This document shows, in pieces, positions 1 through 64,000 of a stretch of DNA of 64,000 nt. The notes below the pieces were generated by a model. The model did no database searches. It worked only from the letters and a program-made list of their open reading frames with translations, and was not told the DNA's origin. Positions within the stretch are counted from its first letter, which is position 1; each line of letters opens with the position of its first letter. Made by a program: the position numbers and the translations under genes. Origin of the DNA: Dryococelus australis (lineage: Eukaryota; Arthropoda; Insecta; Phasmatodea; Phasmatidae); the NCBI GenBank assembly GCA_029891345.1, contig CM057009.1, forward strand, positions 86,537,916 through 86,601,915, given 5' to 3'.

Positions 1-1552
1 GAGTCTTACCTTGAGATTAAGTATTAATTTATAAATTATTATTTTTTTATTTGTAAGCAATCTCTTTAGGACATACAAATGTTTATGGCAACTTTTGTCT
101 ATATACTTATGTCTAAAATATTCATGTTTAATATTGCGTAATCTTTGATACTGGTAACTGAATGTAAGATCTGACAAATTTTCTGAAATAGTCAAACCAA
201 GTTACTAAAACTTATTTCTTCCCATGAAATTCTTTGTGGATTCATAAGTATTTTAAAGTACTAGCACTGTACACTCAACCAATTATATGTTGCCTTTTTT
301 TTAGTTGCTCTTTGGTTATCATTGACCATGTAAAATTTTCCTTATTGAATTCACATCCCTTTTGTGGGTAACACATGAATTGTGCTGGGTTTGCAGGTTC
401 AAATAGGGCCTGAGAATATACATTTAAAAAAATTGTGGTATTATTGGAAATACTTACAGCAACAAATATCAACTTGAAGGAAACTATAAATATGTGTTCA
501 ACATAGACAAAGTGATGTCACGTCTCGTCTGCAGCATTCACATAGTTTTATTTTTGTTTCTTATGTTTAAAGCTATTCCTTTCATTTTGGTGACTAAGTT
601 TCATTTGTGATTTGCTCTTGTCTTAATCACTTTGTTGTTTGTATTTAAGCTTTGTATTTATCTCATATTGGTGTGTATATTTGGAAGTGGCAGGTGAAGT
701 TCATGCTTAATGCTTTTTTATAGGAGGCTCTGCTCTGGGGTCTTATGTCAAAACTGCAGAACCACGCTCATTACCAGAATGGTATGCAACATCTGCCAGT
801 CTGTTTTCCCCTCTGGATTTATTCTGGCATTATTTGGCTGGGGTCACATAGGAGTGATATGTCTTAACCAATAACACAGACTGGAGATCCTGCTCAGCTG
901 GTATTTAGCCCACCTTTCCCTTTGGAGGAAACATGGCTTATGCCCATTGTAGTACATGCCATATTAGGTGCTGAGCTTATTGTTGTGTTGTAGTTCTCAT
1001 TTGTGTAGTGGTGTGTATTCTTGGATTTCTGATAAACCGGGGTTGTATGATGTGTTATCACATACACATGGATCATTTCTCCCAAAATTCCTCTCTCAGG
1101 TCATTATTCTTTCTTGTCAAGTGCATAGGCAGCTCCTCCAATGATGTGACTAGGTATTGTTGGGATCTCAGGTGGCAACTACTGGAGTAACTTTTCACAT
1201 GTCCCTGAACTTGTTTGCATTTGTATTGTTTATGGAGTCATCACGTGGGACCCAATTCACCTGCTGGCAACCATCCCTTATACCACTAATCGTTAGAATG
1301 CTAGATGGGTTGCAGTGGGATGCACACATGTACCTCTCCCTTTTCCTTTTTCCCTTTGCCTTAGCATGAATGGAGTTAATGGGGCGAAGCCATGGGATGT
1401 GTCTAAAAATGCATCTTCCTTAGGAAAAATCACTCACACCCTTATTTGTATTTATTTTAGGGTGGCAACAGGTGCTCGTGGTGGGAGTGTCCACTCTGAC
1501 CCCAGGAGGGATGTGGGTATCTATGCTTGAATACGTAATTTCACGTCTACTG

Positions 1553-1632
1553 GTCATGACAATCATGAAAAAGAAATGAAATTGAGCAAGTGGTCATGAA
1601 AGCTGTGAAAAAGTAATTAAATTGAGTGGGTT
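1553..1632. repeat. diverged two-unit tandem repeat, 'gtcatgaaa' type
   Basis: Two units of about 40 bp follow each other, each starting GTCATGA and carrying GAAAAAG.AAT.AAATTGAG. Similar 'gtcatgga / gtcaggga / tttgaaaag' wording recurs near 9770-9870, 44680-44760 and 32220-32440, so these may be decayed copies of one dispersed repeat. The family is not identified. Confidence 0.4.
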
Positions 1633-2479
1633 TTTATGAAATTTTCTTTCTCGTACCAGTCGCTAATGTCCACCTTAGTGTCGATTGACATTAATATTTC
1701 ATGCTATGTGGGGAAGGGTGGGACAACATAAATTTTTTTATGACCATGCACCCATACATCAGGTGTTATACACTTGTAGACAATTACATTTGCACACCTA
1801 GAATAGTTGTCATTGTGCCACACATTGTCAGAAATAATTCATGAAAATGTCATGAATTTGGCTCATTGGAAATTAGTAGACACCGTACTGGGATATTATT
1901 TAGGATCAGAGTTCAGGGATGCATGGAAACAATAGCTGCATACAGTACCTAGGCATAGATACATATATACAACATTCATTTTATTAGGTACCACATTATC
2001 ATTAGGTTGCATCTTCAACACATTCTAAATGTCTACTTAGTATCTCAAACTTCTTTTAGAAGGAAAATGGGAAAAATTTGTTAAGTCCAGTTTACATAGA
2101 TTTAGGCTGTGTTTGGAGCCATGGGATGTGTATCATGACAGTGAGTTATTTGTCTTGCTGGCCACCAGAGGCATGCTTCCACAATCCACTCCCATGCACA
2201 CCCTGGGCAAGGAGAGCATAATATCTCTTCATCAACTGTCGTCTACCTTCTCAGAGTTGTAGGGTTTGGCAAGAATGAGAGATCACTGATCTATGATATG
2301 GTTTGGCAGGTAATAACATATCCAACAGCAATAGTACCTATCTTTCTTTTCATTCCTCATGGCATGACTAGTAGTCACCCATTAGTTGGCTGACCGGTGA
2401 CTTCTGTTAGCAGGATCTGGGTAGCTAGCTGTACAAAGTTGTAAGTCATAATAATTTAGATGTATCCCTATTATTGTTA

Positions 2480-2572
2480 CACAAAGTCTCATTAGCCTGT
2501 CTGCTCTTGTGACCTCTATGTTAAGAGCCACCCAAATCTCTTCATTCATTCATTCATTCACTCACTTAATCA
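2480..2572 (+). repeat. 3' fragment of a tRNA-derived SINE
   Basis: The block 'gacctctatgttaagagcca' and the following 'cccaaatct' match the 3' part of the fuller SINE copy at 24722-24981. The tail is a run of TTCA units, typical for a SINE 3' end. Only the 3' part is present; the tRNA-like head is missing. Confidence 0.6.
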
Positions 2573-3495
2573 TGTGTTAGCCCTGGCTCAACACCTTGCC
2601 TGAGCATTCCTAGCCAAGGAGATTTCAAGGGTTGTAACTGTAACAGGTAATGCTGCTCCAGCATTTGTGTACATGCTTGGTAGCTCCTGGCAAAGGAGGT
2701 GACAAATGAAGACACAGGCCAATATGCAAGAACATAGTGCCATACAATTACCACAGTTTAGTGGTATCACTAATCACACATTCTGCCTTGTTTGTGCAAG
2801 AAAAATACATTTTTCTGTTCAATGATGGCACAAGCAGTTTGGAAGTGGCCTTAGTCAGTTAGCTGCCTAACTAGGCAGGCTCTCATAACAATGCAAAACT
2901 TAAGGGGTTCAACCTACACCATGCCTCATTCTTCATTTTCATACTAAATTATTGATATAATCTTGTTACTTTTGCCTTGTATTATAATATGTTTAAAATT
3001 TGTATATCTAGGAATTTTTCTGAATTTGCTTTAAGTCAGTACTAATGCAGTTCTCACTATAAACATTAATTTTATCCTAAATGTGATGTATAATTTTTAT
3101 ATGTAATAATATTAATTTTTTGTTAACTATGTTCTTGCAATGTAATCATTTTTTAATATGTTACTGAATTGTGTATTCTGTATAATAATGTTTCCTTAAT
3201 TTTTTCATGTAATAGTCATAGGCTGAATTTTGAGTTATTTGTGGTGATTTTTGTGCACTTTTATACTTTATGCTTTTCTGGGTACATTTAGTTGGAGTTG
3301 GGTACATATGCAGCATGTATGCAAATTTTTTGTGATACTGAATGGTTTTAAAGAGCATGAAGCTTAACTAGCATGGCTCAATTTGCATGCATAGATTAAT
3401 TATTATAGGTGTATATTTAGTATCTATGTTTATAGTCTCTGTTGTTTATATTATTTATATTTTGTAATACATGTGGATTTTCAAATCATTTTCAG

Positions 3496-3595
3496 GGTTC
3501 CTGCGAAGTAGGAGAGACAAAAGGAAAGAGAAAAAGACAAAAAAGAAAACTGACAATTCTGATAATGTCAGTAATAAAGAGGATAAATCTGAAGG
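3496..3595 (+). CDS. FCHo: FCHo (F-BAR domain only protein), internal exon: basic linker
   Basis: FCHo proteins bind curved membrane through an F-BAR domain and recruit AP-2, eps15 and intersectin at early clathrin-coated pits. This exon opens after 'ttttcag' and closes at 'GAAGG|GTAAG'. It encodes a highly basic linker, FLRSRRDKRKEKKTKKK, followed by an acidic/polar tail (NSDNVSNKEDKSEG). In vertebrate FCHO2 the F-BAR domain is followed by '...FALPG' and then a basic IIKKEKD stretch, and this exon fits that place: its first two bases GG complete a Gly codon, as in LPG. It is 100 bp, phase in 1, phase out 2, and joins in frame with the exon at 27194. Alone it would be weak evidence; with the next two exons it is convincing. 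Confidence 0.72.
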
Positions 3596-6239
3596 GTAAG
3601 AACTTAAGATTGCATAGGTAATAATAGATAAACTTATAACCTTTTTGCAGAGGAATATTTTTTGTGTGTTCAGAATTGATATCAGCAATTTAGTTGAATT
3701 TTCAAATATAAAGCTTTTCAACTTATTCATATATAGTGTTTGTGCCCTCAATAAAAGGTAGTATTGGGCTGAGTCATTTTTATTCCATATTCTGTGTTAC
3801 TGTTAATTAAATATGGTTTGCTAACATTTGTTTCTTTTTTTTTTTTTTTTTTTTTTTTTTCTTCTGTTACTTTTGACTTCTTACTTTTTGTCATTTTAGA
3901 GTTTGCTGTACATGCAGTGTTTAATGTGGTAACACCTCTTCATAGTGATGAGATAGATTGTTTACTGCCACTTTGTAGTGTACAAAAATTAATTTTAATA
4001 CTAAAATTGTTATATAATATTTATAATTAAAAATGTTTTTTTAATTATTTGAATTAAAATGTTTTGACTATATTAAAATAATTAATACTATTTATAGTTT
4101 TGTGTATTAAAAACATTGACTGTATAAACAGATAATCATTGCTGCAAAAAAAATTTGTAGTTTATATGCTGTGTGTTTTTTTTTCTTTATAAATTTTAAG
4201 TTCTAGTTTTGTAGACTGTAGATAATGTGTTACTTCTTTGAATTCTCGCTGAAGCAGAATAAGAAGAGTTACTATAGTTATACATTACAAAGCATTAAGA
4301 GGAGCTAAACTGAAAAAATTAATTTTGGTTATATTTGAATTACAAGAAAGAAACGTTAATAATTTTTTTTTTTTTGTTTTCAAAAAAAAAAAAAGACAAT
4401 TTTTACATCACTATTTCTCATGAAAAGTGTGAATTTTAAAGTGCTCCATTTTACCTTAAATATATTACTCATTCCACATTCCATGTAACATGTGTTTTTT
4501 GACTGTGACAGGTTCTTGCTGCCATTGACATATTGCAGTACTTTGCTAAGGAATTGTCAGGGACAAATCATATTTAAAAAAGATGTGTTGCATTTAACGT
4601 TAAATATGCAACAAAGTCGGAGTGAACATCCCATGCAGACTTACAGCATGTTGATCATTACATTTAGGGATTATCTTTTTTATAGCCATAGAGTAATTAA
4701 AAAGTTAATTCTGTTCAGTGGCTGATAGGAAATTTCAGAATTCAACAGTAAAAAATATGTATTGATCAGCAAAATAAAATGTTTTACAACAAATAAAGAC
4801 AATTATGGAACTAATAAAATTCAAATTACTCTTTTACCCCTAAATTATGGTATGTATACTAGATAATTGTACCATAATAAAGTTACAAATAAGGCAGAAA
4901 ACGTTTTCGCTGTAGAAATGAACCCACCAAGAAAAATCAACGAAATAAAATCAACAAAAATGTTGTTGCTGGTGGATTATGAAATTGTGGCTTATTAGTT
5001 GACCTTGTTTACATATATATTTTAATGGTCCTCCAGAATTAGTATGTTTAAATTGTTTGTTTGTGTTGTTTCCGAAAGACTATATCAACCTGAAGTAGGC
5101 CAGGTCACAAAGTTCATTGTGGGATTCTGATGTCTCACAATACAGTTGTCGTAAAGTGGACAGACATCTTCCTGGAATGTGACAGGTCATAATACTTACG
5201 GTAATGCAGTTGCATAGAATGTAAATATATTTCTGTTCATGAACACTGTATTGTAAGAATCACTACATGGTATGATACAGTTGTGGTCCACACTTGTTGA
5301 CCCAGCACATCAGTCCTGCTGTCAACCAATACAGAATAAAATACAAACTCCGCATATGAAAATATTTATCCTTTAGATCAAGCTCTGGGACTCAACGAGT
5401 TGTCATTGAGGCAAGTAATTGTAGAAGTAGTACAAGAGTTACGAAAATAATGGAACACTTTGACTCGTAAATGATTGTCATGAGAAATAGTGAAGGCGTC
5501 CGGAGGTGCTGCTCATTTACTTGCCTCCCACTCCCATATATTTCCGGCTGCTTGTAGGGTGGGCAGCAGGTACAAAGAACCATGATTGCTGTATGCTAAA
5601 CACTTTATGGAAATTTTTATTTTAACACAAGCAGTTGTGTGGATAAAGAGTACAGTTAGGCATTACATATTGAATCTACTACCTTTGCTGTGCATGAATC
5701 TGTTTACGTGTTACACATCTCTAAAAAGAACACAAATACCAAGGTGCACAGCAACAGACAGCACATGGAATAGCAAATGCAAATAAACACAGGTAGTACA
5801 CGCATTTGAATATACAGGAAATAAAAAAATTCTTTTCTCTTTTTCTTAGCAAAATTAATTTTTGAAATTTTTATGAGGTAAATATGTTGGTATAGTCTGG
5901 AGTATGGCTCTGCTAGTACTGCAATAATTTCATATATTAAAGTTGGAATGTTATGAAGATATTCAGCAGGAGCGCCATTCATTGCAATTAAAAGGCACAT
6001 GCATCTGAGAAATTCTGAATTTAATAAACAGGCACACAGTATGGTGTTCAGCCCTATATTTCCCTTAACATGTAGTAGTTACCCAGTGTGATTTTACCAC
6101 TATTTTAGTGTGTATCTATCAGTGTTGCATTGCAATAATACTTTATCCACTGACGCATGATGCGCTCTGGACATATGCAACCATGACTGTGTCTCATCTG
6201 TGCATATCTACCAGAGTGTCTACAAGTTACATCCCTTGT

Positions 6240-8110
6240 TGCGGAGAATAATATACACACACCAGTATTGTACTGTTCACCGCAGTCTGAGAGCCATGCC
6301 AACCCCCCTTCAGAGAAGATAAGTGTACCAGCGGCTGAGCGGTTGAAACCAACCCGTACTGTCAAGGAGTTCAAGGGAACGCTGATGGATAGGGCCACCT
6401 GCCATGCTCAAGCCACCAGCAGATGTCATGGCAGACAACCTTTGGCTCCGCCTCTAGTGACGTCTTGATTCACACCCTGTAGCCCAGGCGAGGGCGAGCC
6501 GGCCGATATTTATACCTGAGTGCGGCCCAGAAATGCCAGTTGTTTGTCAGCTCTTCTAAGAGCCTCGCAGCCTCAGCAGCTCGCTCCACAACTTCATATG
6601 CTGGAGCTCTCTGACAGATCTTCGGCTTCCAGACAACTCCGAAGCTCTTCAGTGCTAACGCAATGGTCTTAGACCTTCCATAAGATCTCCTCTTGCAGAC
6701 CTTAAAGAAGTCATCAACCTCCCTTGTCGCATACCCTTGGTAACGGCAACCCCCACAACCTTCAGGAAGTGGGCCCCCAAGTCCCTTCAGGACATGGATA
6801 AAGAGTAGATAAGGAAAGTTAACAGCTACCTAGATGAATCTGCCATACCCAGTTAGAACCAGGTTCCTTTCACCTGACATTTGCTTATTTACACTTCTGT
6901 TCAGCTCAAGGTAGTTAGGAGGTAGTAAGGGCCTCCGTGTCTATTCCTCTCAGGAATAAAACAAGTGTCCTCTCTTACTTTGACTTTCCTTTCCTTAGGT
7001 GAATGTGTACTTCCCTGTAAACACCTAGCCCAAAACAGTGAAGCAGGAGACTAGGTTTTACCAACTGATTTACCGCCCTAGTGTAGGACTGCGAGCTCCA
7101 CATCAGGGACTCATACGTTGTATAATCACATGCTCTACGGCCACCTGTTCTGTACACCTAGGTGTATTAAACGGCAGGATCACAACTATTAGAAAGACAA
7201 CTCACAATGAGGCTAGACAGCCAGGCCAGTTTGTAGTCCGTCCACCACACCATTGAGTTGCCAGACGGGATATTTGACTGGTTCTGGATGCCTGTCCGCC
7301 TTTGGGCCCACACCCACAGTTGTTGTTGGGCGACTCAAAAGAAACCCTCCCTCCAACCACAACACCGTTTGTTATGCCAGTTGGGGTAAGGGTACGGCTC
7401 CACGTCGGCTCGGCTGCGTCTGTGGCCGAACACTACTAGCCAGGGACCGTTCGTCGCCTGCTCCCCTTGTGTGGCTGGTAGTAGCACCCCTCCATGCCTT
7501 ACACCAAAAGGAGTGGTAAGGATTTGCAGGAGAGAAAGGCAGCGGCCACCTACAAGTCTACCTGGGGCTGCACCCAATCCATTAAGGCACTCTGCCACGA
7601 TAACCCCTGGGACCGAGCTCACGCTGCCCACCTGCTGGAGGGTCCTTACCTCCCAGCTCTCTCCCCTTCTCTACTTTCAGCCCTGAGGAAGGAGCCTGGG
7701 ACATCCCATCCAATGGTAGCAGCCATCCGCCGAGGGTGAGAAGGTTTCTCTAGGCATTTCCTGCCCCTGGCTCCGGGTGAACCAAAGTTCCAGCCCAGTC
7801 AAGGCCTTCACCAGCAGTTCCAGTCATCGCAGCATCTTCGAGACACCCAATTCCACCGGCTCTTCTAGCTGCTGTTACCCGCCTGCACGACCAGGATAAT
7901 AGTCCAGCCAAACCAGCACCGGTACACATTACATTGTGACCACTAGTCACAATGCCTGACGTGTCGCTCAACCAGTACTTGACTTTGTGCCCAGGCGACG
8001 TGACCCACTCTATTTACTGGTCCGGCCCCAGCCTACAAGTTAATCTAAACACCACCATTAACCCCGTGTGTGACAGACCTGCACACTAAAAACTCTCTTC
8101 AACCTTGATG
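6240..8110. other. GC-rich island with core-promoter-like motifs, unidentified
   Basis: About 1.9 kb is much richer in G+C and CpG than its surroundings. Reading the + strand: 'gatatttatacctg' near 6507 looks like a TATA box, followed by a possible start site and a 5'-leader-like stretch; AATAAA occurs near 6955; 'tccttag|gtgaatgtg' lies near 6998. Overlapping short ORFs on + (7253-7519, 7494-7739) include a segment WGCTQSIKALCHDNPWDRAH, but I cannot place them in any family. It could be the long terminal repeat and leader of an unrecognised retroelement, or a promoter. No second copy was found in the window. Confidence 0.3.
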
Positions 8111-10690
8111 TATATTCTGCCTGTTTCCGAACTAGTCATGCATCACCACATTCTAATTATAAATATGGTAGCACTATTTCACTGATGCGTTATTTCCATT
8201 ACCCAGGTCCACACTAAGACTAACTGTTGCCAGCCTTACTATAACACACTACAGTATATCCCTTTTAATATGCTGTTCATGGTAAAGTCAGCACTTTTAA
8301 GGCTTTGGTAAAGAGCTCCTTTCAGGTAATTTGTACCCTTTTACCAACAGTTAATATAAAAATTATAATGGATTCATAAATAAAATGTATTCATATTGTA
8401 ACTCTCAAAAGTTAATGTCTGAGGCCACAACATAATCACATTTTTTGGGTATTATGCCTACTGGGATGCCATTAAAAAGTGCTCACTTTATCATGAATAG
8501 CATATATTACATATTCCTCTTTTTAGTAGTTGTTATTAAAATAGCTCACATTGTTACCCTTTTATCACCACCTGTTTAATTTGGTGGTGGAGAAGTAATC
8601 ACTTTGGTAACTCAAATATTTTTATACATATAATTTTGATCACTACCATTTGTACACCTATCAACCTCCCTGTTTATTAAATTTAACGTATGTCTCTATT
8701 TATGTCACTGTCCCATCCTATGTGAGTCTCATTTTCAAAACCTGTAAACCATTCAACACTCTCCTAGCTGTATCTGTTGAGCCCTCACAAATAGGTTTTT
8801 ATTCATGCTGAGTGTTTTGCATATTGTAGTAATACCCGTTCCGGCTTCATAATAGCTCTACTCTTATGCTCCTCAGATTGTTACCATTAACTATACAGTA
8901 GGGGTTTCTACTTAAGGGTGACGTACGCCAAATTACAGAGCAAATAATGAGTGTATACTATAAAACACTTTAATGTAACTTCTACTCTTTCTGACATACA
9001 ACAATGACAATTACAAAATAACTAGAAATGCAATACAATAAGAATAAACACTCGATAAGCTTTACATTAAGGGGATACAAGATGCTATAATTCCAAGACA
9101 ATTACGTTATAAATTTTTATGATTACAAGTTACGTCTATCCAGAGATCAACCATACTTCGAATTGCCTATCTTTACCACGTTAATACAAGATAATTACGG
9201 GAACTCAATGGGGGCATACCACCCTACTGCTTGCGAGGTTATGCTCACTCTTAAATAGCTGTGCTGGACGTAGATAGGCAGGATCTCCCCGGACCTATGT
9301 TGTCTGCTGTCACACATGCAGCTCAGGCACAGACGTGGAGACCCTGACTTCTCGCCGCCACTTTGGCGGGGGGGCAGGGAGCGAGCACGACACTTAAATA
9401 CTCTTCCTGGAGTAGGTCACTTGTTATTGTTAGTAAAACAGGGACCCGCCAGGGAATCTATAGTTCATCCAGGGTAGCCTTATCATGTGCGGGCCCCTAT
9501 GCTCGTAACAATATTTTAGTTGTTATCTGGTTAGCTGGAACATGTTGCTGTCAGCTGTGCTCTTGGACTCTTTTAGATGGGTTTTATTTCATCGTAACAC
9601 ACTGCCACATGCATTCCTTATTATGTATTACCAGGGAGTATCAAGTTTCTTTGTGACTGTATTTGGTTGTCAGTTTTCATGCTTGCTTTTTTTTTTATCC
9701 CTACATTGACTTCCTCCTTGAACTAACTTACTAATTTCAGAGCTGTCTTGCCATGTTGCAAGGTTGCTGCTAACGTAGAAAGTCAGGGAAGTTTAGAGAA
9801 ATGAAAATTGGTTATGGAAAGTCAGGGAAATGCAGTTATGGTCATGGAAGTTCAAGTATAATCCATGGAGATTATTTTCTTGTGTCACAAAAATCCTGAA
9901 AGTGGAAATAAAAAATTTATTTATGTTATGTATTGAATGGAGTATAATTGTTATAGTAGTATGATGCCAGGAATTATTGGGTCATTCTTGTAAGTAGTAA
10001 TGTGAATGATGTACAATAATATTTGGCAGCAGGTATGCCTTTAGGTAGAATAGATATAGTAAATTTGGCTGTTACACGCCATCATTCACAATCAAAGTAG
10101 CCAGTGCAAAAAAGTTAAAATTTGTGGCATTTGTAAACTTCAGGTTACTAATGCATTTGTTATTGTTTGTGCAATAATCTCCAGTTAACAATGCATTGTC
10201 TAAGGTTTGCCAAGTGTATACCTTCAAATGAAATAAATTACACAAGAGGCATATTTAATCATAACAGAAAAATATTACTGCAAGAAAGAGCTGGAATACA
10301 TATCAGAAGCTCGGGGGAAAAAGAGAGAATGTGAAAAATTGTATTTTGGCCAACTGTGTTTAAAGTTGGTGAGTGCTCTCAAGGCAAAAAGGGTGAATAT
10401 TTGAATTAGTAACTAAACACTAGTACCTTGAGTAATTTATTATAATTTGTTTCATCACACATATGTTGTAAATATGAGTACATATTTTGAATGTAACTTA
10501 ATGTAATGTAAATTTACTTGTACAGAGGCAATTGACTACACAAATGTTAATCGTGTCCGTTAAGCCTGTGGTAGTCGTAAATAATTGCTCTCTAATATCC
10601 AGTCAGGAAGATACTCTTCATTATCTCATGCCTATTCTGAAAATGAGAATATACATTTATAATGAAATAAAAACAGAAAAAAATGTTAAT
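8111..10690. other. intronic DNA without recognised genes
   Basis: A second modest GC-rich patch lies at 9240-9500. At 9770-9870 is a decayed repeat of the 'gtcagggaa / ggtcatgga' type that reappears near 44680. No convincing ORF or RNA gene is seen. Confidence 0.35.
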
Positions 10691-11640
10691 CATACAACTG
10701 CACAAAAGTGAATAATGAAGCTCTGCTTAGTTTGAAGACTACTATATCATCAGCTGCATCCTCAAACTCTGCAACATTGCTTGTACCACCATCACTTTGC
10801 TTTTTCCAACACACCTTTGTACGGCATTGTGATAAAAGCTACGAGGTCTTTGAGGTCATGTGGTTTAATTTCTGTGAGTTTGAAAGGACTATGGTACTTT
10901 GGTGGAAAATCAACTGTGCTGAGTTTGAAGAGATGTTCATTGTATGTAGTTCTCCTGCCTTTTTGCAGCTTGACTATGGCTCGAACAGATGTCGGGTAGG
11001 AAAAGTGTATTTCAAAATGTGTCTTGAGGTCCTTTGAAATTGCGAAGATTGTTGAAATACACCAAAGTGTTTAATCATGTCCTTAGTTACAAAAATGACT
11101 TGAAACCGGTTGTTTCTTCTGGTATTTTTTATGAAATGTATGTAATGATCTTTTGTAAACATCTCACAGTGCATGATTTTAAGCTTTATGTGCCCAAAGT
11201 CCCTGTCACACACCACCATTGAATGTCCTCAGATCAGAAAAACATAACAAATACTTTTGAACCAGCCAGTATGAATCAGATGTAGGTACCCGAAGACAAC
11301 AATAATATTTTTTATTTTTCCCTGGGCAATTGATGCTAAAAACAATTATCGATTTGACACTTTTATCTACAAAATATTTAAGGTGGTAACTGATGAAGCT
11401 GGCTTTCTCACAAGAACCATGTTTGCTGACAGTTTTGTTCCACATGTATATAGTGAACTCCAAAATTATAGTTCCACATTTTTTATTTGAAATATTATAT
11501 ATTATATGTCAGTTCTGGAGTTGGTAAAGCCTGTTGTAGGTAAATAGCAATCACGGAAAGACTGTTATCCTCATTCCGTGCGTAGCTCTTCTTCATGTCT
11601 TTGGTGACTTGCTCTTTAGCAGTGAAATGAAATATTGACA
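10690..11640 (-). pseudogene. decayed transposase-like gene with NCPGKNK / DRDFG motifs
   Basis: On the minus strand, two reading frames give consecutive parts of one protein. One (about 11463-11206) has WNKTVSKHGSCEKA, then SIIVFSINCPGKNKKYYCCL. The other (about 11219-10974) has CDRDFGHIKLKI and NNRFQVIFVTKDM. Arthropod genomes carry many uncharacterised transposon proteins with the order 'LPTP..T', 'WDETVAKRG..EV.S', 'FSDNCPGQNKN', 'DRDFG.IE', and this copy follows that order. The acidic residue of the usual SDNC motif reads SINC here. Upstream, near 11500-11620, decayed pieces reading LQQALPTPELTYN fit the same protein. It is frameshifted and has stops, so it is not functional. I cannot name the superfamily. 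Confidence 0.5.
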
Positions 11641-12852
11641 CATCTGCCGCTTCATAAAAGGGTTGATTGTGTCCTCTGATCTACCATTTTTCTTAACCAT
11701 CATGAAGCACGAGCAACAATATATTTACATTCTAAAGTTAAAATTTGTTGGTTTCAAGAAAGAGCACAGGTGTTTTGTTAATTTAATAAGTCAACAAATA
11801 AATTATTTCATATCAGTGGCCAACAAAAGTGATCTTAGTGAAGTAATTGTCCAAGACTCACTCCGTGTGTTTTGTAAATAATTTTTTTGAAACTTATTAG
11901 AATATTTTAAATGCATAAGGACTTAAAAATAATACCTTTCTCTACCCTAGTTATTTTTCTGTATATAACTGCATGTAGTCTGGATCTAGCCAGTACCCCC
12001 CAGTGACATCACGACATGCAGGTAGAAAAACAGCTCCTTGGCAGTGTGAAACCCCTGCCTCCCATCCTCCTCTCACTCCCTTTCATCCTCAACCCCATTC
12101 TCCATTCCTTTTACATAAACAAGTTGACTGTGCCCTGCTGGGTTGGTTTTTAGTAAGGAGGAGGGAAGGGAGGTAAGCTACACGCTGGTGATTCGATAAA
12201 GCGACACATGGCTGAACTATTTGGATGAACTCCTCCACAAAATATGTGAGTTTGGTAACAAAGAATTTGTATCATAAGTGTATAAAAACTAACAAACGAG
12301 GTTCATAAAACAAGGCTGAAATAAAATGTTGTACTGGTTTTGTACAAATTTTTATAATTTCAATAGAGTTCGTTTGAATTCTCTGTATTTGAAAACAGCC
12401 TAATCATACATCACACTCTTTGAAAAATCAGGTACTTACGTTTTGACAATGCTAACAAAACAATTGATTGTGCCGTGATTTAAAGGTTTTACATTAAAGG
12501 TGCCTCTCACTTTACTAAGATTTTTTGTGGATACGCAATTGAGTTTAAATGTTTGTGCTGACACACGGCAAGATGTAAAATCAGTGAATAATTCAAACAC
12601 TTTCCCTAAAAACACCTGTATTAAATATAGTGTGTAATAAATTTAAATCAGTTCAAAACTGAATTACGCCTTAGATACATTTGACCTAGCGAAGCTGAGC
12701 AGAAATATTATTGGACATTATACCAGTATTTGATCACAAAAGTCTATGACATTCAATTCAGTTCTCTGCTGAATGAAAAAATACACAATGAAAATATTTA
12801 ATGCAAAATTCAACACTCCGCTCAATACTTCTGTTCTATCACAAATTTTTAA
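11641..12852. other. intronic DNA without recognised genes
   Basis: AT-rich DNA with a pyrimidine-rich patch at 12050-12120 (CCTCCC / CTCACT runs). No gene, RNA or repeat end could be identified. Confidence 0.35.
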
Positions 12853-12854
12853 TA

Positions 12855-14283
12855 CAGTAGACTCTCGATTATCCAAGATAATGGAGGGGATGATTGCAGC
12901 GGATAACCTAAAATTGTGGCTAATCCACATACTAAGAGAAAAATGAAGTTTTTCCAACACTAAGTTTTGTATGGTCGTAACTGAATACTGGGTGTTTCAG
13001 TGTGAAACCTATCCTATCCTTGACATACTACTGTATTTACTCGCATATTTTATGGCCTCGCATCAATTCTGTACCCTATTATTTATTAACAAATCAAGAA
13101 ATTTAAAAAATGCATAATTTATGCACCCCTGATTTATAACTTACAAAACCATAGTATAAAGTGTGTAGAATATGCGGGTAATCATGGTAGTTCTCTCATG
13201 AACATTACAAGAAATGCGCAGCTACAGTTAATACAAACAACGCAGCAGGATACATGTGGTGTTTATCGCCGAGTGGTACTGGAATCTGAAGTTGCATAAG
13301 AGAGAAGTCAGGCTGACGTCACTCCGTTGTTAGGCAACAGGCCATCCCCCCAAGAGGGGAAACAATGACGTGCAAAGCAAATTGCATGTCGCCCATGTCA
13401 CACACACACACACCTCCCACACTGTCCAGTGCATGCAGCATACAGACAGCTGTTTCAGTGTGTGGAAAACTGTTTAATATAGGAAACAAATTTTGCCTTC
13501 CATTCCCAGTTCTTCAAAAATATATTTGGCTTGTTTCATACATACACTAAGCATGACACTGGCATTCCAGCGACATGTTTCTGGTTAAACCACTCCAGCT
13601 TAGCCTTATCTAGTTCCATGCACATTGATAGTTTCATCGTTTTCCTATTCGCCAATCCACTTGTCGAATCCGCAATGCTCGCAAATGTAATAAGTTTGGA
13701 TGTAGTGTTTCGTATATCCCAAATTGTTGTTTTTCCCACTTCATACATATATAAAATCTGTTTTATTACACTTCTTTCTTCAAGTTCATTAATAATTTCC
13801 AGCTTCTGCTGTAAATTTAAAACCACATGTTTACATTTTGCAGACATTTTTCGGTTGAAAATGGGCAAACAAAACAGAACGTAACTACTGACTGGCAAGA
13901 TAAAACTGATGCTGACCATGGGAATGCGATACGCGGGAGGAATGCGGTGGTCGTGCCGGGACCGGCTTTACCGGCTGGCTGCAGCTAGGCTAGCGAGTTG
14001 TGTGGTGTTGTCAGCTCGCTGTAGTGCGACATACCTAACCTCATTGCGCCATCGGAACACATTTTGACGTGCATTTGCATAGATAAACAAACATATTTCA
14101 TTCCACAGTTATTTTCAGAGAGTACCTGTCATGAATTTCATTAGTTAAGATGGGCGTTTTATTAAACAACTTCATTCTGGCATTGTTTGTGTTAATTTCC
14201 AAAATTTATTTTTATCTTTCTGAATATGCCGCGGTTAAGCCGCAAAGCTAATAATCTGCTCGTGGATAATCGAGAGTCAACTG
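12855..14283 (-). mobile_element. pogo-type deletion derivative, complete ends
   Basis: The ends are inverted repeats of about 20 bp: the left starts CAGTAGACTCTCGATTATCC and the right reads the same on the minus strand with one change (CAGTTGACTCTCGATTATCC). TA dinucleotides at 12853-12854 and 14284-14285 are the expected target duplication of Tc1/pogo elements. At 1429 bp it is shorter than autonomous pogo elements, because the catalytic DDE domain is absent while the N-terminal DNA-binding part remains. A related copy with the same right-end structure is at 56755-57381. Confidence 0.8.
13536..13847 (-). CDS. pogo transposase N-terminal DNA-binding domain (truncated ORF)
   Basis: An open frame of 103 residues starts MSAKCKHVVLNLQQKLEIIN and continues ELEERSVIKQILYMYEVGKTTIWDIRN and KLITFASIADS. 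This is the psq/CENP-B-type helix-turn-helix of pogo/Tigger transposases, known from full-length relatives as KRKHVVLSLQQKLEIIKELE ... GKTTIWDIKKN. The frame ends after LVYV, where the second helix-turn-helix would begin; out-of-frame remnants of it (FEELGMEGK) follow. No DDE catalytic domain is present anywhere in the element. The protein could bind transposon ends but could not cut. Whether it is expressed cannot be told from sequence. The start at 13847 was chosen because family similarity begins there; an in-frame ATG lies upstream. Confidence 0.6.
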   Translation of the reverse strand: MSAKCKHVVLNLQQKLEIINELEERSVIKQILYMYEVGKTTIWDIRNTTSKLITFASIADSTSGLANRKTMKLSMCMELDKAKLEWFNQKHVAGMPVSCLVYV

Positions 14284-14299
14284 TACATTCATTAGGATG

Positions 14300-14495
14300 A
14301 TAATATACTTGTCTTTCTAATAAATGTTACCATTAAAAAATCTCAACTTAACATATATACTTTGATCTTGAGGAACCTTTACCATTGAAAAGATAAATGG
14401 TGAGTGAAACCGCAAACATTATTATTGTCTAAATGGGACTCTGAGGAGTTGTTTCAAGCACTTTGGGCTTCAGGGCAATTATATAGGAGCCATTA
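14300..14495 (-). mobile_element. Tc1-like element, C-terminal part, cut off by the copia insertion
   Basis: On the minus strand, just left of the copia element, the reading frames give WLLYNC and then PKVLETTPQSP, the block preceding 'DLNPIE' in Tc1 transposases. The matching N-terminal part lies at 23997-24710, and the two halves meet at the copia target duplication CATTA. The sequence past TPQSP no longer resembles the family, so the third catalytic acidic residue is missing. The outer terminal repeat was not found. Confidence 0.65.
14491..14495. repeat. copia target-site duplication CATTA, left copy
   Basis: Five bases directly before the TG of the copia LTR. The right copy is at 23997-24001, beyond the gypsy element that landed later at the copia edge. 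Confidence 0.8.
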
Positions 14496-14731
14496 TGTTG
14501 AGGAAAATAAAACTTTTTATTATTTTTTTATTAATTGATTTAACCATGTTGTATAGTTTTACTTTTTATTTTGTGTGCAAAAGTTGTGCGTGCATTGTAT
14601 TAGGGGAATTTTTTTTATCCAGTAGTAGCAAGAAGTACAGCAGGTGGTCATTGTTTTGTGGTTGTTGGTAATCATTAAAAAGTGAGCTGAAATCGCACAG
14701 TTTTTATTCCTTGATTAATTTTATTTTAACA
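14496..14731 (+). repeat. copia 5' LTR
   Basis: 236 bp from TGTTGAGG to TTTTAACA. It matches the 3' LTR at 18819-19074 along its length; the last 25 bases are nearly identical. Confidence 0.9.
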
Positions 14732-14747
14732 GGTTATAGGCCCAGAA
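14732..14747 (+). promoter_or_regulatory. copia primer-binding site
   Basis: GGTTATAGGCCCAGA directly follows the LTR. Drosophila copia has GGTTATGGGCCCAG at this place, which pairs with an internal fragment of initiator methionine tRNA. Confidence 0.75.
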
Positions 14748-17700
14748 CCCCCTGCATGCATTATTGTGTTGTTATAAATGTAAAGTCGATACTTAAGCTT
14801 GTGTTGCACGTGCCTGTTTTTTGTTGTGGTTATGTTCCCCTAGTCATGGGCTATACATTCAAACAAAAGTTGAAGTCGAGTCTATAAATGTTCCCGTGAA
14901 GTTAGTGGCTGAAAACAAGTGGACTACATGGAGGTTTCAGAAAAAGGTATCTCTGAAGGTAAAACAAGTTTATGATATAGTTACTGGGGATGACCCAAAA
15001 CCAGATTTATGTAATAACAAAATGTTGAATGGTTAGCCAAGGATTTCAAGGCTCAGGAAATGATTGATTCTCGACTGATAATGGTGCATTTTCATATATA
15101 CTAAATTGTGAATCTGCAGCAGAGATTTGGAATAAGGTACTCGCTGTGTATGAAAAAAAGTCAGACATAAGCATTCATTTGCTACAGTGAAAATTTTTTT
15201 AATTTGCACTAAATTATAAGGGCTATGGTATTTCAAAATTTTTGTCGGAAGTAGATGAGTTAGTCAGCCAAATTAAACAAGCTGGTAAAAATAATGCAGT
15301 AAATATTTCAGACACCATGATTATTACTAAATTCTCATGGCATTGCCATAAAAATTTTCCCCCTTTTTGACAGTGTAGTACTCTGTATCAGCTGAGGTAA
15401 GGACACTAAATAACTAACAGCTCGACTGTTATTGGAGGAAGGCTGAATGAATGCTGCTGCTGACAAGGAAACAGCATTATCTTTGGCTGCTGCTAGTAGG
15501 CCTAGTTCAACATACAATAGTAAAAGGGAGGGTAACATGATAAAGTACGATCAATGTGGCATACTAGGCCATATTAGGGCCAAATTTTATAAATTGAATC
15601 CACCATTGCATTGTCTCTGCTGCAATAAGTTGGGTCATGTTTAGAAAGACTGTTTTAAATTGAAAGTCAAGCTGGTTCAGCAAGTCAGGAAGAGGCCTTC
15701 GTCGTCTTAATCTCAGCTTTGTTTTGCTATAGTAATGTAATAAACACTTGGTGTTTGGATAACGGGGCAAGCGAACATCTGTGTTGTCAACGTTAATTTT
15801 TTCTCCGTACCAAGAGTTGACTGAAGCGAGGCATGTGTGTTTTGGAGATGGTAGAGATCTGAATACTATAGGAATTAGTGACATAGAATTGAAATTAAAA
15901 AATAGGTGATGATGAGTGGATACCAATTACAATACAAGTTGCACTCTTTGCTCTTGATATGAAAGTCAATTTATTTTCTGTTTGTCCTGCTTTGGATAAA
16001 GGCCATAAAATGGAAACAGATGGTAGTGTCTCGCAGATCCTGAATAAACATGGTGAGGTGTCTGCCACAGCATACAGAACTGGAAGGTTATATAAAATGA
16101 ACTTTGAAGCAACTGAAACTATGTACATGAAAGGGTGTCACATCAGAATTTAAGGCTACTTAGGAAAATTTTAAATTCCCATGGTAGAAAATTTTCCGAC
16201 AAGGATGACATACTCTGTGAACCTTGTGTCATGGGAAAACAGAAGAGAAAATGTTTTACAAAAAGTGATTCTAAGTCAACAAGATTCAGAATATAATTCA
16301 TGCAGACTTATATGGTCCCGTGGAAAATTCATCGAGTGGAAAATCTAATCATTTCCTCTTGCTGAAGGATGATTTCTCTCACGTAAGATTTGTGTATTTT
16401 ATCAAGCACAAATAGGTATAAAGTGACTGAAAAATTTAAGACATTTCTAGGTATGGTCAAAAATCAAATTGAGGGCATCGTTAATGTGTTGCGCACTGAT
16501 TGTGGAACTGAGTTTGTTTCATCTGAAGTGAAAAAAGTGTTGTCAGATTTGGATAATATATGAGAAATCGATACCATATTGCCCAGAAACAGAAGGGCTG
16601 AATTGAACAAGAAATGAGGAGAGGATGGAATCGGCTAGAACAGTGATGATGACTAAAGATTTAGAGAAACAGTTTTGGGCGGAGGCTGTCAACACAGCAG
16701 TTTATATTTTAAACAGGACTGAAACAAGTGCAGTTGAAGGTAAGAGACCATATAATTTGTGATTCAACAAGGACAGTTGACATGTGGATCAAATGTGTTT
16801 GTTTATGTACCAAAATTCAAGAGAAGAAAATAGGGTCCTAAATCTAAGAAAGGACTGCTTATGGGGTATGCTGAAACTTCAGAGGGTTTTCGTGTTTATT
16901 TACTCATTGAACATAAAATTTAACTCTACTGCAGTGTTATATTTGCCTCTTCAGATAGTGAAACACCGTATACAGTCAGCCACTCTCAGTTTTATCCATT
17001 AGATGAACCACTCAAACCCTAAGAAGAAAATCAAGCTTTATTACCAGATAAGACAAATGATGATGAGGGAAAAGAGACTTTCCTTAGTTTTTAAGAGAAC
17101 ACTCATGTTGGGAATGAAAAGTCAGGGGTGCTGATGAGGAAGGCAGACAAACTTTTTGTAGAAGCCTGTGTGATCGAAAGAAAATATGAAAACCTAAGTA
17201 ACTAGATGACTTCGAAGTAGGTATGTACTTTGACAATTGACAAGAAGTCCTGAAACCTATGAAGAGGCGGTAAATGGTGTTCATGGAGAACAGTGTAAGA
17301 TTGCTGTCTATCAAGAACTGAACATTTTACTGGAAAATCACACTTGGACTAAAGTGGAAAAACCAACTAGTGCACCTGTTATTGGTACAAAATGGGGTTT
17401 TCAATACAAAAACTAATACAGAGGGTAACAAAAGTTCTTGTAAAGGTAGATTAGTTGCCAAAAATTTTCAGCAAGAAGAAAGTTTTCACATTTCAGTTAC
17501 CTATGCAGCAGTGGCTAAGCTTTCAACACTGCGAGTACTTGTGGCTGTTGCAAAAATCAGTTGAGTTTATCTGCACACCAAATTGATGTTTCTGGGGCAT
17601 TTCTTTATGGTGATATAGATGACACTGTATACCTGTCTATACCTAAGGAGTCAAAATTACTCGGAAGACTGCAGTGTTAAAGTTGAAGTAATCAATATGT

Positions 17701-18818
17701 GGTCTCAAGAAGTCGCAAAAGAACTGAAACAAGAAATTTAATCCCACAATTGAAAAACTGGGTTTCAGTATATCACAGTCTGACAGTTGTTTGTATTGTA
17801 AAGTGTATGAAAGTGGCAATTTGTATGTGCTCTTATATGTAGATGACTTGCTTATCGTAGGAAACATCGAGACTGATATGAAACAAATAATAACTGAACT
17901 TAGTATTTGTTTCAAACTGAAGGATCTAGGTTGCATTGATACATACCTTGGAATATAAATTTATCATGATACAACAACCAGGATAACCAAATTCAATTAG
18001 ATATCATACTTACAGTGTGTTCTTAAGAAGTTTGGCATGTAAAACTGCAAGCCAATATCAACATCTATGGATTGCAACTTCAAAATTTGCCTAAGGAAGC
18101 AAAAGGGGGAGACAAGTCATTTGAAGCAAGGTGTCACAATTTAATTGGCTGTCTGATGTATGCAATATTGGATTCTAGACCTGATCTTTGTTGGCCTCTC
18201 AGTTTCTTGAGCCGATACCAAAGTCAAGCGAGTGAAGAACTGTGGATGGTGCTGAAATGGATTCTACGTTATATTAAGGGTACCATTGACCTGTGTTTGG
18301 TTTACAAAAAGAATCAATCACGAGAGCTTTGTGGTTTTGTAGATGCTGATTGGACAGGTGACCTAGAAGAAAGAAAATTGACAACTGGGTATGACTTCAT
18401 GTTGGGAAATAACACATTGCCTTGGAAATCCAAGAAACATCCCTCAGTTGCCCTGTCTTTCACAGAAGCAAAATATGTAGTGATGAGTGCAGCTGTTGCA
18501 GAGGCCTGTTGGCTAAAGAAACTGTTCCAGGATTTGCAATTTTCCAGCAACCAACCAGTAATAATTTTTGAAGAAAATGAGTCACAATCCATGTTGCAAA
18601 TAATGCTGGAAATAAAAGACTTAAACACATAGATGTCCATTATCATTTTGTCAAGGAAAAGTAAAGAGGAGGACTGATTTAACTTCACTGTGTGTGATCA
18701 GAAGACCATTTGGCTGATCAATTAATGAAGGCATTGCATCTGCCATCATTTACAAAGTTGAGAACAAGTCTTGGATTGATAAAATTGATTGTGTGTAGGT
18801 GTTTTTATTGAGGGAGGA

Positions 18819-19074
18819 TGTTAAGGACAGTAAAAATTTCTTAATATTTTTTTTCTAGTAATTGATGTTACCATGTTGTTTAGTTTGACTTTTTATATTG
18901 TGTGTAAAAGTTGCATGTGTACATTGTATTATCATGGGAAATTTTATTTTTATCCAGTATTAGCAAGAAGTATGGTGGGCGGTCATTGTTTTTTGGTTGT
19001 CGGTAATCATTAAAAAGTGGCATTTGACCTGAAACTGCATCGTTTTTTATTCCTTGATTAATTTTATTTTAACA
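18819..19074 (+). repeat. copia 3' LTR
   Basis: 256 bp from TGTTAAGG to TTTTAACA, preceded by the polypurine tract. Compared with the 5' LTR it differs at roughly one site in seven and by a few short indels. Confidence 0.9.
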
Positions 19075-19075
19075 C
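19071..19075. repeat. gypsy target-site duplication AACAC, left copy
   Basis: The five bases before the gypsy LTR are the last four bases of the copia LTR plus the first base of the copia target duplication. The right copy is at 23993-23997. Confidence 0.8.
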
Positions 19076-19270
19076 TGTTATGTCCTGTTATGCATCTCTT
19101 ACTGGTACTTATCAATAACCATCCTACATGATCATGTTCCTTTACACACAGATACACTCGGCATCCACACTAGTGCCAACCTGATAATCCCTCTCTTCCC
19201 TTAACCTACTGATGATCGATATTGTCACATATCGACTAGACACCAGGACACCATACGACACAATGCCACA
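19076..19270 (-). repeat. gypsy 3' LTR (left end)
   Basis: It begins TGTTATGTCCTG on the + strand and ends GCCACA, followed by the pyrimidine run 'tctccccctttaa', the polypurine tract as read on the element's strand. Confidence 0.85.
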
Positions 19271-20794
19271 TCTCCCCCTTTAATATATTTATATTACATA
19301 GTCTTTGAGTCTTGTGGAAGGGCATTTCTGCTGATTGGAATGAGTAGGAAAAATTTTCCCCCTCCCTTGGGGCGTGGGCACTGCAAACCCTTTGAAGAGC
19401 TCTGACGAGTTTTCACTGGCCGCTAGCGATGAGGGAGAACATACTGCTACTGGCCCTGCTAGTGCTGAGGGAGGACATCCCACTACTGTTACCATTGCTG
19501 CTGGCCTGTCCACTGCTGCTGGCCCATCCATGCTGCTGTCTGGGATTCTTGTGTCCCCTGGTGCCGATAGAAGTGTCTCAACCAGCCACTCCTTCAGCTT
19601 GATGCACCCCAATTTGTTTTTCTTGAATCGGTTGTCTCAAGCTGCTGGGGCTGCTCTCTCTTCCTCTCTTCATAATAGCTGTTACCACTGCAGAGCAACT
19701 GATCCTATGTCGTCGGCATGTCTGGCCATCGTTCCCCATCACAATGTATATATGGTGACCCACTTTAGACTGCAGTGTTCCTTGCTGCCATTTATGCCCT
19801 CCAGAGTAATTCCTGTACAGAAAAGCATCACCCTCACTGCAGTTGCAACTCCTTGTCTGAGGTACTTCCATTGGGACCTTTTGAGTCTTCTTTAGTGCAT
19901 GGGTTAACAAGATCCAGAGCGGTGCTCAACTTATGGCCCATGAGCAATTCAGCTTGTGACTGAAGACCTCCTGTACATGGCGTGGAACGCAAAGCAAATA
20001 ATGTTCAAGCTAACCTTGTCTGCCAATCACCTGAAAGGATTTTCTTTAATTTGCCCTTCTCTGTTCGCACCATTCTTTCTGCTTGTCCATTACCGGATGG
20101 GTGGAATGGTGTGGTTCTGATGAGGCTGATTCCATTTTTGGTGAGGAAGTCCCTCATTTCACATGACACAAAAGCAGTGCCATTGTCATATACAATATAC
20201 TGTAGCATACCATGATAACTGAATATGTCCCGGAGCTCCCATATCACGCTCGCTGTACTTTCAGATGATATTTTCCTGACTTCTAACCACTTTGCAAAGG
20301 AGTCTACTAGAATCAAAATCGTTGACCCTTAAACGGACCAAAGAAATTAATATGCACCTGGACCCAAGGTTTTGCAATGCTGCTTAATGGAATGTCCTGT
20401 TTAGGTGGATTTGACAGCAACTGCTGACATTCAGCGCATTCCCCCACCCATCGTTAAATGTCCTTATTCAATCGTGGTTTTGACCTTACCATCCCATCAT
20501 GAGCACCATGCAAAAACTCCCAACAACGAGGCCCTTAATGGCAACAGAATTACTACTCTATTACCCCAAAGCACACATCCTTTATACACTGACAGCTTAA
20601 CCCACCATTTTCGTATGGTTTAAAATTGTCCAATTTCATCTCATTCGTCCCCCCATGGCACACCAATTTCCGTACCTCTGATAAAATGGGATCCCTTCCT
20701 GTAGTTCTCTCAATCTCACTGTCAGTCACTGGACCATCTGGCATGGCTTCCAGCACCAGAACATCACCTACCACTGGAACCTGTACCATCTTTT

Positions 20795-21637
20795 GCACTG
20801 GCAGCCTGCTCAACACATCAACATGGCTGATGCTACACCCTGGCCTGTGCAGCAACTGATAGTCAAACATTGATAGCCACAAACTCCAACGAAGCAACCT
20901 GGATGACAGGATTTGCAATGTTTTCTTGGTGGAATTTAACAATCACATGAGGGGCTTGTGGTCACTTACTATAGTAAATGGGTGACTTGTTACATATTGT
21001 CGGAATTTACATACAGCAAACACTGTAGCTAGTCCTTCCTTGTTCACTTGTGAGTAATTTTGTTCGCTCTTCTGTGCACTGGCAGCCTGCTCAACACATC
21101 AACATGGCTGATGCTACACCCTGGCCTGTGCAGCAACTGATAGTCAAACATTGATAGCCACAAACTCCAACGAAGCAACCTGGATGACAGGATTTGCAAT
21201 GTTTTCTTGGTGGAATTTAACAATCACATGAGGGGCTTGTGGTCACTTACTATAGTAAATGGGTGACTTGTTACATATTGTCGGAATTTACATACAGCAA
21301 ACACTGTAGCTAGTCCTTCCTTGTTCACTTGTGAGTAATTTTGTTCGCTCTTCTGTGCACTGGCAGCCTGCTCAACACATCAACATGGCTGATGCTACAC
21401 CCTGGCCTGTGCAGCAACTGATAGTCAAACATTGATAGCCACAAACTCCAACGAAGCAACCTGGATGACAGGATTTGCAATGTTTTCTTGGTGGAATTTA
21501 ACAATCACATGAGGGGCTTGTGGTCACTTACTATAGTAAATGGGTGACTTGTTACATATTGTCGGAATTTACATACAGCAAACACTGTAGCTAGTCCTTC
21601 CTTGTTCACTTGTGAGTAATTTTGTTCGCTCTTCTGT
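20795..21637. repeat. three exact tandem copies of 281 bp
   Basis: Units start at 20795, 21076 and 21357, each with 'gcactggcagcctgctcaac', and end with 'ttcgctcttctgt'. By eye the three are identical along 281 bp. They lie inside the gypsy RNase H region. Identity this high next to LTRs that differ by over 10% means the triplication is recent or is an assembly artefact. Confidence 0.9.
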
Positions 21638-23807
21638 AGCATCCACGAACCAAACACTATTGGAGCTTCTGTTCTATCCTCAAGTACATGAGCCAGCACG
21701 GCTCCTACTCCATGCTCTTGATGCATCATATGTAAAAACCAATGGTTTCCCAGAGTCATAGTGGATGAGGATACACTCAGATTGCAATAGTAGTTTCGCC
21801 TGTCAGAAACCTCCATCATATTCCTTAGTCCACTTCCAGAGTTCCGAAATCCAACAACCTGTGAAATGGTTCCAATACTTCGGCCTTGTTAGGTAGAAAA
21901 CACTCATAAAAGTTAAAAAGTCCCAGATAAACATTAAGCTCTCTCCTTTACATCTGTGTTGGATCATTATAGATTGCTTCAACTTTATCCTTTATTGGTT
22001 GTATCTTCTCTGCATCAATGCGGTATCCTAGAAATATCACAGACCTGGCAAAACAACATTTGGCTTTCTTTAGTAGTAACCCAGTGCTGTCTATGCATTC
22101 TAATACCTTATCCACCCAGTGCCAATGCTCCTCTGCATCTTTGCCTGTGATCATGATGTCATCCAGCAATACGACGACTGTTGGTGTTCCTCCTAGCAGT
22201 GTTTCCATCATTCTCTGGAATATCACTGGCCCACTGCTCACTCCAAAGGGCACCCACTTAGCTCTTAACAGGCCTATCATAGTGTTCAGTGTTAGAATTT
22301 CTGATATAGCCTCTTCCACTTAGAACTGTAAATAAGCCCCTTCTAGATCCAATTTCGTGAACAACACTCCTGTTAGGTTCGAAAACACTTCATTCGTCGT
22401 TGGTTGGAGGTAACTGGAACTTTTGCAAACAGCGTTAATGGTGCACTTGTAATCTCCGCATATCCGTATTGAGCCATCTGCTTTCCGAATGGGCACTATT
22501 GGTGTTGCCCATGTAGAAAACTGTACCGGTTCTAGCACACCTCGCTCCACTAATCTGTCTAACTTGACGCTAATCTGGTTGTGCAGTGCAAATGCCACTC
22601 AATGGCTTTTTCTGAAAATAGGTTTTGTGTCTGGTTGTAGATCTACCGCAACCGGTAGTCCTACATACTGGCACAGACTACTACTGGAAAAGACACTAGG
22701 ATATTTTTTTATTAACTCTAATGATCTTGCCTCATGTGAAATTGAGAAAACTCTTTGCACGGAAATTCCCAATGGTGCTAACCAGTTTCGGCCCAACAAG
22801 CTTTGACCATTGCCTTCTGCCACCAGCAGTGGTAATGACACTTCCATTGCCTTGGTCTGCACTCTTATCTGCAGGGACCCTAAAACTCGCAACTTTTCCT
22901 GAGACCACTTATGCAACACCATGTTGGTATCCTGTAATGGTGGCTCATCTGGCCACGACTGTTTGAATGTTTTCCACCCCATGATTGTCTGCCCTGCACC
23001 TGTGTCCATTTATATCTAACCACACTTCCAATAGCATGGGTGCTTGCCTGTTCACTTTGGTGTCTGTCTGAAACAAACTTTACATGGATTTGTCTTTGTC
23101 CTTGGTGGCCTCTGCCTGTTCTGATAACTATACGTTGTACCACCTATGGAAAGGCCCTGTCTGTTTCCTTGCGGTTTTGACCTGGTGTTACAGGACTTTT
23201 TTTTTAGTTATGCAAGCTCTCTCCAAGTGACCGGCCTTGCCACAGAAATGGCATGGTTTTAGCATGTCTACATTTATTTGGAGAATGTTCTCCCCTATAC
23301 CTCCAACACAGGTTGCTGTAGCCTTTCGCCTCATCTGTAACTTGTCGCTCGTCCTGTACTCCTGTTCTGATCGTTCCATTTAAATTGGGGGCAGATTCAT
23401 AAGCTCAGCCACATACTGTGCTACTGTTTCACCATCACCTTGGTCTATTTTATGAAACTTTAAAGATTCTACCACCTCACTCGACTTTGGTTCGAAGTGG
23501 TTACTGAGTAAGGTTAGGACGTCTGCTAACCCAACTTCTGAAGTGGACTTTGGAGCAATCAGCGATGAAACCAACCCCTACAACTCGGACCTCGCCACCG
23601 TGTAGAATATTTCACATTGTTCCTCATCTTTTGTTATTTTATTTGCCAGAAAATAAAATTGCAGTTGCTCGGAGTACGTCCTCCACGTGTCCCGACCCGG
23701 CACAAACTCGCCAAATGCTGACATCAAAGCCATTATGCCCTACAATATTTCAACACTCTGGACTCGTTACTCTAACCATAGCACACTTCCAATTTCCTTG
23801 TCGCAAT

Positions 23808-23992
23808 TGTTATGTCCCGTTATGCATCTCTTACTAGTACTTAGCATTAACCATCCTATATGATTGAGCGCCTTTACACACAGACACACCTGGCATCCAC
23901 ATTAGTGCCAACCTGATAACCCTCACTCCCTTAACCTACTGATGATCGATATTGACACATATTGACTGGACACCATGACACAGAAAACCGCA
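23808..23992 (-). repeat. gypsy 5' LTR (right end)
   Basis: It begins TGTTATGTCCCG and ends AACCGCA on the + strand. The boundary at 23992 was chosen because the next five bases, AACAC, match the left target duplication. The interior side has a GCGACAAGG stretch resembling the GCGACGAGG primer-binding site of Mag-like elements. Confidence 0.8.
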
Positions 23993-23996
23993 AACA

Positions 23997-24710
23997 CATT
24001 ACCTTACATCAGCTTTGTTCTTGGGATTGTCGTCTTGGTAAAACTTAAAAGTCTCTCTGATCTCTAGTTTTCCTCCACTTTTGTGTAATGATCCTTTCAG
24101 AATGTTCATATGAATCTCCTTCATCACTATCTGATCAATATACACATGTTTACAAACTCTGGCAGAGGACATGTACCCCCATACTAACACATTCCCACCA
24201 CCATGCTTTACTGTAGGCTGAAGGTTCGGAATAAACTCTGCATTTGCCTGTTGCCACACTACAACTTTTCTATCAGACCCGTACAGGTTGAACTTTTATT
24301 CGTCTGTGAATAACACATCTTGCCACCAATGTACTGGCTTGCAAATGAAAGTCTTTTATCTTTGTTCACCTTACTGTTGAATGGTTTTCTCTTAGTTACC
24401 CTTCATTGTACCCTTCTTTCCTCAACACACTTCACATAGTTTCAGGATGCACCTGCTTACCTGTTTCTTCCTGAAGTTGTGCTGCTAGTTTTGGTGCACT
24501 TATTTTTTGGTTCTGCTTCACCTTGCGAATCAATTTGTTTGTTGCGTGCACTCTGTTTTTTAGGTTTAACTTGTTGAACCACTGACTTAATTCTGTCTTC
24601 TTTCTCAAATTGCTGCACAATGTCAAACACTGTATTTTAGCTTATATTAAGAAATCTTGAAATATCCTGGTAAGATTGTTTCTTGGCATGGTGAAATATT
24701 GTCAGCTGCC
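23997..24710 (-). mobile_element. Tc1-like element, N-terminal and central part
   Basis: Read on the minus strand, an HTH region (about 24690-24430) includes KNRVHATNKLIRKVKQNQKI and SAPKLAAQLQEETGKQVHPE. A catalytic region (about 24320-24010) follows with VLFTDE, VWQQANAEFIPNLQPTVKHG, GGNVLVWGYMSSARV and FYQDDNPKNKADVR. VLFTDE and FYQDDNPK hold the first two catalytic acidic residues of Tc1/mariner enzymes. The frame is broken at several points. The coding part stops at the copia target duplication and resumes at 14495, so it was split by the LTR element insertions. A SINE interrupts its 5' flank. Confidence 0.8.
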
Positions 24711-24721
24711 TTTGCTAGAAG

Positions 24722-24981
24722 GGGGTAGTGGTGGTTTCGTGGTCAGACTGTTTGCCTCCCACCTTGGCAAATAGGGTTTTATTCCCAGCGGGTATTGCTT
24801 CCTGATTTTCGCACGTGGGAATCATGCCGGACGATGCCGCTTGTCTGCAAATTTTCTTGGGGGATCTTCAGTTTCCCCCCACCCTTGCATTTTGGTGCTG
24901 CCCCATACTCACCTCATTTCACCCTAATCGACTCTCAAGACCTCAATGTTAAGAGCTGCCCAAATCTTTCCACTCCACTCA
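24722..24981 (+). repeat. tRNA-derived SINE, nearly full length
   Basis: About 260 bp. The head resembles a tRNA-derived promoter, with GTGGTTTCGTGGTCAGA near 24733 and a B-box-like GGTTTTATTCC at 24775-24785. It is flanked by an imperfect 11-bp target duplication, TTTGCTAGAAG (24711-24721) and TTTGCTTGAAG (24982-24992). Related copies are at 2480-2572 (3' part only) and 53940-54130 (minus strand). tRNA-derived SINEs of this general kind are known in termites and relatives, but I cannot name the family. Confidence 0.75.
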
Positions 24982-25324
24982 TTTGCTTGAAGGTTGTATT
25001 AGATTTTTTACTGTCCATTGATCTACTGATGCTCACAACTACAGCGTACTACACGTACTACAGTGATTTATAAGCACTATAACTAAGTCCAAACAGCATA
25101 AACTAGGATGTGTTTTACTATAATGTGTCCCAATCTCAGTACAAGACCAAATTTAAAATGTGCTGCCCGAATATTAAAATGACTCTGTATGTATGCAGTG
25201 TCGTAAGTAATTATCAATTAGGGGATGTATTTGAGTTTCTACAACTGCTCTCTATGGACTGCTGGTTGTGGAACTTTACTAATTAGGAAGATATTTTTTT
25301 TATGTTACACAATATGTATAAATA

Positions 25325-25329
<5 letters not shown>

Positions 25330-25409
<80 letters not shown>

Positions 25410-25482
25410 TATATATACATACACACATACATATATATACATACACACATACATATATATACATACACACATACATACATGA
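25330..25482. repeat. TA microsatellite passing into TATG/CATA repeats
   Basis: About 35 TA units, then irregular 'acacatacatatata' repeats to 25482. The long tyrosine/isoleucine-rich ORFs here on both strands are by-products of the repeat. Confidence 0.95.
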
Positions 25483-27193
25483 GTGTATAATCATTTTACA
25501 GATGTAGGCAAGAGCAAAATGGCAAATGGAAAGTAATTTTTATCTTAGTTGGCAGTTTTCATTCGTAGCTTCTTGTAGTGATAAAAAGGCCAGTAACTTA
25601 GATAGTAGGATATAACTGCCTAAATATTACTACCAGTCAGAATTATGTATGAATAACACAAAAATTACAATTTAGGTGATAATGAGTGAATAATATAGAT
25701 TAAGATGCACACAAAAACAGACAGCAATGTTTGGTGGTTGTAAAATGAATGTGTTGGTTTGGCACTATAACTTATGATGTGGTTCGTTACATGGTCCAGC
25801 TTTCTTAGTCTGTGTCTGGAATACCAGCATAGTGGTTGTTAATGTATGCTGTGCTAATATACACTTATTTTTGTGGTGCCACATCTTTTTTTTTGTTTTT
25901 TAATGATGGAATTCATATTGTTACAATGTCCCTGTAGAAATTAAGTGGTCTAAACCAAGTTCGTTAAGGGATGGAGGTCTTAATTATATAAAAGAGTTAA
26001 TTATATATAATATCCTAATTTTATTTACAATAAATACAAATCAAATTCTCTCAATTCACCTTCTCACAACAAATTGATATCACTTATTGTTCACAGTTAA
26101 TGGCTTCAACCTATACAATTTATAATTACCTCAAAGAAATCAGTGAAATTAAATAATAGTCCCAATAGACAGTGTTTCAAAATATATGCAGTTACCTTAT
26201 AAATTGTGTTCATATTTGAGAGTTCCACTATTTATAATAAAATCTATGTTACATGTCAATTCAGTCCCACTTCAATTTAGTCCATGTCCCACCAGTCCAC
26301 AATGTTCTAGACTTCTCAGAGCACCCTCACACACAGTAGGTTTCACTTGCTGGGTTTCAAGTCCTCTCATCCATTAAGACCAAGAACACCACATCCACAG
26401 TCCTACTGCACTTTAATTCGTGCCCGTACTCAGTAAGATGGCCTTCACCAAAAGAATCCTGGCCGCAGGACAGTGACTCTATATATAGTGTCGTAGGGCG
26501 TCACCCAGAATTTGCCATAGAGTTTTAAATATATGTTCTAAAGACAGGTATTCTGTAACTAATTCATGAAAACCAAAATATTCAATGATTGTGACTCTGA
26601 AATATGAACTATTTTGTATTTGTTGATATGAACTATTTGGTATTTGTTACTATTCTCAGTATGATGTGTTATCATCTTATATGATTTAACACCATCATAT
26701 TCAGAGTTCCCATTTAATTAAGTTATTGACAAACAAGAATTTCAAAAATAAAATTGGGCCTTGGTTTGGCCTTAATTTGTTTTAGAGTTAACAATGGTAG
26801 AATATTTTTATATGTTTCACAAATTAAAAGAAATTAAAAAAATATATATTTATATGTTTAAAAATCGAGAGGACATGCCTCTGAGTGATGTGGTATACAA
26901 GTTTGCTTTTTTAAGTTTTCATTTTTCTTAGATGTGGAACTAAATGGTATTCTATTACTTTTGCATTAGCCATAACCACTTACTCTTACTAAGCAAGAAA
27001 ATTTTACAAAATAAATACATCATTACCACAAGTATACCAGCAGTAATAACAATGATATTGCACTCAAAATCATGTCATTGACCAATAAATGTATACCCAT
27101 AAAACGTTGATTGGTAGTTAAAATGTCTGTGTCAAAATTGAGCAGATGTCCAATATTCAGTGGGAACAGGTCAGAGGTATTTATATGTTTCAG
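25483..27193. other. end of the FCHo intron; possible minus-strand promoter-like repeat
   Basis: Mostly AT-rich and featureless. On the minus strand near 26490-26475 is CACTATATATAGAGTCACTG, TATA-like, followed by a G+C-richer leader down to about 26280. It could be the end of an unrecognised retroelement. No gene is seen. Confidence 0.3.
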
Positions 27194-27330
27194 GGATGAT
27201 AAAGAAGAACAACTTAAATCAGACACTCCAACACCTGAAGTTGATGATGATGGTTATTCAATCAAGCCTAAACAGAACGTCTGGGAAATGGTAAAGGAAA
27301 ATTTTTATTCCAGCTCGGACACTGACTCAG
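27194..27330 (+). CDS. FCHo: FCHo, internal exon: PEVDDDGYSIKP / FYSSSDTDS segment
   Basis: The 137-bp exon follows 'atgtttcag' and ends at 'ACTCAG|GTTGGT', a weak donor. It reads DDKEEQLKSDTP, then TPEVDDDGYSIKPKQN, then VKENFYSSSDTDS. This matches the conserved FCHO1/FCHO2/SGIP1 linker known in vertebrates as 'PEVDEEGYSIKP ... NHFYSSSDSDSEDE', a flexible region just after the F-BAR domain that precedes the AP-2-activating linker and the mu-homology cargo domain. The phase fits on both sides: GG from the previous exon plus G, and a final G completed by AG of the next exon. The 23.6-kb intron before it is packed with transposons. Identification rests on this motif and is strong. Confidence 0.85.
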
Positions 27331-27423
27331 GTTGGTTTGATTCCTTTTTTTTCACCTATAAAATCAGGACATGTTTCAATAATAACTGTTCTTTTTAACA
27401 TATTTTTCTCACAAAACTTTTAG

Positions 27424-27557
27424 AGGATGAGCGTGAGCGGAAGATTCGGGTGGAAATCAAACCATTATCAAATTCTTCAGCCCCGATTAGTGCAAGTGTA
27501 GATGAACTACGTGCAACAGTAGAAAACATTTCTCTATCTTCTGCTGCCAATACATCT
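27424..27557 (+). CDS. FCHo: FCHo, internal exon: RVEIKPL ... SVDELRATVENISLS segment
   Basis: The exon starts after 'acttttag', only 93 bp downstream of the previous exon, and ends at 'ACATCT|GTGAGT', a good donor. It reads EDERERKIRVEIKPL, then SSAPISASVDELRATVENISLSS. Vertebrate FCHO2 has the same layout: 'EEPKKYRIEIKPM ... MASLDELKVSIGNITLSP'. The exon is 134 bp and ends in phase 0. No in-phase continuation was recognised downstream in the remaining 36 kb, so either the next intron is very long or the exon has too little conserved sequence to spot by eye. The missing part would hold the Pro/Ser-rich linker and the C-terminal mu-homology domain. Confidence 0.85.
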
Positions 27558-27840
27558 GTGAGTAATAATTTTACATATAAATAAATATATGTTCATATAT
27601 TAATGTATATTTAAGTTTATAGTGGACATAATTCATATATGAGGGACATATTCTTAAGAGTTAAATTAAAGCACATATGCATCCATTCAGTTATTCCATT
27701 TTTAATTTTCTTAAAATTACAATTGAGCGATATTTTAGTTTAGGCTTGTTTTCATCTCCATAAACAAAGAAAAGTTACATATATTCATATGTACGAACAC
27801 ACACACACTCATGCACTTGTACACACACATATACACATAT

Positions 27841-29052
27841 TCAAATCACATTATTATGACCACATTCTAGACATGCCATCTGCAACGCGTAGCTCATGAT
27901 GTATGGCCCATAATGTGGGCTGGTGAAGCGGGTATATAATGTGACCAACAGGCTGGCTGTGCACAGTACGCTTCCTGTTGTCATGGGTAAGGGAAGCGAT
28001 TTAACCAAGTTGCAAAAAGGGATTATCATCAAATTTTGGGACAAGGGTTGCAGCATTTCGTAAACAGCGTAGTTTGTGAACTGTTCACGCGTGCCTCTGT
28101 GGTAAAGGTGTATCATGGGTGAATGAATGACACTGTTGGGAATAATCACTGTGTAAACTGCAAGCTCCACACACCATTGATATGCGAGGTGAATGTTGAC
28201 TACGACGGTGCATGAATGCCAACTGACAGGCTATAGTGGAACAGCTCACCATCCAAATGAACCAGGGGGCATACAAACATGTGTCTACGACAACAGTTCA
28301 GTGAACCGTTCTGCGAATTGGGCTCCGGAGTAGGAGGAGGGTGACTACACCCATGCTAACACAAATGCATCAATGAAAACTACTGGAATTTACTCGACAG
28401 TATGGTTACTGGACCACTGCTGACTTGAAACGGGTAGTCTTCTCCAACAAGTCATGTTTTCAGCTGCATAGAGCGGATGGACGGTAGCGTGTCCAGTGAG
28501 AAATGTCAGTGAACCGACACCCTCCATCCATTGCTGGACAAACACATGGCAGGGGGGTAGTGTTATAGTCTGAGGAATGTCCTCATGATATTCTGTAAGT
28601 CTCATCATCTGTTTGGAAGGCACTCTTGATCAATTTTGTTATTAATCCATCCTTGGTGATCATGTCCACCCGTACATAATGATTGTCATTTCTCGGGAGG
28701 AGAGGATCTTCCATCATGAAAATTCGCCTTGCCACATGGCTAAAAGTGTCTACATGTGGCTGCAAGAGCACGATAAAGAGATCAAAATTCTTCCCTGGCT
28801 CCCAAACAGCCCCAATATCAGTCCAATTGAACATCTGTAGGACCACCTTGATTGTTGTGTTTACCGTCTGTCTCCTCCACCGTGCACCTTTCAACAGTTG
28901 TGAGACACACTGCAGACAGCATATGGTTCCAAATACCCATGGAGACGTATCAGAGCCTGACTGAGTCACTGCCAGCTCGTCTAGCTGCTGTCTGTGCTGT
29001 GAAGGGCGGTTACTCTGGAAACTAGCAGGTGACCATGATGATGTGTTTTGAC
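27841..29052 (+). mobile_element. Tc1-like transposon, full length, inactive
   Basis: Ends are inverted repeats of about 25 bp: TTCAAATCACATTATTATGA on the left and GTCAAAACACATCATCATGG on the right read from the other strand. The transposase starts at 27983 with MGKGSDLTKLQKGIIIKFW, then FVNCSRASVVKVY (HTH), ADLKRVVFSNKSCFQLH, HHENSPCHMAKSVYMW and SPNISPIEHL. The usual FSDKS and QQDN catalytic aspartates are changed (FSNKS, HHEN), and several stops and frameshifts are present, so it is dead. A sister copy at 57535-58738 keeps FSDKS and FQQDN. Confidence 0.8.
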
Positions 29053-29063
29053 TGTGTGTGTGT

Positions 29064-29066
<3 letters not shown>

Positions 29067-29131
<65 letters not shown>
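29067..29131. repeat. TA microsatellite
   Basis: About 32 TA units between the Tc1 element and the palindrome at 29134. Confidence 0.95.
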
Positions 29132-29133
<2 letters not shown>

Positions 29134-29136
<3 letters not shown>

Positions 29137-29206
29137 GTGTGAATCATGTGGTGTTTATTTGTGTGTGTGACACACACATAAATAAACACCGCGTGATTCA
29201 CACTAC
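29134..29206. repeat. near-perfect palindrome, 36-bp arms
   Basis: The arm 'gtgtgaatcatgtggtgttt' with its GTGTGTGTG inner end is mirrored by 'acacacacataaataaacac' and its gattcacac outer end, with about three mismatches and no spacer. The right arm is also the outer tip of the transposon that starts at 29171, so its terminus is present twice, head to head. Confidence 0.85.
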
Positions 29207-31305
29207 TTGTATTACCCCTTTTTCTAGGAAAGAAACACAACATCGGTGGTTTGAAAAAAAGCCCTTGATTACTGTACCATATATGAAGTAATAATTGGTA
29301 ATAATTCAGTTCCCCTGAACATAACGCAAGTAGGGCTATGGGGAGGTGAGCATTGAAATATCGAATGGGAACATGGGTCGTATAAGGCATCATTGGATAA
29401 ATCATCTAAAATCCTTACATGCATATTTTATGTACAACCAATGCAAATTGGATAAACTAAAGTGTGTGCCATTATTGTATTTCTGGTTGGAGTGTGAGAC
29501 TCACTTTGATACTAGCAGTGATCTGTGTGTCACTCTGCACAAATCTGTTCCAAGGTATTGGTACACAGTTTCTGAGAAAAAGTGGTGAATAAGACAGCAC
29601 AATGCAGCAAGCAGATAAGCCATCTACCACTTAAAGTTACGCCAGATTTTTCATGCATGTTAAATTACAATCAAAAGTTCATTCATTCAGGCAGTCATGT
29701 GTTGTACATTGCAACAATTACTTGTATGTAGTTTCAGAATCAGAAAGCATCTCTCTGTGGTGTTTCTGTCTGAAAGGAATGCAGTTTACAAACTAGGAAG
29801 CATTTGCCATGCTGATACTAGGAGAATGTCGTCGGAACTGCAGAGCAGCTGCCCGTTTGTACGCAGGGAAATATACCAGAGCGCATCCATTTTTTATACA
29901 ATATCTTCCAGCATCTTGTATTTTGTGTGTGCACAACCAGACTAGTGCAGCCGAGACACAACAAAGGTTGTACTTGCTGTCATGGTAGTTAATCCTTAAG
30001 ATTCTACACGGAAGAGTGCTTACAACTCAGGATTGATCTAAAGTACCATGTGGAGAATCCTCGCTAATGATCATTTACGTCTGTACCATGTTCTGCTGCA
30101 TCAAGAACTTGGGGGAAAACACTTTCCTAAGCACATTTATTTCTGAAACTCCTACCTGAGCAAGGACCATGCTTACCATTGCAGCATTTTGTGGACTGAT
30201 GAAGCCACATTCAAGAGCAATGGCATTGTTAATATATATATATATATAATGATCATTAATGGTCTGCAGTCAACCTAAATTGGCTCTGTCAAGTGGATAA
30301 TCAGCATGCGTGGAGCCTTAATACTTGGTGTGGTCTTCTCGGACATCGTGTCATAGGACCATATTTCTTTGAAGGGCAATTGAATGGTGCAGCTTATGCA
30401 GACTTCCTAAAGAATATTTTGTATCAGCTTATCAAAGATGTCCCCCTCGTTCTGAGTTTAACACTTTGGCTTCAACAGGATGGCTGTCCTCACTTTTCAT
30501 GCATAGCTCTGATAGTAGTTATTCACCAGACAGTGGATTGGGTCCTGTAATGACCACATTGTTCAGACTGCCTCAAATTACTTCTTGTTTGGGAGAATTA
30601 AAGGCATCATCTATGATGTGCGTCCAACAATGAGGGAAGACATTAAAGAGATCATCAAAACCACATGCAGATCTCTCAGCAGTGCTGAGGTCCGCAGAGC
30701 AACCGCAGATGTAAAAAGAAGAGCAGAGTCATGTCTGATGTGGGGTGGTCTACATTTTGAACACTTATGCAGAGTGCTGTGTTCGAATGGGTGCTCCAAG
30801 TTCACGGAGGTTCTCTCACACCATACTAGTATTTGCAGTACACCCAACATCCTCTCAATTGTCCATAAACTAGGTATGCATGCCAGAAAAACAACATATT
30901 TTGTTGATTTCCTTTCGATTGTATGTACAACAAACACATTTCTATCCATTTTCATTAAATTGTACATAAACTATGCACATGAAAAATCATAGGTATGCTT
31001 AGATGTTTTTTTTATTTATTGTGTGCAAACTATGCACTTCAGAAAACTCTCTTAGTAAATGTTGTTTACTTTTAGACGATCTATCCAACAATACCATATA
31101 CCATCCCCGTTTCCATTTGAAATTTCAACACTCACCTCCCAGTACCCCTGCTTTCGGTATGTTCTGGGGAATGGAATTACTACCAATGGATGCTTTATAT
31201 AGGGTATAGTTACCAAAGATTCTTTTGCAAACCCTAGTGTCATGTTGGTTTCGAGAAAAGGGGTTGATACAGGTAGGGTGAATCACGTGGTGTAGATGTG
31301 TGTAC
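29171..31305 (+). mobile_element. DUF4817-type DNA transposon with ~235-bp inverted terminal repeats
   Basis: Left arm 29171-29410 and right arm 31070-31305 align in opposite orientation at about 70% by eye. Shared blocks include GTGATTCAC, ACCCCTTTT near the tip, 'ggggaggtgag.attgaaat' in the middle and 'tggata.atc.tctaaaa' at the inner edge. A decayed transposase (29779-30870) lies between them on the + strand. The family, with an N-terminal DUF4817 helix-turn-helix and a DDE nuclease, is widespread in arthropods and related to Tc1/mariner. Confidence 0.75.
29779..30870 (+). pseudogene. DUF4817-type transposase, decayed
   Basis: The N-terminus reads MQFTN, then AMLILGECRRNCRAAARLYA, matching the family pattern 'YADMHFVLGECRGNCREAARIY'. 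The catalytic half has NTWCGLLGHRVIGPYFFEG, LNGAAYADFLKNILYQLI and LWLQQDGCPHFS, with the second catalytic aspartate in QQDG. The C-terminal region has VRPTMREDIKEIIKTTCRSL, RRATADVKRRAESCL and a closing FEHL. Frameshifts and stops separate these blocks, and a short TA repeat at 30232-30248 interrupts the gene before the catalytic part. The start is chosen at the first Met in the family's position. It cannot make an active enzyme. Confidence 0.75.
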
Positions 31306-31960
31306 ATATATAAAGACACACAAAATGTTTGAGTGGGCATAGTAAATTCTTTGGGGGATGATAGTGTAGAATGTTCTGAGCTAAAATAAATATAAGCATG
31401 TGTCCAAATGTCAACTGATAAAGGTGCAGCTGATTGAACTATGGTGCACATATTTACACTTGCTAAATATGCCAATATTGGTAGTGAGATAACATTGGTT
31501 TTAGCCCATCTGGGTCCTAGGTGTGGAGCATGAGCAGTCTGCCATTGTGGATTCCACAATTTTGGTTTCGTTCACCATGTTTGATGACCTTGACCTTTAT
31601 AGACCATCTTGATTTTGAGTCAGCTAATTTGTTTTTGAGTTGCGTCCATTGTATTGTTTTCGCTGCTATCTTGTTTTTTCTATTGTCTGCAAGGTAGCAC
31701 TGGTGTTGGCCACCATCTTGGACAGTCATTTGATCTTGTTAGCCACCAAGGGTGACATCATCCTATTTTATAGTATGCTAGGCGGTGCTGTTGTTGGCCG
31801 CCATCTTGGATGTCATCTTTTCTCATTGCTCACCAGGGAGGCGCCATCTTGGTTGTCCCATCGTCTACTAGTATCGTTTGTTTTGCTTGAGGTGGTATTT
31901 GTACACTTGATACTACTTTGTGTACACTTTGTACACTTGATAATGAATCTGTGATAGGGT
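31306..31960. other. noncoding region with a cluster of CCATCTTG motifs
   Basis: Four motifs on the + strand, ACCATCTTGA (31603), GCCACCATCTTGGA (31706), GCCGCCATCTTGGA (31798) and GCGCCATCTTGG (31841), resemble the YY1/Pleiohomeotic core GCCATNTT. Spacing is roughly 100, 90 and 45 bp. No gene is recognised beside them. They may be sub-repeats of an unknown element. Confidence 0.45.
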
Positions 31961-31990
31961 GCAGTGCCCGATGTTACTCAGGAGTCACAC
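31936..31990 (+). repeat. direct repeat, copy 1
   Basis: Begins CACTTGATAATGAATCTG and continues through GGGTGCAGTGCCCGATGTTA; it matches 33736-33787 with about five mismatches. It may mark the ends or a duplicated segment of a 1.8-kb element. Confidence 0.7.
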
Positions 31991-33260
31991 ATGTCACTCA
32001 GGTGTCTCTCACTGCCATGTGTTCTTGAGCGAGGGCTTCAAGGTCAAACATTTAGCTGATGCATGATGTGGCAGGCCCTCGTAACAACACGACACGGGGG
32101 GTTTGGAATTTTACCGTTCTCTGGGCGCCTTGTTCTGCTTATAATGTGTTACAGCTGACTGCGTGATGCACGTGTTTTTCCCGCACTTATGGATGCGGAA
32201 ACTGAGAAACTGCTTTTATAAAATATTCTTGAAAAGCTGTGATAAGTTTTTAAACATCTGAATGATTCAAAAATGGCTTTGAAAAGTTTTGAAAATTGCT
32301 CTCAATAATTGCAGTACAAAAAGCTTTGAAATGTCCATGGGAAAAACTCTGAAAAAGTTTATTGTTTATTTTGAAAACAAGTTTGAAAAGTAAACTTAAT
32401 TTTAAAAATTTTCTTTGAAAATTTAATTGTAGTGGATTAGTATTGCTTGTAAATACTGTCGTGAACCTGTTCTTTATGCCTGAGGGGGCATTTACTGGCA
32501 CACTTTATGATTGCTAGTTGTGTAACTCTTGAAAATAAACACGTGCTCGTGTTTACAAAATACCTTTGCATTTACTTTGGCACATTTTCTGTGCTACTCT
32601 GCTTTGGATGCGTGGCGCTGCATACATGTACACTTTAAAATACAAATATTGCCCTTTTTACACAGTCAGTGCCAAGTGGTTATGTTGGCTTGCATTCATT
32701 TTAGATTACAGTTGAAATAAGATGTTGTTACATGTTGCCATGTCTAACCAGTATGTTTCAGCAATCTTTAAAACATCAGCTGACATTGCAGTGGAACAAC
32801 CCATCTCAGTGGATAGTTTGTACAAACGCAAGCTCACACTGTACGTCTGTTGACTTGTTTCAACTTCCACTCGGGACACTGTACGTCTGTTGACGTAACA
32901 CATAAGCACTTTATAGTGTATACAAAGCTGACAAATTTTGATATCTGTGCATATAATTGTAAAAAGAACAGTAATAACAATAAACACTGTTATTAATGAC
33001 TGAAATGTTAGTTCTCTGGGTGTTAGGTGATGCAATTAAAATGTATATAGCTGTAATGTCCCTTGTGACTTTGTTGTGTTACAAGTGTCTGATAATCTCA
33101 GGTTACTCACCAATGACTGCTGCTATTTGTTGTGAGTCATTTTCCTGGCACTCTTACCTTTGTTGTTTGTAGCGTAGGCTGTTAACCACATGGTGTGTCG
33201 AGCAGGTTACTGATGTGTCTTAGATGCTCTCCTTTGCACCTTGATGTTCTTTTCGTCCTG

Positions 33261-33398
33261 GTTGGGCAAGCCACATGATGTCGTGGGAAGTGGCTTGCTC
33301 TGGCACTAAGATGTTTTATTCTCCCAAGTTGGGCAGGCCACTTGATGTGTAGGAAATGGCTTGCTGTAAGGCCCCTAGTTGGGAAAGCCACTTGACGT
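33261..33398 (+). repeat. three GTTGGG..AGCCAC units with hairpin potential
   Basis: Units start at 33261, 33328 and 33378 (GTTGGGCAAGCCACATGATG and close variants). The first is followed by GTGGCTTGC, the exact inverse of GCAAGCCAC; the second by an imperfect inverse. The surroundings (33180-33560) are G+C-richer than the flanks. No family recognised. Confidence 0.55.
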
Positions 33399-33719
33399 GC
33401 TGCATCCCCAGAGATAATGTGTGGTGTTCGTGCCCTGCCTGGTAGCAGGTGTAGGGCAGGAACTGGTGATGTTGCCCGGCGCCACGTTCGGTAGAGCGAA
33501 CCATGATGATGGGGGTCGTACGGCTGACGGCCTACTACGATATCTGGATATGCGGTCAATTTGTAGGAGTGTTTAATTAGATGACCAATTAAATTACATT
33601 TATTGTATTAAAACCCATTTCTAAGGGATGAAGTTGTTGGTCACTTCATATGCCGGTGCCAACACTGATTTGACTCTACTTATGGGAGGCAGGCCTTATA
33701 AACGTAATACCTATAACAC

Positions 33720-33748
33720 TTCATTATCAAGTGTACCTTGATAATGAA
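33720..33748. repeat. perfect 12-bp inverted repeat
   Basis: TTCATTATCAAG, spacer TGTAC, then CTTGATAATGAA. Confidence 0.85.
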
Positions 33749-33787
33749 TCTGCAATAGGGTGCAGTGCCCAATGTTACTTAGGAGAG
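33736..33787 (+). repeat. direct repeat, copy 2
   Basis: Begins CCTTGATAATGAATCTG and continues GGGTGCAGTGCCCAATGTTA. It overlaps a palindrome at 33720-33748. No coding sequence was recognised between the copies. Confidence 0.7.
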
Positions 33788-33789
33788 TA

Positions 33790-36700
33790 AAGTCAATAAA
33801 AGCTGCCTCATCAATGAGTGACAGTTTTATTGACGAAAAGGGTACAACCAAATGTCTCTGCAAAAATAATGCATACCCTTATTATGCGTACCCAGCACTC
33901 AAAACCTACCGGTGGTCACTGCTATAAAAGTAAGGCGAGGGCCTTAAGAATTAATTACATGCTGAATGCGTCTCATCTCGTGAAGTCCCAGAATATTACC
34001 TCAGGATGCAGTCAGGCCTCCCCTCTGCTAATATAAATGAAGTTAAAAGGTTCTGGTTCTATGTTCCACTAGTGCGATTAAATATGCAGCATAATTTGAA
34101 GTGCTGAGCTGGGTGACGCTGGAGCTTACCACCTGTCCTGCTGGTTGTCGAGTGCAAAATCTGACTGATTTAAGATGGCCACAACCTCGCTGAGGTCGTC
34201 GAGATTGCCGCCGAATGCAAAACATGAAAAAATGTAACTGCACATCTTACATGATTAAAGAAATTAACACTTGACATAATTATTGTTGATGACTAAAAAC
34301 ATGTTGGTGACATATCCTTGAACGTTGTATCCTCAGGTATGGCTAAGAATGTGATGGCACTAGTATGTCACCGCACTTGAAGGGTGATATTAAATGAAAT
34401 GATGCCTTATATGGCTGATTCTCAATGAATTAAGACATGTATGCTCTTATAATTAACATATGTATGCTGGTGTGTGTCATTATGGCAAAAAATGTGAATT
34501 ATCATATGTATGTCATTTCCTGTGATGACACACGCATTTCACTTAAAGGGGTTGAGCTATGCCCTGACCTCTGTGTGATTTTGGTAACCCTCTATGGAAA
34601 AATGGGTGGCTTCCCTAGTTAACTATGGTGAAATAGTTCCTGAAACTCATTGCAACTACTATAATTAAATAGTTCTGCTAGAGAGCCTCTCGCCACTTTA
34701 CACTTATGCCAGGAATATTATTCCCCATCTTCTGAAACCTCTTGGAGCCACGTAGCACACCGGGTCCGGCCACATGGCCCGCTGACGTCACGCACATTGA
34801 AAAGATATGGGATAAAGCGGCGCCGCTAACCCCAGTGTTCCCTCCAATGGCTGTTGCATCTAACTGTCGTGACACTACAGGAAACACCCATTTGGGCCAC
34901 ATATTAATTTATTACGAGAGTTTACTGTTTCTTGTAATAAATTTAAATTATGGTGGCCCGCGGTCCACAAGTTGCATAGCTGCAAGAAAAGTGTAAACAT
35001 GCCATTCTTGTTGACCTGCACTGATCGGGACCGCTACCTAATGCAGATAGGTCAGGTGTTGCTGTGACATTGATGCATCTGCGGTGGTACAAACGGGCAC
35101 AAGGGATACGTGGACGTCCGGAACACATCATTGTATAAAATGATGTGTCTATGGAGAAGATTTTTTTTTTCTTAAAATGCTATAGACAAATAATATGTGT
35201 GACCACCGTGTTGGCTGTCAAGTTGAAATGATGTGTATATAAAAATACTCATAAAAATTTTCTTTAGCTACACCTCAGTTCATCTCAATGACTCCTCATT
35301 TCTGTTAGTGAGGATAAGGAACCTAGGGATCTGTCTGCTTAAGAGTCTTTACGACAACTTGTGTAGGGAGAATGATTTTCTATCTCTTATTCCCTCCACA
35401 TTAAACATAACAATCCATGCCTATTCTTAAAATACACATATTTTCTGACGAAAGATCTCGGACATGTTAGTTCCTCAATTTGCCGCAAGGAATGATATAT
35501 TATTACTCCAAACCTGCCTCTTTGTGGGTCCAATAGTATATGTTTATGAATATATGCATTTAATATTTTACTGTATCCTCACTGTGGTTGGATAGTGCTT
35601 TTAAATTGCTCCGACTTTTCCCGTATATATCATGTCATCAGCTAGGCACTATACCAATCAAGCTAGTGTGCAAATACTGATATTTAATGCAATATAGAGA
35701 AAAGTTAAGAATGTCAAAAATTAGTATTGTACTATAGGCATGGCTGTCCATATTAGAGTTTTAATAAAATGATAATTTTTTTCTTTCATAATGTTCAAGT
35801 GTTGTTATTCATGTATGCTTTCGACAAAGCATGTTTAAGTTAATAATACGTCTCACGTGTTTTTATGAGTTATAAATATGTAGAATATTTTGGTTAACAA
35901 TTCTTACAGGTATTATGTAAAATAACAGTTAATATTGTATTTATTGCACTGTATTCAATATTAAATGTCAGCTGTATTGAGAAAATGTATATAAGTGCTC
36001 TTAAAAATGTTACAAATATCATGCATTTATAAAATTCACTGAAAGTTATTTCACATGTGGACGACTTCCTCCATCGAATTTAGCTGTGCATTCACATTTT
36101 ACATTTATATAAACCGTAAAGCTGTCAATACCTACGAGAATATGGTCAGTACTTACAGATAATGCAAGTTAAAATACGGATTCCATTTTCGGTCTATCGC
36201 CACCTTCACCGCCACCTCCACTACCACTGCCACCACCACCGCCACCACCACCACATTATAGAGTCTACTTTCAACTCATGCTCAATAAAATATTGTGTGA
36301 ACTACATACTTCCAGCAGTTTCCTGGGTTTCTCCCAGTGAAGCTGTTCTCAGAACATAGGAATATATTAGAAAATAAAAATATTCATAAACGCTTATTGA
36401 AAAAAAATTATTTTAGCAATTTTTTCACAGTGAAACAGCTTTGTTTATTCCAACATCTACTCTGAATAATTATTTTCCATACTTCTTATACTTCTGTAAT
36501 GCTTGATAAACTCCATAGCACTGGAATAGTTTCTTAACTGTTTTTATTTAATATTCGTGTAAGGCAGGCAGGCAGGCAGGCATTTTGCTGTGGAAAAGTT
36601 ATACATTATTGTTTTATCAGTGATTACATCCTTATGAATCCATGAATTATTTTCATTGGTAAACGCTTACCAGCATACAAATGAACAATCTTCTTTGCAC

Positions 36701-37514
36701 AATAACATTTCTTCTACAAGATAGGTATCACAAGCATAGTAGGCTATATTTCTTCAGAGTAAAACGAGTCTTTTATGAGTTGTCCATGCAAATCTTCCAA
36801 ATATTATGTCCTTAGTTCATAGTGTTGCATTTCTGTGTTAAAATACAATTGGTTCAACCATAATTGCAATTACCCTTTGTCAAAAACCATTTTCATTAAT
36901 AAAATTCTTACAGAATATCAATTTTGGCCTTAGGCTTGCATATATATTTTAATTTTTCAACACTTTGTGTAGCAGTGAAATGCTTTCAACATTTACAGAA
37001 TGCATACCTATTGTGTGGTGCAGCCTATGGTTGTATGCAGATACGAGGCTAGGTAATATCTTCAGCCATTTGTAGCAGCCTTGAGTAGAAAAATGTTTAT
37101 ACATAACAATTTTCATAGTTATATTAAATCATTCCACAATTATACACTTAATTCTGCTCTGAGTTCTCACTGTTAAAATCTATTTGACAGTTTTGCGATG
37201 CTCCTTTGTCATGTAAAACACACAACATAACTCTCGCATTATCTTTTCCGCACTTGGATTTAACAGCTATGACCTACGTGAACTTACTGTATTAATCTAT
37301 CACTGTTAGTATATATTTAAAACCCTTGTTTACACTAGTGTAAGACAGCATTACAACTAAATCTGCTTGGTATAAATCATGCAAGCCAAACACACACACT
37401 GGACATCGCAGATAATTTTCCTGGCTGGGCAATGTAGTTTGTGTGTGATCCTTTTGCAATTTATGACATGAAGTGTGCTTTCAATTCATCAATGATATTA
37501 ATGATTTTGTTTAT
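33790..37514. other. no gene recognised; simple repeats
   Basis: A G+C-richer patch at 34740-35120 contains a CRE-like TGACGTCA near 34791. A CCA/CCG trinucleotide run lies at 36190-36256 and five GGCA/GCAG units at about 36562-36582. The rest is AT-rich without recognisable coding sequence. If FCHo continues, this lies within its next intron. Confidence 0.35.
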
Positions 37515-37955
37515 GTGTGAAGTGTTCTCAACTCTCTGTGAGGCAATAAGCAGACATAATCTTGTGGTACTTGGCACGGAAAGCTCTTTGTCCATGCGCT
37601 ACTGATTTGCAACAAGTAAATTCTAGCACGCAAAATACTTTCTGTACCTGGTTCATCACCATTACAGCAACTATGGTTAACAGCGCACCTGTCGGTAGTT
37701 TTCACAACTACCCCACCAGCGCCACGTTCATAAAAATTCTGAGAGTTTGTAAGATCTTGGATTCTGGTTTAATTGCCGCATCGCTGTTGTTTTCCTTCCC
37801 ATCATTTCGGAAGACATTGCAGTCTCCATCTTCAGGGCAAAGTAGCAACAGCAGTAATGACTCTTACCTTCTGAGTCTCTGCAAGGTCCTCCTGCCTTTA
37901 TATACTATGGCATGTTCCATGGTGCTTCCTGATTGGCTGGAGTTGTTAGCCAAGT
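37515..37955 (-). mobile_element. promoter-bearing retroelement fragment with hammerhead-like core (Penelope-like?)
   Basis: On the minus strand: a CCAAT box (CCAATCAGG, 37936-37928), a TATA box (AGTATATAAAGGC, about 37906-37894), then AAGGTAAGAGTC, then TTTGCCCTGAAGATGGAGAC and a closing CCGAAATG. CTGAAGA (37835-37829), a potential stem with one defect (37828-37809) and GAAA (37808-37805) have the order of a hammerhead ribozyme core, CUGANGA-stem II-GAAA. Such cores are known in the terminal repeats of Penelope-like elements. The fragment runs on to about 37515 without coding sequence I recognise. Penelope membership is inference. Confidence 0.45.
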
Positions 37956-38058
37956 AAGATTTTATCTTTCATGTATTGTGTTAGTTATTACATGTTTCTG
38001 AACCACATACGTGTATCAATTTGTAAATAATATTTTGTGAATTTTATAATTACGTTGT

Positions 38059-38125
38059 AATATATATATATCTGTGTGTGTGTGTGCACGTGCATGCACA
38101 CGTGCATGTGTGTGTATATATACAG
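38059..38125. repeat. alternating TA / TG / CA tract, nearly palindromic
   Basis: 'tatatatatatctg', then (TG)n, 'tgcacgtgcatgcacacgtg', then (TG)n and 'tatatatac'. Alternating purine-pyrimidine sequence of this kind can form Z-DNA or cruciforms. Confidence 0.85.
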
Positions 38126-39849
38126 TATGTATAATGTTTTTTTGGAAACATGTGTATAAATGCAGGCATGTGATTCGTGACCGAAAAGCAGAATAATGAT
38201 ACACCCATGGTCTATCTCAAAAAATGAGGACTGTAGAAGGCCTTAAAGGTGTAGGACAAAAGTATATTATGTGGGATATTATGCAAAGTACTTGTGTTAA
38301 AAAAACACAAATTGGTGTATAGATTAATTAAACCAAAATCTTAGATAAAAGGAAGTTATAGTATGTCATACACATCCCCATCATGTAAATAATAGGGGTT
38401 GCCACTCCTTTGATGGCATGTAAAATTGACACCCTGAGGTTATTGATTGTGTATACCATAGGATGAAGCAGGACATAATAATTGGCAAATAAGGCCTCCT
38501 AGGTGCATCTCTGTAGGGCCCACAGTTTCCGGTTAAATCGCAAACTATATGTCCAATGGCAGCAATACCATGGCCTGGTGAGCAGAAAAACCTTTTTGCA
38601 CCTGGAGAAATACAGCGGGGATTTCCCACCGAATGAATATGGTCAAGAACCAGAACACAGCAAACAGATTAGCATTAGGAAATGTGCTACATCAAAGTGC
38701 AGTTATTTAGGTGGCAGATTGTGCAGTGCAGGGTAGAAATAAAGAAAACTGTATGTTGGCTAAACTCATTAACTGTGACAGTGTCCATGATAAACACACA
38801 TTTGATGAATCCAGTAATGATGTGTGATATAAAATGCAGTCACTATTGCGATACGTAGAGAGTAGTGATAATGACTTAATGGTTCTAGTAATGTGACTAC
38901 ACTAATGTGTGTAAACAAATGTTGCACTGCTAGCGCTCATCACGGCTGACATTTCTTTGGATTTCTTTCTAGTACGGTGACTTGCTCTTTGCACGATTTG
39001 GCTCCCCTCCCTCTTTTTTCCCATGTTCTTCGTCTCCTGATGTTCCTTCTCTCGTACATCACCAATTTTTATATATGGAGCAGTTTATTTAAGTGGTGAC
39101 ACACCTTACCTATTATACGCCTTCTCTTCACCTGATTGCCTTCTGCACGAGTCCCTCAACGTACTGCATCATGGTTTAGCTGGTTAAATTTAACATGCTT
39201 GGGGCGTTTTCCTAATATAAAGCACCGTATGTTTTAAGTAGTCGCCTGAGCCGTTACAATGGTTGTGCTATTTGAATGATGGGTCATGGACTGCTAGTCG
39301 TGTGTTAGTAGGGTCAATTTTAAATTTGTGATGGTGTTTGCCAACACATACAGGACGAGGTCTTTGTCTCAACTGCTTCCTGAATGTAGGTGTTGTAAGT
39401 TTGAAAACAGCTGAGAGCCCCCCAATTATGTCAGAAAAGGGATTTGGGTTGGTTCCAGTGAAAAGGATTGAAATATTCATTGCCTTGGTTTTTATATCAA
39501 AATATAACCATTTACATAGTTTTTCACCCAATTTTACAATCAATAAACATTATATAAAAATATAGTTTTCCCACTGCTTACATGAGGTTTAAAAATAGTA
39601 TCAAAATAATTCTGTTTGAAACTTCAACCAAAATTTATATTTTTACAAAAGTACATCTCTCTTCCCAGCTATATGAAGGTTACATTCAAAATTTTCCTTT
39701 AAAGCATACTTAACTAAAATGGCAGCAAGGACCCCCCTCCCCCTTTAAAAGGTTGACTGAACAGTAGTTGTTGCCAAAGTGAATACCCTGAGCTGTATCC
39801 CTGAACCTGGACGAGACACCTGTATTAAAAATTTATTGAAATCATCAAG

Positions 39850-40085
39850 AACATTACAAAATGATCTTCACTCCATCAATATCTGTAAGTCCGAGAAGGG
39901 CACCCTGGTGGTCCTTGACTGGCTGGCTGGCGTCACGTGGGCAAGGTGACGTACAAGGGAGGGAAAAGCAGTCATAGAATTCGTGGGCGGCAGCAGCCCC
40001 GTGGTGCCCACACTTGCAGACCAACAGGCCCGCACAGCAGACGTGAGGTGTGGAGCTCGTCAAACACACCCCCGTCGCAGCGAAG
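39850..40085 (+). promoter_or_regulatory. GC-rich patch with CRE/E-box-like sites and a strong 5' splice site
   Basis: It contains CACGTGGGC and GGTGACGTAC near 39935-39952 and ends with 'cgcagcgaag|gtaagcc' at 40085. It could be the first exon of an unknown transcript or part of the DNA inserted in the surrounding transposon. No protein match. A phase-0 continuation of FCHo was tested for the piece after 'cacttgcag' (40018 on) and fails on a stop. Confidence 0.25.
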
Positions 40086-41024
40086 GTAAGCCATCCCAAA
40101 TGGCCAACATCTTCTCAACTTCATATGGCACGGTCGGTTTAGCTTTCGTTCGATGTGCAGGGATAGCTGTCATACATTGTTTAAAATGTATTATAAGGAA
40201 TAAATTGTCTTGTTTTGGGCATGCAGTAGGTTTTTTTTTTTTTTTTTGCAGCCCGAACGTATTTTCAATTTTTTTTACTGTTACACTTTGCATACAAGTC
40301 TTTCTGTTGGGCGTAGCATTTTAATTGTACATGTTGTACTGTATTTTATTTCGACAGAGCCTTGATGGGTCTTTAGACTGTCTCCTCCAAAACATTATTT
40401 TCTACTTAAATATTAATATAATGTTTTAGATTTTTTTTATAATTAAATTGGCTTTAATGGGCTCTTCAAGCTGCCTGCCTTTTTTTGTAATTGATCATTT
40501 TGTTAAATCTAGTCAAATGCTTATTTTGTAAATACTAGGCACTAGTATGTTTAATAGCATTTTGGAAGTCTCAATAACTTTAAAATCTTTGTAAATTTAA
40601 TGGAGTTCGTGTTTCGTATAATTAAAAATGTTCTACAATAATTGAGCAGTTAATTTATATGTTGAATTTGTGTAGTATATTTAGTTAATTTTAAACAGTT
40701 TGTCTGCTTTTAGGATCAAGAGAATATATTTTTATTGTTTGGCAGTTTCTTTGTAATTAAATTTGAGGGTACCGCATGTTTTATGTACTTCATTAGCAAA
40801 AAAACTGTTTCTGTCATACATTATTTGTGCTTGGGCACAATGTAAATGCCATGACATAGCAATTCATCATTGGTACTGAAACCACTACCTGGCAGCACAA
40901 CAGGACAGATACTGTTATTCAAGATTATGCAGATGGTGTATAACAACCAATTTCACAACAAATATTCTAAATGTACCTCTCCAATGGTATTTCCGTAGTT
41001 CATACGCTGTATTAGAGACTGGCA

Positions 41025-41935
41025 GATGCATAGAAAAACTCCTGGTGGATCTCGCTCATAATTGCAGCAGCCATGACCCTCTTTAACAGATCCTCTTCCA
41101 ATTCCATGGGCATCTCGTACACAAATCCCTTAAGAAATCTCCATAGCCAAAAGTCTAATGGCATACATTCCAGGGAGTGTGGTGGCCAAGCACGAGGCCC
41201 ACCCCATCCTATCCAGCGAGCGGGATACGCTGTGTTGAGGTAGTCACGCACAATCCTAGTGAAATGGGGTGGTGCACTGTCGTGTTGCAGCCACATCCAT
41301 TGTCTGATGGCGCATAGAACATCCTCCAGTTACTGTAGAAATTGGAACTGCAGGAAATCATAATATTGAAATCCTGACACATAGTTCGGCAGCAAGATTG
41401 GGTCAAGAACATTGTCCCCCACTATGCTGGCCCAAATGTTGATGGCAAAGCGGTGCTGGTAGCCTCTCATTACAGTTTCATGTGGGTTGGAGTCATCCAA
41501 CATGTGGACTTTTCTGCTGTTGCAAAAGCCTTCATGTTAAACGTGGCTTAATCTGTAAACTTTACAATTGCCTGAACCACCGGGAAAAATTCTAGCCAAG
41601 GGGCATTATCTGGTGGCCCCATTGCTTGTACCCTACACACATGGTATGGTCGCAGCAGCTGTGCATGGAGGAGACACCATACATTCTCTAAGACGACCTC
41701 TTCAAACTGCGGAGTGCGGACGGTTCGTAGTCTACCAGGTCCACATTGATGCTGAAATGTTCCTGTTTCTCGTAGTCGCTCTGTAATGTGTGCGAATATC
41801 TGATGGTTTGGCTGTCGTCATGCAGGGTATCTTTGGCTGTACACACGTACAGGTGCCATGCCATTGCCTCTCACTTCACCATACACCAAGACCATGTCAG
41901 TCATTTCAGATTTTGTGTACTCATCCATGTTCATG
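41025..41935 (-). pseudogene. DUF4817-type transposase, decayed
   Basis: From the N-terminus on the minus strand: YTKSEMTDMVLVYGEVRGNG, then RQPNHQIFAHITERLRETGT and GPGRLRTVRTPQFEEVVLEN, which together form the DUF4817 helix-turn-helix region. Next come YHVCRVQAMGPPDNAPWLEF, FTD.ATFNM (first catalytic aspartate), MWLQHDSAPPHFTRIVRDYL (second), RWIGWGGPRAWPPHS and LDFWLWRFLKGFVYEMPMEL. The order and spacing match intact family members. Several stops and frameshifts interrupt it, and the PPRSPDLTPMDF block reads PPHSLECMPLDF. It is inactive. Confidence 0.8.
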
Positions 41936-42388
41936 TCTGCTGTACCTAGTGAATTAAAACAGTGACAGGCTGCAAATAACAGGCTGCTCAGTCAGATGGA
42001 GTTAGAAACTACACGGCTCAGGAGGGAGGAAAGGGAACTGGTTGTCATGTGTATCATCATGCATCATATCACCAACATGTGTTTACCACTGGGTGCAGGA
42101 TGCGTTGCCCACCCACCAGACCATGGTCTTGCTACCAGTATACCCTTAGTTTGCGTTTTACACAGAAATGGTGGGTCCTAGAGAGTTGCAACTAAGGGGC
42201 CTTATTTGCTAATTTCGGCATCATGTTTCATACGATGATATCATCAATTTAACCTCACTGTGTAAATGTTGAATGCAACCAAATGGTGCCAACCCCTATT
42301 ATTTTCTTGATGGGGGTGTGTACGATGCACCATAGCTTCCTTTTATCCAAGATCTTGGTTTAATTAATCTGTATATCAATCTGTGTTC

Positions 42389-45300
42389 CTCTAATTCATT
42401 TACTTTGCCTTCTATCCCATGTAATTTGCTTGTCACCCTCTGCCTTTAAGGACATCTACAGCTCTGATTATGTGATATGGATCATGAGTGACCTATCTCA
42501 ATCTTCCTCTTTTCCAGTAATGAATAATGTGCTCGAGTTTGTACACGCCTCCTAAACACGTATATTGCAATTGAATAACACAAAACATGTATGGGGATGC
42601 AGGATTCTTGAGAAATAAATTTGATCAAATTTATCTTTTTCATATTGTGGTTTTAAGTGATTTACAAGAGTGATGTTTGAAGGTGAAACTGAATCATTAC
42701 ATATTAATAATATTACATAAAAATTTTAATATACATTTTTTTAAATAGAATAATTATATAGTGTTCACTGAAATTTTTGTCCTTTATTGTCTCGTATAAT
42801 AAACTGCATACTTAAAAATTTTGTCTTCTTGCAAAACTATTGAAAAATTCTTATTCAGCACCAGTTATAAAGACCACAAATCCAAAAGATTAAAAGGACC
42901 TGAGGCCAATTAGTATTCTTCTTTCATCAAAATTGATTTAAAAAGAGAAAATTGTGCATATTAGAATAAAGTGAACTTTAGGGCTGGGTACAGTACTTAT
43001 TGTATGATTATAAATGTGTCCTCCAGTATTTACAATGTAATAAAAAAATTAAAAAATAGCAACTGTAATATTTATAGACTTAATCAAATTTACTTCACAA
43101 TACTAGACCATTGTATACTTTTATGATGTCTGTCAATAGTAAGACTATATAGACGAGTATTTGAGTGAATCCATAGCTATCTGAGTGGCAGGCAAAAAGT
43201 GGGTTCTTCATTTTAACTTCAGCAAATGTCTACTGTTCTCTACAAAACAAATCATTTGTATACATGTTCCTTAAGGGTCCATGGTAGGTTCTCTTTTGTT
43301 TTAAGATTTAGGGACTGCAACAATATATTTATGACACTGAACTAGTTGTAGTTTCCTCCATAAAGACATAGCAGAAACTGTATCTAATGTTAAGAACATA
43401 TTGCAGATTGTATGCCATAGTTTGGTTAGAGTACAAAACTCACACTCAACTTAAATAATACAATATTTGGCACATTTTGTAAGTAACAAGTAAATTTACA
43501 AAGAAAGAAAGTGCTCAATAAAAATGGTAATCTTAAATTGAGATTTTATAATTCTTTTCATCTATCACCTGTCTTATTTACAAAACTTTAAAATGTAATG
43601 TGAACACATGTCGCATTGTGTTGAAATAAACCACACACAATATTGGGTATGTCATAATGTGTTTCACTCGTGATACTTTCATTCATGCTTAAATTGCTCT
43701 ATGACTATGACTAATAATAAGTGGAAAAATAATCACATTGAGATTTAGGCATCCATGGCCAGTTGAGCTTGAGCCATGTACTTGCAGAAAAAGTGCAAGA
43801 GAAGATTGCATAAATTAATTTAAGCTAGCAATGAATGTGTCCAATGTACAAAATATGAAAAACCCCTAGTATGTGATATGGTCTGACTAACCCCTATACT
43901 TGTGAATCTCTAGCTCATTCTGAACACGTAATCTATATTATACTGTGCTACCTGCACCAAAACACAAAATCCCAGAAATTAAAATAATGATGATGATTAT
44001 TGATTGTGGTAGAAATACATATGAATTATCCTTGTGAATTTAAGTTAAACATTAATAAAAATTTGGTGAGGGAAAATGTAAAATGACTATACATTACACA
44101 GTATAAAAAAAAGAATTAGAATGTGACACTTTTTATACACTTAATTGTTACTTAAAAGTTACTGGAAAAATTGTATGCATTTTAATTATGTCCTTTGCAA
44201 ATTTAGTGAAAACTGTCATAGAAACATTTGCCAAGTTACATCAGGGGCTGGCACTGACACTGATAGAATCAACTGAACAATTTTAAAGCTTTGATTTAAT
44301 GGGCAAATTGAATCTAAACTGTTACCCTCAAACACTGAAATTATAAATAGCACAACTACTTAATCAACAGTTAAATATATATTTGTGTAGGCAAACATGA
44401 AACTGCAAGTGTTTTGCAGTTCATGTCTTCATATCAGATTTGTTCAGGCAAGGATTTTGTTGTCTTAATTTGTATGAGTGCCCATTTCATGTTGGCTTAT
44501 AACAATTAATAAAAAAAAAAAGAACACTACTAAATGACAAATTACTTTTGACTGAGTTTTAAAACTACTACTGACATGGGTTGTGACCCTTATATACCCA
44601 TTGTACAAATTAATAATATATCTGTTATTGGATCTGGTTTTTTACTGAATCAAAAACTGGTGGTGTGACAAGGTGGCCACAGACCAGGAAAACTGGGAAT
44701 AGTTAGGAATATAGAAACTGGTCAGTGAATGATGAGAAATTTCAGGGAGTTTTCTGAAGTCGGGAGTAGTATATAATATGTAAATTCTGGCTCACATTTT
44801 TTTATGTTTTCAAATTATAATTTTAAAAATTATGATTTTTCGATTAAAAAAAACCAAATTTCTCCTTTACTTCCTTTACTTAAAATTTTGCATTTTTTTA
44901 AATAAAAAATTAGACTTTTTTTTATGAAAATTAGGAAAAGTAAAAAAATTAAACCCAATCTTAATATTATATACTATGTGATCAAACCAAAACGGACAAT
45001 AATATGGCCAACAAAATAAATAAAAATAAGTTAAATATCTGATGCAGAAAGATATACGCCATGAAAATATACCCTCTATAAATCTGTGCTATAAAATCTG
45101 ATCATAAAAATGTACCAGTAATAAACAAAAATTAAAATGTTTAGGAATATTCAGTATAGTATTATGCATTGACTGGCCTTTCTTATCTTCTATTAATCCC
45201 TTGTATGTGATATAATAACCCTTTTCAGTAATAACTTTTTAATAGTGTATATTTTCAATTTTCTTCATATATCTAATAGGTAATAAAATCTTAAAATTAT

Positions 45301-48201
45301 TCAAAACACTGGGGAGATTTTTGTATAGTGGCGTGCACAGATATTAAGTTCAGGTTGGGATATGGGCTTACTATTGGACCCTGTAGTCGGGCAGGGTCCC
45401 CTTTAATGTGCAATTGTATGGAAGTCACTACTGTATAAAGCAGTATAAAATTTGGTACATGGCCCCAGATGGGCTAAAATGATATTAATTATAGTTCAAC
45501 ATATTGTTCAATAGAATTTGTACAAAAGTGAACTTAAAAATACTAGCTATCCAATATCAATTTTTATTGCAAAATTACTGTGTTATTTAAGTCTAAAATT
45601 GTAATCTAATCTTGTAAAAAATTTCATCATACCATCACAATGCACCAACTCACAGAATGAGTACTTTTTTGCTAATTGCTCCTAACTATTACATATCATA
45701 CATACATACATACATAGAAAATTTGTGAAAAACACTTTCTAAATTATTTAATCTCCATTCTTCTGGAACAAGTGTTTTGAATTTTTCAGTGAATATTTTC
45801 ATTGACACTGCTGTTCCACATATGGTAAGAACATGTTGGTGAGCCTTTCCTGTGTTATAGTAGACTGTAGTTTCATTAAGACATCTGCTTATTTGTAAAA
45901 TACTTGCCCCGCACCACTGCTTGTCACACATGACACTGAACTAGTGAAGTAGTAGTGAGAAATTACAGTAAATTTATTATGAGTAGCAGCTATTAGCCAA
46001 TCAAGTCATGCTGTAAGGATTGTTGGCTGGCCGGAGAGGTACTGTATTCCTTAGAAGTGTTACATTAGTAAAGGTCCAATATTCTTACTCCAAATGTGCT
46101 ATCTGTCTCTTCATAATTCCGTGACCAAAAGTTAGTCTACTGACTTATGAGCTCACTTTATTCTTGACTGTGCCTCTCACAAAGTGCTCTTAGCATGTCA
46201 ACCACAGGATGATAAGCTGTAATTTTAAACTCTTGCTCCAATTACTTATATACAAACTTTTGTTCTCCCAGTGGTCATAGAGTTTTTTGACAACCTTTCT
46301 TCCATGCTGCTGGATGGCCATAGTGCTTAACGAGCTTAGGGCATTTGTAAAAATTAAATTGAAGGGTTAATTCCTTAGGAACTATATACTTATTCTGAAA
46401 ACTTCTACTTCTTCCACTGCAGTCACAAGGTTCACATCAGTGTATTAACAAGCTTCAAGAAAGTATGAATTATTTATAGAGTAACTATAAACTGGAAATA
46501 TTAAATCTGGAATTGAATTCCAGTTACACTGGCTTTTACCTGAGACATTTGGTAGTCATAATCACAGTAACAATTGCATCAAAAACTGGCAGTTGTTGTT
46601 CTAAGGCATCTACAGCATCCACCTGGCAGGATCACCTAGTCTTGGATTAAGATTTTAGTGAAACTTAGGTTCTTCTCAAGATTTGCTTCCAGCATCTTCA
46701 AGCACTTAAGGCCTTGCTGGGCTGCCATCAAAATAATGTGTATGTGCACTGCACCAAAAAAGTAAAAAATAAAAATAAAATTATTAGTTGGGATGTATAT
46801 GCATCAACAAAAGCTGGATTTGAACTGTGAGCACAGCAATTCGTGTGAAAGTGTTTGCAATTATTTTCTTTGTCTTGCCGGGACACTATTTCATTCACCA
46901 GAATTTGTTGATGCCCCATGTAAATATGTATGCGCATAACACTTCACACTATGAAATTTTCAACAAAGACCAACAGCTCTATGTAAAGGTTAAAAACAAT
47001 TCTCATCATCTACCATTTTGATTCACTACAAACAAAGGTCTGCTTCACTTAATATAAAATTAAAAAAAACTATTATGTGAGCTGTTTGTAGTTGCCATAG
47101 TCGGATGTTTCGTCAGTTATTAATGTGATTTTATTCTCCTTAATTTCATTATCATCATCTTGCAGTACAAAGTTGTGAAATTAAGCTGTAATATAATTTT
47201 TAATTCAGTTGCATTTTTGCATCCGTCCTCAAAGTTTTTGTGTAAATTACCATCAAACTGTAATAAGAGGTTAAAAATATCTAGAAACAATTCTTTCGTC
47301 ACATTTTCAGAAATCAAAAAAATTTATTTTCTATTACTGGTGATGAAAATGGCCACTTTTATTGATAGCTATTTGTTGTTGTAGAGTATATTGCTGGACA
47401 TGAATAAAGGACACACAAATGCTATTTTCTATTTTACTGTTTGTAAATATTCAATATTCAGAGAAATTTTATCATAAAAAATTTATCTTGTATGCTAGGT
47501 ACTTTTCATAATTTTAACCATAATATGGGCACTGTTATACTCACCACTTAGTATCTGCACTGTTAGTGACAGAAGCATACTCCTCCATTTTTTCATTGTC
47601 ACACAATACTTTAACCTTACAGAGTGAATAAGTAAAAATATTTGTTGCTGCTTTGACTTTCTTCCTCAAAATCAATGATGATTCATTGCCAGTAACACGT
47701 TTTGTAGATGGAGTAATATTGTATTCTACTGATTATATAAATCATAATAAAATATTGTTTTTGAAGTTGTTTAAATGAAGACAAACTATAATCATGTATG
47801 GCAGTGTACTGTGTATTGTAAAAATTTGTAAATAAATTTCCTAATATAAGTGTTTTATTTGACATAATGGTTTGACTGCCTTCAATGACATGGAATGCCA
47901 TAGAAATGCTAGTGGAACATGAGCCCTGATCACATTCTTTCTGCACATTTTTCTTTTATGCACCTGACATTTCCAAACTAAATATATTTTACATCATGAA
48001 AGTAGAGAACACATTTCACAGCCAGTAAAATAATTCATAAACTAACTTATTTGTTGACTATGGCATCAGCACTTAGACTTCTGTTTGCCATACATTTTGT
48101 CATCACTTGCAATTCTCTTCAACCCCATTTTTCATCATGCATCCCATGACATACAGATTAAGTTATGTGCACCTGCGCTGGGCTTTGTGGTAATGTCAAA
48201 G
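42389..48201. other. AT-rich DNA, no gene recognised
   Basis: 42389-45300 shows only AT-rich sequence and a decayed 'gaaaactgggaata / tttcagggag' repeat near 44680-44760 similar to 9770-9870. The stretch 45700-47700 has several short minus-strand ORFs (for example 45689-45931, HQHVLTICGTAVSMKIFTEK) that may be scraps of an old transposon, but I cannot assign them. Confidence 0.35.
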
Positions 48202-49555
48202 TACAAGATCATTGAATTATAACTTTATAGCAACAAAACTATTTAACGGAGTTGGCTGATTCTTAAACCAAATTGTATTGGAAATACGAAAGTTTTTTTT
48301 TGGGGTGGTTTTCGACAGTCGTACACCGATCTTGAGATTGCAGTAGGGGTGAGTGCACCATCTGGCATCTGCTCAAACCCCTCCAGTGAGATGGTGACCT
48401 CGCAGCAAAAAAGCACATTGTGTTCTGTGGTTCACAGAATTCAAGTCTGTAGTGACTGAGCCACATAATTTTAAATGGCAGCATCCGGGACAACATATAC
48501 CAGAACGGAGGGCTATTTGTCGTTGGGTTAAAAGTTTCCACAAAACTGGTACTGTACAGAAAAAACAATCATCAAGAAGGCCAAGAACGTTCAAAGAAAA
48601 GGTGGAACAGTGTAGTCTATCTTGTGTGTGCAGCCATAAACAGTCAACTGCCTGCGGCAGTTTGGAGCTTGGCATTCCAAAGACTACTGTGCAAAATGTT
48701 CTTCACAAACGTCAGAGATTACATGCCTACAAGATTCAACTGAGGCGTGAAATAAAGCCAGAAGATCATCCCAAATGTTTTGAATTTCCTGCTTTCGTGT
48801 TAAACAAAATGGACACAGAAATAAATTATTCAAATTGTGTGCTTTACAGTGACAAGGCAACTTTTCACGTTAATGGTTATGTTAATCGGCACAACTGCAG
48901 AATTTGGGGATCACAACAACCTAACGCAACTCATGAGTACTTTCGTGACTTTCCCATACTGAATGTGTGGTGTGGGTTGATGCACAATTGAGTTGTAGGG
49001 CCTTTCATATTTGCTGAAAAAACAATCATGGGCAACATTTATCTGGATATGCTAGAGTTTTATGTGTTCCCTCAGATTGAGGATATTGAACGACAAAGTT
49101 TAAACAGTGTAATTTACCAGTAAGATGGCACACTGCTGCATTGGAGCCTAGCCATGCGCAATGCCTCACCTGTGAGGTTTCCAAATGGTTGGATTGGGAG
49201 AGGTTGCTGTATCCCTTGTCCTCCTAGAAGCCCTGACCTTACCCCTCTAGACTCTATTATTTTGGGGATTTGTCAAGAACATTGTCTGTGAAGATTCGAG
49301 ATTTGGAGCATTTTTGTCAGGGAATCGCTGCCATTGAGACAATTATGCAGAGAATGCTCTTGAATACGTTGATGGAGGTCGAATATCACCTCGACATATG
49401 CAGAGCTGCAAATGGAGCACACATAGAAACATTTTAAGTTAAGCAGAACTTTGATTCTTCCTGTACATTTTGGTGCAAGAATCAACCAAATTGATCAAAT
49501 AGTTTCGAAGCTATGATTTTTTTAAATTGTACCAACCTTTTTCGATGATCCTGTA
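48202..49555 (+). mobile_element. DUF4817-type DNA transposon, short form, complete ends
   Basis: 1354 bp. The tips are inverted: TACAAGATCATTGAA on the left and TACAGGATCATCGAAAAA on the right read from the other strand. Similarity continues inward through AACTATTTAACGGAGTTGG / AACTATTTGATCAATTTGG and TGATTCTTAAACC / TGATTCTTGCACC, so each terminal repeat is about 70 bp. The transposase fills most of the interior. It is much shorter than the other two elements of this type in the window. Confidence 0.82.
48385..49440 (+). pseudogene. DUF4817-type transposase, long open central part
   Basis: The N-terminal part reads SQQKAHCVLWF, TEFKSVVTEPHNFKWQHPG and ERRAICRWVKSFHKTGTVQK, the DUF4817 helix-turn-helix. 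SSRRPRTFKEKVEQ, LGIPKTTVQNVLHKR and LHAYKIQLRREIKPEDHPK follow. The catalytic core has VLYSDKATFHVNGYVNRHNC (first aspartate), NATHEYFRDFPILNVWCGLM, FAEKTIMGNIYLDMLEFYVF, YQ.DGTLLH (second) and PPRSPDLTPLDS (third). The frame 48452-48991 stays open for 179 residues. Later stops and a frameshift break it, and the C-terminal block ends in a degenerate NGAHIE-like motif. It is the least decayed transposase in the window. Confidence 0.8.
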
Positions 49556-49923
49556 TATGTTTGCTCACTGAAATGTTTCACTGTTTTAAGTGCAAGATAC
49601 CATCACTATTTTACGCATTAAATAAAGTTTTATTTATCTAATTTCAATGTTTATTCATCTAATGTACTATATGTCTGAGAAATATTTACCAGTGTTCGTC
49701 AGGAGAACTAATGTATCACTAGTGCAATCTTCTGAGGAAAAACAGAAACCACAGTTGTAATTGGAATTCGACTTACAACGCACAAGCGGAATAATTAATT
49801 ATCACAAAATAAATTCTTGATGTTAGCAATACTACGTAAATACATGGCATAGTCACAGCAGAAAAAATCCAAACAGCACACATACAGTCATGATATGAGG
49901 ACAAGCTATCCAACAGTTCACAT

Positions 49924-50347
49924 TCACACTAGCAGTGTCAAGTCGTCTACTGGGACTGAATGGAAGGCTGCAGCTGCAGAAGCATATGCCCAAATAATGG
50001 TACTTCCGGCAGACAGGGAATGGTTTATGAGTTTATAGTGCTTGTCTATTGACTGAAAAATAGCACAACAGGAAACAACCCCCTCTCCCATCACAACCAA
50101 ATGCTCTCCATTGGGGTTGTCTAGGATGGCTCCATTTTTTCTTTTATTAATATTATCTAGATCTATGGAAAGCCCATCGGCGTACTCCTCCATGTTCTAT
50201 TGCTGTAGTAAAATTTTCATGAAACTTAAGGAACAGTAGAAGTTGTTTTTCAACGTGAGCCGAATTTTTAATGATTTTAAAAGAACCTTCACTGTATTTC
50301 AATGAACCTTCGTCTGCTTTTTTCTGTATCACCCCTCTCCCTGTCAC
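49924..50347 (-). pseudogene. unrecognised minus-strand coding-like segment
   Basis: Two overlapping minus-strand frames look continuous in content: 50347-50153 with GSLKYSEGSFKIIKNSAHVE and LFLKFHENFTTAIEH, and 50193-49924 with EEYADGLSIDLDNINKRKNG, DNPNGEHLVVMGEGVVSCCA and HYKLINHSLSAGSTIIWAYA. The composition is protein-like and less AT-driven than its surroundings. I do not recognise a family. It may be a frameshifted remnant of a mobile element or of a processed gene. No signal peptide or clear membrane segment is seen. Confidence 0.3.
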
Positions 50348-50949
50348 TCTTATTAGTGTGGAAGAGAGTTATCCCTGCTGCCCCTTCCCCCTCCTCATCA
50401 GTTCACACATCTTTGTACTATGCAATCATTTTTCAAACAAATTTTCCATATGTTGTATTTTATAATTTTATGTTATATTCCAAATATCAAGTATATGCCA
50501 TTTAATAATAAAAATAGATTTCTCTGATAACAACAAACATACATATATTCATCTGTAATCCTTTCACCTTTTAAATTCTATCAACTAATTTAAAAGTAAT
50601 TTGATATCCATTTCCATCGAGTAAAGGTTTTGCGAAAATGAATACCATGACATTGTTTAACAATTCACAATATTGATGTACCTATAATAAATATCTGTGC
50701 TAATTCTAAACACAATTGCATCAAAAAGAAATAAAAAGTAATTTAATACAGTATATAATTTAAAATACTGATTGATTTTTCCAGGTGCTAATTTCCTTGT
50801 TAAATTTATGATTTGTATTCTGTTTGACTTAAAATAATCTTAATTCACATCATCATTACGTGTAATAGGACTATCCACATTTGTTTACTCTTTTATTTTC
50901 ATAGCCATATTTATTAATTTTTTATATTAGTTTTGTTAATTAATGAATC

Positions 50950-53800
50950 ACCAAAAATTTTCATTTATATAGTAAAATTGAAGTATGTATGTAATGAAAA
51001 TAGCTATTCTGGGTATCAAACTTGCATGGCTAGTATTGTTTAGTCTTAGATTCAAAGCATCACCTTTTTTCACATCAAAACCTGTGTGATCTATCTTCTT
51101 GTAATTATGAACCACAATAAACTCATCAGTTGCTATGTTGAAATTGTATCTTGTTATGCTAAACACAGTTCCATCATTTAAAAAAAGGGTAGACTATTTT
51201 ATTCTTATCTAAAATTAAACTGTTCTTTTTGTTCATTCCATTTAGTAAATATTTGAAATACTGTAGTTTTCTCTCATTGAATTTTTCTCAGTTTTAAGTT
51301 TATAGGAGTTTGACAGAAATTAGTAGAAATGTGTTCAATGTAATCAATTAAGATTTAAAAATTACTTTTTTTTAGTTGATTATATTTTTTATTTTTGACA
51401 TATTTATTTAGTAAAATTTTCAAAGGAACATCTTTTTTAAAATGATCAAACTATTCCCTTGTAACTTGTTAACTAAAATTATATTTATGGGCAAAGAATT
51501 TTACTAATTTAATCTAGAATTAATGGTATTAACGATAATAACGTAATTCAATTTACAATTTTGGTCAAAATAATTTTTTTTTTGTAATATATTCATTGAA
51601 ATATAATTCAGAAACAATTTTTTGACCCTTTCTTTAATACCAAAATATTTATTAAAATAACTTACCAATGGTTTCCCAAACATATCCATTAAATTTTTAC
51701 TTAATGAAAAATATTATGTTAGAAAAATTATATCATTTTTAAAATCAAATCTAACACAATTAAACATAAATGACCATATATAACTGAAATGAAGCTCTTT
51801 ATTCCATCATAATTGAATAAAACAAGTAATTTATTAATTCACAATGAATGTTTCTACTAAAAGATGAAATAATAAATATTTTTGTTATTTTTGTAACAAC
51901 ATATTCAATGAATTCTAGGATTTGATATGTCCAAGTTAACAATGGTACATTCGTTTTATGAATTTTGTTTAACACTTCATCAGTTGTATAAACATCTCAA
52001 AAATGTTTAATTTTCAATTTTCTTTACAAAATTTTTAATACCAATATCTGATTGTGCATCTTTACCTGTGCAAGTCTTATTTCATTTTTGTCATCTTCCT
52101 TTCTTCTTAACAACCAATTCTTCTCCCTATTTATTTTACAGTGTTAAGTTATTTCTTGGTTGTTCTAGGTATATTTTATAACTTTCCTTGTTTTAAAACT
52201 GAAATATATATTTAACCAAGTGCTTCTAAAATTTCAATCAAAATGGGTAAAAATCCACAATGATTTAATCCACTCCAAGTTTTTTCTTTCAATATTTTTT
52301 GATTGTTGGCAAAGACAAAGTCAATAAAACTTCTTTACTCTCTTCTTTAAATTTTTAATTTTTTCTGTTCAACTATTTTTTTGGTTATGATATATATATA
52401 ATTATCTGAATTGTTTGATTGGTACACTGAAAGTTATGTTTTTTATCATAATTGATATTTTTTGAACATTTATAAATATCTTTATTTAATTAACATGTTT
52501 TATACCCCATAAAAGGTTGTTTTTTTTTGCAATCGTAGTTGAAGTGACAGCAGCAAAAGTAATTTTTCCATTAACAGGAGTATCTTTATCCACATTATTT
52601 ATTTGGCTTCTTTTTGCAAAATTTTATTAGCCTCATGTCAATATTCAAAATCTTTATGATCTCTATATGGAATGTCATAGTATATGCAGGCTTCATCTAA
52701 TTTATTTATTCGTCATTCCTCTTTCTAAACTTTTATTTAGTTTATTAAAAGGATTACAATAATTATAGGCGGGTAAATGCATTTCTGGCAAATTTAAGTT
52801 ATTTAGTGCCCAATTGATTATTCCTTTTCTGTGTTTTTCAGAACTCCAAAATGAATGAGCAATAACACTTAAAACTCTCATTAGATTTGGGATTATTGAC
52901 AACAAAATCAGATTATTTATTATTCAACATATTCGTAATGTTTATTTTTTCACTGTAATGACTTATTTCCTGTAATTACTTAACATGGATAACTAATAAT
53001 CAGTCAGTTAACTGTCTGAGGTCATCCATACATATGTATCTTAGGTAAATTAATATATATTTTATTTAATTCCTTTACCAGATTTTGGAGTTCTTGGTGA
53101 ATATGTTCCTTCAGGTATGTTTGGTTCAGTTCTAGAATATGGTCCTCCGTATATATTTTTGTTAAATTGGTTTGATTTTATGGTTGTACTTCCACCTATG
53201 ATTTGAAGTAATTTGGTTATTTGTATTTATATTCTTGGAATGTAGCATTTGTTGATAAAACTATTTTGGTATTATTATCTTAGTCATCATCAGCGTATTG
53301 TGCATTATGCAGTTAGTTATTCTTTCTATAGCAGTCTTTCATTTGGGTACATATTTGTTAATATTGATGTATATCCAGAATAAATTAAAAATGAACTAAT
53401 TTACCTTCAATATTGATTGTTTCTTAACGTATTAAGTCCTTTTGTTAATGTATACTCTTTACTTTCTACGGTAATGTTATTATTATTTATGCTTACTTTT
53501 GTATCTCTAATAAAAAAAAATTGTCTATGCCTCTTTAGCCATATTTTTCATTAATAACATTAATACTCTCAGAAATATCTTTACTCAGAAAAATTTTAGA
53601 ATCTTTTGATGGTTTGAATAATAATAGTTCTTCAAAATATTTTGAATTTTTTGTTTGAAGATTCCCTTTTTTTCTGAATCTGGTAAGGTGTAATCTGGGA
53701 ATAATTACATTTCAAATGTGAAGTTTACTTTGGCATCGATGGATAATCAGAATTTTTAACAGCAACTGGAACAAATGGTATTAAATTTTAATTTCTTGAG
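50950..53800 (-). mobile_element. Polinton/adintovirus-like element, fossil fragment
   Basis: Very AT-rich DNA with decayed minus-strand protein signatures. At about 52810-52600 is a PLA2-like segment of the kind found in adintovirus/Polinton and parvovirus capsid proteins: LNLPEMHLPAYNYCNPFNKL, then DEACIYYDIPYRDHKDFEY. At about 52060-51960 LKIKHF and DVYTTDEVLNKI, and at 51689-51610 DMFGKPLVSYFNKYFGI, resemble the start and the 'DSFG ... YFNKNFGI' part of adenovirus-type cysteine proteases. Their order and spacing suit one element. More remote peptides extend to about 53.8 kb. It is badly broken, with many breaks, and old. I found no terminal repeats, polymerase or integrase, so the ends are approximate. 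Confidence 0.5.
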
Positions 53801-53939
53801 CTAATTCCTCTACTTTTCTACCAATATTTTGCAATCCATGAATTAAAGGTAAAGCCTTCTTCTTGTTTCTTTCTTTCATTGTCATCTTCATGTGATTTTC
53901 TTTCGTAGTCAGCAAGTTTAGAAATTGTTTGCAAAAGTA

Positions 53940-54130
53940 AGTGAGTGAAGAGATTTAGAGAGCTCTTAACAGCAAGGTCTTGAGAGCCGATGAGGGTGAT
54001 TGAAGTGAATATGGAGCAGTGCCGGAATGAAGGGGCGGTGGAAATGGGAGATCCCTGAGAAAACCCGCCAACCAACTTCATTGTCCCACACAATTTCCAC
54101 TTGAGAAAATCCGGTGACCCGGCCCCCTGT
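53940..54130 (-). repeat. tRNA-derived SINE copy, minus strand
   Basis: Its reverse complement shares 'ctctcaagacct', 'tgttaagagct' and 'aaatct.ttcactcac' with the SINE at 24722-24981, plus the body 'gtgggac.atgaagttgg..' and 'ggatctcc.atttcc'. The tRNA-like head is lost or too diverged to see. Confidence 0.65.
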
Positions 54131-54365
54131 TCTTAAAAGTATTGGGAGTTTTGAAAGATAAATATTTCCTCCAACAGATCAGACTGCGTGAAATTTGAAT
54201 GTTTATAACAGCAGAATTGAATTTGACATTCCTACTGGTGATGGGTTTACTTTCCTGAAATATGCCTATATTTATGAAAAATGTTGACTTGCAAAAAGTG
54301 ACATAACTGAAAATTATGTAAAACTTGGTTACATTGATGTTTGTTATAACTTCTTTTCTTTTCAG

Positions 54366-54512
54366 TTTTCTCTATTAGAGATATCAAAACGTGAGCATAT
54401 AATGGCATCTATTCATAATCCTGGCATAACATCTACAATGATGAATGCTTTGTTAAGATCTACATTAGAGCAATTTTATTTAGAAATGAGTGGTGTTGAT
54501 CATAAATGTTGA
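54366..54512 (+). CDS. candidate terminal exon of an unidentified gene
   Basis: A strong 3' splice site, 'cttcttttcttttcag', is followed by 48 open codons and a stop. The peptide runs FSLLEISKREHIMASIHNPG, then ITSTMMNALLRSTLEQFYLE and MSGVDHKC. AATAAA follows 28 bp after the stop (54540-54545). That arrangement is what a last coding exon looks like. I do not recognise the protein. Read in phase 0 it could follow the FCHo exon ending at 27557, as an alternative short end, but nothing in the peptide resembles FCHo and a mobile-element origin is equally possible. Confidence 0.33.
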   Translation, partial: FSLLEISKREHIMASIHNPGITSTMMNALLRSTLEQFYLEMSGVDHKC

Positions 54513-54539
54513 TAAAATTCTGTACAATGTAATTTTCCA

Positions 54540-54545
54540 AATAAA
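54540..54545 (+). terminator. polyadenylation signal AATAAA
   Basis: Lies 28 bp after the stop of the candidate terminal exon. AATAAA is frequent by chance in DNA this AT-rich. Confidence 0.35.
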
Positions 54546-56095
54546 ATTCTTTATCCGTTGAATATCTGTTTGACTTTCTCAGAGATAACAAAGACATTAA
54601 TTGGAAAGGAGGCTTCAAGATAACTTTATTCACAATTCATCCAATAACAATTGTTTGTATTATTGTTAAAGAAAAAAAAATTTACAATACATTAGATAAA
54701 GATTATACTACAGCATGATAAATCAATACCCAAAAACTAAAAATAATATGGCTAATTATAGAATATGAAGCTAATACATTTAATGCAGTAAAATAAATAA
54801 AATTTAAAAATTCAAATTGCTTTTATTACTAATATTTTTTATAAAAATAAATACTTCAAGATTCAAATACATTTAACTTTGGTATAAAAGATTGGTTTTT
54901 AAAAATTTACAGTTTTATATGCCTGACTTTGTAATAGTTGTTTTTTAAATGAATAGAAAATATAATCCTAATCAATATGTTCATGCTTCTATGTTTGATC
55001 ACTGCAATATAAGAAATATTTATGTTAAAAATGAAAGGAATGAAATATTTTGCAAAGAAAACTGGACTGTTATATATTGATCAAGATTTGTACTTAATGT
55101 AATATAGTATTGATATTCAAATAAATTTTACTTATAATTCCTTGAAAGAGAGGATTACTTAGTATATTTTATTAACAATTTAATTTTTTCATAATGAATG
55201 GATTGTAATGAAATATTAATTAAACTTAATAACATTAACTGAATAAAAACTTAAAAAAAAATTAAAATTATTTGATTCCTGGTGTTTATTTGGTTACGAA
55301 CATTAATTTTCTTGTACGGTTGTCAATTTTATCGTATGTATGTAAAATTTGACTGTATTTGGAAAGTTATTTTACTGAAGAGATACTACCTGATATTGAC
55401 TTGGGAGTTTGCACAAATAATTGGGTTATATATGAAGTACAATGGTAAAGTAAAAATTTATTGATGTAATGTTAAATATGATTTTGAGTACATTTCAGGT
55501 GAAGATTTGACTGTGCCTTATATTTTTTGTTTTTATATAAAGATCTCTTATACCAGGGATTAGTATAAAACTGAGAATGGCTAGTCAGTTCACCATAGTG
55601 AATGTTCTAAAAATTTAATTTTTTTATGTATTAATTTTTTTATGATCAAAACTTTTTAGTGCATATTTTTATAGTGAATATTTTTCTGCATCATATTTTT
55701 AACTTTACTTTCATCATTTTCTATTCCATATTTGTGCCAATTTTTCACTGCACATGTTATTATCCACTTTGAGTAGTGAGTGTATAATGTGCAAGTTCTG
55801 GTTCAGTCTTTTTTTTTTCAAATTTATATATATATATATATATATATATATGACTTTTCCATAAAAAGCACAACATTTTGAGTGAAGGAGGTAAAGCAGA
55901 AATGTTGTGTTTTTATTTAAAAAAATAATGATTTTTAAATAAAATTTGAAACTCTAAAGAATTTGAGCCATAACATACACATTATTAGCCAACATTTCAA
56001 ACAAAAAGAAAGGATTATGTGATCACTTTCCTGTCTCTCTATTGGTGTATGTATGTGTCCTCCCTTTTCAATTTTTGAAAGCGTCAACCGTGTTT
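54546..56095. other. very AT-rich DNA; a short TA repeat
   Basis: Short + strand peptides near 54580-55060, such as INWKGGFKITLFTIHP, may belong to the neighbouring Polinton-like fossil, but I cannot confirm this. A TA run of about 14 units lies at 55824-55851. No host gene is seen. Confidence 0.3.
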
Positions 56096-56099
56096 CGCC

Positions 56100-56750
56100 A
56101 AACTCGGTACCTATACAGGATGGAGCTGAATTCGAACGACAAACTTCATAAGGATATTTGTTATGCAAAATCAACTAAATCTTAAGAGTCAAATAAGTCA
56201 ACAAAAACTGAGATTTTGGAATGTATTTTTGCGAAATATCGGAAACCTGGTGAGATGAAAGTACAATTCGCAGAACACACTCAACCTGACCTACTTAAAA
56301 CATAGAAGTTTACACCACCTGCTGCAGTGCAAATAGCTTGCGAAATTTGGTACAAATTTGTCAATTACTTTCCGAGATATTACATAAAATCTTTATTTTT
56401 TCATGTGGTATATGTTACAAAATGGCAGAAAAAAGATGCTCCATGTAGAAGCATTTGATAATTATAATATAAACAGCCAACATACAAAATTAACTTCAAA
56501 TTTATTGTATGGTTTTGACAATACTGTATACTAAGCTAAGATGCCTATGTTTCTGCCATTTTGAAAATTAGTATCTGATATACTTAATATATGCAATTTA
56601 ACATCATCTGCCGCAGCACTATTTGTTTTACGAATTTGGTAAAAATCAGTAAATTCTTTCCCATGATATGACCAAAATTTTATTTATTCATATATTGCTA
56701 TTTTACAAAATGGTCGGTAAAAGAAGCTTTGTGTAGTTACAGTTCGTAGT
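56100..56750 (+). repeat. noncoding repeat family, several monomers
   Basis: One block (56110-56280: 'ggatggagctgaattcga', 'gattttggaatgtatttttg', 'gaaagtacaattcgc') recurs at 58978-59178 in the same orientation at about 78% identity. A second block occurs twice here, at 56310-56420 and 56600-56715 ('catcatctgccgcag', 'aaatttggtacaaat', 'ttacaaaatgg'), and in weaker form at 58825-58930. No ORF. It may be an old tandem array or the noncoding part of an unknown element. Confidence 0.65.
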
Positions 56751-56754
56751 TGTA

Positions 56755-57381
56755 ATATAAACTGCCAGCATATAATTATTAGTAAACTTGAAGGAGGAAG
56801 TGTAATAAAGCAGCTTTCATTTATGTATAGAGTGGGAGAAACAGCAATTTGGGATATACGAAACAATACATCCAAACTTATTAAGTTTGCAAGCAGTGCG
56901 GACTCGACAAGTGGATTGGTGAAAAGGAAAACGATGAAACTATCAATGTGCGTGGAACTAGATAAGGCTATGCTGGAGTGGTTTAACCAGAAACGTGCCG
57001 TGGGAACGTCAGTGTCAGGCTTAGTATGTGTGCGAAACAAGCACATTATTTTTTTGAAGAATTGGGAATGGAAGGCGAAACTTGTTTCCTACATTAAACA
57101 CTGTTTTTCACACTCTGAAACAGGTGGCTGTATGCCACACGCACTGGACAGTGTGGGAGGTGTGTGTGTGAGATGGGCGACATGCAATTCGCTTTGCGCA
57201 TCTTTGTTTCCCCTCTCCAGGGGGAGAGGATGGCCTGTTGCCTAACAATGGAGTGACGTCAGCGTGACTTCTCTCTGACGCAACTTCAGATTCTAGTACC
57301 ACTCAGCGATAAACATCCGTGATTTTGGGTTATCCGCTGTAATTGTCCCCTCCATTATTGTGGATAATCGAGAGTCAACTG
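56755..57381 (+). mobile_element. pogo-type deletion derivative, left end missing
   Basis: The right end GATAATCGAGAGTCAACTG with TA at 57382-57383 matches the pogo copy at 12855-14283. The + strand reads VGETAIWDIRNNTSKLIKFA, ADSTSGLVKRKTMKLSM and LDKAMLEWFNQKRAVGTSVS, the N-terminal HTH of pogo transposase, in a frame open to 57245. Past that point both copies continue with the same non-transposase sequence to the terminal repeat, so they share one internal deletion. The left part, including the start codon and left terminal repeat, is gone. Confidence 0.75.
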
Positions 57382-57534
57382 TAAAATAAAACTAAAATAT
57401 TTGTGTAACTGACATTTCGAAAATAAGTACCTTATCTAATTCAATTACTAAAATTTAGCCAGCCTATCATTAGGTTACTTTCATGCTAAATTGGGTGAGG
57501 ATTGGATTAATAGTTTTTTAAGTACACAGTCTAA

Positions 57535-58738
57535 TGACATTATTATGACCGCCATCTAATATCCAGAGTAACCACCCTTTGCAGCATGGACAGCAGCTAG
57601 ACAAGTGGTCAGTGACTCAGTCAGGTACTGATAGGTTTCCATGGGTATCTGAATCCATGCTGTCTGCAGTACATCCCACAAGTGTTCAAGGGTGTGTGGC
57701 AGAGGAGACATGGCGAACATGACGATCAAGGTGGTCCCGCAGATGTTCAATTGGACTGGAATCAGGGTTGTTTGGGGGCTAGGGAAGAAATTTGAAATCT
57801 TGATCATGCTCTTCCAGCAATGTATGGACACTTCTAGCCGTGTGGCAAGGCACATTATCTTGCTGGAAAATCCCATCCTCCCGAGGAAAGACAATCATGT
57901 ATGGGTGGAAGTGATATCAGAGGATACATTAATGACCAAATTGCTGAAGAGTGCCTTCCACACAGATGACACGACTTAGAGAATACCATGAAAACATTCC
58001 CCAGACCATAAGACTGACCCCACCGCCTTGTGTTCATCCAGCAATGGATGCAGAGTGTCGGTTCTTCTACATTTCTTGTCGGACATGCCGATGTCCATCC
58101 ATTCTATGCAGCTGAAACTGTGACTTGTCGGAGAAGGCTACCTGTCGCCAATCAGCAACTGTCCAGTTGCCATAGTGTGTAGCAAATTCCAGTCATTTTT
58201 GTTTGATGCACATGTGTTAGCATTGGTGTAGTCACACTCTATTAACCCCGGAGCCCCATTTGCAGAAGGGTACGCTGAACTGTGATGGAAGAAACATGTC
58301 TGGATGACCTCTGGTTCATTTGGACGCTCAGCTGTTCCACTGCAGCGTGTCGATTGGTCTTCACATACTGTCGTAGCTGACTTTCACCTTGGACATCAAT
58401 GGCGCATGGAGCTTTGCAGTTTCCACTATGGTTATTCCCAATGGTGTCATTCATCCACTCGCAATACACCTTTATCACAGAGGCACGTGAACAGTTCACA
58501 AACGTCGCTGTTTCCGAAATGCTGCCCCCCTTGGCCCGAAAGCAGATGATCATCCCTTTTTGCAACTCAGTTAAATCGCTTCCCTTACCCATGACAGCAG
58601 GAAGCACACTCTGTACAGCCAGCATCTCTGTCGCATTATATACCTACTTCACCAACCCACGTCACGGGCCATATGTCATGGGCTACGCACTGCAGTTGGC
58701 ACTTTTAGCAGATGGAAATAAAATGTGATTCTACTGTG
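57535..58738 (-). mobile_element. Tc1-like transposon, full length, inactive
   Basis: 1204 bp, flanked by TA on both sides, with inverted ends CACAGTCTAATGACATTATT and CACAGTAGAATCACATTTTA. The transposase starts at 58592 on the minus strand: MGKGSDLTELQKGMIICFRA, then TATFVNCSRASVIKVYCEWM (HTH), WRQVAFSDKSQFQLHRMDGH (first aspartate), GIFQQDNVPCHTARSVHTLL (second) and SPIEHLRDHLDRHVRH (third, glutamate). Several stops break the frame after the N-terminal 110 residues. It is the same family as 27841-29052 but retains its catalytic residues. It landed between two blocks of the repeat family seen at 56.1 and 59.0 kb. Confidence 0.85.
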
Positions 58739-58779
58739 TATAATGTAAAATCTGTATGTATTGCATGCTATCTTCCAAA

Positions 58780-59180
58780 ATCGCAGATTAACGACAATAT
58801 CCATTTCAAAACTTTATACTTTCACGGTGCTGTGCCAGCATAAAAGATTTGGCGTAAATTGGTTAAATGGTTCCAGAGATATGACATATCACCCTAAATA
58901 TTAAAATTCCACCATTTTGAAAGTCAGTGTCCGGAATGGTCGAAAATATAAAAGTCGGGTGTCCTTACTACGTACTATACAGCATGGGGCTGAATTCGAC
59001 ATTCAAACTTTGTGAGGTGGATCTTCATGTAAAATCAAGTGGCAAATATGTAGGACACTTTGTACCTACATTAATATTAAAGCCTAAATAAGTTACCAAA
59101 AATTGATATTTTGGAATGTATTTTTGCAAAATATCAGAAACCAGTTGAAATGAAAGTACAATTCGCGGAACATTGTTTTA
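58780..59180 (+). repeat. noncoding repeat family, second locus
   Basis: 58978-59178 matches 56110-56280, and 58825-58930 weakly matches 56310-56420. This locus and the one at 56.1 kb flank the pogo and Tc1 insertions, so the two could once have been one array. Confidence 0.6.
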
Positions 59181-62100
59181 TGTCATCGAGATCTTCAACC
59201 TAAGAGCAAACTCACATTAGTAACGCTCCCTGTTATGAAAATAACAGGCATGCCCACCCTCTTATTCCCAGCAACTCCGTTACCATTGGGAGTTATGAAC
59301 ATTTGATGCTGGTATACCAGGTGAGGCATTTAAAACAGGCCACGTTAATAACTCACCCACTTGTAAAGATAGAAGAAAATGTTTCAGACAAATGTTGTTT
59401 GGGGTGAAAGGGGCCATAATGTGATGTTAATAGATTAGTTTTACATTGAGGGGTGACGGAAATATGAGGCTCAACGGCGGTATTGTAAATGAATAATTCC
59501 AACTGTGAGGGTGCCTTTTGCATGCATAATTCTGGACGGACAATGGGGATTGTAACTACGCACATAATATACAATGATGTGATCAGCTACCCAGGCTTGT
59601 GGGCTTCTTAGCACGATACATTTATTTTGGTTTGCCATTTATATATTCCGCCCCTGAGCGCACATGGCTTTTAGATGGGGCAAAGTCGTCCGTAGAGCAC
59701 GCATTCTTGCGCAGCATTCTGGCATGTGTCACATTTACAAGTATAACAGAAACATTTACAAGTTCATGACACAACTGATTTTTCTTGACAGTTTCTTGTG
59801 TATTTTCTTTGGAGTATGAAAATTCTGAAGAAAATATAGGAAATTAACAGGAAATTCGATTTACAGTCTCACTGGACACCCTGTCAGTGTCTTGTCAATT
59901 AAATTTATCAACCATTCATATTTGCAGAAATTTATGTTTGAGCAGAGTTGCTGTTCATTTATGTTATGCCTGTAATGAAATTTGTTAGTTACAATTGGGT
60001 GAGTTTATTATTATTTTTACTATTGTTGTAGCATATATGTCAAATGTACTCATTTGTTGTTAAAAGAATATGTATGAACATCTTTGTTTTTCTAATTAAA
60101 AATCTGTACATAGCAAACTAATAGTAAATTAACACAGTAGATGGATATTTGCATTTATATTGCTGCATTTTGCACAACTTTTGCTTTAGACATACCCAAT
60201 GTTAAACTGGGCTTTATTCATGTAACTTCATACTATCAGTTTGTTGCTATTTTCCATTCAGATTGTACCTATTGCTGCTCTTTTTGGTTATATTAAAACA
60301 ATGTTATTATGGCGTGGTGTGAATTAACATTTTGTAGATTTTTTCAACTATGTAGCTTTCTTTTAGATTATAGATAGTTGTGGTGTATAATGTGTTTTAC
60401 CTCTGTATTTTTTAATTGTATTTAAATATTCACCATGTGATACATATGCTGGGTATTGTGACCACGGCACACATGTTCCATGGAAGTCTTCTGTTTTATG
60501 TAGCAGGTAGTTACTTCATAAAACAAAACACAATTTGTATTCTTGCATATGAAATGCTCATTTATACTATGTTCACCTAAAAAAAATTGCATTGTGGAAC
60601 TAAGGATTTGTAGTTTAAATAAACTGTACTACTTCAAATGTCATATTCATGAATTTACATATAACATAAATTGTATTTACTAATTTTAATTTAGTTTCCT
60701 CTTTTTTTACATACAACAGTCAGTGCAAAAATAGGAGATGCAGTTGTTAAGTACATTATCATATTTTATGTTATTTGAGGTCAGTGTCTGTTGGTGTCAA
60801 ATGTCTGGAAGGGTGGATTCCCTAGTCCTAGCTTGTCCCCTCTCCTCTGGCATGCATCTCTTAGGCCGGCCTTCAGGTTTCCCTACTCCCTCGAAACATA
60901 ACAGTTCTGGAACCTATTGCCCATTCCGCAAACTTTCGAATACCAGCTTGGAGCTGAAAAATACTCGCACTTCACCGCAATTTGACTTTTAAAATGTTCT
61001 CACATTTTACGTGAAATGCATCCCTGACTCCTTTTAGTCCCAGAAACACTGGACTCTCATCATGTATTTTGAAGCACAGATACGGTGCAAGTTACCAACT
61101 TCAAATGGAAACACTTCTAGCTTCTTTTTCCACATAAGTAAGCCTACATTCATTAGAACCTAAAAATTATCACTTTTTTGTTATTAATACAACCATTAAA
61201 TTAGTTTGAGTAACATTCACACCAAAAATGGAAACTTTTACATACTAAATATGTAGGAAAGGCAGCGTATTTTTACAAATAAGCACATTTAATATAAGTA
61301 GTAAAATACTTCAAATTTATAAACAATATATACAATTTAAATTGTAAATAATATGTAAACATCTCAAAATATGATTTATGTTCAAAGTTGCTATGAAAGC
61401 AAAAAACAGGGAACGGAGAAAAATAACTCATTTCACTTTTTACCAAACACAAGAGATAAAACTAATTACAAACACTTTTGCAATTATTGTTCTACAAACA
61501 CATTACTGCACAAAAGTATAAAATAAGAATCTTTGAAATGAATGTAAATGTTATTCCACTATGTGTATTAAAGAACCTGTTTCAATGTTTATGTACAAGC
61601 ATTCAGGAAAATTAAATTTAACAAGAATATTGAAAGAACTTGTTGCTTTCCCCTTACTATTGAGGTCCAATGAAAATGCACAGGATATATAATGGTTCCT
61701 ATGATAGTTTCGCAGACACGCATGACTTATGTTTCAAATACACGTCTGAAAAAGCTGTTTTCGGCCATGTTAAATAGTTCCAGAATAATATTTTTAATGC
61801 ACGAGATGTAGCCTATTAGAAATATAATTCCGCCCTAGTCCAAAGTGTCATTTCTTTAGCTATGAAAACAGACACCAAACACGAGGCGTAGTTTCTTAGT
61901 AAAACGTTTATTTCATACATTCTGCGATGCAGTTCGTGCTTCTGGTAGGCGGGCGCCTTAAAGTAGGAAAAATATTATAGCAATTAATGGTTTTAGTTCT
62001 AACTGCAGGAGTTCAATAAGTGGTTTTAGATATATAAAAATATTGAGAGTGAACCCATAAGCCGAGCTGTTACCTGATGTCTTTCAAACATTTTAAGAAA

Positions 62101-63249
62101 CCTTTTAAGCAAGTTCATTAAGTTTTTTGTGTTCTAATGAGTTGAGTTTGGCAAATAGAGCATCCAATATTGTTGTAACTGTAGTTAATTATCTCTAAAA
62201 AGTTTAGAATTGTTAGCTTGATAAACATTTCTACTACAATAAATTATGAAAACAATTCACAAAAAAAATACATATTTTAAATTTTGTTCCAAAATAATAA
62301 GTGATAAAATGTGACAGTGAATTAAAGCAGATAATGAATTGGAAAAACTTTGACTATATTAAGCATTGATAGACCTATATTACAGTTTTTTCATCAATAT
62401 GGACCAACAGCGTTAGGTTTCCAGCTGCGTCCCGCAGGTGGGTGATAAGACATTTGCGTAAATGCAAAATCAATGCATTGAAATTATATCTACCTTTAAA
62501 ATTGTTCAATAGAAGACTTGCTCATGCCTGTTAAATTAGCTGCTCTCTCTGTTGCGTTATTTAGAGGGACAATTAAGTATTTATTTTTTGCTTCTTTATC
62601 GCACACACTAATGACACTAATAATAATTTATCTTTCCTTGCTGTGCAAGACTTTGTAAAATCTTTTTGGTCGCGTGCCACACTTCATTGTCAACAACCCC
62701 TGCTCCGAAGGAACCGTAACTAACATATTTTGAATGCACATAGCGTAGGAAGAAAGGAAGGGCAGCCTTCTCTACCGTCCCTTCCTCCCCTGGCACTGTG
62801 CTTACCTCACCCCCGTACTAAGAACCTTCACGACTTCTGGAAGCGACAGTAGATGGTTCTTATAAAAAAAACAAGAAACATGCAATTTTGTACAATCCAA
62901 TTGTTTTTCTTATTTTTTATAATAATTTTTTTACTGTCCAACTGTGGAACTAAGAATTATGCACATAAATCAAGGAACAAGAAGGAAGTAGTCATTTTAC
63001 CTCAGTGGCACACTGCAAATAACTAACTGTAACCATAAAATGTAAGGAGTACCCAAAGTTGAACACAAGCCATTAGGTAGAGAAACTAAATAGTTTTAAT
63101 GATATGTGTAAAACAGTGTTTTTTATGAAGTATTGTTTTGACTATGGTAATTGTGTTGGAACATAGAGTGTTTGTTTTGATGTGATCATCAGTGTAAAAA
63201 CTGTCATGGTGGAGATGCAGTCATGTAAGGCAGGGCTCACAAAATATGA
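59181..63249. other. AT-rich DNA, no gene recognised
   Basis: A G+C-richer stretch at 59210-59720 and an open frame at 60738-60992 (MQLLSTLSYFMLFEVSVCWC) show no recognisable family. 62640-62860 is another unexplained G+C-richer patch. 63030-63249 may be the LTR of the gypsy element that follows, ending ATATGACA, but no second LTR is in view to prove it. Confidence 0.3.
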
Positions 63250-64000
63250 CAACTGGCGATGAGGATTAAATTATTATCCCTGAGGGAAGTTTGGCATCAT
63301 CAAGAATGCAAATCTAGTACTGTAGCAGCTATGATTATAATTGTTGGCTATATTTTGTGTTGGGTTTTGAGGAAACTGTGCTCTAGTGAGCATGAATCAA
63401 GATATGACTTGGCAAGATTGAAGAGTTTTATGGGGAGGTTGGTGATTTTGAGTCGTATGTGGAGATGCTGGAACATTTTTATAAGGCCAACAAACATAAG
63501 GATGGTGAAATGTGTAGTTTGTTCCCTAAAACTTGCTATGTTAAAGAATTTGTACATTCCCAATAAACCGGGAACAAAGTCATGTGCAGAATTGGTGGAA
63601 ATACTTCATGCCCGTTATGCTCCGAAGAAAATTGTGATAGCTGAGCGAGTGAAATTGTTGCAGAGATAACAAGAGACGTTGGAGAGCTTAGCCAAATATG
63701 TAGTAACTCTGCAAGAAATGTCAATTTCTTGTGATTATGGTCCGTTCCTGATTGTAGTATTACGAGATGTGTTTGTAAGTGGTTTAGGAAATGAAGATTT
63801 CGTGCAGAAACTCTTAGTGGAGGAGAAGTTAACTTTACAGTCAGCGCTGGAAAACGTGTTGTGCAACAAAGCAAGAAGACTATACCCATGACGGGGATAA
63901 TGTGTTTGCTATCACACAACGAAATGTTGGAGGCTTTCAGGGGACGAAATGTTGGAGGCTTTCAGGGGGAGCGAGAAGTTACTTCCAGACAAAAGAAGGG
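63250..64000 (+). mobile_element. Ty3/gypsy element (Mag/K02A2.6-like), 5' part, runs off the window
   Basis: ACTGGCGATGAGGATT near 63250 resembles the primer-binding site of Mag-like gypsy elements. A gag region follows on the + strand: NLYIPNKPGTKSCAELVEIL, ARYAPKKIVIAERVKLLQ, then LAKYVVTLQEMSISCDYGPF and VEEKLTLQSALENVL. This is the standard gag pattern of the same clade as the 19-24 kb gypsy. It is broken at a few points and truncated by the window end. Age cannot be estimated without the second LTR. Confidence 0.75.

Follow-up and report, generated by a model that had tools for sequence, protein, structure and literature searches.

A truncated Polinton-like fragment and its multicopy relatives with an altered PLA2 calcium loop in an insect-like genome

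Introduction

The DNA analyzed here, referred to as the window, is a stretch of 64,000 nucleotides (C17:86537916-86601915) from an assembly of 3,415,067,245 bases in 646 contigs. A first-pass annotation ascribed six short peptides of this window to an old, strongly decayed insertion of the Polinton/adintovirus type, with a PLA2-like segment and two signatures of an adenovirus-type protease. This raises the question of whether these peptides are remains of a single virus-like element and, if so, to which kind of element and to what family of copies they belong. All six were located in minus-strand frames: PEMHLPAYNYCNPFNKL at 52738-52788 and, in a different frame, DEACIYYDIPYRDHKDF at 52647-52697, together with LKIKHF (52000-52017), DVYTTDE (51976-51996), DMFGKP (51669-51686), and SYFNKYFGI (51636-51662).

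Results

Layout of the window fragment

Ten translated pieces of the window were compared with the Pfam database. The sole family match came from a 73 amino acid piece containing PEMHLPAYNYC, which matched Phospholip_A2_4 (PF08398) below the curated cut-off (E = 0.0044; 17.7 bits, with 23.9 required); the remaining nine had either no match or scattered matches to unrelated families, none with an E value better than 0.03. When positions 49501-56500 were scanned against Pfam in six frames, with X at stops, PLA2 (0.073) and a zinc finger (0.021) were the only matches, the latter taken as a chance match, and Rfam and tRNA scans of the window found nothing. The profile search that the annotation had proposed for 50-55.5 kb recovered PLA2 weakly, but integrase, ATPase, and polymerase were not found there.

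As most of the window pieces lack a family match on their own, their likeness to viral peptides could be attributed to chance in AT-rich DNA. This explanation is extremely improbable in view of the comparison with ten 9.2-kb stretches read around PLA2 copies of the same 3.4-Gb genome, which were chosen from well-matching places, most of them having long open frames, and therefore lean to better-kept copies. All ten match the window by DNA in the PLA2 region, with a longest alignment of 68.8% identity over 1,724 columns. In addition, sister-copy proteins were used as tblastn queries against window positions 50001-56000, and their best bit scores were compared with the best of 100 dinucleotide shuffles. 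Seven of the nine queries beat the shuffles, most of them by far: the two halves of the capsid reached 119 and 85.9 bits (best shuffles, 22.7 and 25.0), the PLA2 gene 108 (25.4), the protease 44.7 (25.4), the tail-like gene 38.5 (25.8), gene X 36.2 (23.5), and a small ORF 35.0 (26.2). The coil and integrase queries, with 19.2 (26.2) and 23.9 (25.8) bits, scored below the shuffles. The protein matches are collinear, running through capsid, gene X/PLA2, small ORF, protease, and tail-like gene.

The region between about 50.4 and 55.2 kb is thus very probably a dead, truncated, and frameshifted copy of a Polinton/Maverick (adintovirus-like) element, a virus-like type of DNA that inserts itself into host chromosomes, and represents about 4.8 kb of an element of 12-13 kb. 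Its features are:

55098..55208, strand not applicable: weak DNA traces past the capsid gene, towards the left end (strict alignment, blastn)
54198..55071, plus: remains of a major capsid gene of double jelly-roll type, in three frames (tblastn with two L011 capsid pieces)
53874..54133 (approximate), strand not applicable: span missing from the copies, which match to about 53.87-53.90 kb and resume at 54134
53936-54125, strand not applicable: interspersed repeat inserted between the capsid gene and gene X (77.4% match to L022)
53425..53678, minus: gene X, the N-terminal part of the PLA2-bearing gene, in pieces (tblastn with an L012 ORF, 35% and 52% amino acid identity)
52520..53303, minus: PLA2-bearing gene in frameshifted pieces, several frames (tblastn with an L010 ORF, 36-79% amino acid identity; present in 10/10 copies)
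about 52584-52788, minus: PLA2-like domain (Pfam PF08398 on 52702-52923)
52215..52348, minus: small conserved ORF (tblastn with an L011 ORF, 48-56% amino acid identity)
51725..52017, minus: remains of a putative adenovirus-type protease gene (motif at 51976-52017; core at 51725-51955, with stops and another frame)
51068..51686, minus: tail-fibre-like gene (N-terminus at 51636-51686; C-terminal part at 51068-51348)
50428..51021, minus: weak DNA traces between the tail-like gene and the integrase (strict alignment vs 40 shuffles)

The first reading had missed how far the fragment extends, as well as the capsid gene on the plus strand at 54.2-55.1 kb. By tblastn, amino acid identity to the L011 capsid is 61% at 54198-54506, 41% at 54656-54907, and 69% at 54898-55071, and the region 54134-55080 also matches several copies by DNA. 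Identity is 40-42% to the L010 ORF for the protease core and 31-38% to the L012 ORF for the C-terminal part of the tail-like gene. The small conserved ORF is one that we presume to resemble a minor capsid protein.

Both edges of the fragment were examined with a strict alignment test, used instead of an earlier lax one that had given high shuffle scores (only L012 stood out, z 6.4). Towards the left end, the traces at 55098-55208 were found with four of the ten copies (L009, L010, L011, and L018; z 3.1-7.1), each above the best of 40 shuffles, and the L009 match was also obtained by blastn (E = 1e-5). At the other edge, traces exceeded all 40 shuffles at 50835-51021 with L012 (z 8.0) and at 50428-50476 with L015 (z 5.3), L009 against 50407-50514 (z 3.0) did not beat its best shuffle, and altogether 4/10 copies scored at or above their own best shuffle, one of them in the wrong order of place. 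The stretch 50428-51021 is likely the right edge of the fragment; between 49000 and 50250 the ten copies left no trace in the strict alignment. Terminal repeats are not recognisable in the window copy, no match to integrase, ATPase-like, penton-like, or polymerase-like pieces was found adjoining the fragment, and the right half of the element is missing.

A decayed rve-type integrase remnant lies elsewhere in the window (36967-37384, minus strand; E = 5e-14 to the integrase of the element). As a candidate for the missing right half it was rejected, given its identity of 32-40%, its about equal nearness to a second family (see below), and the lack of an adjoining element gene. The interspersed repeat nested in the fragment has a second member at 24741-24981 (76.6% to L022). 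Among other repeats, a 281-bp unit occurs in tandem at positions 20794-21637, where its three copies are identical (100% matches), within a stretch that by eye resembles gypsy-type pol; remains at 48398-49437, 13539-13967, 56721-57242, and 18027-18629 resemble, also by eye, Tc1/mariner transposase, pogo/Tigger-type ORFs, and copia-type pol.

Genes of the sister copies

The sister copies gave much stronger family matches than the window. Their PLA2-like domain matches Pfam at 1.7e-13 and 2e-13, above the cut-offs; copy L009 encodes an RVE-type integrase core (PF00665, 1.5e-11, above the cut-off) that also matches solved integrase structures (7.4e-7); and the second-half capsid query from L011 matches the double jelly-roll family PF21738 (7.4e-7; 29.1 bits vs a cut-off of 27), with no match among solved structures by sequence. 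Because the sister copies carry PLA2-like, integrase, and double jelly-roll capsid domains above Pfam cut-offs, we consider the Polinton-type identity of the window fragment secure. The proposed Polinton/adintovirus type, its PLA2-like segment, and its strong decay were all borne out, the window pieces changing frame and containing stops.

Matches of the sister copies to ATPase, chromodomain, and polymerase families were weaker. A piece of L015 matched Pox_A32, the FtsK/A32-type ATPase family (0.0025; 17.8 bits vs a cut-off of 22.8), and Zot (0.067), and a second ATPase-like piece, from L012, had no Pfam match. Directly after the integrase of L012 lies a match to Chromo (PF00385; E = 6.9e-4; 19.9 bits vs a cut-off of 25.1). 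Polymerase motifs were seen by eye, and one of eight polymerase-region pieces matched DNA_pol_B_2 (PF03175) weakly (E = 0.027), with no supporting match to the polymerase pieces among solved structures or NCBIfam; an OTU domain gave no match in the scanned pieces of this region, which are short and decayed. The conserved ORF beyond the ATPase-like one is penton-like by eye only, its three pieces having no family match. In L012, the tail-like ORF matches a PHROG tail-fibre family at 7.7e-5.

The protease ORF had no Pfam match in the sister copies and a far-below-cut-off reductase match in NCBIfam (4.1e-4), otherwise chance-like ones. Catalytic-looking H, Q, and C motifs were seen by eye, and in one structure-library search the only match was the African swine fever virus protease S273R (0.36, weak), which was also the best match of a three-row profile (0.1) and ranked below antibodies in another structure search. 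The family name, resting on these motifs and weak structure-library matches, is therefore putative. More generally, protease, polymerase, penton-like, and small capsid-like ORF are names that we assume from motifs and general resemblance more than from family matches.

Regarding the two protease signatures of the first-pass annotation, LKIKHF..DVYTTDE held up, DVYTTDE aligning with NVYMIDE or NVYVIDE in 4/4 copies, but DMFGKP..SYFNKYFGI marks where the gene after it, the tail-fibre-like one, begins. At the protease end, the counterpart of DMFGKP is TDIFGKPLI or TDTFGKSLI in three of four copies (L009, L017, and L018), and in L010 the motif aligns with the final protease codons; in L009 and L017 the equivalent residues share the frame of a tail/coil match beginning 48 bases later.

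Across the ten stretches, including each query's own, PLA2 was present in all, capsid, small ORF, protease, and tail/coil in nine each, and integrase in seven; in L016 the PLA2 gene alone was found. Among the matches listed, at least seven PLA2-capsid neighbor pairs were counted by eye, 1-2 kb apart and all divergent. L025, adjoining copy L017, holds a second, distinct Polinton-like family, with PLA2 (1465-1767 as fetched, minus strand; 1.2e-7) and integrase (4211-4708 as fetched, plus strand; 3.4e-8).

A PLA2 domain in a capsid protein is also known from densoviruses, and the VP1 protein of parvoviruses carries such a domain (PMC9505059), so that the fragment might be thought of as an integrated densovirus with a domain of this same Pfam family. 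However, the PLA2 gene is accompanied by an integrase of retroviral type, by a capsid gene of double jelly-roll type, and by inverted repeats with a 6-bp target-site duplication (TSD), and the six-frame Pfam scan of 49.5-56.5 kb found no parvovirus replication protein: among the marks of a densovirus (Parvoviridae), namely an NS1 helicase and a single jelly-roll capsid protein with PLA2, only PLA2 was retrieved in positions 49501-56500. Because integrase and double jelly-roll capsid genes are linked to the PLA2 gene, a densoviral origin is very unlikely.

Having favored a Polinton-type element, we can outline how a live copy would work, following known Polinton biology: its own protein-primed polymerase would copy it, its DNA would be packed into capsids matured by the protease, and a retroviral-type integrase would insert it into the chromosome. 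The window copy would then have been deprived of its right half, invaded by a short repeat, and degraded through frameshifts and stops, and it probably has no function now.

Element ends, length, and comparison with known elements

The annotation had called for a search for younger relatives with terminal repeats, and two copies with terminal inverted repeats were found. In the first (L012/L021; C3, 12,943 bp), both termini read AGTAGATATATA, with AATGAA directly outside both as a perfect 6-bp TSD; in the second (L015/L024; C1, 12,097 bp), both read AGTAGATGTATAGTGCCGATCC, with no clean TSD, which was therefore seen in one of the two end-complete copies. The element termini read AGTAGA. The inverted repeats are 69.6% identical over 398 columns and 78.6% over 387 columns (K2P 0.16 and 0.19), a divergence corresponding to about 30 million years, as an order of magnitude only, if one assumes yearly generations and, for insects, about 3e-9 changes per site in each of them. 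The start of contig C1 carries CCTAA repeats (294 in 2 kb), which the other five ends examined, one reading N where shown, do not. Telomeres of TTAGG type are the arthropod type, and the insect origin proposed for the DNA is consistent with this single contig start, without being established by it.

Polintons are described as 15-20 kb long (PMC4028283), and both measured copies are shorter. This length is not a strict requirement, because the adintoviruses associated with Drosophila measure 13.3-14.6 kb (PMC8363768). As described there, the latter have PolB, integrase, capsid, protease, and FtsK genes, to which integrase and capsid genes and putative polymerase, protease, and ATPase genes correspond in the present family, but they are possible viruses from reads, whereas here fixed, decayed chromosomal copies are found, the comparison being one of description and not of sequence. 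The Mavericks of Spodoptera frugiperda carry, per element, an integrase with chromodomain, an ATPase, a protease, PolB, and a PLA2-bearing capsid-linked protein, to which integrase and PLA2 genes and putative counterparts of the others correspond here; no PY/double jelly-roll protein is reported for them, whereas here a gene with this domain adjoins the PLA2 gene, and the PLA2 loop of the present family reads YxGxF (PMC5803895). Vertebrate Mavericks resemble our elements in terminal inverted repeats, AGT-type ends, a 6-bp TSD, and mostly defective copies, but are about 17 kb long, compared with 12-13 kb in our two measured copies, and end in (AGT)2 instead of AGTAGA (PMC8097293). Hundreds of adintovirus-type remnants (453) are also described from ticks; these are all integrase, whereas the present copies hold capsid, PLA2, protease-like, and integrase genes (PMC10675110). 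Adintoviruses have been defined by an integrase with a C-terminal chromodomain, a PolB with an N-terminal OTU-like domain, and a hexon recognisable by BLASTp against reference adintoviruses (PMC11071296). The sister copies may belong to adintoviruses proper.

Divergence and selection

The window copy differs from each of the ten copies by a K2P of 0.31-0.34, compared with 0.18-0.28 (mean 0.24) in 36 pairs among the copies, and appears to be an older or faster-decayed branch. When the window was compared with a reference copy, the first, second, and third codon positions differed by 0.312, 0.199, and 0.376 in the C part of the capsid and by 0.310, 0.285, and 0.477 in the PLA2 gene, third positions being highest in all seven window genes compared; these counts are approximate, as a few of the alignments overlap or join one repeat to another. 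The corresponding values among the other copies were 0.264, 0.161, and 0.261 for the capsid C part, and in coil and tail third positions likewise exceeded first positions little or not at all. Selection on the proteins is suggested for part of the divergence and not for every gene, because the capsid C part, coil, and tail have little or no such excess among the copies.

Copy number and mode of spread

A 20-base degenerate PLA2 motif had 774 + 766 = 1,540 exact matches genome-wide (backward control, 1), and an overlapping motif with the loop YCGPFTK had 821 + 828 = 1,649 (backward control, 0). The two sets overlap, they do not include decayed copies such as that of the window, and sister families may account for some of the matches; a safe statement is that the genome holds over 1,500 motif-bearing copies. 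Searches with element pieces gave at least 150 places for PLA2 (150 of 9,494 candidates scored), at least 151 for the capsid (150 of 14,623), and at least 150 for the integrase (150 of 28,059). Because larger Polinton expansions are known in protists, this scale is not without precedent. In vertebrates, Mavericks are described as low in copy number in most genomes, and the hundreds of defective copies called perplexing in two species are exceeded by both exact-motif counts (PMC8097293).

Instead of a resident element transposing, a free adintovirus that infected the germ line repeatedly could have produced such a number of copies. In favor of this, the literature describes adintoviruses as viruses that integrate (PMC11071296, PMC10675110), the copies have retained capsid, protease-like, and tail-fibre-like genes, and the excess of third- over second-position differences in most genes points to proteins under selection while the lineages diverged. 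On the other hand, finding more than 1,500 copies with the motif in a single genome is in keeping with multiplication within it, third positions of the capsid C part, coil, and tail differ among the copies little or no more than first positions, and a viral contig collection scanned with the window PLA2 piece and the PLA2, protease, and capsid ORFs of the copies yielded no free relative. Taking both sides into account, we regard repeated infection as unlikely, though a serious contender.

The PLA2 calcium loop

Parvovirus PLA2 is characterized by the motifs YXGXG and HDXXY (PMC9505059). In the present family, eighteen loci (L001-L018) representing 14 distinct copies, four of them seen twice, were read across the calcium loop, and all 14 have YxGxF in place of YxGxG, with an F after the P of the loop. 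The HDxxY motif is kept in six of the nine copies whose frame is open that far and changed in three; the window piece has, in another frame, YYDIPY at this place. The second family in L025 retains a canonical GPG loop. Judging from the motif, the loop change may entail loss or change of PLA2 activity.

Discussion

The kind of element found in the window is already known, and the notable aspects are the size of its expansion and the change in the PLA2 loop. As a tentative proposal that we hold possible rather than probable, a Polinton lineage would have reached several thousand copies in one insect-like genome, a fixed YxGxG-to-YxGxF change would have modified or abolished the calcium-dependent lipase activity of its virion-linked PLA2, whose fold would thereby be reused, and a gene resembling phage tail fibres would provide a spike or a protein for host recognition. 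The family provides a large set of dated fossils with which to ask if elements of this kind spread like viruses or like transposons; the PLA2 loop change poses a testable question about the evolution of their entry enzyme.
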